Positions 1-64,000 of a stretch of DNA of 64,000 bases are shown in pieces. The stretch is from a candidate division SR1 bacterium (GTDB lineage: Bacteria; Patescibacteriota; Gracilibacteria; Absconditabacterales; Absconditicoccaceae). Numbering within the stretch: the first letter of the stretch is position 1; the number at the start of each line of letters is the position of its first letter. A program made the position numbers and the translations under genes. The notes under the pieces were generated by a model that searched no databases, had not been told where the DNA came from, and was given only the letters and a program-made list of their open reading frames with translations. The stretch spans positions 124,001 to 188,000 of the forward strand of contig JAPLUT010000006.1 of assembly GCA_026397475.1 (NCBI GenBank), read 5' to 3'.

Positions 1-1378
1 GGTCTGTAATTCTTCTTTTAGTTTCTTGTATGGTTCTAAAGATTGTTAGGAGAATTATTGTTACAGCGATTATTATTGATTTAGGTGCTAATGTTCTAAT
101 AGTATATCGAATTTTATCACTCCACAAGAGTAGTATATCTACTACTTTTATTAAAAATCTTTTTATTTTTCCTGGTCACTTATTCCTTTTTAGTTCTAGC
201 TTTTTTCTCTTCTTCTCTTCTTTCTCAAATATTTTTTCACTCTTTTCTTTGATCTGTTCAAAGAGTTTTTTTGCTATTTTTTCTATCTCTTCAATTGTTA
301 AATTCTCTTTATGTTCTTCGATTATATTGTATATGTCTTTATCGATTGCTTGGCTTGCGTAGAGAGTATTTAGTAAATTATTTTTATTCGAAGCGAGAAT
401 GCTTTCTATTTTTGGATAACTTACTAGATTTTCTAGTATATAACATATTCTATCAAATTTATGTATTTGAGAGTTATGGAGGTGTCTTATAGCAATGTTA
501 TTCTTGTCTCGGAACAAATACTCGTCTTTTTTGGAGTAGGCTTCCATTGTTATTTTTTTGATTGCTGCTTTTATTTTCTCTTTATCTGGTGCGTCTGGAA
601 TGTCATCGAGGTAGTGGACATAATTCTTGATAGAGAAGTAAAGCCGTTGAAGTCAGCTATCCTTAAGCTCTTGAGCCCAGATTTCTAATATTTCTTTTGC
701 ATGATGAAAATCGTCTCACTCCACTTTTGCAATAAACATATTGTAACTTCTTGTAATGTTTTGATCTAAGGTATTCAAAAAATCACAACTATTTTTGATT
801 ATCTCAAAGGATTCTTTTCTTGTTTCCTCAGAGTGTAAGATTTTATTGAATATATCGCTTTCTGACTTTATTTCTTTGCTTCATTCAGACAATCCCTGTA
901 TGGGGTTCTTTTTTGTTACTATAGATTCAAGTTTTCTTCTTGTTTCTAGGTTTTGATCAAGAGATATTTTTAAAACTTCTTTTGATTTTTCTAAAAAATC
1001 TAGAATAATCCCTTCATTTGTGATATTTTCTTTTAGATTCTTTATTCCTTCTTCTCATCATTTTAATACCTCTTGAGATTCAAGAGTATTTATTTTTGTG
1101 AGTTTGTTGTTGATGTCGCTAATGAATCTTTGTTTCTCTTTTTGACGTAATTTAAAAAAATCTGTTGTTGATGTTGCTTCTATATGGTAAAGCGTGCTTT
1201 CCAATTCGCTTACAGTTTCCTTTGTTAAAATATCAAGAGTGGGTATGATGTTATGGAGTTGATGTTGGAGAATATGCTTAATGCTACTTTTTACTGTTCA
1301 TAAAAATCACTCTTTCCTTCAAGAAGATTCGCGATCATTGAGATATAAGTATGTCTTTATAAGCTCTTTCTCGAACAT
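1..1378 (-). CDS. Unknown coiled-coil protein with C-terminal membrane segment (partial)
   Basis: Third gene of a leftward operon; it runs off the left edge, so the C-terminus is missing and about 459 residues are visible. Its ATG shares a base with the stop of the previous gene (TAATG), so translation is probably coupled. The protein is charged and mostly helical, rich in Glu, Lys and Leu, with a very charged stretch around residues 365-400. A hydrophobic segment near residues 434-447 (SIIIAVTIILLTIF) could be a membrane anchor. Several in-frame TGA codons are read as Gly. I do not recognise the family. The context suggests it works with the AAA+ ATPase two genes upstream, perhaps as a membrane-linked partner; this is inference. 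Confidence 0.7.
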
Positions 1379-2388
1379 TAGTAGACGTTCTTAAATAAAG
1401 TCTTTATATATTCCTTGCATCTGTTTTTTATTTCTACCTTGCTTTCATTCAGTGCTCTTGTTGTTTTAATTCAAGCGTGTATGCTATTTAAATCAAAGTA
1501 TTCTCTATCTTTTCAAAGAATATTGACTAATTTGTTGTATTCTCTTCATGTCTTTTCATCAAAGATGCTCGTAATTCCCTGATTTTCTGTCAGTTGTATT
1601 CAAAATACTGGTCGATTCTTTTCTCCCTTTGTGTTCTGATTCTCATTAAATTCTAAAGAAAGTGGATATTCTTCTTGATAGTGCTTTTGTATCCATTCAA
1701 AGATGTACTTTGATCGTTCTTGTTTTTCTTTATCTGAAAGATCTTTGTCCTCCATAAGATTTTTTCCTTCTGAATCCTTTTTATCTTCACATGATATTTC
1801 TACAGTGATTTGTTCTCATAATTGTTTTTGTATCTCTCAGATGCTGTTGAGCAATAATCTGATATGTTGAAAGTGTCTACTGACATCATAAAATTTGTCT
1901 TCTTCTTCTAATTTGCATACTGCATATATTCCATAGGGAATTTTTATTTTCATTCATAGGGGTAGTGGTGGTTGCGCTTCATCTACCCGTATACTCTTAT
2001 ATCTTATAACATCTTTTTTCGCCGGAATCTGGTGCACTCTAATATTTTTATCATCAGGATTGTTTACTTGTTTTTCTTCTAAGACTGGTAATATTGCGCC
2101 ATACTCGTCTATTTTTTTGTGTTCTATGGATATTGTCTTTAATATAGGAACTTGTTTTTCTACGCTAAGGTAGAGAGTTTCTCTTTTTGCATTTTTATAA
2201 CTACTAATAATTTCTTTTTTACTTTCTTGTCGTATGATATTATAAAGAACATTATTTATATCTGATTGTTCTAAAGTCTTTTCTAATTCAGATTTTCTTT
2301 CGAAACTACCAAATCTTCCTCATGATCAAAATCATGTCTCGGTATCTCGTCAGTGCGAATCTAAAAATGAAAAATCTACTGCATTCAT
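1378..2388 (-). CDS. Unknown 336-residue protein of AAA+ operon
   Basis: Middle gene of the three-gene leftward operon. Its ATG lies 6 bases after the stop of the AAA+ gene and in the same frame, and its own stop overlaps the next start. Residues about 17-29 are glycine-rich (GFGSGGRFGSF), with most of these glycines written as TGA, which could be a flexible linker or nucleic-acid-binding tail. The rest looks like a mixed alpha/beta fold with many charged residues. No family motif is recognised; I looked for a von Willebrand A metal site, a common partner of MoxR-type ATPases, and did not see DxSxS. Because it is in phase with the upstream gene, a single TAA separates it from being a C-terminal part of the ATPase. 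Confidence 0.65.
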
Positions 2389-2394
2389 GTCTTT

Positions 2395-5163
2395 TTATAA
2401 CTTGATAGGTAAAATGCTGCTTTTATTGTCTTTGCTTATATGTACTAATACATATCTCTTTGTTGTGTCGAATTCTATATCCGAAATTTCGTGATCTTTA
2501 AATCAAAGATCTTCTAGATCGAACTCTAAAAATGCTTTCATAGGCTCTATTGTTTCCTTAAAGAAACTTGTGTTTTCTTTGGTTGGAGCTTTGAGTCATC
2601 CTATCATTCAAGATGTTTTATCGTGAGAAATGAAAAACAATCATCAATCGTAGATCTTGAAATTTTCAATACTAGGAATATCTAATTGATTGTTGTCGCT
2701 GCTATAGAGGACATCTTGTCCGTTATGGTATCTTATGCTCCAAATTATTCTACTTTCTGTTGTGAAAAATATTTTATTTATCTTTGCTTTAACATCGCAT
2801 GAAGAATTCATTTCATGAAGTCTTTCTGATAAATCTGAAATTATAGAGTCTTTTACGTCGTTTATTTGTATGTACTTATCTCCTGTTGATCAAAATGCTA
2901 TTAAGATATCCTTTTTCTCATTCGTGTAGAGTGAATCACATATAAGTACTTCAGTTTTGCTTTGACGTCATTGTTTGTGCGTTATAATTGTGAGCTCCTT
3001 TGTTTCTGATTTGTATGTGATGCTGTGGTGTTTCTCATCCACTTCAAAAGGACCAGAAGGATTAGTATCTAGTATCTGAATTTCTGATTTATTAAATTTT
3101 AACAAACTTTTATCAAAATTATTTAGAAGTTCTCCAGACTGTTCAGGATAGTGAAGGAGTCTCTTTTCTATCGTCTTATCGTTTTTCTGTTTTGTCTCAA
3201 TAATAAGGTCAAGAAGTGGATTATCGTATCAAAAGTTTTTTATTTGCGTATTTATTTTTCATTGGAGAGAGGTATTTAATCTTTTCCCTGTTGTCAATTT
3301 TGGATCTTTCTCGTCTGTATTTGTACTAAATCATGCACTTTTTATCTTTTCAATAAGATTTTCTTTTTGATTATCGATAGTATCTCCTCCTTTATTCCCT
3401 CAGTACACATCTTGAGTTTGAGATTCAAAAGCTTCTATGAGCGCATCGATTATGTACTCTTTTCTTTTGTTGGTATGTTTCTTTTCTACGATATGGTTGC
3501 GATAAGAAATGAAATTATTTATAAAAGTATCTATCATACGAACAGAAAAGTCTAATGCATTATAGTCTTCTTGGTCTTGGTTCTCTATTATTAATTCTAT
3601 CGTTTTGATTATCTGATTCATCTCTTCTTCTGAAAAAGGAGTAGTGAGATCAGTATTTGATATTTTTGCTGCAATGTAGTGTGCTAAGTTCTCCTTATCT
3701 AAATATTTTAATTCAATGTTATTAAACCTTCTCCCTAAGGGTCCCGCGGGTTTGAATTTGTCGTTGGATGTAGCATATACGCCAAACCATTCAGGAATAT
3801 ATATTTTTTCTTCCATTCCCTGGATTTGGTGATATTTTCCTGTATTTAAATCGAGAAAAGCAAGTAATCATTCGATTTCTTTTTCTTGTACTTTGTCTAT
3901 TTCATCAAGCACGACATTTTCTCCTTTCTCCATCGCGTCTAGTATTTCTCATTTTACTGATTCTTTTTTTGTTAGGAGAAGTTTGTATATCTTCTCATCT
4001 TTTCGGTAATTTAGCATTCTAAGAATATGCTTTTTTATCTTCTCAGGATTCTCTAAATCTCCTGCCTCTAACACTTCTCAAGATATCTTTGCTTTATCTT
4101 TGATGAATCTGCTGATGTTGAATATCGTGTTGATAAAATCAATGAGCGTATAATTATTTGGAAAATTTGATTTGTTGATACGAAAAAGCTCATCTAATCT
4201 TTCGATAAGTTCCTTGGGTTTTAATCATTCGTAGTCCGTACTCACTTCTTTGAAAAATTCCAATTGATTCTTAGTAGGGGAGAGGTTAGTGTTTTGTACA
4301 ATAAGTTCATAAAAATTGATATACTGATGCATACTGATGATTCTGTGGGGTCTTCATTCTTTTTCGCTCTTATATGAAAAGATACTTGTTTTCCCTGTTC
4401 CTGGATGTCCCTTAAGCACTACTTGTCCTACTTTTCCGGGACGACCTTTATTTATCATATCTACTAGCAAATGTTCGTAATAAGGGAGCTTGATATATCC
4501 ATTTTTCTTTTGCTCTTTGAGCCAATCAGCAAATTCTACCTTGCTTATTGCTCAACTATCTCCTTCAATAGCAAGCTGTTCAACGGTTTCTTTGTATTCT
4601 CTTAATTCTTCTTTTATGCTTTTGAGGAAAGATATAATCGAAGGAGTATCTCCAAATTCATCAGATCCAAAGCCATGACGTAAGGTCAGATTATTTTTGC
4701 TGCTGTTTAAAAGATCTATTACGAGTCTGTATTCCTTCTCTTCTAATTTACTTTTGTCTAAGAGATCAATGACTTCTTCTGCGCTATCTTTACTTTTAAT
4801 GTCGCTGAGGATGTCTTTTGTGAGTGCTATTCCTACTTTATTTCCTATGGCATTTACCATCTCTTCACTATCGGCGTAGTTAGAATCAAATTTTAATATA
4901 GGTTCGACAAAAGATATTACGTTATCAATGTGAGTGATAGTTTTTTCTATGGGTCTGATTATGCTTTTGATAATACGTTCAGCCTCCCCAGCTTTGATTA
5001 TATTTTTACCATATTCGACTAGGTTTTCGTCGTTATTATTTATAATGTCTGAGATTTCTTTTCAGAGTTGTTTTGATAAGAACAATCTTGCGGCTCTTTT
5101 ATAGTCTCTTTTGTCACTAGTGTTTTTATTAATTAATTGCGTCATTTCCTTGGCGAAAAACAT
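2395..5163 (-). CDS. Large AAA+ ATPase, MoxR/McrB-like
   Basis: About 922 residues under code 25. The N-terminal 230 residues are helical. A Walker A motif GHPGTGKTS lies near residue 252, Walker B VVLDEID near 417, a sensor-like YATSND near 464, and GPLGRRF near 474 with likely arginine-finger residues. This order matches the AAA_5 / MoxR / McrB class of dynein-related ATPases that remodel protein or nucleic-acid complexes. The gap between Walker A and B (about 160 residues) is longer than usual. The C-terminal 300 residues look beta-rich and match nothing I know. The start is either 5163 or the in-frame ATG at 5145; neither has a well-spaced ribosome site. First gene of an operon with two unknown proteins. 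Confidence 0.8.
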
Positions 5164-5183
5164 ATAAAAAATGATATGTTGTA

Positions 5184-5211
5184 ATTATATCTAGAATTGA
5201 TTTTTTTGCAA
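5184..5211 (-). promoter_or_regulatory. Sigma70-type promoter of AAA+ operon
   Basis: On the minus strand TTGCAA (5211-5206) and TATAAT (5189-5184) are separated by 16 bases, about 20 bases upstream of the first possible start codon of the AAA+ gene. The perfect -10 box and its position support a promoter for the three-gene operon. Confidence 0.5.
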
Positions 5212-5303
5212 ATTTTGAAGGTAATTTGTAAACAAATTTCTAGAGGTCATTTACAACCCAATTTTTCAAACCATTTTGCAACTAAACTCTGGGTGATAAA
5301 GTT

Positions 5304-5340
5304 ATAAAAAAACTCTCCTTTATGACTACAGGGAGAGTCT
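5304..5340 (-). terminator. Intrinsic terminator after WG-repeat gene
   Basis: Read on the minus strand, ACTCTCC and GGAGAGT form a stem around a loop of about a dozen bases, followed by a run of seven T. It sits just after the stop of the WG-repeat gene. Confidence 0.7.
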
Positions 5341-5354
5341 TTGTTAGTGGTGTT

Positions 5355-6875
5355 CTAAAAAGGCAAACAATCATCAATACTTTTTCTATTAATTTCATCA
5401 ATAATAACATACTTTTTCCCATCCAACATTCCAATTTCTATTAGGGAAGCTTCTGTTTCTCCTGTGTATACAGAAAATGCTCTTATATCTGGTGATGTTT
5501 CTTGTAATCCTTTGTATGTAATCTTATCATATTGGGCAGGAACTATTTCTTTAAGCCAACGATTTGCTACTCCATATTTTCCATCACGATTTACTATCAC
5601 GAGAGGGCAATGAATTTCGTTTCCATCTCTTGTTTCAACTAAGGTTTGAATATTATTATAGGCCGTTTCTGTATTATATTTTTCTGTAGTATAGTTATCT
5701 TTATTAGGCCAAGATATTGGAACTCGTAATTTTCGTAAATTTTCTTGGCGTATGTAGTGGGCAAAACTTATATAGGGAATATTTTTTATTTCATCAGTTA
5801 ACTTGCTACTAGATATCAATTCTCTTCCTGTAAATTCAGTTGTTCCCCATACCTTTCCTTTTCTATGAATGAATTCAAGTGAAGAGCCGGTACCGCAAGA
5901 GAGTATTTCATCATATTCTGGAGGAACTATCTCTTTCATTCAACGTTTACTGATACCGAATTTCCCCTCTTTTTTATACTTTATAAATGGCCCATTTCTT
6001 TCATCAATATATTCTACTTCTTTTTCCCATCCTAATTCTTCTGTGGCAAGAATATCTCCTCGTCGAGTACCAAAGCTCTTTAACTGCCGTTTATTGTCAA
6101 GATACGTGCAGATCTTATTTATTTTCCAATCTATCATGGCTTGTCACTCTGAATCTGAAATTGCAAATTCTTTAGAATTATCATCATATCTTGAAGCCAT
6201 TTGATGATTATCTTTCTTCCAAAATAGGTATCCTTCTTGATCAGTACCATATATTTTTTCTGAAAAGGGCTCTTTGATATAATAGACGCTAAAATTCTTA
6301 TTTTTTCTATGAATGATAACGATCCCTTCTTTCTCATCATTTTTTAATCTTATGGTATTGCTTGATTCTTTCTTATAAAACTGTTCTACATTATCATACT
6401 TTATATCAACGAGAATACTTCCTTGACTGTCTATCAATCATTGTTTCCCTCATTTTGTTACGAGAAATAGCCTTTCGTTCTCTCAGATTCCCATATATGA
6501 ATATCCTTGAAACATTTTTATTTCATCAAAACTTGGTTCAAATATTACTTTTAAGTCCTGTGATAAAAGTCCTCGTTTGTCTTCTTCTAAAATAAAGTAA
6601 TGATTGCTATGCACGTCAAATACTATTTTCTTTCCATTACCGAGTACAAGACTTACTTCCTTTTCTGTTTCTGCTTGTATGCTTTCCAAGGTCCAGATTT
6701 TCTTCTTCCCTTGCTTGGTGAGTGATGTTTTATAATCTTTAAAGCCTGATTGTAATAAAGAAAAAACACCTACTGCCATTTGCAGTTTATATTTGTCTCT
6801 TTCCCATCTCTTATATTCTCTACTGTCTTTGGGTCCGAGAGAGGTATCTATCTGTTCTTTAATGTCTTGTATCAT
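5355..6875 (-). CDS. WG-repeat-containing protein
   Basis: A 506-residue protein assembled across at least four in-frame TGA codons. Repeated units of the form 'xGKxGxxxxxxKEIVPxxYDxI' are visible near residues 303-326 (GKFGISKRGMKEIVPPEYD) and 429-452 (GKYGVANRWLKEIVPAQYD), with weaker units earlier (for example RGLLSQDLKVIFEPSFDEI). These match the WG (KWG) repeat family, thought to form beta-sheet repeat scaffolds; their biochemical role is not well defined. No signal peptide or membrane segment is seen, so it is probably cytosolic. It is a single-gene unit, divergent from folD and closed by its own terminator. Confidence 0.75.
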
Positions 6876-7058
6876 AATTTTATTTTAGTTATTATTCTAA
6901 CTAAGTCAATTGTAAGTATGTCTAGTACTTATTATGTCTTATGTGCTAAAGTAGTACTTATATTACTTTTGTTTCTTTACTTGTTCTTGTTGTTTTTAGG
7001 GAATTTATTATAAAATCTTCACTATTAGCTTTCAATAATTTACTTTCTTATTCCAGCA

Positions 7059-8000
7059 ATGCTATTATCCTGAAAAGAATTGTCTGTTTCTCTCAAACAA
7101 GAACTTATCAAAAAAAGAGCTAAATTTTTTGCTACGAGAAATGTGTATGTGGCTATTATCTTTCTTGGTGATAACGCATCATCTGCTACTTATGTAAAAC
7201 ATAAGAAAACGTATGGAGAAGAAATAGGTCTGCCGGTGATCGTCTTTGGACAGAATCATAATGCTGAATACGATAGAAATCAAGCGGGGAAATTCGACGA
7301 TGTCGGGATTTATATCAATCAAAAATATGATAGTATCTGAAAAATAATGGAACTGATTAGATATCTCAATCAGGATAGTGAATGCGTTTGAATTATGATT
7401 CAACTTCCTTTGCCTGAAATGTTTGCAGAGTATAAAGTCCAGATGCTGTCTGCTATTACTCCTACAAAAGATATCGATGGATTGGGTGGAGTGTTGACGG
7501 GATTATCTTCAATAGATTTGATTGATTTTACTCCTGCCACACCAAAAGCTGTTTTTTATCTTCTTGATCATTATGGATTGTGAGATATGAAATGAAAGAC
7601 GGTTTCTATTATAGGACAGAGTAATGTTGTCGGGAAGCCATTAATCCTTGACTGTATCAAAAGGGGAGGAGCCGTTGCGTCATTTAATGAAACGAACGCT
7701 CTCGAAGAAATAAAAACGATGACTAAGCAATCAGATTATATTATTTCTTGTACGGGAAAAGTTCATCTCGTTGATCAAAGTTTTTTCCGTGATGATACAA
7801 CACAAATCGTTGTGGATGTAGGGTACGGACATATTGAATGAAAGCCTGTCGGTGATGTGAATATTGAAAGTATTAAAAATAAGGTCGCTGCGTATACGCC
7901 GGTTCCTGGAGGAATAGGACCGCTTACGGTTGCGTGTTTGTTTGATAATGTTTTTGTATTGCAGGAGTATCAGGAGGTGTTGAAGGCGTATAAATTATAA
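7059..8000 (+). CDS. folD: Bifunctional methylenetetrahydrofolate dehydrogenase/cyclohydrolase FolD
   Basis: 313 residues. FolD interconverts 5,10-methylene-, 5,10-methenyl- and 10-formyl-tetrahydrofolate in the cytosol, supplying one-carbon units for purines and for formyl-Met-tRNA (an fmt gene lies at 34-36 kb). Visible family motifs: an N-terminal SGK whose Gly is TGA, YVKHKK with the catalytic lysine region, [22 protein letters not shown] (dinucleotide-binding loop) and [11 protein letters not shown]. About seven glycines are TGA-encoded. The start at ATG 7059 is chosen because only it includes the conserved N-terminal 'xSGK' strand; a TTG at 7080 would lose it. The length is close to the usual 280-300. 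Confidence 0.93.
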
Positions 8001-8048
8001 TTCAGAATTCAGAAATAAAATAAGTAATTTGAAAATTAAATAAAATTA

Positions 8049-8170
8049 TTTTGTCTCCCTTTGCAAAGGGAGATGCCAAAGGCAGAGGGATTTGTAAACT
8101 AATTTGTTTTTAAAAATCCTCCATCCGCAAAATGCGGATACCTCCTCCTTTGAAATAAAGGAGGACAAAA
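8049..8170. repeat. MITE-like palindromic repeat with TTTTGTC/GACAAAA ends
   Basis: A 122-base intergenic element bounded by TTTTGTC and its exact inverse GACAAAA. Inside are nested hairpins: TCCCTTTGCAAAGGGAGA, a GCCAAAGGC-type arm, ATCCGCAAAATGCGGAT, and CTCCTTTGAAATAAAGGAG. The base composition and C-runs/G-runs resemble the ends of the DUF559 element at 34.8-35.3 kb. It probably is a non-coding relative or remnant of such elements; relatedness is inference. Confidence 0.6.
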
Positions 8171-8272
8171 ACAAAAGAAATGTCAAATAGAAATCGCTTG
8201 GGAGGGGCGATTTTTTGTAATTTTTTGAAAAAAATATATAATCTAGTATCATTTTATTTTGTGTTTTATGGT

Positions 8273-9196
8273 ATGCAAGAAATACTCAAACTAGGTACTA
8301 CGACTTGGACCTATGTACAAGAACCTAATAAAGAAGCCATTCATAAGCTTGCTAAGAAGTATGATTTTCACGAAGTTATCGTGGATGATCTTTTAGAAAT
8401 TAATGCGCAGTCCAAGATTGATAAAAATAGTAATCATTTTTTTCTTGCACTTACGTTTACAAAATATGTAGAGGCGGGAAAAAGATATTTGCTTAATGAA
8501 TTAGATGTTATCATTGGTGATGATTTTATCGTTACAACGATACCTTTGGAATCTTTGAGCTTTAAGGGTCTTCTGGAGACTATGAAAAAAGAAACTCTTG
8601 CTCCTCATGAGTCGTACAAATCATCTCCGTACTATATTCTCTATAGAATTATAGATTCTTTTTACGATAAGACGATGAAATCACTTGCGGTTTCTGCAAA
8701 GACCCTCTTCGCTATCCAAGAAGATATGTCTGATAAAAAGGTAGAAAAAAATGTTGTGGAGGATCTTATGACGGAAAATCTTAATAAAATATTTATTAAA
8801 CATAATTTCTTGTCTCAGGAAGATGTGCTTTCTGAACTTATAGAACATATAGATACCCTTCATGACAAGCATCTCAAAGTATATTATAATAGTTTAAAAG
8901 TTAAACTTTCTAAAATTATTAGTACTATCAAGGTGTTATCAGAAAAAAATGAGTCTTTGATGAAGGCTTATAATACCTTTGTAGGAATCAAAAATAATGA
9001 TAATGTTACGAGATTGACCTTTGTAAATGCTATTTTCATGCCCTTAACTTTGATTGCAGGTATTGGATGAATGTCCGAACGAAGCATGATGACGGGTTCG
9101 GCTAACTGGAGAGTATCTTATCCGCTCTTTATTTTGCTATGTGTTGCTATAGGATACATTACGGTTCGTATTTTCCGTAAGTTTTTCATAAAATAG
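8273..9196 (+). CDS. corA: CorA-like divalent cation transporter
   Basis: 307 residues with the CorA layout: an acidic N-terminal cytosolic domain, a long helical stalk, and two C-terminal membrane helices, the first ending in LTLIAGIG-GMS, the second YPLFILLCVAIGYITVRIF. CorA proteins form pentamers that take up Mg2+ or Co2+ through the inner membrane. The signature loop is usually YGMN; here it reads GGMS (Gly266 is TGA), so the Tyr and Asn are both replaced. The start at 8273 gives a typical N-terminus; an in-frame ATG at 8180 would add residues encoded by repeat-derived DNA. The gene is followed by a strong hairpin. Confidence 0.85.
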
Positions 9197-9474
9197 GCGC
9201 CGAAACTTCTAAAAGAAGTTTAACGCCGATCTTTATCTATAGGAATAATTTTTAATTCCTATATGGTAAATAAAATAGTTATTTGATAACCTAAAGTTGG
9301 CAAAACTACATAAAAAGTGTTTATTGTAAATATCAAAGTAGATATTTTCTATTTTTACTTATAAAAATATATCTATCTGATCTCCTATTTTGATTTCTCC
9401 TTCTTTTCGGGGTATACTTATATTACACAAACGACTCAATATTCAAATTATTTACCTCTTTACTGCATAGTATC
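9197..9474. other. Intergenic, hairpins only
   Basis: No gene seen. A hairpin built from GGCG, AAACTTCT, AGAAGTTT and CGCC directly follows corA (about 9198-9226) and could end its transcript. A second hairpin, ATAGGAAT with ATTCCTAT, is at about 9239-9265. The remainder is AT-rich. Confidence 0.5.
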
Positions 9475-9918
9475 ATGAATAACTTGTCTACAGGATTATC
9501 AACAGAATCACTTCGCAATGTAAATGCTCTTGTTCAAAAGATTGAATGAGTATGCAAAAACATCGAACAAAATCTTGCTATGTGTCTTGAGCTTAATTCT
9601 GACTCTGTAGCTAAATATAGCGTAACTACTGCTAATAAGGTAGAATCAGAATTTGTAGATAGAATTGTTCTCAATATTGATAAAATCAAAAACCATCTTA
9701 GAGATCTTAAAAAGGCATTAAATAAAAAAGTAATTAGTGATATGAGCTCAGTTAATGCTATTATTACTTCATTACAAGAAACTTCTACTACTTTAAACGG
9801 ATTCTTACTTTCAAATAATTTCTTCAATACTACCTTTCAATTGCCAATTATGGAGATTCAAGCAGCTATTGATCAGATTTTTGAAGAAGTAGTTTCGCTT
9901 GAACACGCTCATGCTTAA
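9475..9918 (+). CDS. Hypothetical helical protein, 147 aa
   Basis: Open from ATG 9475 through one TGA(Gly) at 9547 to TAA. The sequence is helix-prone, with hydrophobic residues at heptad spacing (for example IVLNIDKIKNHLRDLKKAL), and lacks a signal peptide, membrane segment or catalytic motif. It resembles small coiled-coil proteins that oligomerise, but no family is recognised. It stands alone between two intergenic repeats and is followed by a G/C-rich hairpin and T-run (9949-9981) that probably ends its transcript. Confidence 0.7.
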
Positions 9919-10262
9919 TTCGTAGGACTGTCTTCCTAAGATATAATTGAAAACTCTCGCGGTATTTCCGGGAGATTTTTTTAATTGAGACGCAGGAAAA
10001 AGTTGAGTGATAACGAAAGTTTTTCCGACGTCGAAATTATATATTTTTATTTCAAAAATATATTGTTTTTATATTCTCTCTCTCCGAACATTGTTCCCTT
10101 GAAAAAGAGAATCCGGCTTAATAAGCAAGATGGATTCCCGCTTTTGCGGGAATGACGCTGAAACGATGGAGAGAGGGGGTGGGGTAACAATCAAGACAAA
10201 TCATCCATTGAAAATAATTGACAAATTCTTATAAGTATATGTAATTTAATCGTAAATATCAC
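9919..10262. other. Intergenic region with repeats and a promoter candidate
   Basis: Contains the terminator hairpin of the preceding gene, one copy of a 66-base dispersed repeat (9983-10048), and the palindrome ATTCCCGCttttGCGGGAAT near 10133-10152, a repeat type common in intergenic DNA of many bacteria. TTGACA at 10218 with TAATTT 18 bases later may be the promoter of the following P-loop gene. No coding sequence seen. Confidence 0.5.
9983..10048 (+). repeat. Dispersed 66-base repeat, copy 1
   Basis: Begins AATTGAGACGCAG and ends with an AT-rich tail after the palindrome TCGACGTCGA-like core CGACGTCG. An inverted, slightly diverged copy is at 19236-19301. Both sit next to hairpin terminators. 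Confidence 0.8.
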
Positions 10263-11741
10263 ATGCAGGAAAATACACAACCATTTCTTTTTGACAGGGA
10301 TAATCTCAGGCAGGTTTTTAGTAGTCGAAGACGTAAGGAATTACTACAAAAATATGGCTATAAGACGTTAACTGATCTTTATCGTACCTTGATTGCGCAA
10401 AAATCGCAGTGAGCAGAGTACATTGTGGGTCTGCCCGGAACGGGAAAGACTACTTTTGCTGTAGATTGTAAGTGAGCGCAGATTATAGAAACTCAAGAAG
10501 ATATTCATGCATTGCTGACATTAAGTTTTGATAAGATGGTCTTTATTACTTGCGATATAGAAGACGAAATCGCTCAAAATGCTTGAGCAATTACTTTGAT
10601 CCATACGAATGCTCAAAGAGTGGGATTGCAAAGAAAACAAAGAGATAGTGATATTGCAGAAGGCGAAGCAAAGACTGCTTTTGGAAGGCAAGCGGGGAGT
10701 GTTGCGAGAGTGGGTACGGATGATTCTATTTTAGTTTCTAGACTAAAAACTGATTATGAAGAGAAGGCTCGTATCGTCGTGTACAAAAGTAATGATGTAA
10801 ATAATCGAGATAAAAAAAAAGATATTCAGATAAAAAATCTTAGTACTAAGAAAAAATATACAGAAGCGGGAGTCGTTACTGCAAGCGGTAAATGGACGCC
10901 AGCGCAGATCGTGCATATTGAACATCAGCTCAAAAAAGTATTGTCTCTTGGCAAAGAAAAATGATTGACTTCATTTGTTATTATTGGACAGAATTCTTGA
11001 GGTAAGTATGATCTTGGATTGACACAAAGTGAAAGAACTGCGATTATAAACTTGGAACTTAAGAATGCATTGCCGATTATTTCTTCAAGTACACCTAAAT
11101 TTATCACAAATACTCAAGGAAAAATAATTAAAATAATTCCTGAACAAAGTCGAGCGGTACTCGGAAAAGAGAGGTTACCTCAGGGATTCATACAGTGATC
11201 CTACAATGAACTTCTCACTCAATATCCAAAATTTATCAAAAATAAAGACGCTTACGCAGTCAAAGTTTTTGCAGGATATAATTTTATCAACATAGGTACT
11301 ATTTCTATGGAGTGAACTAGCGAAAGTATTAGCGCTACTTTTATCAGAAAATGTCTTTTAGAAAGACATATTGCTGCTATCAAACCTTATCTTAGTCCTA
11401 CAATTTTTTCTGTTTTGACTTCAGAACATAATTTACAGGTTTTCCAAAGACGTTATTCATTACTGCAAGAGCGCGATCAAAAGCTTTTGGAAAATAAAGA
11501 GGAACTTATAAAAAAGTATAAGCTGAAAGATCCGCTTACTCAACAAGCATTAGTAAATAAAAAGTGAGTGCCTGTGGTTTTGAGCAAGAAATATGCAAGT
11601 GGTGCCAAGACTAGGAGAGATCAAGCCAAAATTATGACCTATCTTGAAAATGTTGATCAGATCATAAGAAAATCTGAAAGGGTGATTAAGAAGAGGTATG
11701 GTAAGCTGATTTATGCGAAGGAAAATATGTTGAAGATTTAA
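10263..11741 (+). CDS. P-loop NTPase of unknown function
   Basis: 492 residues. A clear Walker A, GLPGTGKTTF, lies at residues 56-65, followed by a strand KMVFITCDIED (about 95-105) whose acidic residues could serve as Walker B. A long central basic region (residues 112-235) and a helical C-terminal third with many Lys/Arg follow, suggesting contact with nucleic acid; this is inference. Eight or so glycines are TGA-encoded, including one just before the nucleotide loop. No helicase motif series or known domain could be named. It stands alone, with a possible TTGACA promoter at 10218 and a hairpin-rich region downstream. Confidence 0.75.
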
Positions 11742-11885
11742 TTTTTTTTATTTTTTCTACGGACTTCCGTCCGTAGCTACAGATATTTCATACCTCCGGC
11801 ATTCTTTTATGTCGTTGCAAGTCCCGAAGGGATGATGTATTATTAGCTTTGGATGGAAGTCCAAAGCGATTTATAAAAATTAAAT
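11742..11885. repeat. Palindromic repeat cluster
   Basis: Between convergent genes lie several perfect or near-perfect hairpins: CTACGGAC/GTCCGTAG near 11758-11777, and GCTTTGGA/TCCAAAGC near 11850-11871. The T-run before them may terminate the P-loop gene. The GTCCCGAAGGGA segment (about 11821) is a third small palindrome. Such clusters recur throughout the window. Confidence 0.6.
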
Positions 11886-12608
11886 TTATCCTGTCATCGG
11901 TACTTCCATTATTAAGACCTTACTATCGTTAATGCTCTTTATCTGTATTTTCTCTACATCCCAAATTCAGAATCCATCTCTTCTTGATAATTTTTGTCCT
12001 TCAATTTCTATTTCTCATTCAATTACGAATACATAAATTCCATTTCATTTCTTTTTAATTTGATAATTTGCAGATTTTTCACTTTCGAAATTTCCCAAAT
12101 GAAATCGTGCGTCTTGGTGAATCCAAACGCCTTGATCATCCTTACTTGGTGAGAGAATCTGATAAAAAGAATTTGTCTTTTCGATATCTCAAAGAGAGAT
12201 TTGATCGTATCTTGGTTCTACATCTTTTTTGTTGGGGAGGATTCGAATTTGTAAGAGTTTAACTTCTTTGTCTGTGTTTCTATTATATTCGCTATGTAAT
12301 ATTCCTTTCCCTGCGCTCATAACCTGTATGTCATTTTCTTTTATTATAGCGGTATTGCCCATACTATCCTTATGCTCAAAATCGCCTTGCAAAGGGATGG
12401 TAATGATTTCCATGTTGTCGTGAGGATGGGTGCCAAATCATTTTCCTGCTGCTATCGCATCATCATTCAAAACTCTCAATGCACCAAAATGCATCCTTTC
12501 TGGATCATAATATTCACCAAAGCTAAAAGTATGATGCGTATCCAACCATCAATGATTCGCATGCCCTCTTGATTCTGCTTTGTGGAGTACGGTATTTTTT
12601 GTATTCAT
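11886..12608 (-). CDS. Pirin family protein (bicupin)
   Basis: 240 residues with the pirin signature: HGWLDTHHTFSFGEYYDP, then GTHPHDNMEIITIPLQG (metal-binding His pair and Glu) and AGKGILHSE (the last metal His). A second cupin-like beta barrel follows, weaker in metal ligands. Pirins are cytosolic Fe-binding cupins; bacterial members such as YhhW act as quercetin dioxygenases or redox sensors, but the substrate here is unknown. Length fits the family (about 230-290). It is one of the few metabolic-type enzymes in the window and stands in a leftward pair with an unknown gene 39 bases upstream. Confidence 0.88.
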
Positions 12609-12647
12609 AATTTTTTTAAATTATAGGTATAAAAAATACGAAATCGT

Positions 12648-13499
12648 TTAAACTATATTTTTTAAGTCCTTTTTGAGTTTTTCAATCGCTGCTCTTAGCG
12701 TAATAGGTTCTTTTCATCCTAGAGTACGCAGTTCTTTTCAGTCGTGCATAAATCCAATATTGTGGGTAGATTTCTGGTCGTCTGACCATAAGGCTCGATA
12801 TAATGTTACGTTTCCATTGGTGTCTCCGTATCATTGAATAGGAGTTACTTTTTTATTTTTGCTTTCTCTGTTATGATCATTGATGAGTTCCAGAGTTAGC
12901 TCTTTAAATTTTTTTGTATCCATTTCCTCTGTAAGATCTGGGAATTCTATTTTTTCGAAATATAATATTACCTTATGGTAATTAACGCTAAGATCTGCTG
13001 CTAAATTGTCCACATCATCTATTAGACTCTCGGTTATTCCACTTGTTTCAAATTTACTTACTATTTTGTTTATTTGTTCTTTTTTGAAAAGTATAAATTC
13101 ATCATATACTTTGTTTAATTCTTGAAGATGACTTTTAAATACTTTGAGTTTATCTTGAGATAAGACGTGATCTCTTTCACATATAAAAAGTAATTCTCAA
13201 GGAGAAAGCGGTTTATCTTCCAATCATTTTTTAAAATATGATTCAGCTTTATTTTTATCTTGATCTACTAAAGCATTATATGCTCCAAATGTAAATCCAA
13301 TAGTAGAAGTATTTTTATAGTAATGCTGAAAAATTCCCGTTATAGTGGCTTCTTGTTTCCCCTCAGGATATATTCTTGGTAATGTTTCTTTATTCTTATT
13401 GTCATCTTCAATAGTCTTGAGAATCTCTTTTTTTGCCGTTTGATTATTCTTATTTTCTCAGGTACTGAGATTCTTATTTCATGATTTTCTTAGTTTCAT
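12648..13499 (-). CDS. Hypothetical protein, 283 aa
   Basis: Starts at ATG 13499 and runs to TAA at 12648, reading TGA as Gly at several points including residues 7 and 14. The N-terminal 45 residues are polar and look disordered; the middle is helical (for example KVFKSHLQELNKVYDEFILFKKEQ). The C-terminal 60 residues contain aromatic and polar residues reminiscent of a small alpha/beta domain. No signal peptide, no motif I can name. It lies 39 bases upstream of the pirin gene on the same strand, so the two may be co-transcribed. Confidence 0.65.
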
Positions 13500-13565
13500 T
13501 TGCGTGAAAACCGTAGTAAAACTAGGCTTGTTTCTCTATTTCTGTGATTTGTGTCAGGAATGCAT

Positions 13566-13623
13566 CTACCCCGCTAAAGCGGGGTAGAAACGACGGGAAA
13601 GTGCTTATGGAACTTTCCACGTC
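13566..13623. repeat. Two adjacent palindromes
   Basis: CTACCCCGCTaaAGCGGGGTAG (13566-13587) is a perfect 10-bp-arm hairpin; directly next to it GACGGGAAAGT pairs with ACTTTCCACGTC (13591-13623). The second could act as terminator-like structure for the leftward TraG-like gene, although no long T-run follows. Confidence 0.65.
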
Positions 13624-13628
13624 TTATT

Positions 13629-16600
13629 CTACTTCTGGCTCCAAACAACCTTTTGTTCGCCATTGACGTCTTTGAATTCCATAGCTTTCACCTTAATTTT
13701 GTCTCCGATGTTGTAGTATTTTTTTCGTTCGACTCATGCGGGAGCGACAATAAAGTTTTTATGGAGAAGTCATTCTACTCATTTTACGGTGACAAACATT
13801 CCGTAGTTATAGCTGAGTTTTATGTATCCATCGTACTCTTGTCCGATTTTAATGTCTTTGATACTAAAGGCTCCTGTACTCGCTTCTGGCTCATGAACTG
13901 GCGTTGCTGGGAAGACTTTTGGTATCTCTGTTGTTCAAGAGGGAGCTGCTTTTACTGGAGAAGTAGCTGCCGCTGTTGCTGCTTGTTGTTTGGCAAGCGC
14001 CTCTTCTTTTTCTTTTGTGATGCCAAGTTCTTTTTCTAGTTTAGCAATGTTGGGACAGAATTTGAGATAGGTTTGTTTTTCTTTTTTGATTCCTGTCTGT
14101 GCGTAGATATCGTCGAGTTGTCTTTGTGCGTTTTCTTTCGAGCCAATCCAAATCATCAGAGGTCCGTTATTTTCTATTGTTATGGTTTGATGTTGATAAA
14201 TATCTACATGGATGGGAATTTCTTTATCTATATCCAAAGTGATTTTTCCTCCTGCTTGATATTTGATATTTGCCTGATCTTCTATGCCTTTTGGCTTAGT
14301 GTACCAGATTGCTTTGTGCGCGTAATATTCGTTATCAAAAATAATTGCGTCCGGTTCTACGCCGTCGATAGCAAATTCTGTGAAGTAAGAAATATGTTGT
14401 TCGACAAAGAGATCGTGGAGATTATCCATTTCTATTTCACTGACTCCTATGGCTTCGAGTTTCGCTTTTTCCATAACTTTTTCTTGGAGCGAGAACGTTT
14501 TGTTTGATCGAGCGCTCATGAGTTTTTCGAGTTGATCTCTTCCCATTGCGTATCTTTGTCTTGATTGTTTTCTAATCTTGTCGATCAATTCTAGTGATCC
14601 TTCTGGTGTCGTGATCGGTAATGTTTTCATACTGAAAGGATCAGATGAAATACCGTCTATCATCAGTCTTGCGTAAGCAGTATATTTTGGCAATGAAATC
14701 AAATCGTTTGTTCCTATCATATTTTTAAATTGGCCTGCAATCATATCCGCATCATCTTTTCCAAGCGTAAATGCTATCGTTGTACCTACGTTACCAAAGA
14801 TGGCATCTTTGATTTCTTCCATAAGCTGTGAGGTATATTGGTTGGCTACTATCAGTGCGAGCTTATATTTTCTCGCTTCTGAAAGGATGGTTACGAATGA
14901 TTCTGATGCAAAGTTTTGAAACTCATCAATGTAGAGGTAAAATGGTCTTCTTTGATGTGCCGCTACGTCAGCTCTCGACATCGCATCAATTTGGAATTTA
15001 GTTACCAATAATGATCAAATCATATTTGCGTTATCTTCTCCAATCTTTCCTTTACTGAGGTTGATCAGGATTATTTTTCAATCGTCCATAGCCTTTCTGA
15101 GGTTGAGTTTCGTTCTTGGTTGTCCAAAAATATTTCTCACAAGTTTAGATGAAAGAAATTGTCCTACTTTATTAGTAATAGGAGAAATGGCTTCATCTCT
15201 TTGCTTCTCGGGTCGTTTGTTGAATTCTGATACTCGGAATTTTAATATCACTGCATCTTTTACGCAAGAAATAACTTCTTCACGGAAATTTTTATCTGTA
15301 AGTACTCTCAAGATATGCATTAGGGTTGCATTGGGATAATCTACGAGAGAGAGTGCAACATTTCTGAGTATGTATTCCAATCTTGGTCCTCGACTATCTC
15401 CAAAAAGTTTTTTAAATGTAGAAACAACTCCAGATGCTATCAGGTTTTTCTCTTCTTCCGTATTTCCTTGGAGAAGATTAAATCCGATAGGAAAATCTGA
15501 GTCTGATACATCAAACAATATTACATCGTTGATTCTATTGGTAGGAATATGTTCGAGTACATCATCAACTAATTCACCGTGCGGATCCAATAGTGCGAGT
15601 CCATTGCCTGCAATCATATCGTTTTTTATGAGATTTGCTATGAAGGTAGATTTACCTGTTCCTGTTTTTCCTACGATATACATATGTCTAAACTTATCTT
15701 CTTCTTTTATTCCAAACAATATTTTATCTCCTCTGTAATCGGTGTTTCCCAAAACTGTTAATTTCTTGGGATCACTATTTGTTGGTGTAGGAAGATTTGT
15801 TGGGTAAGGAAGTTTCCTATAGGGAGTATATTCTAATCCTTTATTGAAATTTTCTACGGTCGGGATATGGAAAAAATTCTGTGATTGTGCGTAGGTCATT
15901 CCGTGGAATTTTTCAGATTTCTTTATATTTATATTTCCATTAGATATGAAGGGAGAAAATGCTGCGATAATGTTTTTCTTCAGTGACTCTTTTACGTAAT
16001 TGTCTTTAGTCGTGATTTTATAACTAAAAGATCAAAAAATATCGGGCTTCATCTCTGTAGGTTTTTCTATCGGTGTCCCATCGGGATTTTTCTTTTTTTC
16101 TCGTATTCGTCTAAAGATTTTGCTCATATATTGTATAAATGTTTTTTTAAGTCCAAACGTATAGGTAAAGTATATATCTAGTTTAGAATTGGCATCTACA
16201 AGATTATATAAAGCAAAAATTCCATTCATCGGATCCATATAGGTTCCGCCTCTTGTAAATTCGTCCTTGCTGACCAAAGTTCCTTCTTTGGAAAAAAGAA
16301 GCCAGTCTCTGTCAGGAGGAAGCGCAATTGCGTTTTTTAATTCAACAAGATCTGTTGTAGGGTAGCTTGCGTAAAAAGTGTTTTCAAAATAATTTTTGAA
16401 ATCTTTTGGTACTCCTACATAGAGCTTGATATCAGTAGCGTTTCCGCTGATCATGAAAATTATTTTCTTTTGTCTTAAGCTTATGATATTTTTGCTCACG
16501 GTATCTCGATGATTAATTCCGCGGTCATTATCTTTGAAAGGTTTGATATGAAAAAAAACGTAACTTGTTGAACGATCGACAGGTTGTGTGTTTATAGTTG

Positions 16601-16679
16601 TTTTTGTCTCTACGACTTTTTCTTTTTTTCATCCTGCTCAAGCGAGCAATCTTCCCAGTCTTTCTGCTTGTTTTAACAT
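13629..16679 (-). CDS. TraG/VirD4-like conjugation ATPase with C-terminal S1 domain
   Basis: 1016 residues across several TGA(Gly) codons. Walker A GKTGTGKST is at about 337-345, followed by ALLDPHGEL (about 360); the TraG/VirD4-type ATPase core continues with INLSKGKIGE and Walker B LYIDEFQNF (about 582-590), then LIVANQY, typical of coupling-type ATPases that move DNA or protein through type IV systems. The N-terminal 330 residues are a cytosolic-looking domain without an obvious membrane helix. Residues about 940-1016 form an S1 RNA-binding domain (GQEYDGYIK, YGMFVTV, GVEGLLH, IGDKIKVKAMEF), separated by an Ala/Pro linker. A paralogue without S1 is at 44.2-47.4 kb. Substrate unknown. Confidence 0.87.
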
Positions 16680-17106
16680 TTTGTTTGTAAGTGGTTAAAG
16701 TTTCAAAGGAAATACAGTTGAAACCTATTTATTGGTTCTTGTATATTATATGTATTTTATAGTAAAAAGCAAGTTTTTCGGTATTGTTGTTTATTTGTAT
16801 TTATAGAGTCATAAGCTCGCACAGGGATTGAATTCTAATAAAGATTTTAACGCTCCGCTGGGTCACTTTTTGGCATTGCCCCAAAAACTGACGAAAAAGG
16901 TCTAGGAAAAATCATCCGCCATTTGATTTTTCCGGACTAGACAATCAGAGCGGGTATTCCAGCCCTGCCTGCCGCAGGCAGGTTTTGAAACTCAACACGA
17001 ATATCTTGCTATCAGTTACTTAGCTTGTATTGAATAAAACTGCCTTTTACATAAACTTGTTTCTAGGAATTATTCATTATTAATTTTTAATTATTCATTT
17101 ATTTCC
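16680..17106. other. Intergenic region with nested inverted repeats
   Basis: No gene or recognised RNA. From about 16870 there are stacked inverted repeats: GTCACTTTTTGG with CCAAAAACTGAC, CTAGGAAAAATCA with TGATTTTTCCGGACTAG, and the widespread palindrome CCTGCCTGCCGCAGGCAGG (about 16964-16982). I compared it mentally with tmRNA, RNase P and SRP RNA signatures and found none. It may be a mobile palindromic repeat. Confidence 0.5.
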
Positions 17107-17868
17107 GTGTATCTCTACAGTTTCGATCGTTTTTTTGGCTTTGATAAGGTCTGTATCTTGGCTGAAACTACGGACAAAAAAAAAGTGAAGGCGGGGGATT
17201 TGTTGATTTTTGGGAATCAATATTTTTTGGCATTGGGAGACAAGTTGGCTTTTGCTGAGCAATATCAACAGCTTACTCCGGTAAAAGCGGAGCTGGTATA
17301 TAAAGCATTTCTTTCTCTTCCCGCATTGAAATTATTTCACTGGATGGTGGAAACGTATTATACTACATACAAATCGGTGGTGAGACTTTTTTTCGCTGAT
17401 AGTATTGAGAAACTTTTGGAACGTGAAGGCAAACTTAAACAGTCTGTAAAGTCGAAGGTCCATAAAGTCGAAAGTCGTAAAATCGAAAGTCTTTGAAACT
17501 TTTCTTTGTCTCAAGAAGGGCAGACGCTTATTGTTTTCCCTGATTTACGGACGATGTTTAACAGTGGAACGATGGAATGATGGAACGATGGAACGATAGA
17601 AAATAATAATTTTGTTACATTGCTTTCAAGTAATACTCAGAATCAAAAGGATGTGCATCGATGGGAAATCAAGAAGTGAATAAAATCAGTAATTATTTGT
17701 ACTTATGCTGAGATATTTCAAGATTTTCATAATCTGAAAAAGATAATTTTTGTCGATCCGCATAAGCGATATTATGCGAGTCAGCAAGACCCGAGATATA
17801 AGGTAGGGGAGGTTATCGATGAGATGAAGAAATTGTATGATGCGGAGGTCGAAATTGTGGGGGTGTAG
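17107..17868 (+). CDS. Truncated PriA-like primosomal protein, no ATPase motif
   Basis: 253 residues from GTG 17107. The first 110 residues resemble the 3'-end DNA-binding domain of PriA (LYSFDRFFGFDKV, then LPALKLFHWMVETYYTTY). Later GQTLIVFPDL, VIICTYAEIFQDF and IIFVDPHKRYYASQQDPRY match PriA's helicase strands 'LvLvPE', 'GTRSAlF' and 'IVDEEHd.sYk', but the Walker A segment is absent and the DEEH box reads DPHK. The C-terminal helicase and zinc modules are missing; full PriA is 700+ residues. The place of the P-loop holds repeat-like DNA (KSKVHKVESRKIES; MEGWNDGTIE). It may keep a fork-binding role, or be decaying. Confidence 0.65.
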
Positions 17869-17871
17869 GTA

Positions 17872-17967
17872 CCCCACCCTAACCCTCCCCACTACGTGGA
17901 GAGGGAACTACGCCCCTCTCTAAGAATTGGAGAGCCCACATTCGTGGATAAAGGGAAAGGGGTGAGG
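17872..17967. repeat. CCCCACCC...GGGTGAGG terminal-inverted-repeat element
   Basis: A 96-base non-coding element: C-rich start CCCCACCCTAACCCTCCCC, internal GAGAGGG and CCCCTCTC arms, and G-rich end AAAGGGAAAGGGGTGAGG. The ends mirror those of the DUF559-carrying element at 34811-35287 (CCTCACCCCCTTTCCCC). It looks like a non-autonomous, MITE-like version sitting just after the PriA-like stop codon. Confidence 0.6.
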
Positions 17968-17981
17968 TAACTAAAATGAAC

Positions 17982-18010
17982 AAAAAAAAACTTCCCGGGA
18001 AACCGGGAAG
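17982..18010 (-). terminator. Intrinsic terminator
   Basis: Minus strand: CTTCCCGG-ttt-CCGGGAAG-type hairpin followed by nine T. Serves the small secreted protein gene at 18046-18522. Confidence 0.8.
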
Positions 18011-18045
18011 GTCTTGTTACTTTTTTTTGTTGTTAATTAATTGTA

Positions 18046-18522
18046 TTAAATACAATTTAATCTTACCTTAATTATTGCTAAGAAACAGCCTAAAGTGTCC
18101 ATCTGATGCTCTCTTGAAGATGTTTCCTTGGTATTTTGAAGGTCATCTATACGATAAGTGATCAAGATTTGCATTTTACTTAACTTTTTTATCGCATCCA
18201 TCATTTCTAATCCATAGATACTGGCAGCTGCATCATCAATGTCTTTATCACCGGTAATTTCGGTAAAAACACTATTTTGATAACAAGGAATCGTTGCCTT
18301 TACTACGCTTAAAAACGATTTTAACGTAATGAGTTCATCTTCTCTTGAAAGAGATGTATCAGAATTGCTTTTCAATCTATTTTGCCAATGGCTAAGAAGC
18401 TTTTCTGCTTGTGTTAATCTGTGTTTCTCTATTCTTCCAAGTGAATCACTTTTTGTTGTTTTTTGTGCGTTTGTAGTTATCGAGCTAATAAGCACTACTA
18501 CAATAATAAATAATTTTTGCAT
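18046..18522 (-). CDS. Small secreted protein, unknown function
   Basis: 158 residues. The N-terminus is a good Sec signal peptide (MQKLFIIVVVLISSITTNAQ, cleavage likely after NA or AQ). The mature part is helical and polar with a few Cys (Cys near residues 80, 146 and 157). No family recognised. None of its glycines uses TGA, unlike core genes of the window, and the 'NAQ' signal end resembles Bacteroidetes exported proteins, so recent acquisition is possible. It forms its own transcription unit with a terminator immediately downstream, the same pattern as the next two leftward genes. Confidence 0.7.
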   Translation of the reverse strand: MQKLFIIVVVLISSITTNAQKTTKSDSLGRIEKHRLTQAEKLLSHWQNRLKSNSDTSLSREDELITLKSFLSVVKATIPCYQNSVFTEITGDKDIDDAAASIYGLEMMDAIKKLSKMQILITYRIDDLQNTKETSSREHQMDTLGCFLAIIKVRLNCI

Positions 18523-18605
18523 GATATTTTTTTTATGTTTCTTTTTGTGATTTACTTATATCTATTTCGTATACAATGTCAAGTCTATTTTTTTGAAGGA
18601 GAATA

Positions 18606-18632
18606 TAAAAAAACTCCCCGGAAAACCGGGAA
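18606..18632 (-). terminator. Intrinsic terminator
   Basis: Minus strand: CTTCCCGGttttCCGGGGAG followed by seven T. Ends the 18661-19164 gene. Nearly identical in stem to the terminator at 17982-18010. Confidence 0.8.
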
Positions 18633-18660
18633 GATCTTGCTTTTTTGATGCTGTACTGAT

Positions 18661-19164
18661 TTAATCAGATATTATCAATATCCTTGATTCAGGAATAGAA
18701 TCTAGCACTCCCTGCTTCCTTAACAAGCTAACGAAACTTTCGTAGGGGTCAGAAAATTCTTTTTCTCCTGATACATAATTTTTGAATAAATAATTCCCTT
18801 TTGAAAGAATTTCTACTTCAAGCTGGTGGGTAAGGAGATTGTAGATTCCTCCTCGGGAAGATCGAATGCCTTTCTTTTGAATTTCTTCTCCCCATTTGTT
18901 TATTTTTTCTTTTAATTCTTCCAAAGTCCCGATGACTTCCGTTTTTTTTGGAAATCTTATGGTGCCTGGGATTACTCCATTTTTCTCCCGGTAAAGGAGG
19001 ATATTGTAGTTATACGCCCGACTTCCCACATTGACTAATCTAAAGTCACTTTGGCCGTCTTTGGTTTCTACAATAATGTAGTTTCGCGTTTTTATGGCGA
19101 TAATTTCATTAGTTATTGCCGCTCTCATGTTAGTTGATGTTTGAAACTTTGCTAGTATATTCAT
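18661..19164 (-). CDS. Hypothetical protein, 167 aa
   Basis: Open without any in-frame TGA. The N-terminal half looks beta-rich (IIAIKTRNYIIVETKDG, DFRLVNVGSRAYNYNILLY), the middle is a charged helix (LEELKEKINKWGEEIQKKG), the C-terminus mixed. No signal peptide or membrane segment, so probably cytosolic. About 12 glycines, all GGN codons. Family not recognised. It stands as a single-gene unit with its own hairpin terminator, in a run of three such units on the same strand. Confidence 0.65.
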   Translation of the reverse strand: MNILAKFQTSTNMRAAITNEIIAIKTRNYIIVETKDGQSDFRLVNVGSRAYNYNILLYREKNGVIPGTIRFPKKTEVIGTLEELKEKINKWGEEIQKKGIRSSRGGIYNLLTHQLEVEILSKGNYLFKNYVSGEKEFSDPYESFVSLLRKQGVLDSIPESRILIISD

Positions 19165-19235
19165 AATTTTATTTTTTTTGTTTGTGTGTCCTGAACCATA
19201 CTTATTCTAATTAAAATGTCAAATATATTTTTTTT

Positions 19236-19301
19236 AAAAATATATAATTTCGACGTCGAAAAAAATTTCGTTATCACTCAAATTTTTTCTGCGTCTCAAT
19301 T
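19236..19301 (-). repeat. Dispersed 66-base repeat, copy 2 (inverted)
   Basis: The reverse complement reads AATTGAGACGCAG... with the CGACGTCG core, matching 9983-10048 with a few differences. The two copies face each other and bracket 10.0-19.2 kb. Confidence 0.8.
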
Positions 19302-19303
19302 AT

Positions 19304-19329
19304 AAAAAAAAGCTTCGGGAAACCGAAGC
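19304..19329 (-). terminator. Intrinsic terminator
   Basis: Minus strand: GCTTCGGtttcCCGAAGC followed by eight T. Ends the membrane-protein gene at 19339-19698. Confidence 0.8.
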
Positions 19330-19338
19330 ATTTATTAT

Positions 19339-19698
19339 TTAATCTGATTGTTTATTGTATTTTATAACTTTAGCTATGTATATCCCTATGCATAGAAGAA
19401 TAAGCGCAAAAATTAATGCTCGCCATTCATCTATGACATAAAAGAATATGTTTCCTGCGGCCGTTATAGCTCCAAATGCTCCACATGTCATCAATAGTAT
19501 TCCTCGGATTTTGTTGTCGAGAATTTCATATTTTTTTAGTATGAAGCCTAGTCCTCCTTCGCCTAGAAGGAAAGGAAGCAATATCCAAAGATTTATTCTT
19601 TCCCATGGAAAGTTGTATCCAAATAGGATTAGTGTCCATAGAAGCGCTATGAGAATCAAATAATCCCCCGTTTTTTTTAAAATTAAAGGTTTTTCCAT
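19339..19698 (-). CDS. Small integ­ral membrane protein, 119 aa
   Basis: Four hydrophobic segments are visible: about residues 13-29 (YLILIALLWTLILFGY), 37-53 (LWILLPFLLGEGGLGFIL), 66-86 (GILLMTCGAFGAITAAGNIFF) and 92-110 (ALIFALILLCIGIYIAKVI). Short charged loops separate them, so it is likely an inner-membrane protein. No catalytic or transport motif recognised. Ten or so glycines and none is TGA. Third of three leftward single-gene units, each with a G/C hairpin and T-run behind it. Confidence 0.7.
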   Translation of the reverse strand: MEKPLILKKTGDYLILIALLWTLILFGYNFPWERINLWILLPFLLGEGGLGFILKKYEILDNKIRGILLMTCGAFGAITAAGNIFFYVIDEWRALIFALILLCIGIYIAKVIKYNKQSD

Positions 19699-19880
19699 GA
19701 TCTATTTTTTTGTTTGTATACAAGAACATTACATATCTAAACAAAAAAGTCAACTATATTAGCTTTTTTTTGTCTCTTGTGAAGTAAAGAAGTATCTAAA
19801 TGGTCCTTCTATTTGATAAATTCATTGATGGGGAATATAATAATGTCGTATACTCCTTTTAATTTATTAGTCAATCCGTG

Positions 19881-20453
19881 ATGGCTGTCAAAAAAATATA
19901 TTCTAAATGGAAAATATATTTTCAAATATTGCTTTGAATACTTGCTCTGTTTGTCGTTATTTTCGTCTATCTCAAGGTCGATATGTTTTTGATGAATCAA
20001 ACTATCGTCGATAAACGTAACTTGCTTGCTACACAAACTCAAGAACTTGAGTCATACAAATTGCTTACGGGGTATAATAAATTGCAAGCAGTAAAGATTC
20101 TTGAAGAGAAACAGTCTACAATGCCTTGGTCTGATCATATTACTCAAGTGATTCAAATGTTGGAAGATATCAAAAAAATTGATACGAGTGCTACAGGAAC
20201 GATTGTACTTTCTGACTTTAATGTTAGTCTTGATAAGATTACCCTTAAGGGACAGGTTTCTAATTTGTCGCTTTTATACTATTCTAACGACGGACAATGA
20301 GTTCGCTCGCTTATTGATAGATTTTCTAGTTTGAATTTCGTTAAAGATATTCGTATTCAAACTTATGATAGAGTAGGTGATAATAATTATTACGAATTCG
20401 TTTTAGAAGCTAACATTAATAATAATGCAGGGACAGGAAACACAACAAAATAG
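19881..20453 (+). CDS. PilN-like type IV pilus assembly protein
   Basis: 190 residues. One membrane helix near residues 13-32 (IYFQILL-G-ILALFVVIFVYL), then a helical coiled region and a small alpha/beta domain with the pattern LSDFNVSLDKITLKGQVSNLSLLYY, typical of PilN/GspL-type inner-membrane assembly proteins. These link the cytosolic ATPase/PilM layer to the pilus base in the periplasm. TGA supplies Gly near residues 19 and 140. The last 29 bases overlap the start of the next gene (PilO-like), as usual for this pair. No PilM-like gene is visible directly upstream. Confidence 0.7.
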
Positions 20454-21216
20454 CAAGATAATTGATAGATTGCTTTGAGAGCAACAACAAAATCCAGCTG
20501 AAGTCGATGTGCTTGCTGAAGATAATCAGGTTTTGATTACCACTTCTAGAGTTATTGGGATCAGATATAGAATTTATTTTATTGTTTTATTGCTTGTTCT
20601 TGTGCTTTTGGGAAACAATGTCGTTTTGCCTGCATGGGATACTTTTCAGTCTACTCAAATGGCAGTAAGTGATATTAATCTTCAGATTTCTAGCTTTCAG
20701 ACTAAAAAATTACAGTCTGATGCTGATCAGAAACTGATTACAAAAATTGAAAATCAGGCATCCGATATTGTTTCATGTCTTAATACGAGAACAAATTGTG
20801 CTTCTATAGATCCTGCATTGAGAAATAACTTTTCTTTTGCTAGATCCTATATTCAACTTAATAATCTTACAGATCCTAAAATGTTTGTGAATGAGAAAAT
20901 TCTTCTTTTGAATATCAATGAATACCTTTTGAAAGATCCTGTCGCTCAAACAAAAAATGGTCTTATCAATAAAATTTCTATTGGAGAACCCAAACAATTT
21001 TTCTGAAATTTATTTTACGTACCCCTTCAACTTAATATAACATTTGATACTAAAGACGCACTTATTTCTTTCATCGATAACATAGAAAAAAGAGTCCTTC
21101 CTGATTCTAATTATCGTGTGTTATACAAGATAGACAAAGTGAATTATGATATCGCTAATTATGCTACGAAACAAAATGTGGATGTAGATTTGAATGCATA
21201 CTATTACACAAATTAA
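20425..21216 (+). CDS. PilO-like type IV pilus assembly protein
   Basis: 263 residues. A polar cytosolic tail of about 45 residues is followed by a membrane helix (IYFIVLLLVLVLLGNNVVL), a coiled-coil stretch, and a periplasmic domain ending VPLQLNITFDTKDALISFI...; this topology and the overlap with a PilN-like gene point to PilO. PilO pairs with PilN at the pilus base and sets alignment of the machine. Start ATG 20425 lies inside the upstream gene. Sequence similarity to PilO is weak, so the call rests on topology, position and the ferredoxin-like C-terminal pattern. Confidence 0.65.
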
Positions 21217-21276
21217 TTTAGAATTCAGAATTCAGAATTCAGAGAAACAATTTAGAATTTATAATTTAAAAATACT

Positions 21277-22416
21277 ATGCTAGAAAAGGAGGAAAATCAG
21301 CTAGAAAATACAAATAAGGTAGGACCGATTGATGGTATGATCGTATCTACTTTGCAGTCTATGGATAAATGAAGATTTTGATCCAAAGATAAAATTTTGT
21401 TTTTCAAAGAAATTTCTTATCTTTTGAATGGAGGCATCTCCCTCGTCAATGCGATGAATATCATAGGTGAAAGTTCAGATAATTATGCTCTTAAAGAAAT
21501 ATCAAGAAATGTTTTGTCTTTTATTCGTAGATGAAAAAGTTTTTCTTATGCGATAAACAGGTTGCCTGATTATTTTGATCAGTGAGATTATACTATCGTC
21601 AAAGCCTGAGAAATGTCTGGGAATCTTCCTATGATTCTTCAGTCGCTTGCTACGCAATATGTTTACATTAGAGATATGAAAAACAAATATATCGGCGCAT
21701 TGATTTATCCTGCTATCCTTATCGTAGTAGCTATCGTTGCTGTTTTTGCATTGTTTCTGCTCGTATTGCCAAATATATTTTCTATTGCAGAAGGATTCCA
21801 AAATCTTCAATTACCCTGGATTACCAGAGCACTTCAAAGTATCTCTGTATTTTTTCAAACCCAATGGAAAACTATCCTCTGAGTGACTGCTGGATTAGCT
21901 GCTGTCGGTGGTGTATATTTTTCTACTGAATTTGGTAAAAAAAGCTGGTTTAGTTTCTTGCTCAATGTACCGATGATTGGCAAGATGACCAAATATTTCT
22001 ATATTGTAAAATTTTGTAGATATACTAAGCTCATGATGGCTGCGGGAATGAATTATATTCAAACCTTTCAGCTTCTTAGAGATATCCTTGGTATCCCCGC
22101 ATATACGGATATGATTGATCGTGTGTTGTTAGGCTTAGGAAAGTGAGAAACTATTTATGCTACTTTAAAAAATGAAACTGAACTGATTCCCTCCGACGTA
22201 TCTATCATGATCAAGGTAGGAGAAGAAACAGCAAATGTCCCTAATTCCTTGGATAATATTCTGAAAATGTATGAAGAAGATCTTGATACTATTATCACCC
22301 GTTCATCAAAGGTTATTGAACCTATTATGTTGATCTTTGTGGGGTGAATTGTTGTCGTTATTGCACTTTGAATCTTTGGGTTGATCTTGCAGATTATGCA
22401 ATGATCAGGCATGTAA
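21277..22416 (+). CDS. pilC: Type IV pilus inner-membrane platform protein PilC (T2SSF)
   Basis: 379 residues with two T2SSF-type domains: an N-terminal one (ISYLLNGGISLVNAMNII, GEMSGNLPMIL) and a C-terminal one (KLMMAAGMNYIQTFQLLRDI, VGEETANVPNSL). Membrane helices lie near 145-170 (YPAILIVVAIVAVFALFLLVL), 205-220 and at the end (IEPIMLIFVG-G-IVVVIALGIFG). PilC/GspF is the platform on which pilus ATPases act to add or remove pilin. The conserved 'GE' motif glycine in KAGEMSGN is TGA. The gene follows the PilN/PilO pair after a 60-base repeat-rich spacer and ends at a bidirectional terminator. Confidence 0.92.
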
Positions 22417-22479
22417 TAGAGAATTCATAATTTATAATTCATAAATAACAAAATAATTTGAAATTTATGATTTTAAAAT

Positions 22480-22510
22480 AAAAACTGTCCGTCTAGGCGA
22501 ACAGTTTTTT
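22480..22510. terminator. Bidirectional terminator between pilC and leftward gene
   Basis: AAACTGTccgtctaggcgaACAGTTT with A-run on one side and T-run on the other; serves pilC (+) and the 22516-23166 gene (-). Confidence 0.8.
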
Positions 22511-22515
22511 GTTTT

Positions 22516-23166
22516 TTATTGATCATTGTTTTTTAATGTATCGAATAGCTCTTCATTAGCAGGAGAGAAAATGTCTTTACTGATGCATATGTCTCGAATG
22601 TTTTCTCATCTTCAAGAACAGCCTCAGACACGAGCTACGATGTTCATGTCTAGGCTTGGTTTGAATATATGCGATATGTAGGTTTCTTCTCATCGACAAA
22701 TATTTCCTATTACTATTGGTGTAGATTTGTATTTGTCTTTCCCATTATTATATTCCCTAATCAATTTATTCATTTGATGTCCATGTATTTTTCTTAATAT
22801 GGCTTTTGTAACCATTTTTTTCCTCTGGTTGATAGTGTCAAACATTACTCAAAGTTCTTTGGCTTCTGCTCAAATAGCTAATTCTTTTTCTATATGAGCG
22901 TAGAATTCTGTAATTATTTTATTTATCACTTTTTCATATTTTTGAACTTTGTTGTCTTTTATTGTGTAAAATGCTCGTCCTCAATATGCTCCTTCTATTT
23001 GATATCCTGAATCTTTTCGACTATCTTTAAATTTTTCTTCACAAGCTAATATGTCTTTTTGTATTTTGGGTAGTAAATTTTTCTTTAATTGGAGAAAGTT
23101 ATTTTCCATGTTTGAAATACTTTCGAATCCATGCTCTTCTCAATCTCATATAATAAAGATACCCAT
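22516..23166 (-). CDS. Hypothetical protein, 216 aa
   Basis: Reads MGIFIIGDGEEHGFES at its start, two early glycines being TGA. The middle is a long charged helix region with many Lys and Glu; the last third is Gly/Cys-rich (VARVGGCSGRGENIRDIC, mostly TGA glycines) and could bind metal or nucleic acid, which is a guess. No signal peptide or transmembrane segment. It lies 32 bases downstream of another unknown gene on the same strand (23199-23864), so both may be co-transcribed. Family not recognised. Confidence 0.6.
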
Positions 23167-23198
23167 TTTGTCTGATTTAATCTTTTAAAAATAGTATG

Positions 23199-23864
23199 CT
23201 ATATATCTCTAGAGATAATCACAGGTACCGAGTCTTCTTCTACTATTCGTTTTACTCCTGCTGTACCTACAGTAAAGTGTTTATATTTTATTCCATGTAA
23301 TAATGTAAAGCTTGGAACACAAATTATTCATTGTGATAGTCCTATTTTTAAAGCATTTGCGATTTCTGGGTCATGGATCCCTGTTTCTTCCAGGCCAAAA
23401 AGTTTTTCGTAATTTTTTACTTGTGTATCCCATACCTCTCCTGGGAATAATTCTATCAGACCCATTAATTCTTTGGGAGATAGAAAGGAATCTTCTTGGA
23501 GTGTGCCATTTTCAAGAGCTTCTTTGATCGCAGCAGCCCTAAAATGGTCTATTCAAGATTCTTTTCTAAAGCTTGCTACGATAGTGTCGCTGGTTTTAAG
23601 GAAAGAAAAACTTTTGTTCATGATAGGGACATCTATCCCTGTTTCTGTGGCAGTAAAAGTTCATTTGAAAATTTCTTTTTCTGTCTCATTGAGAGACTCT
23701 AAGACTTCTTCATATCCCTTTGTATAGACTGATATTCTCATAAGTTTTTCTGTCAACAATAGCTTTAGCTCTGTTGCTGTTAAATTTTTATACTCATCGG
23801 TTTCAAGTATCTCTGCAGCGTTTTCTTGCGTGATGATCGTTCAATTTGAGAGTGGTGGTGTCAT
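23199..23864 (-). CDS. Hypothetical protein, 221 aa
   Basis: From ATG 23864 to TAG 23199 with four TGA(Gly) codons. Predicted mostly helical and acidic in the N-terminal half (ITQENAAEILETDEYKNLTATELKLL) with a beta-looking C-terminus ending GVKRIVEEDSVPVIISRD. No signal peptide, membrane span or recognised motif. It sits between the copper ATPase terminator and another unknown gene in the same direction. The function cannot be read from context. Confidence 0.6.
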
Positions 23865-23942
23865 GATACTTTCGTAAAATTAGTAAAATGTTATGTATAC
23901 TATACATAAATTGACTTATTTGTCAACTATATATTTCTATAT

Positions 23943-23966
23943 AAAAAAAGGCGGATATCATCCGCC
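23943..23966 (-). terminator. Intrinsic terminator of copper operon
   Basis: Minus strand: GGCGGATgatATCCGCC followed by seven T, directly behind the copA stop codon. Confidence 0.8.
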
Positions 23967-23984
23967 CCTACGCTATACATATTA

Positions 23985-27302
<3,318 letters not shown>

Positions 27303-27326
27303 ATTTTTTGCTATAAGGGTAAAAAA

Positions 27327-27824
27327 TTATTGTACGACAATATATCCTATATGCATTCCCATCGCTCAGCAAACAATATTATAATTTCCTGCTGGGATGT
27401 TGTTTACGGTAATAGTAATGGCTTGTCCTTTTTTGATAGGATATGTGTTGTTGTCTATGCTAGGGATGGTAAGGCTATATCTACATCATAAGCCATCTGA
27501 TGTTGGCGTGATAACGATTTTATAGCTTTTGCCAGCGCTTAGATTAATTGTTTCAGGCACTGTAGTGGTTCCGTTTTCTCCAACTTGTATGGTTTCGTAT
27601 GTGGTAGTTACGGGCGACGTAGTATTTGTTGAGATTGTAGTTGTTTTTCATCCGCCACAGGCTCATCAAACGTTTCCATTATTTGTCATAGGGCAAAATC
27701 CACTTGTGTTATTTTTCCTTTGTGAAAAAAGATTTCCAGAAGAAACTGCATAAAATATTCCCCCTAAAATGAGTATTCATGCGACGATCATTCGTCCAGA
27801 ATTAGAATTATTTTTTTTAGACAT
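27327..27824 (-). CDS. Membrane-anchored cupredoxin-like protein
   Basis: 165 residues. The N-terminal helix (MIVAGILILGGIFYAVSSG) anchors it to the outer face of the membrane. A Cys-containing linker (CPMTNNGNVGACGGG) follows, then a beta-sandwich ending NIVCGAMGMHIGYIVVQ; the Cys, His and Met residues near the end resemble the copper loop of cupredoxins. A Thr-rich linker separates the halves. It probably binds copper outside the cytosol. It lies between the SafE-type fusion gene (26 bases) and copA (24 bases) in one operon. Its C-terminal domain is related to that at the end of the upstream fusion protein. Confidence 0.78.
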
Positions 27825-27850
27825 TTTTTAGATTAAAAGATTAAAACATT

Positions 27851-29158
27851 TTACTGAACAATTATTTTTCCTTGATACATCCCCATGGTTCAACAGACTA
27901 CATTATAGGAGCCTTTTTTGATGTTTGTAAATTTATATATGATGGGATGTTCTTTTATGATGGTATTCACTCTGCGATCGAGTCCAGGAATGGTTTCTGT
28001 CGTCATACATCACTTTCCGTTGTCGCTAGGAGTTACTGTTAACTCGTAATTCCCTCCAACGCTTAGCGTGGTAATTTCCGGTACAAGAGCTAATCCATCA
28101 AATCATATGTTTATCTTCTGATATTCTCCTGTAAAGGTGATGTTCTGATTTGTATTGTTAAACGCTGATAATCATCAGAGTAAGCGTCGTCAATTCATGA
28201 TCATAAATACCCCAAAAAAAACAATGAGCGTCCCTATGATAGTGTGTAATAGTTTAAACTTCTTTTCTTTGATGTATGATGATCCTAGTCCTACAGCGAA
28301 CAATACCGGGGCTGTTCATAACGCGAAAACTGCCATTGCTAGTCCTCCTAGCCAAAAATTTCCTGTTTTTATCGCTATCAATTGCATCGATAGCGTAAAT
28401 CCGCAGGGCAAGAAAAATGTAAGCGCACCTATCAAAGGGGCGAATACTGGATTTTTGGTAGTGAGCGTTTTTTCTGACCAACTTTTTGGGAGATGAAATC
28501 ATAAGGACGTAATGTTTGGTAAGATATGCAGTAAATGGAGCCCCATCCAGAGGACCACTATTCCTACAAATATTGTAAGTATGGTAGTCGTCGTTAGTGA
28601 TATAGCCATTGCTTTTCATATGAGACCTAGTATTCCTCATAGAAGAAAAAATCATCCAATTCTTCCTGCATGGAAGGAGAGCTGTATTTTGATATGTTGT
28701 TGTGTTCCCTTTTCTTGATCTCCATATTCTGAAAACCCTATAACGATGCTTCCTACTATTGCGAGACAGGTAGAAACTGACGCGATGATTCCCATAAGCA
28801 ATGCTACTCCTAGTGAAAGTTTATCTCCCACAGATGGCAGATATTGAAGGACATCAAGCTTATAAAAAATGAAGGCCAAAATACCGACAATTACAACTGA
28901 CGATAAAATATTTTTTAGATCTATTTTTTTGGCGGTTTTTTCTTCTTCATCTAATACTTTATATCATGCATCACAAATACATTGATGAATCTCTGGAAGT
29001 TTTTTTTCATCAAGCATTTCAATCTGCATCACTCATTTATTCGCTGATATATATTCTACTTTTATCCCATCAATGGCTTCAGATGCTTGTTTTACTAGCA
29101 TTTCGCAGGATGCACAGTGCATCCCTTTGATGTAAATAGTTTTTTTTATTTTATTCAT
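27851..29158 (-). CDS. HMA - SafE/TauE-type membrane - cupredoxin fusion protein
   Basis: 435 residues in three parts. Residues 1-75: heavy-metal-associated domain with MHCASC. Residues about 85-320: six or more membrane helices with the FFLPCGFTLSMQL motif characteristic of the SafE (UreH/CcdA-like) family. Residues about 335-435: a cupredoxin-like beta domain ending VVCCTMGMYQGKIIVQ. Such proteins are thought to hand copper from the cytosolic HMA to the periplasmic domain or act in copper tolerance; the exact transport step is not established. It heads the V-shaped trio SafE fusion, cupredoxin, copA, with a -10 box and an inverted repeat upstream. Confidence 0.85.
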
Positions 29159-29189
29159 AATGTATGTAAAAAAATAAAGGCGTATTTGA

Positions 29190-29229
29190 ATACTATATCC
29201 ATAGTATGATGTATATAGGAAAATTATAC
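29190..29229 (-). promoter_or_regulatory. Promoter and operator-like palindrome before SafE fusion gene
   Basis: Minus strand TATAAT at 29229-29224, followed by the inverted repeat ATACTAT-ggat-ATAGTAT (29207-29190), placed where a repressor would block initiation or elongation. It is distinct in sequence from the palindrome before csoR. No convincing -35 box is seen. Confidence 0.45.
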
Positions 29230-29258
29230 TATACAAGCCCTTATTAACTTAATTGTAC

Positions 29259-29633
29259 TATAATACCAAAAAGATCAGAAAATTTATTGTACTTGATATC
29301 CGTGTTTCGTCAAGGACTCCAGGCTATGTATTTTTTATGTGTGCTTGGTGAATAAGTATCCTTAATGAAATAATTTAATGTTGGTACGGCATTTGTTGTA
29401 TATTGTGTATATTCTAATTGTATTTGTGTATTTGAATATTCATTGGAAATTGCGAATTCACAGCAATTCATAGTTTGTGTCTTTTTCTGTGATCATTTCT
29501 CGTGTGCATGACAATGGTCTGTTTCCTTATTTTCATTTATATGTGAAAAAGCTCCCATAGTGCTTGCGTGGACAAGCGTGTTTATGGAGAAGATATATAC
29601 TATGATTGCTAGTATTGAAAGAATCTTTTTCAT
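29259..29633 (-). CDS. Small secreted His/Cys-rich protein of copper cluster
   Basis: 124 residues with a signal peptide (KILSILAIIVYIFSINTLVHA). The mature start is rich in potential copper ligands: HINENKETDHCHAHEKG, then MNCCEF. The rest is polar with several Tyr. It probably is an extracytoplasmic copper-binding or sensing protein; the family is not recognised. It starts 31 bases after the csoR stop codon and so is probably in the csoR transcript. The short hydrophobic end (KFLIFLVL) is unusual. Confidence 0.7.
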
Positions 29634-29663
29634 TAACTAAGCACTAAGTTCTAAAGTCTATTT

Positions 29664-29945
29664 CTATTTGTTTTGCGCTGTTTTTACTATTGTTAATACT
29701 TCTTCTATCATACTATTGAGCTTTTTTTTATCATTCGCCTTGACGGCATTTACAAAACAACAATTAAGATGTCAGTCCAGAAGTTGTAAATTTGCGTTTT
29801 TTAATAACCCAATTACGGCCAAATTCTGTTGAACTATGTCTATACAGTATTCATCTTTTTCTGCCATAGTTATTATCTTATCTAATAGACTTCTGGCTTT
29901 TTTGAACGCGATAAGTTGTTTTTTTTTCTGCTCGTTGGTATGCAT
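29664..29945 (-). CDS. csoR: CsoR/RcnR-family copper-sensing repressor
   Basis: 93 residues, all helical. The Cu(I) ligand pattern of CsoR is visible: Cys in DEYCIDIVQQ (helix 1 end) and H-x3-C in DGHLNCC (helix 2), where the Gly just before the His is TGA. CsoR-type tetramers bind operator DNA and release it when Cu(I) binds. The context (copA, cupredoxin, HMA protein downstream) supports copper rather than nickel, formaldehyde or persulfide sensing. A palindrome over the start region of its promoter suggests autoregulation. Confidence 0.9.
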
Positions 29946-29970
29946 TATTGTGGTATAAAAATAAATTTCT

Positions 29971-30018
29971 TGTACCTGGGGTACAGGTATAGTATATAGA
30001 AAAATAAATTAAATGCAA
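29971..30018 (-). promoter_or_regulatory. csoR promoter with CsoR-like operator
   Basis: Minus strand: TTGCAT (30018-30013), 16-base spacer, TATACT (29996-29991), then the perfect palindrome TGTACCccaGGTACA (29985-29971). The palindrome, with TACC/GGTA half-sites, resembles known CsoR operators and would cover the transcription start. Confidence 0.65.
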
Positions 30019-30087
30019 TCATGTTTTATTGACTTTTTTCTTTATTTCTTTATGATATTTTTCTTTATTTATTTTTTCATTTTTCAC

Positions 30088-30411
30088 ATGAAGGGAAGAA
30101 TAACCAAAATTTTTGAAACAGATCCAGTAACTAAAACAGTTGAAATAATTGAGGTCGCTAAAGATATAGAGATTGATGCTTCTTGAAATGTTATTGATAG
30201 AAATAAAAATTGATATACTAGGGTTCCTGGAGTTTGAAAGGTGGCTAAGGTTGATCTTGTTTCAGCTTCGAAGATAGTTCCTCGAACAGCTAATGCAGAA
30301 GATTTTCCTGATACTGCTTTTATGCAACATACAGCCAAGTGAGCAAATGCTATGTTGCGAAATATTCATGGTGGAATTAGAGAAGCCTTATTCGAAGTTA
30401 TTTCTGAATAA
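30088..30411 (+). CDS. Hypothetical protein, 107 aa
   Basis: Reads from ATG 30088 with five TGA codons as Gly to TAA 30409. The N-terminal half looks beta-rich with repeated charged/hydrophobic alternation (KTVEIIEVAKDIEI), the C-terminal part helical (GANAMLRNIHGGIREALFEV). No signal peptide. The gene is divergent from csoR and lies before the second pilus gene block. Function unknown; a role in the pilus locus is possible only by position. Confidence 0.6.
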
Positions 30412-30523
30412 TTTCCTATTTATTTTATTTTCCAATTGAGTGCTTGGCTTATATTGTCTGGCACTTTTTTTGTTGAAAGCTTATGTGTAATCTATACAAA
30501 TAAGTATTTATTCATTTGTTCAC

Positions 30524-31039
30524 ATGGAAAAGGCACGCATCCTTATAAAATCAGGGTTTACCATTATAGAAATGGTTATTGTCCTTTTGATTATTTGAAT
30601 CTTGATGGCAGCGACCATGAGATTTTGATCTAATCGCATTGTTGATCTTAAAGCACAATCTATAAAAGAACAATTTGTCTCCTATTATAACGATATTTAC
30701 AGTCAAAATATGACTTCAAGTTTTCGTGATGGAAAAAAATATCAACAATTGTCTCTTGTTCTGACTACAGGTGTTTATTATAAAGTAGATAGTTTCTCAT
30801 TGATAGATAGTAAAATCTCTGGTATACGTATCAATAATTTGCGTTTTGCTTCTGGTAGTGCTTCACTTCCTTCAGCTACTATGCTCTTTGTTCCCTATCA
30901 TCTCTGATGCCAAATTACTAATGCATCTTTCAGTGGAAATGTCTTATATTTCAATCTTATTGTTCCTGAAAATGGAAAGCAATATTGTTTTGAAATTAAG
31001 TCGGAAACTTGTAAACTCGTTGAAGTGAGGTGTAATTAA
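30524..31039 (+). CDS. Type IV pseudopilin-like protein
   Basis: 171 residues with a class III prepilin signal: short basic leader, then G-FTIIEMVIVLLIIGILMAA (cut after Gly; Glu at +5 conserved), leaving a hydrophobic N-terminal helix that packs into the pilus. The C-terminal domain is beta-rich and contains a Cys pair (CFEIKSETC). A prepilin peptidase would process it; none is in the window. First of four consecutive pilin-type genes on the plus strand with short spacers, continuing the locus whose assembly genes are at 19.9-22.4 kb. Confidence 0.85.
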
Positions 31040-31069
31040 AAAATCATAATTTAGTTTGTAAGTCTATAT

Positions 31070-31708
31070 ATGAAAAATAAATCTGCATTTACTTTTATAG
31101 AAGTGATGGTAGCCATTACTGTTTTTGCTATAGGCGTCCTTGCGGTTTTGAGTCTGATTACTCAAAATTTAGCAACATTGGATGCTACTCAGTCTCGTAC
31201 AACAGCTACTTTTCTTGCTAAAGAAGGAATGGAACTTGTATATAATATGAGAGATTCAAATATCAATAAGTGATTGCCTTGGGACTGTGTTTTGGTTCCT
31301 AATTTACTTACAGGAAATTGGTGAACTATTGATCCAGATCAGGTGTGTGTTTGGAATTTCTCTTCATGAAGTAAAAATCAAATACTTCAAATGTCTTTTT
31401 CTCCTGACGGATACACGTATACACTTCCTGTTGCTGCAGGAAATACTTTCATAGAGCTTTGGAGTGGGAATAGGCTCTATTACACAAGGTGAGATATATG
31501 ATGACATACTATTTTTTGGTATTCTTCACGTCCGATAAAAGGACAAAATCCAACTTTTTTTTCACGCTATATTCTTTTTACTTGAGTCCGTGAATGAAAT
31601 GTGATTTTGCCACGTGAAAGTATTCTAAAGGTAGAATCTCATGTCTCTTATATTAAGTGAACTAAAACGTGAGAAGTGGTCTTGGAAAGTTTTATAGGAA
31701 ATTACTAA
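31070..31708 (+). CDS. PilV-like pseudopilin
   Basis: 212 residues. Prepilin N-terminus MKNKSAFTFIEVMVAITVFA with cleavage before Phe and the conserved Glu at position +5; the 'EVMVAITVFAIGVLAVLSLI' helix is typical of PilV/GspI minor pilins. The segment TFLAKEGMELVYNMRDSN is the common continuation in this family (A.EG.E..R..R). The cleavage position carries Ala rather than Gly, which prepilin peptidases accept in some pseudopilins. TGA encodes about ten glycines in the C-terminal part. Confidence 0.85.
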
Positions 31709-31801
31709 ATGAATTTAGAATTTAGAATTCAGAATTTAGAAACAAATAATTTAAAAACATAAATACTAATTTGAAATTTAGAATTTAAAAATATTTGAGA
31801 G

Positions 31802-32425
31802 ATGAAATCAAAAAAAGGATTTACTTTGTTGGAGTTAATCATCGTGATGGCAATTCTCGGTATCCTTTTCGTATTGCTTTTGAAAACGTATAACTGGATT
31901 GCGACTGTTGTCTTTCGTGTCCAACAGGAAAAAGAAGTTACCCAAGAAATGCTTCAAATATCTCAGCTTATCCAAAATTATTCTGATAGAAATACTATTG
32001 ATTACCCAAAATATTTCGAACAATCAAGTGGGGGATTGGTTGATGCACAAGGTATTACTGATGTGCTTTATTTAAGTGGACAAGATGGTAAGATAAGTTT
32101 TTTTGCTAGCGGAAATTGTATTGATCCTGCTATTGAATATGCCTTTACGGGTGCTGGATCTTGATGTTCTCTGTATATGTATAATGGGAGTTCTTCTATA
32201 GGACTTATTAATATTAAAAAAATTGTTATCAGTAAGGTTATATTTAAGGTTATTCCATTTGCTTCTGAACAGCAGTATCTTGCGTCTTCTACTTTGTGTC
32301 AAGAATGAAATTATCTTCATTGTATCAATACTCCTGGATTTCGAATGCTATTTAACGCATATAGTGTAAATTATTGAAAACAATGGTCTACTCATGTTAC
32401 GGTTCCCTTTCAACAATTTTTTTAA
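31802..32425 (+). CDS. Type IV pseudopilin-like protein (PilW/GspJ-like position)
   Basis: 207 residues. Prepilin motif KKGFTLLELIIVMAILGILF with canonical Gly(-1), Phe(+1) and Glu(+5). A helix and beta-rich globular domain with several Cys follow. Third in the run of pilin-type genes, where PilW/GspJ often lies, but sequence alone does not settle that. The 93-base gap before it is filled by the GAATTCAGAATT-type repeat seen at many intergenic sites. Confidence 0.82.
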
Positions 32426-32440
32426 TTATCATCTCGCTGA

Positions 32441-33349
32441 ATGCATAAACGTGGCAATATTAGTATATTAGTTATTTTCGTCCTCTTGGCATCATCGCTA
32501 TTAGGTATTTTGTCCATGAATTTTGTACAACAGATGATGAAACAGTCTACTGTTGTTAATTCTTATTATAAAGCATATTACCTCTCAAAAGCATGAATTG
32601 AACTTTGACTTTCTCAGCTAAAACATCGTGGTGTCGGTTTTGAATATACTTTACTTACTTGAGATATGATTTTTCGTGATAACTTTTTTTCTTGATTTAA
32701 TTATACTTTATCTACGCATCTTTCTGGAAGTGCTTCTTTGCTTTCTAAGGTTTTTTCGCAGGGCAGTGGTTGTGATCATCCTTATTCTCTTGCTAGTGGT
32801 GAATCATTAGTAGTTCCTCTTTTTAGAGATAATTATCTTTGATCAGTGGCAGGAACTTTTATGACATGAATTCATTATCAAAATCTTGCTGATCTTTTTA
32901 AAAATGATAAAATTGAAATACAGAATATTTCTTCTCCTGATACTGCTACCTTTTGATTGTTGATATTGTCTGGGGAAGATCTTTATGATAATGGAGTATT
33001 TTTTAGGTCATGATCTATGAATACTACTTCATTAACAGAATTTAAGATTGCATTTGAGTCGTATATGTTGTGAGTCGATAGTGTATTGGCCAATAGTTAT
33101 GGATCGGACACTTTTGTAAATAATGGATTTAGAATGTATCTTATGCTTTCTAATACTGCACAAATCGAGCAATCTTTATGTTTACATACTATTTCTAATT
33201 CTTTGGAGACAACATATGTCCTTCCTACAAATAGTTTTTTTATACAAAGCCAATCTTCATATGGGAATCAAAATGTTGCTTTAGATGCTTCGTATGCACA
33301 GCCGATCCCCAGCTTCTTGTTTACTACGTATTCAAATTATTCTCAATAA
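32441..33349 (+). CDS. PilX-like pilus assembly protein
   Basis: 302 residues. The N-terminus MHKRGNISILVIFVLLASSL gives a basic leader and a hydrophobic helix without the Glu of classical pilins, followed by YYKAYYLSKAGIELGLSQLK, the 'A.AGiE.a...l' segment found in PilX/GspK minor pilins. These cap or prime the pilus. The rest is a large beta-containing domain. Many Gly are TGA. Last gene of the pilus block, closed by a strong terminator. Confidence 0.75.
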
Positions 33350-33353
33350 TAAT

Positions 33354-33384
33354 AAAAAAACCCGTAATGTTACGGGTTTTTTTT
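33354..33384. terminator. Bidirectional terminator
   Basis: AAACCCGTAAtgTTACGGGTTT with A-run left and T-run right; ends the pilin block (+) and the 33407-33970 gene (-). Confidence 0.85.
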
Positions 33385-33406
33385 GGAACAAATATGTTTC
33401 TATTAA

Positions 33407-33970
33407 TTAAAGTTTTCACATCAAGTCTTCCATTTTTCCTGCTTGTTCTTTTTTTGCTTTTTGAGACAGCTCGTCTTTATCTATAGTTTGAAGTACTGCG
33501 TTCCATCTTTTGAGTCTCATTTCTCTTTCTTGGTCGATAGTGTTCTTCTCATTTTCATCTTCTGCTTTGAGCGCATGAAGATTCATCTGTTCTTCTATAT
33601 ATATTTCATATAATCTTAGAATTTGAAATGATCGTAATTCTGAAACTGTTTTTACTACGCTTTGGTCTCAGCTTTTTACTGCTATGAACAATTCCTTATT
33701 TTCTTTTTTTTCTTCTTTTTTGAGTTCATAATCACTACTAAATGATCCTACAACTAATTGTTCCAATAGATCTCGATCGAAATCGCTTTTGAGTTCTTCG
33801 GGTATTTCGTAGGCTAATGGCTCAAATTTTGAAAGATATTCAGTATACCAAATCTGATCCTTTATATCTCATTGGACAGGACCAAATAAGGTTTCGTATT
33901 TTTCTACGATTTGTTTTTTTTCAGGTTTTTCTCTAAGTTCTTCTACAAATGCTTGAAAATCGAATAGCAT
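33407..33970 (-). CDS. Hypothetical coiled-coil protein, 187 aa
   Basis: Almost entirely helical and highly charged: for example LKKEEKKENKELFIAVK and EQMNLHALKAEDENEKNTID, ending QAGKMEDLMGKL. It starts MLFDFQAFVEELREKPEKKQ. No signal peptide, membrane span or catalytic motif. Two TGA glycines. The family is not recognised. It lies 100 bases downstream of the YidD-Fmt fusion gene on the same strand, so co-transcription is possible. Confidence 0.65.
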
Positions 33971-34070
33971 TTTTGAATATATAAATGGTAAAAATTACAT
34001 TTGTCTTGTTAGTAGTTTATAGATATAATTTAATAATTCAATATAAAGTTCGGCAGGATATACTCAGTTA

Positions 34071-35714
34071 TTATTTCAGATATCAATTCAAGAATTCTTT
34101 CCATTCCATTGCTTTTTTTCCTTCGGGTTTGAGTTGGATATTAAGTACGGCAGGATGTAATTCTTTCCCATTAAACAAAGGAAGCTCATCATTACTATTA
34201 TATGTCGATTCATTTAGTTCTAGGCGTTCTATGATGACTCTTTTGTCATTTAATATAAAATATATTTTCGGCCAAAGAAAGAATGCACGGTATTTGTTAT
34301 AGATTGTTTCGAGAGTATCCGTCCGTGGATTTATTAGTCCAGATTCCTTTTCTATTTTTCCGCAATATGTTGCTTTATCTTCTTTCTGTTTTACTTCTCC
34401 AAGAAGTTTCTTTCCATATTTTCGTAAGGTGTCATTCAAAAATTTTGGACCGATTTCCGTCATCTCTTCAATCAATTCTTTTGTTGTCCACTGAAAGGGG
34501 ATTCTAAATCTCAAAATATCAATCATATCTCCTGTATCCATAGTTGCATCCATTTTCATTATCGTGAGTCCAGTTTCTTTATCATTATTAAGTACTGTAG
34601 ATTGAATAGGTGAGGCACCACGATACTTTGGAAGAAGTGATCCATGGATGTTGATAGGAGCGATCTTTGGGATATCTAAAATCGCTTGAGGGATGATTTT
34701 TCCATAAGCAATAACAACTAAGAAGTCTGGGTTTTTTTCTTTGAGTCGTTCTGCGAATTCTTTTCCTTCTTCTGATTTCTCCGGATGTAATTTGGTCGGA
34801 GTAAAAATTTCCTCACCCCCTTTCCCCCTCTCCTTCAGAGAGGGGTGATTTTCTCCATTATTTTTTATATGTGCTATCTCGGTAAGTATTTTTTCTAAAT
34901 TATCAAAAACATCTTCATTTTTACATCTTAATACTTTGTAACCTAAATGTTCTAGTGTTTGGTTTCTTTCCTTATCAATTATTTTCTGTTCTTCAGTGTC
35001 GTGTATGCCTCAATCTATTTCTAAAATTATTTTATACTCCTCATTATAAAAATCTGCTATATATTTATTGATAGGAAATTGTCTTCTTCGTTTCATTCAT
35101 AGAACTTTTCTATTTCTTAGAATATCTCGTATGATATCTTCTGCTATTGTTGGGTTTTTTCTCATATCTCTTGCAAACTGTACTTGAAGTCCTCATGATT
35201 CTCAGTAAATGTGATGTTTTTTGTATATTTCGTGTACTATCTTTTGCAACTCTCCTTCTCTGAAGGAGAAGGAGTTGGAGGATGAGGAAAATATTTTTTT
35301 TGCTTCTTTTTTTATGATATTTTCATTCATTTCCATCCCTCTTCCTGATGGCTTGTCACACTGAGTTACCACTCCAACTACTTCAAATCTTTTATCTTTT
35401 GTTAGGCCTTCAAGAAAGGGTACGCCGATAGGCGCTGAAGAGAAAAAAACTATACGATAATGTTCAGGGTCATATGTTTTATGCATACTTGCTGTACAAT
35501 GTAAAATTCTATCACTAGCATAAAAAATTCCAGGCCAAAATCCATATCTTTTGAGTACGGAAATGCTGTATTTGCTGCAATGAGGTTCATGAGAACATAT
35601 TCTTCCTTTTAGCCAAAAAGATGGCAATCCCTTGTCTGGTGAAAGCGTATATTGATATATTCTTATCATTCGTATTACAGGAATGGAGAGTATTTTGTTG
35701 AGTTTATTGAACAT
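34071..35714 (-). CDS. fmt: YidD-Fmt fusion (methionyl-tRNA formyltransferase) with inserted DUF559 endonuclease domain
   Basis: 547 residues in one open frame. Residues 1-82 match YidD, which aids membrane protein insertion (IRIYQYTLSPDKGLP, CSHEPHCSKYSISVLKRYG, ILHC). From residue 86 an Fmt enzyme begins (YRIVFFSSAPIGVPFLEGL, VGVVTQCDKPSGRGM) that formylates initiator Met-tRNA using 10-formyl-THF. At residues 143-302 it is split by a DUF559 domain (ARDMRKNPTIAED, RRRQFPINKYIADF, ILEIDGGIH, LGYKVLRCKNEDVF). Fmt resumes with VVIAYGKIIPQ, NIHGSLLPKYRGASPIQ and DATMDTGDM. The insertion lies in the loop before 'P.kL', away from these motifs, so activity could survive. A normal Fmt is about 310 residues. 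Confidence 0.88.
34811..35287 (-). mobile_element. DUF559-coding element with inverted-repeat ends, inserted in frame in fmt
   Basis: 477 bases (159 codons, so frame is kept). Plus-strand ends: CCTCACCCCCTTTCCCCC at the left and GGAGTTGGAGGATGAGG at the right, forming imperfect terminal inverted repeats; inner hairpins CTCTCCTTCAGAGAG and CTCCTTCTCTGAAGGAG flank the coding part. On the minus strand it encodes a DUF559 (PD-(D/E)XK, Vsr-like) endonuclease domain: core Glu-x-Asp in ILEIDGG and a following His. The repeat parts are translated as SSSSNSFSFREGEL and HPSLKERGKGGEE. No clear target duplication is seen beyond AT-rich flanks (AAAATTT / AAAATAT). Confidence 0.75.
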
Positions 35715-35730
35715 TATAATAAGGAATGAT

Positions 35731-35802
35731 ATGAAAAAGCTGTCGAAGTATCTTTTCTATGTGTTTTTGTTTTTGTTATTCTTGGTTGAAAATTCAAGCT
35801 AA
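35731..35802 (+). CDS. Possible 23-residue hydrophobic peptide
   Basis: ATG 35731 is preceded at good distance by AAGGA (35721-35725), one of the better ribosome sites in the window. It encodes MKKLSKYLFYVFLFLLFLVE plus three residues before TAA: a basic start and a single hydrophobic helix, like a small membrane peptide or a leader upstream of holA. It could also be chance. Confidence 0.3.
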   Translation: MKKLSKYLFYVFLFLLFLVENSS

Positions 35803-35848
35803 AATACTACTATTGTTGTAGATGTGTTTATAGTCCAAAATACTTACT

Positions 35849-36850
35849 ATGATTCAAAATATATATTTATTCACTGGACAGGAGACGTATCTCCTAGATA
35901 AAGAGCTCTTGAGACGAAAAGAGAATTTTCTCCAAAAATTTGGTCCTGACAGTATATTCTCATTTAGTTTAGATAATTTAGATATCAGTCAGATAAAACA
36001 AGCGATCTATAGTAGTGGATTATTTACTACCAAAAAACTTATTCTTATCAATGGTTTGCCCTTAGATGCGTCTACTAAACTTGGAGAAGAAAAGAATGAG
36101 GAGTTGCAGATTTTTATTGATGCCCTTATCAAGGCAGAAGGAAAAATTCCTGCAGATTCGCTTATTGTTTTTATTAATTCTACTCCAGATAAAAGGCTTA
36201 AGCTCTATAAGTTTTTAGAAAAAAATGCCATTGTCAAAGAATTTGCCCAACTCAAAAATAATGATTTAGAATGATTTGTAAAAAAAGAATTAAGTGAGTG
36301 TCTCATTGACCATGACACAATTCAGTATTTTCTCACTAAGGTGTGATCAGACTTGTATCGCATTTGGTTTGAGTGTGATAAGCTAAAAACACGAACTCAA
36401 ATTAAACAACAAAAAAAAATAGATGAAGCCATGATCGATTTGGTTGTCTTTTGACAGGTGGAAACAGATTCTTTTGCTTTACTTAAAACATTGTTTGCTG
36501 ACAAGGTCAGAGGAATAGAAATTCTAGAAAAAATTCAGAATGGGGGTGCAGATCGAAATCAGTTTCTTGGGATGTTGTATCGGGCTATGAAATTCTATAT
36601 ATTTATGCTAGATCTTGATGAGTATGGAATTACAGATAGTAAAGAAATTGCTTCGTTCCTTAAAATGAATCCTTGGCAAGTTAAAAATGAATATGCGAAA
36701 ATTTGAGTATTGAAAAGTAACAAAAAAAATATAGAAAATTTTTACAAGGGATTGATAGAACTTGATGCTGGCATCAAGTCTTGAAAATATCCTGATATCT
36801 ACTTTTGGTTGGGAGTAAAAAAATTGATTAATGGGGTAGTAAAAAAATAA
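35849..36850 (+). CDS. holA: DNA polymerase III delta subunit HolA
   Basis: 333 residues. The delta subunit opens the beta sliding clamp within the clamp loader. The N-terminus NIYLFTGQETYLLDKELLRR matches the HolA pattern 'yll.G.e.~l...~l...', followed by ISQIKQAIYSSGLFTTKKLILI ('l.......plF..rrlv.i') and SLIVFINSTPDKRLKLYKFL. The C-terminal helical collar includes DSFALLKTLFADK ... ILEKIQNGGADRNQFLGMLYRAMK, typical of delta. Sequence is divergent but the order is convincing. Four TGA glycines. Followed 27 bases later by a secreted-protein gene. Confidence 0.85.
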
Positions 36851-36877
36851 ATTTGAATTTTAAATTAGAAATATTCC

Positions 36878-37468
36878 ATGAAGAAGCTTGTCTTGATATT
36901 TATTTTTATTGTGTTGGGTATCTGAACCGTGAGTGCAGATCTCTCAGATTGATTATTTTGTTTAATAAGAAAGGATGAAGTAATTATTTCTCTCAAACAA
37001 ACCACAGGATATTATAAATGTAAAGATACCATCTTGTCTTTGGAACACTTAATCGTAGAAACAGCAAAAGATCTCATCAAAATACAGACCTATCTTAATA
37101 TCGGTCGTGATGTCGAATATCGAAAAACAGTTAAAGTAGAAAAAAACGCATTGTTAGATAAGTTGCTTCTTTCTAGGACTACTATCCTTACAAATATGAA
37201 AACTTTTGAAGGTAATCTCCTGCAAAAATCTATTCAATATTTTATTATCAAAATTACTCCTTATAAAATCAGGCTTCAAAAATCTCTAGTTAAAATAGAG
37301 ACTTTGAGCGGAGTAGCTACCCCAGAGCTTAATGCTTATGAGCTTCTTCTTAAATCACAGGTTGCTACTATAGATAAACTTAGCAAAGTAACTACTCAAA
37401 CCGAACTTACAAATACGCTTAATGCATATATTTATTTTAAAAAAGAAATAGAATGAAAATCTGAATAA
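36878..37468 (+). CDS. Secreted helical protein, 196 aa
   Basis: Signal peptide KKLVLIFIFIVLGIGTVSA followed by a mature helical domain with a possible disulphide pair (LFCLIRKDE ... YYKCKD). The rest is a long amphipathic helix bundle without known motifs. It lies between holA and the racemase-like gene, overlapping the latter by 16 bases, so the three are probably one operon. Function unknown. Confidence 0.7.
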
Positions 37469-38262
37469 TAACTTCGGGATCTGAGACATTAACTCTGTTT
37501 AGATTTCTTTCAAAATATGATCATGAATACCTTGTGTATTATGATTTTTTGCATTGGCCGTATGGAGATAAAACATTTGAACAGTGATTAGCATGTGTTG
37601 AAAAGGGGATTGAATATTTTACCAAACAAGGCGTGGATGCTATCATATTGCCGCCTGTTTATGAGTTGCATTATTTAGTAGAAGGTTCAAAAATATTTCC
37701 TTTATTCAGAACTTACTTGTTTGAATATTGTTTCAAGTATTCGCTTGTCGGAAAGATTGGTCTTTTCTGAGATTTTGCTGATGTGGAGCAGGCACAATCA
37801 TTAGTAAAAAAATTAGCAACGACATATATTCTTACTGAAAATCAAAAAAAAATTAAGAAATTTCATTATCCCTTTGCTTATCGAACTAAAGAAACTCCAC
37901 TTTGGAAGTATTATCTTTCCAGCCTTTCTTATTCTAATGTTTTGGTTAACAAAATTATAAAATTTGATCTGAGCTATTTCAAGGATGCGATGACGGATAC
38001 AGTTATTCCTCTCAATTATGGGTATTTCCATTATCAGACGACTATTACTAAGTTTTTAAATTTCAAAAAAATACGTTTTCATGGGCTTGAAAAATTGGAA
38101 ACAATTTTTCAAACAGTGACGAGTGACAAGTGAAAAGTGACGAGTAAATATTCGATAACTATAGCTTATACCGGACATGTTGAGTTATTGAAAAGAGAAA
38201 AAAGATTGGTGCGATTGTTGCAGAGAGGTAAGAATATAGACATTGTGTTTAAGAAAGTATAA
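37453..38262 (+). CDS. Degenerate glutamate racemase-like protein
   Basis: 269 residues. The start MKIGIITSGSETLTLFRFLS and YLVYYDFLHWPYGDKT align with the MurI pattern 'IGvfDSGvGGLtvl..l' and 'iyfgDta..PYG.ks'. However, the first catalytic Cys region ('aCNTas') reads IILPPVYELHY, and the DSGVGG loop is changed to TSGSETL. Hence it is probably not an active racemase; Gracilibacteria often lack full peptidoglycan precursor pathways or scavenge. A repeat-like stretch (VTSDKGKVTSKYS, from AGTGACGAGTGACAAGTG) lies near residue 230. Start overlaps the previous gene. Confidence 0.6.
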
Positions 38263-38264
38263 GT

Positions 38265-38303
38265 AAAAAAAATCTCTCTGCTGAAGCAAAGAGATTTTTT
38301 TTA
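38265..38303. terminator. Bidirectional terminator
   Basis: AAATCTCTctgctgaagcaAAGAGATTT with A- and T-runs; ends the racemase-like gene (+) and the histone-like gene (-). Confidence 0.8.
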
Positions 38304-38332
38304 TTAACTATAGAGGAATTGCCTTATACAGA

Positions 38333-38596
38333 CTATCTTCTTTTAGCTGCAGCTCGTCCTACTAATTTTTTAGGAGCCTTTTTTTTAGCAACCTTTTTTG
38401 CTTTTTTAGCTTTTTTAGGAGCTTTCTTTTTAGCTACTTTTTTAGCTTTTTTAGGAGCTTTCTTTTTAGTTACTTTTTTAGCTTTTTTAGCAACTTTTTT
38501 TTTAGTAACTTTTTTAGGAGCCTTTTTTTTAGCAACCTTTTTAGCAACTTTCTTAGCTACTTTTTTAGCAGCTTTTTTAGCAACTTTCTTAGCCAT
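38333..38596 (-). CDS. Histone H1-like, Lys/Ala-rich DNA-binding protein
   Basis: 87 residues made almost only of Lys, Ala, Val and Pro in repeated AKKVAKK and KKKAPKK units, ending LVGRAAAKRR. This resembles the C-terminal tails of eukaryotic H1 and bacterial Hc1/Hc2-type proteins, which bind and compact DNA or RNA through charge. No folded domain is visible. The DNA is correspondingly repetitive (TTTTTTAGCxxC units), so repeat number may vary. Single-gene unit that shares a terminator with the plus-strand operon. Confidence 0.8.
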   Translation of the reverse strand: MAKKVAKKAAKKVAKKVAKKVAKKKAPKKVTKKKVAKKAKKVTKKKAPKKAKKVAKKKAPKKAKKAKKVAKKKAPKKLVGRAAAKRR

Positions 38597-39223
38597 TTGC
38601 GAGTAATAATAAAAGATAAAAAGAGATTTAACATCAATATATTATGATATGTATTATGAAATGCAAGAGAAAGTGTAAAAGCTTTTTATCCTGTTTTGTC
38701 TTGTGGAATGAGGCTTTGCAACTGGTATTTTTGTATGTATTGTTTTTGTGTTTATTTAGAAGATAAAAAAATATAAAAATAATTTTTTATTTATTGCCTC
38801 GCCGGCAGGGCGTTTCTTTTTTTCTTCCAGGCAAAAAAAGAAACCAAAAAAGCCCTCGTCGATTGTACTCTTTCTGTTGATTATTTTTATTCGTGAATTG
38901 TTTTCGACCCGCCATACAACCCACGATTAATTATCGTGGGACCCATGTATGGCTTTTATATGGACTATTTTCTGTGAATTTATTATGAATCAGATTATAC
39001 AATCGACATTCCGTTTTGTAGTTAAAACAAATTATGATACTCCCTCTCTATGATTTTAAAAATACCCCTAGAATCCCTAAGACTTTTTTCCTTTTTTCCA
39101 TTGTTTTACTCTCCAAATTTTATATGATAGTCTATCGACCCAAGGATGTCTAAAAGTAATCAAAAAGTATTCTGTTCGTGGGGATATGTTCTATATAAAT
39201 CTTTTAATAATTTTTTAAAAAAT
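38597..39223. other. Long intergenic region with inverted repeats before secA
   Basis: Contains a large hairpin GGGCgTTTCTTTTTTT...AAAAAAAGAAACC...GCCC (about 38815-38862) and another, GCCATACAACCCACGAT with ATCGTGGGACCCATGTATGGC (about 38912-38956). A 36-codon frame at 38656-38766 has no support. An in-frame ATG at 39146, preceded by AAGG, could extend SecA by 26 residues. No RNA gene recognised. Confidence 0.5.
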
Positions 39224-42200
39224 ATGTTTGCAAATCTTATGAAATTTATAGTTGGGGACTACAATCAAAAACAGCTTAATAAATATCTTCCCTTGATAAA
39301 AAAAATAAACGATTATTCATCTCAGTTTGATGCATTTTCTGATGATCAGATAAAAGCAAAGACTCAGGACTTCAAAGAAAGACTCGCTAAGGGTGAAAGT
39401 TTGGACGATATCTTGCCGGAAGCTTTTGCTACCGTCAAACAGGCGTGTAAAAGAATGGTAGGGGCTCAGGTTGAGGTGAAATGAGAGATGTTGACTTGGA
39501 ATATGGTGCCTTATGATATGCAATTGCTTGGAGGAATTATTCTGCATAAAGGAATTATTGCTGAAATGAAAACTTGAGAAGGAAAGACATTGGTTGCTGT
39601 GATGCCCGTATATTTGAATGCTTTGGCAGGAAAGTGAGTACATGTTGTTACGGTAAATGATTATCTTGCCTCTCGTGATGCTCAGTGGATGGGGCACGTG
39701 TATGCTCGATTATGACTTACTTCTGGATGCGTAACTAAAACTGTTCCTCTTCAGAAAAGAAGAGAAGAATACTCAAAGGATATTACTTATATAGAAAATT
39801 CTGAACTTGGATTTGATTATCTAAGAGATAATTTAGTTAAGTCTATGAAAGAAAGATCGCTTCTTCGAAGACCGCTCAATTATGCGATCGTCGATGAAAT
39901 TGATAGTATCTTAATTGATGAGGCAAGAACTCCGCTTATTATTTCTGAACCAAATGCTGAAGCGACAGAAAAGTATTTGTATTATGCTCAAATTTCTAGA
40001 GGATTAACTCCTTGTAGTAGTAAAAAAAAGGTTTCTAAATGATTGCTCCAAGAATTGCTTACGGATGCAAAATCAGGTAAAGATCAAGAAGATGATGGAG
40101 ATTATTATATCGATGAAAAAACAAAAACTGCTGCTTTGAGTGGTAAATGAATTACAAAATTGGAATGAATACTCAAGGTAGAAAATCTTTATAAGGACCT
40201 TGGATACGAAGAGATTCATCATATCGAAAACGCGCTTCGTGCACAAGCGGTCTACGAGAAAGATAAAGAGTATATCGTAAAAGATAACGAGGTTCTTATT
40301 GTCGATGAACATACGGGACGTACGATGCCAGGAAGAAGATTTTCTGAAGGATTACATCAAGCCATTGAGGCAAAAGAAGGTGTGAAAATCCAGAAAGAAT
40401 CTAAAACTCTTGCAACGATTACGTATCAAAATTTCTTCAAACAATATGTTAAGCTTGGTGGAATGACGGGTACGGCATTGACTGAAGGAGAAGAGTTTGA
40501 AAAAATCTATGATCTTTCTGTGCTCGAAATCCCAACCAATAGGCCTACGATTAGAGTAGATAGAAATGATAAAGTATATTATAATGAAGCTATTAAATGG
40601 AAATTTGTGAAACAACATATAAAATTTGCTCATGATATTGGGCAACCTATTCTTATCGGTACTGCTAATATTGCTACGTCAGAATACGTTTCTAGAACAT
40701 TAGAAAAGGATGCAATTACTCACTATGTCTTGAATGCTAAATTTCATGAACAAGAGGCGCATATCGTTTCACAAGCAGGAAAATATAAAAGTGTAGTAGT
40801 GGCTACCAATATGGCAGGAAGAGGAACAGATATCAAGCTTGAATCTGGACTTAACGATAAGCTTGCTGATAATTATGCAAAATGGATCAAAAAACAAATA
40901 CTTTCTGACAAAAAAGGAATATCTGTTGATATCTATTCGCAAATAGAATATGAACTTACTATGGAGGGAATGAAGCGTGAGTTTTGAATCAGTGATGAAC
41001 TTATTAGACAAGCGGAACAAGACCGAGTGAGTCATCAGGGTATTATGATGAAAGTAAAATTTAATCGTAGCAAAAAAGTAAATACTGATGCCTTTGCAGA
41101 ATTGCTTTGTAAGCCTGCTGACTTTGCTTCTACGGAAACGATAGAACAAGATTTTCATTATGGATTATTCATTCTCGGAACTGAAAAACATGAATCAAGA
41201 AGAATAGATAATCAGTTGAGAGGACGTGCAGGTAGACAATGAGATCCTGGAGTTTCTGTTTTCTTTGTTGCCCTTGATGATTTGATCATGCGTAAGATGG
41301 GTGGAGAAAGAATCCAGTGAGTAGCTTCAATGTTGCTGGGTGCGGCGGATTTAGAAAATCTAGAATTGAGCCAAAAACAATTTAGTAATTCTATCGTGAG
41401 ATCACAAAAACAAATGGAAGGCCGACATTTTGGTACGAGAAAACATTTGTTTGATTACGATAGTGTTATCAACAAACAGAGACAAGCAATCTATAAAAAA
41501 AGAGATGATATCTTGGCAAGCGAAACTGATGAAAAATTGAGAGCATACTTAGTTGAACTTATTAAGCTTGAAATTGAGGCTAATATGAGCGATATCGTTC
41601 GTCAACAAATAGCTAATGCTAAAGTATTGGATCAGTCTGTCGCACAATTTCTTCGTGTAATGGACAAGGAATTCTCTCTCAAGCTTGATCATAAACAATT
41701 TCAAATGTTTGAGGAAATGACTTTTGAAAAGCTTCAACCTGATCTTTCTCTCTTTATGCTTGATCAACTCAAAGCAAAGTTTGCTATGATGGACACTAAT
41801 AGACTGTATCAAATATTCAAAGACGTATACTTATATCACTTAGATAAACTGCGAGTGAAACATCTTGATGATATGGAATATCTTAGAGACAAGGTTGGAC
41901 TTGTTTGATATGCACAACTTGATCCTTTGGTTATCTACAAATCAGAAGCATTTGAAAAATTCCAAACTTTATTGTACAGACTCAAATTTGACGTAACTGC
42001 ATATATCGCTGGTATCGACTTTACTAGTGTTCAGCAACAAGACGCGCAACAAGTAGTTATGGCGAGTTCACAAAGTGAGGCAGAATACCTCAAGATGCTT
42101 CAACAAGTGAGTTCAGAAGTTAAGGAAATAAAGTTTGATTCATCATGAGGTACGAAGGATAAACCAAGAGCTAAAGAACCAGAAAAAATGGTCTACGAAA

Positions 42201-42370
42201 ATAGTGATGGAGTAGAAATCTTCGAGGTGAACGATAAAAATCAGCCTATGGGAACTCCTAATGTCTTTGATGAAGCTGTTATCCCACAACCAGGATGAAA
42301 AGTAAGACCAAATGATCCTTGTCCTTGTTGATCTGGAAAGAAATATAAAAAATGTTGTGGTGCTAAATAA
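39224..42370 (+). CDS. secA: Preprotein translocase ATPase SecA
   Basis: About 1048 residues. SecA drives export of signal-peptide proteins through SecYEG. Visible: MKTGEGKT Walker A (TGA for the first Gly), [76 protein letters not shown], and the C-terminal zinc motif [14 protein letters not shown] (two Gly TGA). Helix-rich scaffold regions are present. A segment near residues 265-340 ([20 protein letters not shown]) may be an insertion, as SecA is usually about 850-900. Start 39224 gives [14 protein letters not shown], fitting the family; 39146 is possible. Ends at its own terminator. Confidence 0.96.
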
Positions 42371-42392
42371 ATCTTTGTTAAAATATAGAAAA

Positions 42393-42430
42393 AATTGGTA
42401 TCTAGTGTTTACTAGCGTACCAATTTTTTT
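42393..42430. terminator. Terminator of secA
   Basis: AAATTGGTA-tCTAGtgtttaCTAGcg-TACCAATTT with a T-run of seven. The T-run overlaps the end of the leftward gene. Confidence 0.75.
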
Positions 42431-43004
42431 ATTTTTTTCTTATTGCAATATATTTTTTCTTAAATAGTCCTAGTCCAGCGAAATCTCGATAGGTAATGAG
42501 ATCTTGATAGTGGAGTTGTATGTTTCAGACAGGGAGATTATTTTCTCTTATTTCTGTATGAGAATCATAGCAGTAGAATACCTCCTTTTCATCGTCATAT
42601 CATCGTATACTGAGATAATGCTGGTAGAATATAGCTTTGAATAGATTAAACATATTTTTTTTGGTATATGCGTGTGCTATGAGTACTATTACTGGGCCAT
42701 TTTCTATGTGTTTTTTAAGAAAATCTATTTTTGAAAGCATGCTTTTTTTATGATACTTTTGAATAGTATTTGGTATGTCATAGCTGTTTAATATCTTCGA
42801 GAGTTGTTTTGGTGTAGAGAGTCCAAGTACTCTTTGAAGTCGAGATCAGGAGTACTCTACAGGCTTTTTATTTAATTCAGGATGATAGGATTCTATTACT
42901 GCTTTAATCGTAAAAAATCAACACCCCGTTAAGTCGCATTGTTGTGGATATTTTTTTGGATGTTGCTTGTAGATAAAGTGATCGTGAATAATCTGTTTTT
43001 TCAT
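42429..43004 (-). CDS. C39-like (papain-fold) cysteine peptidase-like protein
   Basis: 191 residues. Motifs fit a C39-type fold: an N-terminal Cys helix (QCDLTGCGFFTIKAVIESY, Gly after Cys is TGA), a central strand GPVIVLIAHAY, and HYLSIRGYDDEKEVFYCYDSH, giving His and Asp of a catalytic triad, then LHYQDLITYRDFA. C39-family domains cut double-Gly leaders or act as papain-like peptidases; some are inactive. No membrane span or ABC domain is attached. It is the last gene of the operon starting with the TraG-like ATPase at 47373 (spacing 20 bases). A role in processing a secreted substrate of that system is inference. Confidence 0.65.
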
Positions 43005-43024
43005 GTTTTTTTGTATAGGTTAAA

Positions 43025-43594
43025 TTACTCTACCACTAGATTATATTTTTTTACAATATCCTCTAGTTCTTTGATTCATTTTGGTCAAATGTTTCTGTAA
43101 CGTAATATGTGGTTCTGTCGTTTTGTTTCTTTGTCTGTGAATCCGTTTTCAATAAATTTATCTCCTTTTTCTATAAAGCTTTTTAGATCTTTTAAGGTAT
43201 GTATTCCTGGACCACGAAGAACGTTTGTTGTATGTACGCTTACCAATCATCTTAATGGTATATCTAATATTTCTGGGTTTTTTTGTAATGTTTCTAAAAT
43301 TTCTTGTCTTTTGTCGTCTCTTCTTTTTTCTAGTTTCTTTTTTAGTTCTATAAGAAATTCATATTCTATCTTAAGAAGTGAGAATTCTCCATCTTTTTCG
43401 TATTCGTCTATTGCTCTTCTCCTTTGCTCTAAAATTTCTTCTGGTGAAGCGTCCTTTATAGTTTCTTTTGGGAGTATAGCTTTAGTGCTGCTGTAAATTT
43501 TTTTTCTTATTGCTTTCAGTTTTGCATTAACATCTAAAAGATCTAGTTTTTCGTATTCATTTGATGGATTAATTTCTGGTACAATGTTGTTCAT
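43025..43594 (-). CDS. Helix-hairpin-helix protein, paralogue 2
   Basis: 189 residues. The first 110 residues are a charged coiled coil (KLDLLDVNAKLKAIRKKIY, RRRAIDEYEKDGEFSLLK). The C-terminus (NHILRYRNIGPKGIKELEDI) matches the helix-hairpin-helix end of the RNA polymerase alpha C-terminal domain ('L.....R.iG.kslkEI...L'), a DNA- or protein-contact fold. A close paralogue lies directly upstream at 43619-44173 (24 bases away). Both share 'LRRDDKR.EILETL.K.PxI..IPL.G'. No catalytic residues. Likely a regulator or structural partner of the TraG-like ATPase in this operon; this is inference. Confidence 0.7.
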
Positions 43595-43618
43595 TGGTGG
43601 GTATAAAAGAGTAAAAAA

Positions 43619-44173
43619 CTATTCTTCTAATAATTTATATTGTTTCAAAACTTCTTCTATTTCTCTGATTCATTTTCTTCAGACTTTACGTACTTTCTCA
43701 CTAAGAATATCTTGTCGTTTTTGTTTGCTCTCTTTCTTGTCTCGATGTTTTATGATGAAATCAACCATATCTCACAAGGTATTGATATCTATATTTTTAA
43801 GCCCATTATATGTTTTCCCGTTGATTAATCATTTTAATGGTATCTCTTTTATATTCGGCTTTTGAATTAATGTCTCTAAAATCTCTTTTCTCTTATCGTC
43901 TCTCCTTAGTTCTAGTTGTTTCTTTATTTTTAGTAGTTCTTCATATTCTTTTTTGTCTTTTAAAAAGAATTGATTCTGTTTCTGCTCTTCAAGTGCTTTT
44001 CTTCTTTCTTCTATGATTTCTTCTAGTCAAATATCTCAGATGTCTTTTGCAGGCACATACAAATCTCTAGCTCTATAATATATAGTACTCTTTATCTCGC
44101 TGATTCTTGTATTAACCGTATCTAAGTCTAACCCTTCACGTAATCTGTTTCATTCTAGTAAACTATTAATCAT
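43619..44173 (-). CDS. Helix-hairpin-helix protein, paralogue 1
   Basis: 184 residues, same layout as the next gene: charged helical N-terminal two thirds (RISEIKSTIYYRARDLYVP, ERRKALEEQKQNQFFLKDK) and a C-terminal HhH resembling the RpoA C-terminal domain (KVRKVGRKGIREIEEVLKQY). Starts 26 bases after the TraG-like ATPase stop codon. The tandem pair must have arisen by duplication; identity is high near the LELRRDDKREILETL segment and lower elsewhere. Function unknown, but joint placement with a conjugation-type ATPase hints at DNA contact. Confidence 0.7.
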
Positions 44174-44199
44174 TACTACATTATAAGGAAATAAATCTA

Positions 44200-47100
44200 C
44201 TATGCTGTTGCTGCTGGAGTTGTTTCTTGCTTTGTTGTCGATGCAAGTTCTGCGTCTGTTTTCTCTGGGAGCTTTGTTTCGTCAGTATTTACTCCTAGTC
44301 TTGCTTCCATTTCAGCATCTACAAATTCTCTTTTTCTTCAATATTTTTTACCTGAGTATTCTTTGAGGATAGCGACTATTTTTTTGTTTTGATAATCTTT
44401 TGTGTAAATCATATTCATACTAAAGGCACGCGTTGTTGAGTTATCTATATTGAGTTTTACATAGGCTTTGTAGTTGGCAATACCTACGATATCTTCTGTT
44501 GATAATACGGGCGCGTATTCTTTTTCAAGAAACTCTGCATCGGGGGCACCGACTTTGAATGATTGCATCGTACCCACGTTACCAAATACGGCAGCCTTTA
44601 CGTCATTTTTTCCTCCTCCTACGTCACCGAGTCCTTTTGGTGGTTCGAGCTGTGCGATATATTGATGTGCCATTATAAGCGAAAGTCTGTACTTTCTTGC
44701 TTCTGATAAGATATCTGCAAATGTTCCTGATACGAAGTTTTGGAATTCATCGACATAGAGGAAGAAGTCTTTTCTATCTTCTTCTTTCATTTTTGCTCTT
44801 GCCATCGCAGCTGTATATATTTTTGATACGATGATCATACCTAGAAGATTAGCGTTTGATTCTCCTATTCTACCCTTACTTAAATTGATAATTAGTATCT
44901 TTTTGTTGTCCATAATATCCTCAAACTTAAATGCTGATTTTGTTTGTCCAATGATATTTCTGATCAATCTATTGGTATTGAAGGATACGAATTTTGCTGA
45001 GAAATATGGGATAATTTCTTCTTTTTCTCTTTGTCCCATTGAGTTAAATGTTTTTTCCCATCGATTTTTTACTGTAGGATTTGTAACTTTTTTGAGTTTG
45101 TATTCTCTATATCCTTCGTCGGTGAAAAGTCTCACGATATCTAAGAGGGTAGGTCTGTCCTCGAAGTCTTCAAGTAGCGATAAGCTTCCGTATTTAAAGT
45201 ATTCTTGTAATCTTGGACCAAAAATTTCTGGACCAAACATCTTGATAAAGATTTCTGTCGCGTCATTTACCACTCTATCTGCTTCATCTAAGGTGTTGAT
45301 CTCATACAGGTTTAATCCCATTGGTCTCTCATCGTCTCCCGCATCAAAATATACAACATCTTTTGCTCTTTCTTTTGGAATATATGCAAGCATATCTTCT
45401 GCAAGATCTCCATGCGGATCAATCAAACAAATTCCATCGCCATTTCGGATATCTTGTCTTGCTATGGTTTGTAAAAATACTGATTTTCATGTACCTGATT
45501 TTCCTATACAATAATGATGTCTCATTCTATCGTCTCTTTTCATATAGACGGGAGATAGTATATTTCTGTAGATATTCGTTCCTAGAAGAATGGCATCTTT
45601 ATATAATTTATATCAGAATCATTTTTTTTGTACGATGGATTTTACGAATTTTTTTGTAATTCATTTTTCGTCTGTTTTTTCTACGACTTCTTTTCCTTCC
45701 CATTGCTTTGGAGTAAATTTTTCTATGGGTTCGAGAGTTTCTTCATTGTGCGTTGTCTCTGCTACTGCTCGATGTTTTTTGTAGTCAGCGAGTATGGTAT
45801 CTAGTTTTCATCCTCTATATGTTTCTGCTAGTACTCCTCACATGATATATCCATTAAAATCTTTTGGTATAGGAAGATTTTCTGGTGCGGGAAGAACCTT
45901 GTATTGCATCCAAGAGATAATAGGAGTACGGTTGTAGGTTGCATCAGGAAAATGAAATATTGAACTTAGTTCATTTATTCCAAAATCAAACTTCTTGTAG
46001 AAAAATCCTACAATAAAGTTATTGAGTGCCATTTTTCGTAATGGTTTGAAAAACCATCAAAATGCGTCAGCTTTTGTTTGCGCATCTTCCATTTCGTTTC
46101 CATATTCGTCTCCGTATACGGTAGTTCCACTTACGATATTATCTATATTTCATTCTAGGTTTTCTTTTTCATCAGAACTGGTTACAACGAGAACTCCTGA
46201 GTCAAAAAAAGGCAGTGCCGCTTCTTCTCACATAGAATTGAGATAGTCTTCTTTTGCTTTAACCATACGTACCATAGTGACATTTTCTTCTTCTTTTTTT
46301 GAAGTAAGTAATTCTTTACTTGGTCCACTGATGAGAAAGCCAATTAATTTTCGTGGCATTAATATATATTTTCGCCATGTATTTCTATGCTCATAGACAG
46401 AAAGATTTTTATATAATCTATCAACTGCTTTTTGTGATTTTAAGTTGAAACTGTGTCCTACGGGTTTGATAGGTATAACTATACTTAAGGTATCGTATCT
46501 TGAGATTTTCCCAATAGCATCCACGATGTTGTTGATGGGATCATCGGGTTGTTGTTTATATATTTTAATATTAAATATTGGATCTTTTTTTGGCTCTAGA
46601 GGCATAATATCCCAATGTTTTCTTTTGAAAAAATGTGGTCTTGTTGTTTTTTCTATCGAACAGTTTGGAAACTGTGCCGAGATTGCTCCTTCCAAGATTT
46701 GTTGATATTCGGGATATGCGCCTATTATAAAATCGAGTATTCCCTCCTCGTAATGGTAAATTAGAGTAAATTTTGGTTTATCAAAAATGTTTTTCATAAA
46801 GGTATCCTTCATGCTTAGTGATCCTATTTTGTGCATATTGTGAAATACTTGGGACATACGTCCTATCTTCTCTTTCATGTCTTTTGCAAGTTCTTTTTCT
46901 TGCTCACGATCAAGTTTGCTTTGTCCTCTTGGAAGCAAAACTTTTAGATAGATTATTCTTCTTGCGTTGAATACGTCATAAAAAAATCTTAAAATGTTTC
47001 TTACGACTATAAGAAATAGTATTCCAACTACGAAGATGAGTATTCCATTGAATGCATATTGTCCATAGGTGCTGGCTACAGCTTTTCGTCCTGTCGGGGT

Positions 47101-47373
47101 TGTTGTTGTGCTTGTTGTGGCAGCAGCTGCGCTTGCTTGTTGGTCTTTTTGACTAGGGATTACGCTAAATCACGATCATACATTCACCTTTGCTGGAGTA
47201 TATGTTTTTCCTAATAAAAAATTTTTTATTTGAGTGATTCATCACATCATCTGGACGCATGTAGGTTTATCTTTCCCCCGCGCTATGTTTGTTAATTGAG
47301 AAATATTGTCCAATGCTGCTGGATTTTTGTTATATTGGTTTTTTATAAGTTGTTCACATAATCACAATTCCAT
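44200..47373 (-). CDS. TraG/VirD4-like conjugation-type ATPase (second paralogue)
   Basis: 1057 residues. A polar N-terminal 100 residues with an Ala/Thr-rich linker precede one membrane helix (about 108-126, FNGILIFVVGILFLIVV). Walker A GKSGTGKS is at 619-626 (second Gly is TGA), LIDPHGDLAED about 650, NLSKGRIGESNAN about 832, and Walker B YVDEFQNF at about 873-880. The ATPase core is clearly related to that of the 13.6-16.7 kb gene, but this copy has a membrane anchor and no S1 domain. Such ATPases recruit substrates to type IV secretion channels. Three small genes follow in the same operon. Confidence 0.88.
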
Positions 47374-47601
47374 ATTTTTATTGAAGGATTAAATGCCTGC
47401 CAGATACTTCTTGTATCTAGGATTAATTATATCCCAAAACGGTCTTTTGTACAAAAAAAAACGGCTTTTGTTTCTTGTTTTAAGCCATTTTTGATAAAAA
47501 GTTATGTAATATGTCATAAATTGCCTAAGAACTATCAGTTAATAACTAACAGTGTTCGAAATTTTTGATAAGAAAATATCTTCACTTCTCCTGAAGGACC
47601 T

Positions 47602-48510
47602 TTAATTTTTCACTTTCCCTCTTTGGAGAATGAGTCATTTTTCGCTTTTGATTATATTATTGTATATTTCTTGCCAAAAATATGCTGAAAATGCTCTTAC
47701 CATAGAGCTTGCATACGAGCCAAAAAGAATACTTAGAAGAAATAATCCATAGGCTGTTCGTTTTACGGCAGGATATTGGATAATGTTAAATATGATTGCG
47801 AGGTAGATGAGGAGAATTGGTATCAAGACAATAATTAAGAGGTTTATAGAAAAGTTAATAATCAGAATCGTTTGTATCCTCATATATTTTAAGCTTTCCT
47901 TAATATCTATCATAGCTAGATCACAACTTCTGACAATCGAATCATAGAGTCATTTCCCTTCTAGTGTCATGATGTATCTTGTATACGTTTTTAGTGCATT
48001 GACGATACTCATGGCAATGAGCCATAGAATAAGCATAAAAATTGTAAATCCGCTATGTAGCCCCCCTGATACAGCTATTTTTAATGCTGCTAGCCAATAT
48101 ACGGTTGGTGAAATTATTAAAGAAATAATTCCATATTCAAACATAGGAAAAAAGACTTTTTCTCATTTTTTCATTGCACTTCTGATGTTTTTGCTTCCGT
48201 CATTGAGATAGTGGATTATCGCTGCTTGTCCTATAGGGTATACTAGTGAATATACCAAAAATAATACTAGCGATATCCCTATTACTCGACTAATGACGTG
48301 GTGGTTGTTTATTTCTTGAACAAAAAATTCCGCAACTTTTCCTACATAAAGTCCATTTTCATAGTGTCTTGCGAAGAGGGTATTTATATTTAATATAATT
48401 AATAGGCTTGCAACCAATGAATGAGAAAATGATGTTGCCAACGTCAATCTTATGATTTTGTGGTCATTTTTCATATAATCAATAGAGTTTTTGAGTATCG
48501 ATTTGAGCAT
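47602..48510 (-). CDS. Polytopic membrane protein, 302 aa
   Basis: About six membrane helices are visible: SLVASLLIILNINTLF, VIGISLVLFLVYSLVYPIG, FEYGIISLIISPTVYWLAA, TIFMLILWLIAMSIVNA, ILIINFSINLLIIVLIPILL, TAYGLFLLSILFGSYASSM. The layout resembles DUF4013/UPF0259-like membrane families but I cannot name it. Four TGA glycines. It is transcribed toward the TraG-like operon with a 228-base gap, and is divergent from the next gene. Function unknown. Confidence 0.7.
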
Positions 48511-48608
48511 GCACTCTATTTAGTGAAAATTATCGTTGACACAATAGATTTTTTCGATTGCAAGTTTTGGATAAATATATATATTATCTCGGTCTTTATC
48601 TTGTATGT

Positions 48609-49061
48609 ATGCTTATGAGATTTATCAAAAAGTTTATTTTTATACTTTTGCTTCTTTTGATAGCGTTTTTTATCTATCGTTTGATTAGTCCAAAGGCAGC
48701 AAATCAGCTTTTGCATGATATCAAATCATTCTCAAATGAAAAGATGGGTACACATTTCTCTCTTACGGGGGCACAAAATATTGTTGCTACTTGAGCGGTG
48801 ACTGATATTACCTGAAGTATAGATGAACCAGCAATTATTATTTCATCAAGCTGATGACTGCAAGAAATTACAGGAGACGAAATTTTACTTAATGATACTC
48901 AAGATTCTCAAAATACTAGTATCTCTGAAACTACGACATGATCTGATGTACCGTCTTCGGTTGTCTCTCCAACTCCACCACCTCCCAAAACGACCACTAC
49001 CACTACTTCTCAAACTATAAACCAAGCAACTCGTGATATCAAAGCTTTATTTGGACAATAA
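48609..49061 (+). CDS. Membrane-anchored protein with Ser/Thr/Pro-rich tail, 150 aa
   Basis: N-terminal anchor (FIKKFIFILLLLLIAFFIY) followed by a short helical stretch and a low-complexity Ser/Thr/Pro-rich region (PSSVVSPTPPPPKTTTTTT), ending QATRDIKALFGQ. It probably faces outward, with the tail as a wall- or surface-spanning linker. Five or so glycines are TGA. Start ATG 48609; another in-frame ATG two codons later is possible. It lies 16 bases upstream of gatA; functional linkage to gatA is not implied. Confidence 0.7.
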
Positions 49062-49077
49062 TATCCTTCATAAATAT

Positions 49078-50505
49078 ATGCATATTACTCTCAAAGACTA
49101 TATATCAAATGATACGTTAAAGGCACAAGATGTCGTTAATCATTACGTTGATACAGCAAAAAAGATTAATGCTGAATATTTTTCTTTTGTAAGATTTCAT
49201 GATGACTATATAAAAAATAATATTTCTGAATTCTCTAAAAGACATCTCAAAGCCGCTCCTATTGGTATTAAAGATATTATTTTTACTCAAGATTATATCA
49301 GTTCGTGTGGGTCTAAAATGATGGAGAATTATGTTAGTCCTTATAGCGCAACTTGTATTGTTAACTTAGAAAAAAATTGATGATTGATGATAGGGAAAAC
49401 TAATATGGATGAATTTGCTATGGGAACTTCTACAGAAAGTTCATATTTTTGAACAACTAAAAATATTTATGGGACAGATAGAAATCCTGGATGAAGTTCT
49501 GGATGATCCGCCGCAGCAGTTGCTTCAGGAGCATGTATAGCTGCATTGGGAACCGATACCTGATGAAGTGTTCGTCAACCTGCTGCTTGTTGTGGTATCG
49601 TTGGAATGAAGCCTACCTATGGTATGGTTTCTCGTTATGGAGTACAAGCCATGGCAGCCAGTTTAAATCAAGTTGGTGTTTTAACGCAAACCGTTGATGA
49701 TGCGGAGATACTTTTGAAAGCTATAGCGGGGTTTGATCCTAAAGATTCTCAGAGTGATCCTAGAGCTGATGACTTTGTTAATTCAGAATTTAGAATTCAG
49801 AATTCAGAATTAATGAAATTTAAAATAGGTGTCCCCAAAGAGGCTTTATGAGAGGGGTTAGATCCTCAGATTAAAAAATTATTTTTGGAAACTGTAGAAA
49901 AACTTCGTTCTTCGTGAATTGTTGTTGAAGATATTAGCTTGCCTATGCTTGAGTATTCAGTACCTATGTACTATACCCTCATGCCTGCAGAAATAAGTAC
50001 TGATCTTGCAAGGTTTGATGGTATAAAATTTGGTCTTCAATCTGATAGTATGAAAGCAGAAACTCTTCAGAAATATTATGAATCTATCAGATCAGAATGA
50101 TTTGGGGATGAAGTAAAAAGAAGAATACTTTTGGGTAGTTTTGTTTTGAGTTCTGCAAATTACGAATGATATTATCTCAAAGCGCAGAGAGCAAGAGAGG
50201 AATTAAAGGCTGAGTTTGATGCGACATTTGCTAATTATGACATTATTCTTACTCCAACAGTTCCAGAGGTTGCATGGAAAGTTGGGACAAGAAATGATGA
50301 TCCAATTAAAATGTATTTGGCAGACATGTATACTATACCTGCTAATATTGCAGGTTTGCCAGCGATGTCTCTCCCTATGGGAATGGTTGAAGATCAGTGA
50401 GAAATGATGCCAACTGGAATTCAAGTTATGGCTCAAAAGCGATCTGAGGATAAGCTTTTTGCTTTTGGTAAATATTTAGAAAAGCAACTAACAACTAATA
50501 ACTAA
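49078..50505 (+). CDS. gatA: Aspartyl/glutamyl-tRNA amidotransferase subunit A
   Basis: 475 residues. GatA supplies ammonia and, with GatB/GatC, converts Glu-tRNA(Gln) or Asp-tRNA(Asn) to the amide form. The amidase signature is clear: GIKDII (catalytic Lys), GGSSGGSAAAVA with the Ser of the Ser-cisSer-Lys triad (several Gly TGA), GTDTGGSVRQPA, and [11 protein letters not shown]. Between ADDF and KIGVPKEA is an 11-residue stretch [11 protein letters not shown] encoded by AATTCAGAATTTAGAATTC-type DNA, a repeat found between genes elsewhere. gatB and gatC are not in the window. Start ATG 49078 gives the usual 'tlk.yi...l' N-terminus. Confidence 0.95.
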
Positions 50506-50593
50506 CAGTGAAAAACGATGGTATTTTTTTATTTAACATTTAACATTAAAAATTCAACATTAAAAATTTAAAATTCCACGAAGTGGTAAAGAT

Positions 50594-50721
50594 GATCCGG
50601 TCGTTCAGTGCCTGCCTGCGGTACGCAGGGATAGGACACAATCCTGCGAAGATTGTAACCCAGGTTTACCAACCTCTGGTTGGTTCGACTCCCGCCAAAG
50701 GTGGGCAAGCCTGGTCGGGAT
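50594..50721 (+). pseudogene. tRNA-Arg-like sequence with three hairpin insertions
   Basis: Parts match the intact tRNA-Arg 40 bases downstream: GTCGTT, GGATAGGACACAA, CCTGCGAAG (anticodon GCG in a CAATC/GATTG stem) and GGTT...CGACTCC. They are interrupted by CCTGCctgcggtacGCAGG in the D arm, ACCAACctctgGTTGGT in the T arm, and CCCGCCaaaGGTGGG before the 3' acceptor. The acceptor stem does not pair well. It is probably a dead tRNA copy, unless the hairpins are removed. Confidence 0.6.
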
Positions 50722-50761
50722 AGCTTGTAAAAATATTTACTAAAATAATAAGAAAAATTGT

Positions 50762-50833
50762 GATCTCGTCGTTTAATGGATAGGACACAACCCTGCGAAG
50801 GTTGTAATCCCGGTTCGACTCCGGGCGAGGTCA
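50762..50833 (+). tRNA. tRNA-Arg (GCG)
   Basis: 72 bases. Acceptor GATCTCG pairs with CGAGGTC (one G-T), discriminator A; D arm GTCG...GGAC; anticodon arm CAACC-CTGCGAA-GGTTG with anticodon GCG; T arm CCGGG/TTCGACT/CCGGG. CCA is not encoded. Anticodon GCG reads CGC/CGU; most bacteria use ACG (edited to ICG) for these codons. Confidence 0.92.
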
Positions 50834-50885
50834 ATTAAAAGTAAATTATAAATTCAAAATTTAAAATTCACGCAAAGCGTGTTAT

Positions 50886-50959
50886 GGGTGATTAGCTCAG
50901 TTGGCTAGAGCATTTGCTTGACGTGCAAGAGGCCACAGGTTCGAGTCCTGTATCACCCA
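50886..50959 (+). tRNA. tRNA-Val (GAC)
   Basis: 74 bases. Acceptor GGGTGAT/ATCACCC with discriminator A; D arm AGCTCAGTTGGCTAGAGC; anticodon arm TTTGC-TTGACGT-GCAAG with anticodon GAC; T arm ACAGG-TTCGAGT-CCTGT. CCA not encoded. All stems pair. Confidence 0.95.
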
Positions 50960-50985
50960 AACTTATAAATAACAAATTAAATATA

Positions 50986-51048
50986 TGACGTGCAAGAAGC
51001 CACAGGCCCGCCCCGCAGGACTGCGGGGTTCAGTCCTGTATCACCCAG
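50986..51048 (+). pseudogene. 3' half of tRNA-Val with hairpin insertion
   Basis: TGACGTGCAAGAAGCCACAGG and TTCAGTCCTGTATCACCCA repeat the anticodon-to-acceptor part of tRNA-Val (50918-50959) with few changes. In the T loop a palindrome CCCCGCaggactGCGGGG is inserted. A direct repeat of a tRNA 3' end like this is the usual trace of an integrative element or a duplication. Confidence 0.75.
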
Positions 51049-51162
51049 ACTGATATTTTTTTATCATTTTATGTATGTGCCTTCACAACAATATCTAAAC
51101 CCTTTCAAGTTTTTAGGAATAATGATTATAAAAATAATCTCTATAGAGAAAATTGTCAAAAG

Positions 51163-51534
51163 TTGGTAAAAATACCATTCGATATAACAATACAAATTCA
51201 TTCAAAAGAACAGTTAAAAAATGGGAATCCTCTTCAAATGAATTGTGTGATTGCTCTTCGTAAGGTCCTTTATGATACCTTAGATATTCGATTACCACCG
51301 TGCTATGTTTGGAATTTACCAAATTTACTTGTGCATTCTTATAAATACAATAAAATAACTACTGATAATATACAAAACTGAGATATACTTCTTCTGAGAA
51401 AATTATCTAAAGATCGCATCTCTCATGTAGTGCTTGGATTGGATCAAAATGAGGTATTTCATTCGTGTAGAAGTAAAAATACTGTGATTGAACTTTTTGA
51501 TTGTCTCAACGAAGAATATTCTACAGTGCACTAA
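51163..51534 (+). CDS. NlpC/P60-like protein (uncertain)
   Basis: About 123 residues; the start is unclear (TTG 51163 given; no in-frame ATG upstream). A Cys in LQMNCVIALRKVLYDTL could be the catalytic Cys of an NlpC/P60 fold, followed by NGDILLLRKL (typical 'GDLvff') and SHVVLGLDQNEVFHSC (typical 'HvGIylg.~.~iHa'). These peptidases cut peptidoglycan stem peptides. The similarity rests on spacing and a few residues, and no signal peptide is present in the called region. One TGA glycine lies exactly in the 'GD' motif. Confidence 0.5.
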
Positions 51535-51562
51535 TTTATTTCTTATTGATTATTACTTGAAA

Positions 51563-51595
51563 TAAAAAAAACTGCCCCTACGGACAGTTTTTTTG
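51563..51595. terminator. Bidirectional terminator
   Basis: AAAACTGccctacggACAGTTTT-like hairpin (AAACTGCCCCTACGGACAGTTT) with A- and T-runs, between convergent genes. Confidence 0.8.
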
Positions 51596-51619
51596 TTTAT
51601 CATGTAAAATTTAAGATAA

Positions 51620-53608
51620 TTATACTTTGATTCCTATGACCATAACATCATCAATTTGTTCTTCATCTCCTATTCGATTCTTAAATTTTTCTTCTAAGAT
51701 TTTTTGTATTTCTTCCATGGTTTTTCACTCTTGGGTTGCTTCTTCTATGTAGTTTTGAAATTCTTTGCTCTTGAGTTTTTTTCATCTTTCTCATCCAAAT
51801 TGGTCTTGGTATCCATCACTGAAAAGATAGAGAATAGTGTTGGGATCAGTTATTTTTATGCTATCGTTTTTGTAGGCATTTTCTTGTCCTTGTATTCTGT
51901 ATCCAATCTTTTTTTTGTTTGCTTTGAGTATAGTCGTTTCTGTTTTCCCATTTTCTTGTTTTACAATAAATATCGGATTTACTGCTCCAGAGTATTCTAG
52001 TGTTCTAGTTTTTTCATCTCGTGAACATAATGCTATATCCATACCATATTTTGCATATACATCTTTGTCTTTATCAACTCCCTTATTCTGAACTTTTATA
52101 ATCTCTTGATCGAGATAAGAAAGAATCTTATTGGGCTTTTCGAATCATTTTTCGATTGCTCAGTCTAAAATTTTGCTTCCAGAAAAACTTATAAATGCTC
52201 ATGGTATGCCATGTCCTGTACAATCTACCGCAGCAAAAAGTTTTTTCCCTGATTTGGTCTCTTTGAATCGATAAAAATCACCACTTACCCCATCTTTGGG
52301 TTTAAAGAGGACAAATGACTCTGGAAATAATTCTTTAATATATTCTGGGCTACTTAATACTATCTCTTGTTGTACCATTATTCCTGCTTCTATACTTTCT
52401 CTAATGTTGGTATTCTTGTTTTCGATAATGGTCTTTTGTGCTGTAATTTCTTCATTCTTTTTCTCAAGTTCAGCATTTTGTTTTTCTTTTTGCTTCCTTT
52501 TTCTGTATGCTGATATCCCTCCTGATCCAGCACCAAGTGCTGCTATTAGTGAAGCTACAATTATCCAAATCATTTTTTCCTTTTGTACTGCTTGTTTTTC
52601 GATCTCTGTTTGTTGCAATGTAATCTGTTGTTCTTTTTTCTCTGTTTCATGGAGTATATTCAGCTCATTGATTTGCTGTGTGCTATTTTCACTTACTATT
52701 TTTTCGTTTAAAGAATCTCCCATTTTTTTATATTTAAGTGCCTCTTTTCGGTTGTTGTTTTCTTCATATCGATTTCATATCTTGTTATATCCTATTTCTT
52801 TTAAAAGATCCTTTCCACTTGTTTTATTAATTAATTCAATTCATTCTTTATATTTTTCTAATGCTTTTTCTTTTTCTCAAGTTTCTGATTCATAATCTCC
52901 CATGTCGTATAGAAGAGTTATTGTATTCCCAATGTTATCTGTATTTTTATTCAGCTGTATTGCTTGGTCTCGATATTGTTTTGCTAATTTTTTGTTGTTT
53001 CCTATTTTAAGATATCGTCGTGCAATATCTGTGGCCAACATGACCTTTGTCTCTGCTTCTTTGTCGTTTAAATTAGGTATTGTATTTGCAAACTTTCGTC
53101 ATTGTAAAAAATAAGGAAGTGCTACATTATTATTTCATAATTCTTGATGTGTCTCTCAAATGCATGCATATAACAGCATGATCCCTCTTTGATTGTTGCA
53201 GTTTTTTGCTATTTTTAGTGATTTGTCGAAGTATATTAATGCTTCTGTTGTATGTCTTTGCTTTAATAGAATTGTTCAAATGAGTCTGTATACATTTCGT
53301 AGTTCGTTATCGTTTTTAGTTTTTAAATAAGATGATTCTAATTTAAAAAATATTTTTAAGGCTTCTCCAAAATTATTTGAAGCAAATTCATTCATTCATT
53401 TTTCTCGTAATTTTTCTGTTGTTGTGAAGCTGCTTTCCTTTTGAATTTCTATTCAATTGTCTTTTTTGATTCTTTCTGTCTTTGCTCCTTCATTGCAAGA
53501 ATTATTTCACAATAACAAAAATAATGTTATCCCAATACGAATAATTGTGCTTTTGGGATTTCCCCTATTCTTCTCTGCTGTGTTTAGATTTTTTATTCGA
53601 TTTCTCAT
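51620..53608 (-). CDS. TPR protein with membrane helix and C-terminal SpoIIE/PP2C phosphatase
   Basis: 662 residues. An N-terminal hydrophobic segment (IIRIGITLFLLLGNNSC) may be a signal or anchor. Residues about 65-290 are helical repeats of TPR type (for example GEALKIFFKLESSYLKTKN, ALIYFDKSLKIAKN, EKALEKYKEGIEL). A membrane helix (MIWIIVASLIAALGAGSGG) and a coiled coil (QKEKQNAELEKKNEEITAQK) lead to a SpoIIE-type phosphatase domain: KPKDGVSGDFYRF, FAAVDCTGHGIPGAF, and LYLFSDGYQDQFGG. This layout is used to sense outside or periplasmic signals and dephosphorylate partner proteins. Metal-binding Asp residues are in place, so it is probably active. No partner kinase or STAS protein is adjacent. 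Confidence 0.88.
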
Positions 53609-53682
53609 ATTTATTTTATGAAATGAATTTCATTAAAAATATTTTTTACTTATAATTATTTACTGTCAAATGTCAATATAAT

Positions 53683-53718
53683 AAAAAAAATCATCTTTAT
53701 TAATAAAGATGATTTTTT
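53683..53718. terminator. Bidirectional-type terminator
   Basis: AAATCATCTTTATtaATAAAGATGATTT, perfect arms, with A- and T-runs; follows the leftward surface-protein gene. Confidence 0.85.
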
Positions 53719-53738
53719 TTATTATTTAAGGTAACGAT

Positions 53739-54884
53739 TTATCTTCCAACATTATTCGTTGCAGCACCATGCAAAGCTGCTTTACCTGCTGATGTTCCTC
53801 CAAGATCTGATAGTCCTTGTTGGAAATCTGCCATGTTTTGGTCATATTCTTGGTTGAGGTTTTGAGCGTTATTAATAAATGCTTTTTTAATGCTTGATTT
53901 TATTGTTACGTTTTTACCGATTATGTCTTCTATTGCGCTCAATCTTTGTTCCAATATGTCATTTTGTTGTGCCTGAAAAGCCATTCCGTTGAGTAGGCTT
54001 TGTAGGTTTGTATTAACTACATCGAAGAGTGAACTGAACATGTTTTGAAAGTAGGATAATACGTCATTGATTGAAGCAGATTCTGGTGCTTGAATTGTTG
54101 ATAAAGTATCTTCTATAGGTACAAAATTAGCTGTAATTTGATCAACGATTGTGGCTTCAGTACTAGGAGCTGCTGCCATAGCACGAGCTGTTATCGCTGT
54201 ATCAGTTGTTGTAGTCGTTGCTGTTGTTTTTGTACTAGTACTAGTAGTACTAGTATTTGCAGGAATGATTGCTTTTGTTAGAGAAGGTGCTGTTACTGTT
54301 ACAGGTGCAACTGTTGTCTTTGTAGTCACAGCAGTGGTATTTGTTGCTGTTGTAACAGGAGTTGTAGTAGTAACGATTGGCTTTGTATCTACCGCTGTGG
54401 TTACGGATTGAGTTTCTGTTACGATATCTCCCTTTAGGGCAATGTATTTTTTAAGTCCTTCTGATCAAAATATAGTAAATTGTGTCTTGGCTATAGTATC
54501 TCCGTTTCTATTTAAATGTAAGATAGCATAAGAACTAGCTATAGCATTGTATGGTATAATTCCTTCTTTTCCAACATATACCACATATGTTGATGAACCA
54601 TCATATTTCAATTCGGTTTTGTTAGCATTGTTTTTATCATCAATTCGATACAAAACCAATGAACTTACTTTTGGACTTATTGGTAGTATTGTTTTGTATG
54701 AACTTCCGTTTGGTACATACATATATAATGCGCCATTACTTGTTATAAATTGATCTGCTTGTGTCGCTGAGACGTCACTTGCTGCATTACTTGAAAGGAT
54801 AAGTGATGGTCCTACGAGCATCAAAAACAGTCCTCATAAGAAAAATAAAAAAGCATGGGTGTGTTGTTGGAGTGTTTTCAACAT
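53739..54884 (-). CDS. Secreted Thr-rich surface protein, 381 aa
   Basis: Signal/anchor at residues 12-34 (FLFFLGGLFLMLVGPSLILS) then a beta-type domain (ALYMYVPNGSSYKTILP, LVLYRIDDKNN, TYVVYVGKEGIIPYNA) and a long Thr/Ala-rich linker (TTATNTTAVTTKTTV and similar, residues about 165-245). The C-terminal 130 residues are helical (LFDVVNTNLQSLLNGMAFQA, IGKNVTIKSSIKKAF). It is probably a surface-exposed or wall-spanning protein. Strong promoter upstream at 54956-54983. Related in style, and in upstream DNA, to the next surface gene. Family not recognised. Confidence 0.75.
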
Positions 54885-54955
54885 TTGATTGTAATGAAAG
54901 AATAAAAGGGGAAGCTATTAATTGATTGTTATGTTGTCTTTTTGGTAACATATAT

Positions 54956-54983
54956 ATTATAAACAGAATTATTTATTTGTCAA
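54956..54983 (-). promoter_or_regulatory. Strong sigma70 promoter of surface protein gene
   Basis: Minus strand TTGACA (54983-54978), 16-base AT-rich spacer, TATAAT (54961-54956): both boxes perfect. The region 54978-55050 repeats DNA found upstream of the neighbouring surface gene. Confidence 0.8.
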
Positions 54984-55052
54984 ATTTTACGGGACTTTTT
55001 TTCATGAGATATGAAATTCGATAAATCAAATTTTGGGATACTTTTTTGTATG

Positions 55053-56720
55053 CTATGGAATTGATTTTTTAATGACGGCCTTGGTTGCTGGTGTAATTGC
55101 TGGTTTTATAACGTCATTTGTGGCTGGCTTGACTGTTTTTTTTGTTACGGGATTGAAAATTTTAATACTTTTTAGGCTATTTATCATTCCGTTTGCCATT
55201 CCATTGAGAAATGGGATGATTGTGGCACTTTCAGTTGGAGTTGTGGTCGCTGCAGTACTAGTTGTAGCAGTTGTTGCTGTTGTTACATCTTTCCAAAAAA
55301 TGTTTTTTAATTGTAGGACGAATGATTCATTTAATTTGCTTAACATATTTACTTTTGATTGTATGTTGAAGCATCAAAAATCATTGATACATTTTATTTC
55401 TTCGGAAGATCTACATTCTTTATCATAACTACTTGGAGAATAATCGATTCATTTAGCATTGGCTCCTAGTAATTTAGATCATAATGAGCAATTATCTATA
55501 TATCGTATACTTCATCATCCTCATGCTGCTGCTGTTTCTGTTGTTATTGGTAGTACTTTAAATGTGACATGGATGCTGTGAGTTTTTGCCACTTTAGTAA
55601 ATAGGTAGATTGTTGTACTTCTTATTGTTTCTCCATCGACGATTAGAGTATCTATATCATATCAATCATCTGGAGTGATGAGATATTCTTGATTTGCTGC
55701 TTCTTTTATCGAAGTCAATCCTGTGGGGTTTATGGTTCCGTTTTCTCCTGCATTTGAAAGAATGTCGTAATATGTCGTCTTCGTGGCATCTACTAATTTA
55801 AATGTTACATCTATAGTATGCTCTGTTGTTACGTTACTAAATGTATAGCTTGTTGTATTTTCTATTGCTTTCCCATCGATGGTCAGGGTATCTATATCAT
55901 ATCAATCATTTGGTTTGATGAGGTATGCTTGACTTGCTGCTTCTTCTACAGAAGTTGGTCCTGTAGGATCTATTGTTCCATTTTTTCCTGCGCTTGATAT
56001 GATTGTGAAAGATTTCGTTGCCGCACTACAATTTAAACTAAACGGCAATATCATTTCTTCTGTGCTTGTTATTGTATTGATCGCTGTCCCTGTCTTTATA
56101 TTTATAGTGTGTTCTCAATCTGTTAATGTCAGAGGAAGGGTTACTTCGAGTTGTGCTGTTGTTCCGTCTGTATATATTCCTAGAGGTGATGTATCCGTGT
56201 CTATAAAAATATTGGCTGCTGGAGAAATAGAATCGATTGTTTTTGAAGAAAAAGTAATGTTTAGGAGCATTGATGGTTTTGTTGCTGTAGGACATACTAC
56301 CTCATAGCCCATCATGCTTGGAGCGACTTCTGTCGCTGCAAAATATGCTGTTATGGTGTGATCTTTTGTGACACTGAGAAACGTATAAACAACATCTCCA
56401 TTAAGATCATAAGAATATTTCCCGTTTAGTGATACACTATCTACTATTAGGTCTGATAATAGATATCATGGATTTGTCGCGATAACAAATGATTGGTTCT
56501 CTCCATCGGTTACATCCACTAGTCATACCGGAGTTATTGTCCCATTGGTATCTGTACTAGCCGTTATCGTGTGTCATAATGCATATGTATTTTCTATCGT
56601 TTGTAATATTGGTATCGCCAAAAATAACAGTAATGTAATCTTACATAGTACTGCTAAGCCCAAAAATTTGTGCTGATGCTTTAGTAAATGTTCATGGATA
56701 TAGCTAAGGGTTTTTTTCAT
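55053..56720 (-). CDS. Surface protein with InlB B-repeat-like domains, 555 aa
   Basis: An N-terminal hydrophobic segment (FLGLAVLCKITLLLFLAIP) directs export. At least three beta-grasp-like repeats follow: 'HTITASTDTNGTITPVG...GYLLSDLIVD...YTFLSVTKDHTITAYF' near residues 50-125, and two closer copies with NGTIDPTG / NGTINPTG and GYDIDTL motifs at about 235-385. This pattern matches InlB B-repeat / Listeria-Bacteroides repeat domains of adhesins. A Cys-containing segment and a C-terminal helical and Lys/Pro/Ala-rich tail (PVTKKTVKPATNDVIKPAI) end the protein. Likely an adhesin or wall-linked protein. Promoter at 56752-56779. Confidence 0.8.
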
Positions 56721-56751
56721 ATTTTTGTGCAATATAAATAAATAATAACTG

Positions 56752-56779
56752 ATTATATACCAAATTATTTATTTGTCAA
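56752..56779 (-). promoter_or_regulatory. Strong sigma70 promoter of B-repeat surface gene
   Basis: Minus strand TTGACA (56779-56774), 16-base spacer, TATAAT (56757-56752). The first ten spacer bases AATAAATAAT are identical to those of the 54956-54983 promoter. Confidence 0.8.
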
Positions 56780-57040
56780 ATTTTGGAGGACTTTTTTTTG
56801 GAGGGTGTTTTTTGGAACATAAAAATTTCACATATCCTTCAATCAAAAATAGAAAATTATTTTTGAAGAAGGAAAGGTCAAATTTTACGGGACCTTTTTT
56901 CACGATATGAAAATTTCACATATCCTTCAATCAAAAATAGAGAATTTATTTTTGAAAAAGGAGAGGTCAAATTTTACGGGACTTTTTTTCACGATAGGAA
57001 AATTTGATAAATCAAATTTTGGAGGACTTTTTTTCACGAT
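56775..57040 (-). repeat. Tandem upstream repeats of the surface-protein promoters
   Basis: Three units begin GTCAAATTTTacGGGAC plus a T-run (56775, 56877, 56966); units 1 and 2 share TTTCACATATCCTTCAATCA. Unit 3 matches 54978-55050 upstream of the other surface gene. Each unit contains TTTGAC on the minus strand, like a -35 box. Possible recombination or phase-variation site; role unknown. Confidence 0.7.
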
Positions 57041-57043
57041 ACG

Positions 57044-57074
57044 AAAAAAATCTGCTGTATAGGCAGATTTTTTT
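57044..57074 (-). terminator. Intrinsic terminator of SLH-ruvB operon
   Basis: AAATCTGCtgtatagGCAGATTT with T-run on the minus strand, directly after the DUF5652-like gene. Confidence 0.8.
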
Positions 57075-57099
57075 ATATTATTACGCTATTGCTATCCTA

Positions 57100-57312
57100 T
57101 TATTTTTTTCCTTTTTTATGAAAGAAGGCCAGATAGATTATAGGTAAAATACCTGCAGTATTAAAAATAAACATAAAAATAAATCGAGCTAATTGTTTTT
57201 GATTTCACGATTTCCAAAGAGCAATCGCTTTCCAAACCATGTCTCGTGCCATGAGAAAAATAATCAAAAGAACTGTTCATTGAGTGAAAACAGGTACTGT
57301 TTGGGCTTCCAT
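57100..57312 (-). CDS. Small membrane protein, DUF5652-like
   Basis: 70 residues with two membrane helices (GTVLLIIFLMARDMVWKAIALW and FIFMFIFNTAGILPIIYLAFF) joined by a short loop with the pattern ALWKSGNQKQLARF. This is the layout of DUF5652, a small family common in CPR genomes and of unknown function. Two glycines are TGA. It lies 32 bases after ruvB at the end of the same operon. Confidence 0.75.
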
Positions 57313-57344
57313 TGTTTTGTGATTATAATCTAAAAGATGGTAAA

Positions 57345-58286
57345 TTAACTTACAATAATTCTTCCGCTTCATGATTTTTCAATTTTTCCAAGTTTCAGCA
57401 ATAGCGGTTCTACATCTTCTTCCACTGCCTTTTCGTTGATTCATAATTGTACCGCAATTGCTTTTACTCCTATGGGTCTATCTGCTTTTTCTAATATTTC
57501 TAAATATTTTGCGTGAAGAGGCGTCATTCCGCCTTCTTCAATTTTACTGTGTGTGAGAAAAAAATCTCGAAGATGTTCCGTTAATATTTTATCTTGAGAT
57601 TCGGTAATGACAAAATCACGAATCTTTATGCAAAGGTTATGGATTTCTCTCGGCACTGCATCTACCTTTTCACTAATTTTTTTAATAATTTCATTACTGG
57701 TTTTGATCTCATATTTGTCGAGATATTTTTTTATGATTGTTTCTTTTTCGCTTGGCGTATATTCCATGAAGTGGAAATGATACACAAATCTATTTTTTAT
57801 TGGTTGGCTTAATGCCTCAGATTTTGTCGTTGCACCGATAAGCGTAAAGGGATTTATGGGAATCCTCACATTGCCCCCTTCTGGCATTACCATATCGATA
57901 ACAAAGTCTTCCATAGCTATGTAAAGTACCTCTTCTATGTTTGGTTTTAATCTATGAATTTCATCGATGAAGAGGATATCTCAGTTTTCGAGTGTATTTA
58001 AAATGCTTATGATCTCTGATGGCTTAGTGATTGCATATCATGTTACTGCTTTGATATTTACTTGTCCTTGTTTGGAAATGATGTGCGCCATTGTGGTTTT
58101 TCCAAATCAGCTGGGACCAGAAAATAAGAGGTGTCCCATATGTCATTTTCTTTTTTTTCAGCTTTCTATTGCTGTTTTTACTACACCCTTGATGTGCTCT
58201 TGTCAGATGAATTCGTTAAAATTATCCGGTCTTCACGTGTGGTTGATATTCAGTAATTTGTCCGTATTGATCTTCTTTATTTCCAT
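57345..58286 (-). CDS. ruvB: Holliday junction branch-migration ATPase RuvB
   Basis: 313 residues. RuvB hexamers, with RuvA, move Holliday junctions during recombination. Motifs: RPDNFNEFIGQEHI, Walker A GPSGFGKTTMAHII (first Gly TGA in part), Walker B ILFIDEIHRL, NPFTLIGATTKSEALSQPIKNRF (sensor and Arg finger) and the C-terminal winged helix (KADRPIGVKAIAVQL). Slightly shorter than the usual 330-340. ruvA and ruvC are not adjacent. It is in an operon with an SLH protein, a small membrane protein and the DUF5652-like gene. Confidence 0.93.
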
Positions 58287-58324
58287 CTTCCTATTCTTGT
58301 AGGATAAAATCTTTATATGCTTTT

Positions 58325-58759
58325 TTATTCTTCTTTTTTGTTAAGCTTCATAAATCTTGGATAATGTGCCATCAATAAGACAAAAAATAATATTGTCCAA
58401 ATTGATTCGCTGAGCATATCTTCTTTAAATAATGCATTTCTTGCTGAAATTAATTGCGCTTTTTTGTCTGCTTTACATTTTGCTATCTCTGCGTCTGTTG
58501 GATACGTCATGTTGTTTTGATTTGAAGTTGTCGGTTTAGATATCCCATTACTACACATATCTAGTTCGTAATATCTTTCTCCCACAATATATTCATCATT
58601 GGTGATGATCATTTTTTTTCCTACCGCATAGAGTAAAAATCCTAAGGAAACTAATGTTCCTATTACTGCTGCAAGAGTAGTCAAAAGAAAATAAATTTTG
58701 AGAACGCTTCGTTCGCGTGATTTGTTGTTTGTTGGCATGCCTGTTACTTCTGGTGTCAT
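58325..58759 (-). CDS. Small membrane protein, 144 aa
   Basis: Two membrane helices: residues about 22-45 (YFLLTTLAAVIGTLVSLGFLLYAVG) and 118-135 (SIWTILFFVLLMAHYPRFM). The loop between contains two Cys (LDMCSNG, AKCKADKK) and would face outward, perhaps disulphide-bonded. No family recognised with certainty. It sits between the SLH gene (26 bases) and ruvB (38 bases) in one operon. No TGA is needed to read it through. Confidence 0.68.
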   Translation of the reverse strand: MTPEVTGMPTNNKSRERSVLKIYFLLTTLAAVIGTLVSLGFLLYAVGKKMIITNDEYIVGERYYELDMCSNGISKPTTSNQNNMTYPTDAEIAKCKADKKAQLISARNALFKEDMLSESIWTILFFVLLMAHYPRFMKLNKKEE

Positions 58760-58785
58760 GATTTTTCGGGTAATAAAAATAAAAG

Positions 58786-60528
58786 TTATTTAGTTTTATT
58801 TATCTTATAGTATGCGTTAGTATTTGCTATCGGGGTAATCGTAAATGTAGAATCAGCTATTCTAATCGTTCATTCTATCAGTGATAAACTACTTACAATG
58901 AAACTTGTTGTTCATATGTTCTCTTCCTTATCAAGTGAGAACGCGTCTCCATATCGTACAAAATTGTTGGTAAAGTATTTTTCTACATTGGACTTTACAA
59001 TCTTGTATCTCTGTCCAAAAATCTCTATGTATCCGATATCAAAATTTCCATTTTGTAAGAGATTCATATCTACATATACATTAGATTCGGGCATATTGTT
59101 GGCCCCTGTTTTTATTGATCCTGGAACTGTGCTTATGATTTGATTTTGAATAGTGTTGTTGTTCATGTTTTGTAAAATCTGATATTTTACTTTAAATCTA
59201 TATAAGAATAATGCTACTTCGTATCTTGTAATTGGATTATCAAAGGTTACTGCATCAGCCGGTCATATCATGCCTATTTCTTGTGCTTTTTCAAAATAAT
59301 TTTTCCATCGAGGAGTCGTTGTTTCGTCCAGTTTTTTACCTTCAAAGAGCCTTATTATCGCGGCAATAAATTGTGATTTATTGATCGTTCCTTTTGGTAT
59401 AAATGCACCATTAGCTCATTTCATGACGCCTATTCTACATACTTGTTCTATGTATATTGCCAATGAAGTATCAGCACTTGCGATATCGCTGAAGTTACAA
59501 TCGCTGGGTAATGTCCCTCCTGTATTTTGTCCGAAATTATAGATATTTGCAAATAAACTTACGATTTTTGATGCTTGTTCTCTATTGAGTATCTCAAATG
59601 GTTTGTATTCTTGAATCGTTTTGAAATTAGTAAGTCCATTGTCGTTCATCCATCTGATTGCTTCGAGAAGTTCAGGATCATTATTTATACTTAAAGAGTC
59701 GGCCAATGTTCCAAAATTATCTAACATTCAGGTATTTGAATTTTGTCCTGTCGTTCCTAATTCATTCAATCTGTTTTGCATCATAAGTTTGACCGCAGGA
59801 TTGTTGACTATGCTATTGAATCTCCACATATATATTGCTATCTCTTTTCTTGTTATCTCTGTATCGAAACTTGTTTGATTGTTGATTGTCGTTAGTCCAA
59901 GTGCTTGTCCTTTGACATAGTAATCTCCCCATCGAGGAGTCCTGCTTTCATTTGATACTTTCCCTTCAAATATTCTTACTAAGAGCGCCATTGATTGTGG
60001 TCTCGTAAGTTTTTGTGTGGGAAGAAATTTATTGTCTGTTGTCCCTTTAAATATCCCTCGTTTGCAGACATTGCTTACAAATCATGTAAGGGTTGGATTT
60101 ATTGCGTTGTTGTCGCTGAATGCACAATTGTTGTTTTTTATGTCTTGATTGTATCCTAGAACAACAACTGCTTGTCCGATAATTTTTGCGGCCTCTTCTC
60201 TTGTAAGTCCATCATTAGTTCTATAGTCAGTTTCATTATTGTATTTAGTTAGCCCATTTGCATACATCCATGCGAGTGCTTGTTGAAATTCTGTCCCTGT
60301 ATATATCGGCTGAATTGGGAGTATTGTATTTCATGTTGCTCCTGTATTTGTTATTATCCCTGTGTTTGCGGCTCCTGTATTTGCTGATCACGTATTCAGC
60401 ACTATTGTTATTTTTTTAGTTACCGGATCTATGACAATTTGAAAATTTCCTGTTGTATCTGCTTTGATAGGAAACGTGAGAAGAAGAGCCGTAACAATCA
60501 AAAATAGTCAGAGTAGTTTTTTGTTCAT
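58786..60528 (-). CDS. S-layer homology (SLH) domain protein, 580 aa
   Basis: Signal peptide LLGLFLIVTALLLTFPIKA; then a short linker and two sets of SLH-type repeats. SLH features: FQQALAWMYANGLTKYN, GLTREEAAKIIGQA, FLPTQKLTRPQSMALLVRIF, ETEITRKEIAIYMWRF in set one (about residues 85-245); AIRWMNDNGLTNF, LNREQASKIVSLFA, FIPKGTINKSQFIAAIIRLF, ITRYEVALFLYRF in set two (about 280-450). SLH domains bind cell-wall polymers and hold S-layer proteins. The C-terminal 110 residues are beta-rich. First gene of an operon ending with ruvB, an unusual pairing. Confidence 0.9.
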
Positions 60529-60728
60529 AAGAAATCACGCATACAATATAAAATATACTCAAAAAGTATAACGAATATAATCAACTTTACAATATAAATT
60601 TAGACATAAGATACAAGATATAACTAAAAAATAATCTATGAATAGAGGTATAGAAAATAGCTTGAAAATTACTAGCAAAACACTACTGTCTAAAACAACG
60701 TTTTTAATTTTTTTCTATTCTTACAAAA

Positions 60729-61232
60729 ATGACTTATGTACAAAGAACTTTAGTAGTTTTGAAGCCTGATAGTGTGGGTCGTAGTATCTCATGAGAAATC
60801 ATCTCTCGTTTTGAAAGAGCGGGACTACATATCGCCGGTATGAAAATGGTTAGACCTGATAAAGCATTTTTCCATCATCATTACGAAACTATTGGAACGA
60901 TGATTACAAGAAAGAGCGAAAAAATATTTGAAGATACGCTTGCTTTGATGATGAAATCTCCAATTATTGCTATTGTGTTGGAAGGAGTAGAGGCTGTAGA
61001 ATATGTTCGCAAAATGGTAGGACCAACTGAACCTAAGAGCGCTGCTCCAGGGACTATCAGAGGAGACTATGCCCATATTTCTTATGGATATGCTGATGTA
61101 GCTTGATTAGGAATACCAAATCTTGTTCACGCTTCAGGAAGTGCTGAAGAAGCTGAACAAGAAATCAAACATTGGTTTACTGAAAAGGAATTATTTGATT
61201 ATGCGCCATTACATCACGCGTTTACACGTTAA
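60729..61232 (+). CDS. ndk: Nucleoside diphosphate kinase
   Basis: 167 residues. Ndk balances NTP pools using a phospho-His. Motifs: QRTLVVLKPDSVGRSISGEIISRFE (one Gly TGA), EGVEAVEYVRKMVGPTEPKSAAPGTIRGDYA, and NLVHASGSAEEAEQEIKHWF with the catalytic His. The 'HGSDS' box is changed to HASGS. Slightly longer than the usual 140-150, with a few extra residues after the active site. Divergent from the SLH operon. Confidence 0.95.
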
Positions 61233-61300
61233 ATTTAATGAATAATTAATAATGAATAATGAAAAATGTTGGTATTTTTTAACTTGTTATATTATGTAAA

Positions 61301-61546
61301 ATGAAAACTTGAATACATGGAAATTATTTTAAAGACGTAGAAGTAAATTGCATCTGTGGTGCAAAATTTACTGTTAATGCAACTATACCTGGTCCTATGA
61401 AAGTGGAAACGTGTTACCAATGTCATCCTGCATTCAACAAAGATAAGGTAATCAAAAAAGTTATCAAAGGAAGAATGGAAAAATTCTTGGAAAAACAGAA
61501 AAAAATGGACGTTATTTCAAAACCTGTGAGCAAGAAAAAGAAATAA
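61301..61546 (+). CDS. rpmE: 50S ribosomal protein L31
   Basis: 81 residues. Starts MKTGIHGNYFKDVEVNCICG with Gly4 as TGA; zinc-type Cys pairs CICG and CYQCH, then HPAFNKDKVIKKVIKGRMEKF, matching bL31 'CHPFyTGkqk....GRvekF'. It is the zinc-ligand (C+) form. A Lys-rich tail replaces the usual end. The region between ndk and rpmE (68 bases) holds the TTAATGAATAATTAATAATG repeat type. Confidence 0.93.
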
Positions 61547-61570
61547 TTTTTCTATGTTTTATACAATAAA

Positions 61571-62203
61571 ATGTTTTCTATGTTGAGAAAACAGATCATG
61601 AAAAAATATGCACACGTAGAAGATATTTTTCATGTTATCTGACATAATGCGAGCGTCTTCCTTCTTCTAACCTTGAGGATGCTACTTTTTTTGTTGGTGC
61701 TTTATGTTCTTTTCCTTGTGGCAGATAGATATATCATTTGGCCTTATCTTCCTTGGTGTTTCGGCATCCTCGGGATAGGTTTTTTCATAAGATACATTAT
61801 TGATTTTCTAAATATATATTTAGATGGACTGATTCTTTCCAAGGATGGTATTACCATGTTTATGCGAGAATGACTTTTTGAATATAAGACTGACTTTTTC
61901 GAACGAAGCAAAATAGAAACGGTTTCTCACAATCAAAATAGTTTTTGGGATAAGCTTTTTTCCAAAGGTGATTTGGTAATCAAACTAGAACATGAAATAG
62001 AATATCCCTTTGATAATATTGATTCCCCTCAGAGGCAAGTCGATAAGATTTTGAAGTTAAAAAATCAGCATTGATTACTTGTTCCCAACGATAAAGGCAT
62101 TTCTCTTGGTGATGACAAGATGGCTATTATTGCGGAAGCATTGAGTGAGGTGGTTAAGGAGTATATGGATAAGAAGACGGAGGAGGAAGAAGAGGAGTAT
62201 TAA
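61571..62203 (+). CDS. Membrane protein with bacterial PH-like domain
   Basis: About 210 residues. Two membrane helices near residues 35-75 (MLLFLLVLYVLFLVADRYI and FGILGIGFFIRYIIDFLNI) are followed by a PH-like domain (LILSKDGITMFMREGLFEYKT, KIETVSHNQNSFWDKLFSKG, LVIKLEHEIEYPF), the layout of bPH_2/YdbT-type proteins. The end is Glu-rich (KKTEEEEEEY). The start is 61571, with later in-frame ATGs at 61580 and 61598. The stop codon touches a long purine tandem repeat that seems to continue the Glu/Lys-coding purine DNA. Confidence 0.75.
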
Positions 62204-62427
62204 AAAGAGAGGAAAGAAGAGGAGGAAAGAAGAGGAGGAAAGAAGAGGAGGAAAGAAGAGGAGGAAAGAAGAGGAGGAAAGAAGAGGAGGAAAGAAGAGG
62301 AGGAAAGAGGAGGAAAGAAGAGGAGGAAAGAAGAGGAGGAAAGAAGGGGAGGAAAGAAGAGGAGGAAAGAAGAGGAGGAAAGAAGAGGAGGAAAGAAGGG
62401 GAGGAAAGAAGGGGAGGAAAAGAGGAA
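62202..62427 (+). repeat. 226-base homopurine minisatellite
   Basis: Units of 13 bases, AAGAGGAGGAAAG, repeated about 16 times with a few shorter or G-substituted units; the plus strand holds only A and G over the whole tract. Both strands are open in some frames, giving artificial Arg/Lys- or Ser/Pro/Leu-rich translations. Such tracts can form triplex (H-) DNA and vary in length. Confidence 0.9.
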
Positions 62428-62481
62428 TGTCGAGGAATAATATTAAATTGCCAATTACTAATAACTAATAACAAATATCTG

Positions 62482-62511
62482 TCATCTCAAGATCTTGGGG
62501 TGATTTTTTTT
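62482..62511 (+). terminator. Hairpin with T-run after the minisatellite
   Basis: TCATCTCAAGATCTTGGGGTGA folds with G-U pairs and is followed by eight T; may end the PH-domain gene transcript. Confidence 0.6.
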
Positions 62512-62599
62512 GTTTTCTTGAATTCTCTTGCCATTTGCTTTTAAATCACTATAGTCTTGAAACAAAAATAAAAAAAATAATTAATAAAAATTACATGAT

Positions 62600-62974
62600 A
62601 TGAATAGATTGAATACATTTGAAAATTTATTTGCTGCTACGCGTGTTGTAGACAGCGTAAAAGCACAGGAGGCTATGAATACATTGTTCAATGCCATTAC
62701 TGGAAGTTCCAGTATAAACCAAGGCTACAAATTGATTGCCTTCTATCAAACACTCAATATGAGCATCACATGCTATGTTGACGATGCCAAGGAAATTTCA
62801 GTGCTCAAGAAGATTAAAGCTGCTGTAAAGGCACAAATCGATCTTATTGATGATTATAATGAGATTGGTCTTTTTAGCGGTTTGTTCCAGGTGAGAGCGA
62901 AAAAATTTCATGAGGCAAAGAAGCTTCATTGCCCAATTGAACTACATCCTGATGTAGTCGATGCAATGTATTAA
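62600..62974 (+). CDS. Hypothetical helical protein, 124 aa
   Basis: Predicted all-helical (VKAQEAMNTLFNAITG, EISVLKKIKAAVKAQIDLI, FHEAKKLHCPIELHPD), no signal peptide or membrane span. No TGA codons; its few glycines are GGN. Not recognised. It may be a small orphan gene similar in style to those at 18-19.7 kb: alone, compact, and near a hairpin terminator shared with the convergent gene. Confidence 0.65.
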   Translation: MNRLNTFENLFAATRVVDSVKAQEAMNTLFNAITGSSSINQGYKLIAFYQTLNMSITCYVDDAKEISVLKKIKAAVKAQIDLIDDYNEIGLFSGLFQVRAKKFHEAKKLHCPIELHPDVVDAMY

Positions 62975-63030
62975 AACGTTAGAATACAATGATTTTACTG
63001 GTGAGTCTTCTCATCAGTTTTTTTTCGATT

Positions 63031-63058
63031 AAAAAAAGTTCCGGTAAATACCCGGAAC
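63031..63058 (-). terminator. Intrinsic terminator
   Basis: Minus strand GGTTCCGGGtatttaCCGGAAC followed by seven T; ends the 63081-63269 gene. Confidence 0.8.
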
Positions 63059-63080
63059 CTCTTTGCTTTGTTTCTCCTGC

Positions 63081-63269
63081 TTATGCAGAAATCTTATTTT
63101 TTTTGCTTAACGATTGTATGCCTTTGAATAATAAGCATCCTACAGTTATAGTTATAATGTCTCCAGTATTGCTAATTAGCAATCCAACTACTATAACGCC
63201 TACAACAAAGCCTATCGTTACTTTTAAAAAAAAGTAAAGAAGCCCTAAAAGTTTGTTTTTGTCTTTCAT
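63081..63269 (-). CDS. Small membrane protein, 62 aa
   Basis: One or two membrane helices (LLYFFLKVTIGFVVGVIVVG and GDIITITVGCLLFKGI). No TGA codons; all glycines GGN. Its own terminator is directly downstream, as for the three small genes at 18-19.7 kb. No family recognised; small hydrophobic proteins can also be false calls, but the start, terminator and codon pattern favour a gene. Confidence 0.6.
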   Translation of the reverse strand: MKDKNKLLGLLYFFLKVTIGFVVGVIVVGLLISNTGDIITITVGCLLFKGIQSLSKKNKISA

Positions 63270-63322
63270 AATTTTTTTGTTTATTTTCTATATATACATA
63301 TTTTATATGTAATGTCAAGTAT

Positions 63323-64000
63323 TTATAATAACTTCAATTCTTTCAATACTTTCTCGTACTTAGTATACTCATTTCCAAACTTTTTTTGCATATAGAGTTG
63401 TAAAATGTTCTTTCGATCAGCGAATCCATTGAGGTCGTCAGAAGAGACTTTGAAAGTTTTGAGTAAGTTATCTACGTTTTCTATATCTTTTTTTAACCTT
63501 ATATCTTTGCAGGATTTGCGAAGTTCGGGGTCGATGAGGGTATCCATGGTGTCGTAGTCAATCTGTTCGACCTTGAGAGTCAGTGAAATATTTGTGAGAT
63601 TTGGTTTCAGGTCTTCTTTAAAAGTAATGTTTCGTGCGGGAGAACTGAAATAACTTTTATTCATTTCGTTAATCGCTTGAAGCTCTGTGAGCAGGTCTGT
63701 CTCGTTCAATGTTTCTTTGCTTCTGATAGTAATTTGTGGATTGATCATGAGAGGAATTGCTATTACTTTTTTATTTGCTGGAGTATATTGAAAGACGTAT
63801 TTATTCTGATTCGTTTCTAGTGGGCTTGTAGACCAGACACTTCATAAACAAAGATAGTTATTATGTGTGAAGGGTTGATGCAAATGTCCAGAAATAAGTT
63901 TGGTGTTTGGAATATTTAAAAATGATTCATTGAGCGCAATGTCTTTGTAAGAAAACTTTGATTTCTGTCATGGAAAAGCCGTTCCGTTGATGTAGTAGTG
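63323..64000 (-). CDS. Metallophosphoesterase (SbcD/Mre11-like), 3' part
   Basis: The gene enters from the right edge; 225 C-terminal residues are visible. The motif GHLHQPF with later LCLGSVW (Gly TGA) is the C-terminal metal site of calcineurin-like phosphoesterases of the SbcD/Mre11/YfcE kind ('GH.H.p......~.GS'). A helical and beta C-terminal domain (SLTLKVEQIDYDTM) follows, as in nucleases of this class. The N-terminal metal motifs (D.H, GD, GNH) lie outside the window, so the call between DNA exonuclease and another phosphoesterase stays open. Confidence 0.72.

Follow-up and report, generated by a model that had tools for sequence, protein, structure and literature searches.

A small mobile DNA element, consisting of one DUF559 nuclease gene between two hairpin ends, sits unspliced and in frame inside the fmt gene of a candidate division SR1 bacterium that reads TGA as glycine (code 25), and its kin sit inside other housekeeping genes of related bacteria. 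The window analysed was a stretch of 64,000 nt (GCA_026397475.1, contig JAPLUT010000006.1, positions 124,001 to 188,000), in which an earlier note had proposed that a 477-nt DUF559-coding segment with inverted-repeat ends was a selfish element surviving inside fmt by staying in frame. The observation is confirmed and that interpretation is supported, although it remains an inference that the endonuclease drives the spread and that the interrupted Fmt works. The note's description of fmt as essential is probably too strong, though it would be apt for leuS and tsaC, which are hit elsewhere. No such report was found in the literature, in a search that covered open-access PMC only. The features of the locus, and of two miniature copies in the window, are as follows.

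34083..35714, minus strand: YidD-Fmt open frame (code 25) containing the insertion; the Fmt part is taken from M at 35486 (468 aa, the only fmt found in the genome)
34808..35290, minus strand: the element with terminal TTTCCTCA/TGAGGAAA (core 34811-35287, 477 nt, 159 codons)
34869..35183, minus strand: DUF559 nuclease domain
34808..34850, plus strand: end 1, a CCCCTCTC/GAGAGGGG hairpin and GGGGTGAG mirror tail (3' end of the element in the fmt sense)
35250..35290, plus strand: end 2, a CTCCTTCTC/GAGAAGGAG hairpin and GAGGATGAG mirror tail (5' end of the element in the fmt sense)
35288..35486, minus strand: N-terminal part of Fmt, upstream of the insert
34083..34810, minus strand: C-terminal part of Fmt, with the catalytic N/H/D residues (N279, H281 and D317 of the 468-aa protein)
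8049..8170, no strand assigned: type A miniature copy without a nuclease, with the same ends as two intergenic DUF559 elements of this genome at 36.3 kb of contig C2 and 202.2 kb of contig C1
17868..17974, no strand assigned: type C miniature copy (GTACCCCACCC...GGGTGAGGTAAC); a DUF559 element with such ends is in leuS of a congener (G001)

The boundaries read TTT|CCTCACCCCC at 34808/34811 and GATGAGG|AAA ending at 35287/35290, with TTTCCTCACC at 34808 and GGATGAGGAAA ending at 35290. Under code 25 the frame is open through YidD-Fmt[DUF559]-Fmt, but under table 11 it is broken and four of its five TGAs lie in the insert; the element is therefore written in this lineage's own code and would be truncated in a standard-code host. 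YidD and Fmt form one continuous frame here and in most congeners read (a YidD-Fmt fusion or read-through). A Pfam search placed DUF559 (PF04480; E 5e-27) inside Formyl_trans_N/C, and with the insert the protein still passes the NCBI TIGR00460 fmt cut-off (207.5 vs 201.5 bits), whilst N279, H281 and D317 are invariant in the Fmt alignment. The ends form a 76% complementary 42-nt inverted repeat and each is a hairpin followed by a G-rich mirror tail, with 7/8 and 8/9 mirror matches (0/300 shuffles for the right end; DNA folding z -2.8 and -3.1). The earlier note suggested that two non-coding relatives of the element may lie at 8049-8170 and 17872-17967, and these are real, but they belong to sister families, type A and type C, rather than to type B, the type found in fmt. 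Single end-like matches of type A and type C, without a recognised partner, also occur at window positions 1744 and 10178.

Evidence that the element is mobile comes from several sources. Fmt of congeners G002 and G004-G008 runs through without a nuclease at this loop, which lies between the ENIIKxxAKK helix and the TPTKL strand and is a hotspot. G001 carries an RBBP9-like serine hydrolase domain (PF06821) in frame there, with no hairpin ends evident at the left junction read, G005 carries a solo type A end translated as SLIKEEVSADADGGF, and in G007 a short hairpin insertion translated as PAPFGATG lies a few codons downstream of the loop. The fmt element is 82% identical in DNA over 405 nt to an element lying in frame in lepA of congener G003; identity starts at the terminal TTTCCTCA, the far end matches too and the flanks are unrelated genes, and lepA is empty there in the genome under study (G000; 3-nt gap) and in G001 and G005 (0 nt). 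The two intergenic DUF559 elements of this genome are 94.4% identical over exactly 520 nt in unrelated flanks, with ends TTGTCTCCC...GGAGGACAAA. Nuclease-less miniature copies with the same ends occur for both end types: 7 near-complete type A copies plus about 15 partial ones, and at least four paired type B copies, at C3:117.9 kb, C7:84.8 kb, C2:43.2 kb and C2:38.4 kb. Type C has no DUF559 partner in this genome. Miniature copies or solo ends also lie in frame here: a comF-like gene (C3, about 23.6 kb) holds a whole miniature copy and a reverse transcriptase gene (C7, about 30 kb) holds two translated type A ends (SKGGVPRSGGGF and CKGGEPRSGGGF). No target-site duplication was recognised by eye at fmt, lepA and the miniature copies, where A/T-rich edges blur it.

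Related DUF559 elements recur in other genomes, many of which are unnamed draft assemblies. Among relatives DUF559 is patchy (36 of 59 genomes), and reading every fetched DUF559 in context gave internal in-frame insertions in lepA (G003, on two contigs that may be two strains in one bin), leuS (G001, G041), mnmA (G037, G022, G024, G010), prmC (G022), elp3 (G030, and G011 towards the C-terminus), tsaC (G233) and ribE (G343, G040), plus terminal fusions to miaA, dxr, aroD and murD. Most interrupted hosts still exceed the NCBI family cut-offs, but prmC passes only the broader hemK-family one. The LeuRS genes carry further in-frame extra domains, NUDIX in G001 and a nucleotidyltransferase-like and an RBBP9-like hydrolase domain in G041. 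Nearly all junctions examined carry GC-rich palindromes. In the code-25 set, which was taken without selection, 12 of 46 loci have DUF559 embedded in a longer frame, one of which (locus L193) has no hairpin ends and no second recognised domain; the longer-frame standard-code loci were picked for their length, so their share is not a frequency. With only 102 columns the deep forks of the DUF559 tree are weak, but the fmt element of G000 and the lepA element of G003 form one clade (100/96), and the mnmA and prmC elements of G022 are nearest relatives (98/73), next to the elp3 element of G011 (100/93), indicating that host genes are switched. Genic and intergenic copies sort on the code-25 tree with 3 changes against at least 8 in 200 shuffles, so an in-gene lineage may exist.

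The nuclease itself is intact and under constraint. Eleven residues are invariant over 28 diverse members, the fmt copy included (among them E14, Q34, D43, E54, D56 and H60), and dN/dS is 0.135 between the two intergenic copies and 0.13-0.15 between the fmt and lepA copies, showing purifying selection on the nuclease. The AF2 model (pLDDT 87) has a predicted EDxHD/Vsr-like fold that matches 3HRL, the homing endonuclease I-Bth0305I (3R3P; Foldseek E 1.4e-4, TM 0.7) and Vsr, and the link to I-Bth0305I is also seen by sequence (profile E 2e-4). A paper on Thermosynechococcus already places a DUF559 gene in the EDxHD homing family (PMC9403480). In the AF2 model of the chimera the Fmt parts exceed pLDDT 90 on both sides of the insert, but the insert is poor because its alignment held one sequence. 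A search for defence systems gave only weak partial PADLOC hits.

Similar ends flank DUF559 genes well beyond this lineage. The diverse 28-row alignment was too variable for a collection scan and a closer set was used, yielding 80 named DUF559 loci from many phyla; these were best matches and therefore a sample with bias. Of 79 scored, 72 had flanking REP-like inverted repeats above the 95% level of same-locus controls, although one of them (L222) scores only through masked Ns. With a separate measure, hairpins (stem 9 or more) flank both sides in 42 of 94 loci compared to 8 of 351 controls, but in the sampled code-25 loci strong hairpins (stem 8 or more) were found on both sides in only 17 of 46. 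Typical ends are CCCTCTCCC-n-GGGAGAGGG-nnn-GGGTGAGGG, which is the bacterial intrastrand triplex motif (TM/TMECO, BoxC-like) of Holder et al. 2015 (PMC4666352), with a C-arm, loop, G-arm, short loop and mirror G-tail GGGTGAGG. Both fmt ends have the same anatomy, including the A-to-T mismatch that gives TGAG. The motifs were described there as orphan intergenic repeats, not linked to a nuclease gene or to coding sequence, and the authors wrote that around these sites in E. coli they never found remnants of transposases or integrases. In E. coli K-12 one copy lies between the DUF559 gene ycjD, just downstream of it, and fabI, although ycjD has such a motif only on one side. In 381 genomes of the phylum the exact motif was found in 52, of which 48 have DUF559, compared to 56 of 329 motif-free genomes (104 of 381 overall; Fisher p about 5e-27, not corrected for phylogeny). 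This strict pattern gave 0 hits to the A/T-richer ends of the genome under study and so undercounts. In 23 genomes reached from named DUF559 loci, 19 have 1 - 71 exact motif copies and the reversed control none.

The explanation favoured here, with fairly high confidence, is that the segment is one copy of a small transposable element, a single EDxHD/PD-(D/E)XK nuclease gene between two hairpin ends of the REP/intrastrand-triplex type, and that copies which land in a surface loop of a conserved protein and preserve the frame survive by being translated through, giving one chimeric, unspliced protein whose own domains still fold around the nuclease. Comparison shows that an element with these ends moves, leaves miniature copies and is tolerated in frame. 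It is inferred, since no cleavage or transposition was observed, that the nuclease recognises its own hairpin or triplex ends, possibly as single strands during replication, and cuts the ends or the target so that repair copies the element; that the interrupted Fmt is active and the benefit selfish are also inferences. In-frame survival would be selection after random entry into tolerant loops. Not every DUF559 need be an element gene, as the Caulobacter DUF559 protein VsrA, shown to cause a DNA-damage response in cells lacking a cytosine methylase, has been proposed to be a mismatch-repair enzyme (PMC12907096).

A chance palindrome can be rejected, as the repeats recur and the ends pair with full copies. 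It is possible, but unlikely, that the repeats are moved by another agent, either a REP transposase of the Y1/RAYT type or host repair and recombination, with DUF559 a frequent passenger or merely stabilised between two repeats. REP repeats are known to be tied to Y1 transposases (PMC8266576, PMC3116915), miniature copies outnumber nuclease genes and 4 of the 52 motif-bearing genomes have no DUF559 hit. However, the only Y1_Tnp gene of this genome over the family cut-off (IS200/RAYT-like, C2:76949) is flanked by different repeats and not by type A, B or C ends, whilst DUF559 genes carry the motif ends across many phyla, presence of the motif tracks that of DUF559 and the nuclease is under purifying selection. 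A useful domain fusion, in which DUF559 was recruited for a host function such as RNA or DNA binding, is considered improbable. About two thirds of the distinct host genes act in tRNA modification or translation (fmt, leuS, mnmA, elp3, tsaC, prmC, miaA, lepA), which may reflect survivorship or target bias, and genic copies cluster on the code-25 tree, but hairpin ends are kept at nearly all junctions, the insertions are scattered and absent from congeners, the same element sits in unrelated genes and nuclease-less ends also land in frame. The RBBP9-like domain at the same Fmt loop in G001 points to a tolerant loop rather than a specific need.

A site-specific homing element of the intein or intron kind is disfavoured still more strongly. 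The nuclease is related to the mobile-intron endonuclease I-Bth0305I and mnmA is hit at the same loop in four genera, but the mnmA elements do not form one clade, there are many different target genes and related copies occupy fmt, lepA and intergenic sites. No group I/II intron was found in Rfam at E<=1 (one unrelated weak hit) and the segment is an open frame throughout; Pfam showed no intein domain, and the junctions IFSSSS / GGEEIFT carry no recognisable intein block. An assembly chimera in a metagenome bin is a remote possibility, given that the locus lies inside a 292-kb contig and similar in-frame insertions recur in about a dozen independent genomes with catalytic residues and frame kept.

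Among known systems, REP/REPIN repeats and their Y1 (RAYT, TnpA-REP) enzymes share short palindromes in inverted pairs, many non-autonomous copies and one dedicated endonuclease gene flanked by the same palindromes, but here the enzyme is a DUF559 nuclease and not an HUH/Y1 enzyme, the ends are hairpin plus mirror tail, and copies live in frame inside conserved genes. I-Bth0305I has a homologous catalytic domain and selfish-nuclease logic, but belongs to a self-splicing group I intron. Rickettsia palindromic elements (RPE) appear likewise to be palindromic DNA inserted in frame in protein genes and translated; they are short and carry no gene, whereas full copies here carry a nuclease, and the miniature copies look like the RPE-type state.

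A wider reading, about as likely as not, is that there is a bacteria-wide class of transposable element run by a single EDxHD (DUF559) nuclease acting on triplex-forming hairpin ends, that it is the unrecognised mobiliser of the widespread intrastrand-triplex/BoxC-like repeats, and that in TGA=Gly bacteria one of its lineages has specialised in living, translated and unspliced, inside conserved genes. The finding proposes a mobiliser for a very common orphan repeat class of bacterial genomes, with E. coli having both ycjD and 23 reported motif copies, and a role for DUF559, which is annotated as unknown or "Vsr-like". It also warns that annotated DUF559-host "fusions" may be insertions, and proposes a third way for a selfish nuclease to live inside a housekeeping gene, besides introns and inteins, namely being translated in frame without splicing.

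Follow-up and report, generated by a model that had tools for sequence, protein, structure and literature searches.

A YidD-Fmt fusion protein of Absconditabacterales and a candidate mobile nuclease cassette inside its formyltransferase part

SR1 bacteria and Gracilibacteria use genetic code 25, in which TGA is read as glycine. YidD (PF01809) is known as a separate protein of about 75–100 amino acids, and the REPs described so far are linked to a Y1 transposase. Another described system is the Rickettsia palindromic element (RPE), which, according to a review, is a palindromic element of about 150 bp that is inserted in frame into unrelated housekeeping genes, is translated and has no enzyme domain (Ogata 2000, 2002, via PMC10969869). 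Here we describe an SR1 gene in which YidD is joined to methionyl-tRNA formyltransferase (Fmt) and in which the Fmt part is itself split by a predicted nuclease domain.

In the window, i.e., the whole stretch of 64,000 nucleotides that was analysed, positions 34071–35714 of the minus strand form a single open frame of 547 codons (547 amino acids; stop codon TAA at 34071–34073) under genetic code 25, and five TGA codons of this yidD-fmt frame are decoded as glycine (table 25), while table 11 fragments it. A preliminary description had claimed that YidD runs into Fmt without a stop, which was borne out by the open frame and by the Pfam and NCBIfam matches. The YidD domain occupies residues 1–84 (35463–35714, minus strand) and matches PF01809 at residues 13–83 with 53 bits (cutoff: 27). 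It terminates with the usual '..YDP' end of YidD, and strand 1 of Fmt follows about three residues on, with no stop at the junction. The first piece of Fmt (residues 85–141; 35291–35462, minus strand), delimited by tblastn to relatives, alignment to solved Fmt structures and a structural model, extends from Rossmann strand 1 to the helix past the GRG loop. The second piece (34074–34807, minus strand; PF00551/PF02911, TIGR00460 and alignment) contains N355, H357 and D393, which we take from E. coli Fmt to be the catalytic residues, and the C-terminal tRNA-binding domain. The fusion protein scored 106.5 bits with Formyl_trans_N, matched Formyl_trans_C at residues 453–545 and passed the curated cutoff of the NCBIfam model TIGR00460 fmt (210.5 versus 201.5 bits). 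The genome of the window, a draft in eight contigs, has a single YidD and a single Fmt. While the fusion proved to be real and order-wide, the two-part reading given in the preliminary description had overlooked a DUF559 domain that lies in frame inside Fmt, appears to be mobile and is specific to this genome at this place.

We searched 59 relatives, mostly metagenome assemblies, with the YidD family, fetched the loci and read their frames under code 25. In the family of the window (Absconditabacterales, SR1), the readable yidD-fmt junction was free of stops in 31 of 31 genomes, including the complete SR1 chromosome CP006913 (RAAC1_SR1_1). When named genomes were scanned with a pattern, mostly the same set came back, several of them SR1/Absconditabacteria and CP006913 among them. 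YidD was truncated by the end of a contig in one family genome (G010), and 4 of the 36 family genomes had no YidD match; Fmt was absent from these genomes as well, the sole exception being a weak partial formyltransferase match in G023. In other families of the class, YidD was separate in all 20 of its loci, with no Fmt match within 1.5 kb of it. When a junction profile was run against 379 genomes across the phylum, both halves were spanned only in the window genome among the matches listed, and the rest matched one part. We conclude that the sole Fmt of Absconditabacterales carries the sole YidD found at its N terminus, with almost no linker between the two. The preliminary description had envisaged that relatives might share this architecture or else carry yidD and fmt apart: the former was present at all 31 readable junctions of the family, and no case of the latter was met within the order. 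Its remark that no described YidD-Fmt protein was known agrees with our search of the open-access literature, in which we found no paper on such a protein.

Since the junction is repeated in 31 genomes, a missed stop or an assembly error at this position is rejected. That an assembly error, a chimaeric contig or a wrong genetic code underlies the gene as a whole is scarcely credible: the window does come from a draft genome, but one of the genomes with the junction is a complete chromosome, which refutes this explanation for the junction, code 25 opens the frame in relatives too, and the insert in Fmt is bounded by exact element ends and has counterparts elsewhere among the genomes.

YidD of the fusion retains S-P, C-x-H-x-P-H-C-S-x-Y, the late Cys and the D-P end, and C40, P44, C46, S47, Y49, C73, D82 and P83 are invariant in 12 aligned relatives. 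In the Fmt part, which was aligned to 1fmt, N355, H357 and D393 are almost invariant and the motif HGSLLPxxRGA is present. Pairwise comparison with congeners gave dN/dS values of about 0.12 for YidD and 0.05–0.11 (about 0.07) for Fmt, which are rough because synonymous sites are near saturation, and dN of the Fmt of the window genome was no higher than between congeners free of the insert. Judged from these sequence comparisons, the YidD and Fmt halves are both under purifying selection. AlphaFold2 predicted YidD (block pLDDT about 82–95) and the two pieces of Fmt (mostly above 90) with confidence, and the best PDB matches of the model were solved Fmt structures. The genome also encodes peptide deformylase (def) and FolD, the source of the formyl donor for Fmt (folD; 7527–7967, plus strand; PF02882, 121.6 bits).

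We propose that the fusion protein would formylate initiator Met-tRNA and that its YidD part would dock Fmt at the membrane, close to the YidC/Sec insertion machinery. A functional link between formyl-Met-tRNA synthesis and membrane insertion had been suggested in the preliminary description. As an account of the whole locus, we consider it probable that it represents a membrane-held YidD-Fmt fusion together with a selfish in-frame nuclease cassette. A serious rival is a fusion without joint function, i.e., neighbouring genes that merged by loss of an ancestral stop codon and were kept by drift in a small genome. One ancestral event would leave just such a nearly linker-free junction that is fixed order-wide, both domains retain their ordinary signatures, and their coupling is something that we infer. 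However, the genes were not re-split in 31 genomes of many genera, and no family genome was seen with one of the pair alone, although assembly gaps make this argument weaker. We therefore hold a fusion by drift to be a real possibility, but lean away from it. Throughout an order of host-dependent bacteria, the fusion physically ties a membrane-protein insertion factor to the enzyme by which the first residue of bacterial proteins is marked, so that a connection of initiation with membrane insertion is testable in Absconditabacterales.

The catalytic domain of Fmt is split in frame by a cassette of 483 bp, or 161 codons (34808–35290, minus strand; residues 143–302 of the 547-amino-acid protein), whose ends, TTTCCTCA...TGAGGAAA, were located by local alignment to the lepA cassettes of congener G003 and by the inverted arms. 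The arm at the 5' end (35254–35295, minus strand; 42 nt) is 76% complementary to the arm at the 3' end (34803–34844, minus strand), and each folds into a hairpin. The cassette is stop-free throughout one frame and its length is divisible by three. It encodes a DUF559 domain, a predicted Vsr/PD-(D/E)XK-like nuclease (residues 178–282; 34869–35183, minus strand), which was recognized by PF04480 (94.3 bits versus a cutoff of 20.6), by the PDB relative 3hrl and by residue conservation. The conserved residues present here are E192, Q212, D221, E232, D234, H238 and D247; E192, E232, D234, H238 and D247 are invariant in 74 DUF559 domains, and D221 is present in all but one. The AlphaFold2 model of the insert was poor (pLDDT about 36–75). 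According to the alignment to structures and the model, the insertion point lies in a turn past the helix following the GRG loop, ahead of the strand that leads to the catalytic NxHGS, and is remote in sequence from the catalytic residues of Fmt.

Among the 31 family genomes, only that of the window has DUF559 in fmt; the fmt genes of its congeners are without the cassette, and congener G001 has another domain at the site. This loop of Fmt tolerates insertion, as five relatives hold other large inserts there: RBBP9-like Ser_hydrolase domains in L036, L049 and L029, a partial RBBP9-like Ser_hydrolase domain cut by the contig end in L051, and an insert with no Pfam match in L043. In G028 (L035, 4500–5300), a free-standing DUF559 gene is located just downstream of yidD-fmt, between two near-identical direct palindromic repeats. 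The window itself contains a short tandem-repeat array at 38366–38593 (units of 12–63 bases, TTTTTTAGCAACC-like), whose minus strand possibly encodes a repeat protein rich in lysine and alanine; tandem repeats near yidD-fmt were considered as a candidate and rejected as unrelated to the gene.

Like inteins and mobile introns, the insert keeps the reading frame of a conserved gene and bears a predicted nuclease, and it might be excised before the protein works. We regard this as very improbable, because the frame of the host runs through the insert without a stop. No Hint or intein splicing family was found in Pfam up to E = 1, and the cassette ends read SSSS...GGEE, with no terminal His-Asn followed by Cys/Ser/Thr. 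A group I or group II intron was also rejected, as there was no Rfam match at the gathering threshold in 33500–36500. With neither a splicing domain nor the end motifs, the DUF559 domain should stay in the protein.

The cassette has close counterparts in an unrelated gene. In a local DNA alignment of the fmt cassette with two lepA genes of congener G003, the aligned region started at TTTCCTCA and stopped at TGAGGAAA, i.e., at the cassette ends, one of the lepA copies being two bases shorter at the TTTCCTCA end. Although fmt and lepA are unrelated, they share a nearly identical cassette that has the same two ends (dN/dS of the fmt copy against the lepA copies: 0.14, a rough value with synonymous sites near saturation). 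The lepA gene of the window genome (G000) is uninterrupted, so the empty sites are reciprocal with G003. The ends of the fmt cassette also occur without DUF559, forming hairpins of about 80–140 bp at four other sites of the window genome, in addition to one half copy. Two genes from different genera, leuS of G001 and rimO of G071, share a second cassette family with 82% identity over 512 bp, and the ends of this family, TACCCCACCC...GGGTGAGGTAA, were recognized by comparison in a short palindromic element with no ORF at 17870–17971 of the window (strand not assigned). We could assign no convincing target-site duplication, and since the empty loops also differ in length, the insertion is not defined to the base in the host sequence. 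Taken together, shared ends, reciprocal empty sites and short copies with no ORF are the pattern expected of a mobile element that is accompanied by short, non-autonomous copies, and we conclude from these alignments that cassettes of this kind have evidently moved between unrelated genes. In lepA of G006 (L181), there is an interruption of about 580 nt near the same region, with stops inside and no DUF559 match.

Across the class, 33 DUF559 domains were read in frame within longer ORFs, mostly housekeeping genes. Thirteen of the 32 DUF559 loci read in the family of the window are of this kind, and their hosts are fmt, lepA (2), leuS (3), rimO (2), mnmA (2), tgt, elp3 and a murC-like ligase. 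The 20 loci read class-wide include uvrC, aroA, murD, elp3, ileS, valS, miaB, recG, ribE (4), sua5, an N-terminal fusion to miaA and others, and most of these hosts use the standard code; they are long-frame matches chosen for their length, so they give no frequency. A Pfam run on 20 of the host proteins confirmed the host domains for most of them, frequently split by DUF559, whereas the murC-like host (L101) and the hosts outside this set were identified by reading only. When 74 DUF559 domains were placed in a tree, those inserted in host genes grouped into a few clades separate from the rest (8 label changes versus 24.5 in shuffles, 0/500), although the deep forks are weak because the tree is built from 108 columns only. 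The inserted clades mix hosts: fmt with lepA; leuS with rimO; and tgt with valS, mnmA, recG, elp3, rimO and murC. The catalytic residues of the inserted domains are invariant save one D221, which together with the dN/dS between the cassettes suggests that the inserted predicted nuclease is under selection while moving. The same two observations argue against a decayed remnant. An anti-phage defence gene was rejected as well, as the nuclease part gave only weak partial matches to DpdF and mREase_II.

In ribE, mnmA and lepA, the insertion regions are similar in different genomes or contigs, yet the tree clades mix host genes. The DUF559 domain of ribE is located between the two lumazine-binding repeats, at a similar place in four genomes of one family (L198, L200, L201 and L202), and this recurrent site might point to site-specific homing. 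The repeat search did not detect a significant inverted repeat for every inserted DUF559. Some aminoacyl-tRNA synthetases of the class have stacked enzyme-domain inserts (loci L203, L190 and L096): DUF559 is accompanied by NUDIX, Ser_hydrolase and histidine phosphatase in IleRS of G162, by histidine phosphatase in IleRS of G116 and by NUDIX in LeuRS of G001.

The distribution of the cassette bears on the question of whether DUF559 is immobile here and was recruited by Fmt for a cell function, e.g., tRNA or nucleic-acid handling. Purifying selection on the insert and the presence of other enzyme domains (Ser_hydrolase) in the same Fmt loop of some relatives would fit recruitment, but the domain is in fmt of only 1 of 31 genomes, a near-identical cassette with the same ends is in lepA of a congener, the cassette ends are also found alone, and there are many unrelated hosts. 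We consider recruitment unlikely.

As a selfish element, the cassette would spread by means of its predicted nuclease and its hairpin ends: DUF559 may cut DNA in or close to target sites, and copying may be guided by the palindromic ends. Copies would persist in indispensable genes only if they landed in frame in a permissive surface loop, and this survival of in-frame loop copies would select for a stop-free, modular cassette. Such a cassette would be tolerated, being stop-free in one frame, a multiple of three in length and a separately folding module in a surface loop. On balance, we favour the view that these elements form a new class: a hairpin-ended, stop-free, in-frame nuclease-domain cassette in conserved housekeeping genes of Absconditabacteria/Gracilibacteria that is kept in the mature protein, with short non-coding hairpins as its non-autonomous partners. 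We found no paper on a mobile in-frame DUF559 element in the open-access literature. The cassette may be seen as an intein-like mobile domain that is never spliced out or as a Rickettsia-type palindromic element that gained a nuclease, and the new class, if true, would amount to an intein without splicing. Judging by this insert, a mobile element that bears a nuclease may be able to reside in essential proteins without splicing, which bears on the origins of inteins and on how enzymes gain inserted domains. Such inserts would also account for synthetases and tRNA-modification enzymes that are oddly large in these genomes.

Compared with known Fmt (TIGR00460; 1fmt/2fmt, 3r8x), the protein shares the fold, the Asn/His/Asp residues, HGSLLPxxRGA and a score over the curated cutoff; it differs in the N-terminal YidD and, in this genome, in the predicted nuclease domain within the catalytic domain. 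Its YidD part has the length, the Cys/Pro signature and the DP end of YidD, but whereas YidD is a separate protein in the other lineages sampled, here the sole copy is fused to Fmt. The cassettes resemble RPE in their palindromic ends and in their in-frame position within the open frame of unrelated coding genes, a likeness by description; unlike RPE, they are about 480–510 bp long and encode a complete predicted nuclease domain. With inteins that contain a homing endonuclease they have in common the in-frame, nuclease-bearing state and the conserved host genes, but they possess neither the splicing domain nor the end motifs. The short ORF-less hairpin copies with cassette ends are shared with REP/BIME-type repeats and MITEs; unlike in REPs, the ORF that goes with them encodes a predicted DUF559 nuclease. 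Free-standing DUF559 proteins (3hrl; E. coli-type PRK09767) have the same domain with the same catalytic residues, and several of them are also located between palindromic repeats (e.g., L035/L118 and L105). They have an ORF of their own, typically of about 115–180 amino acids, whereas the inserted copies fall mostly in separate clades.
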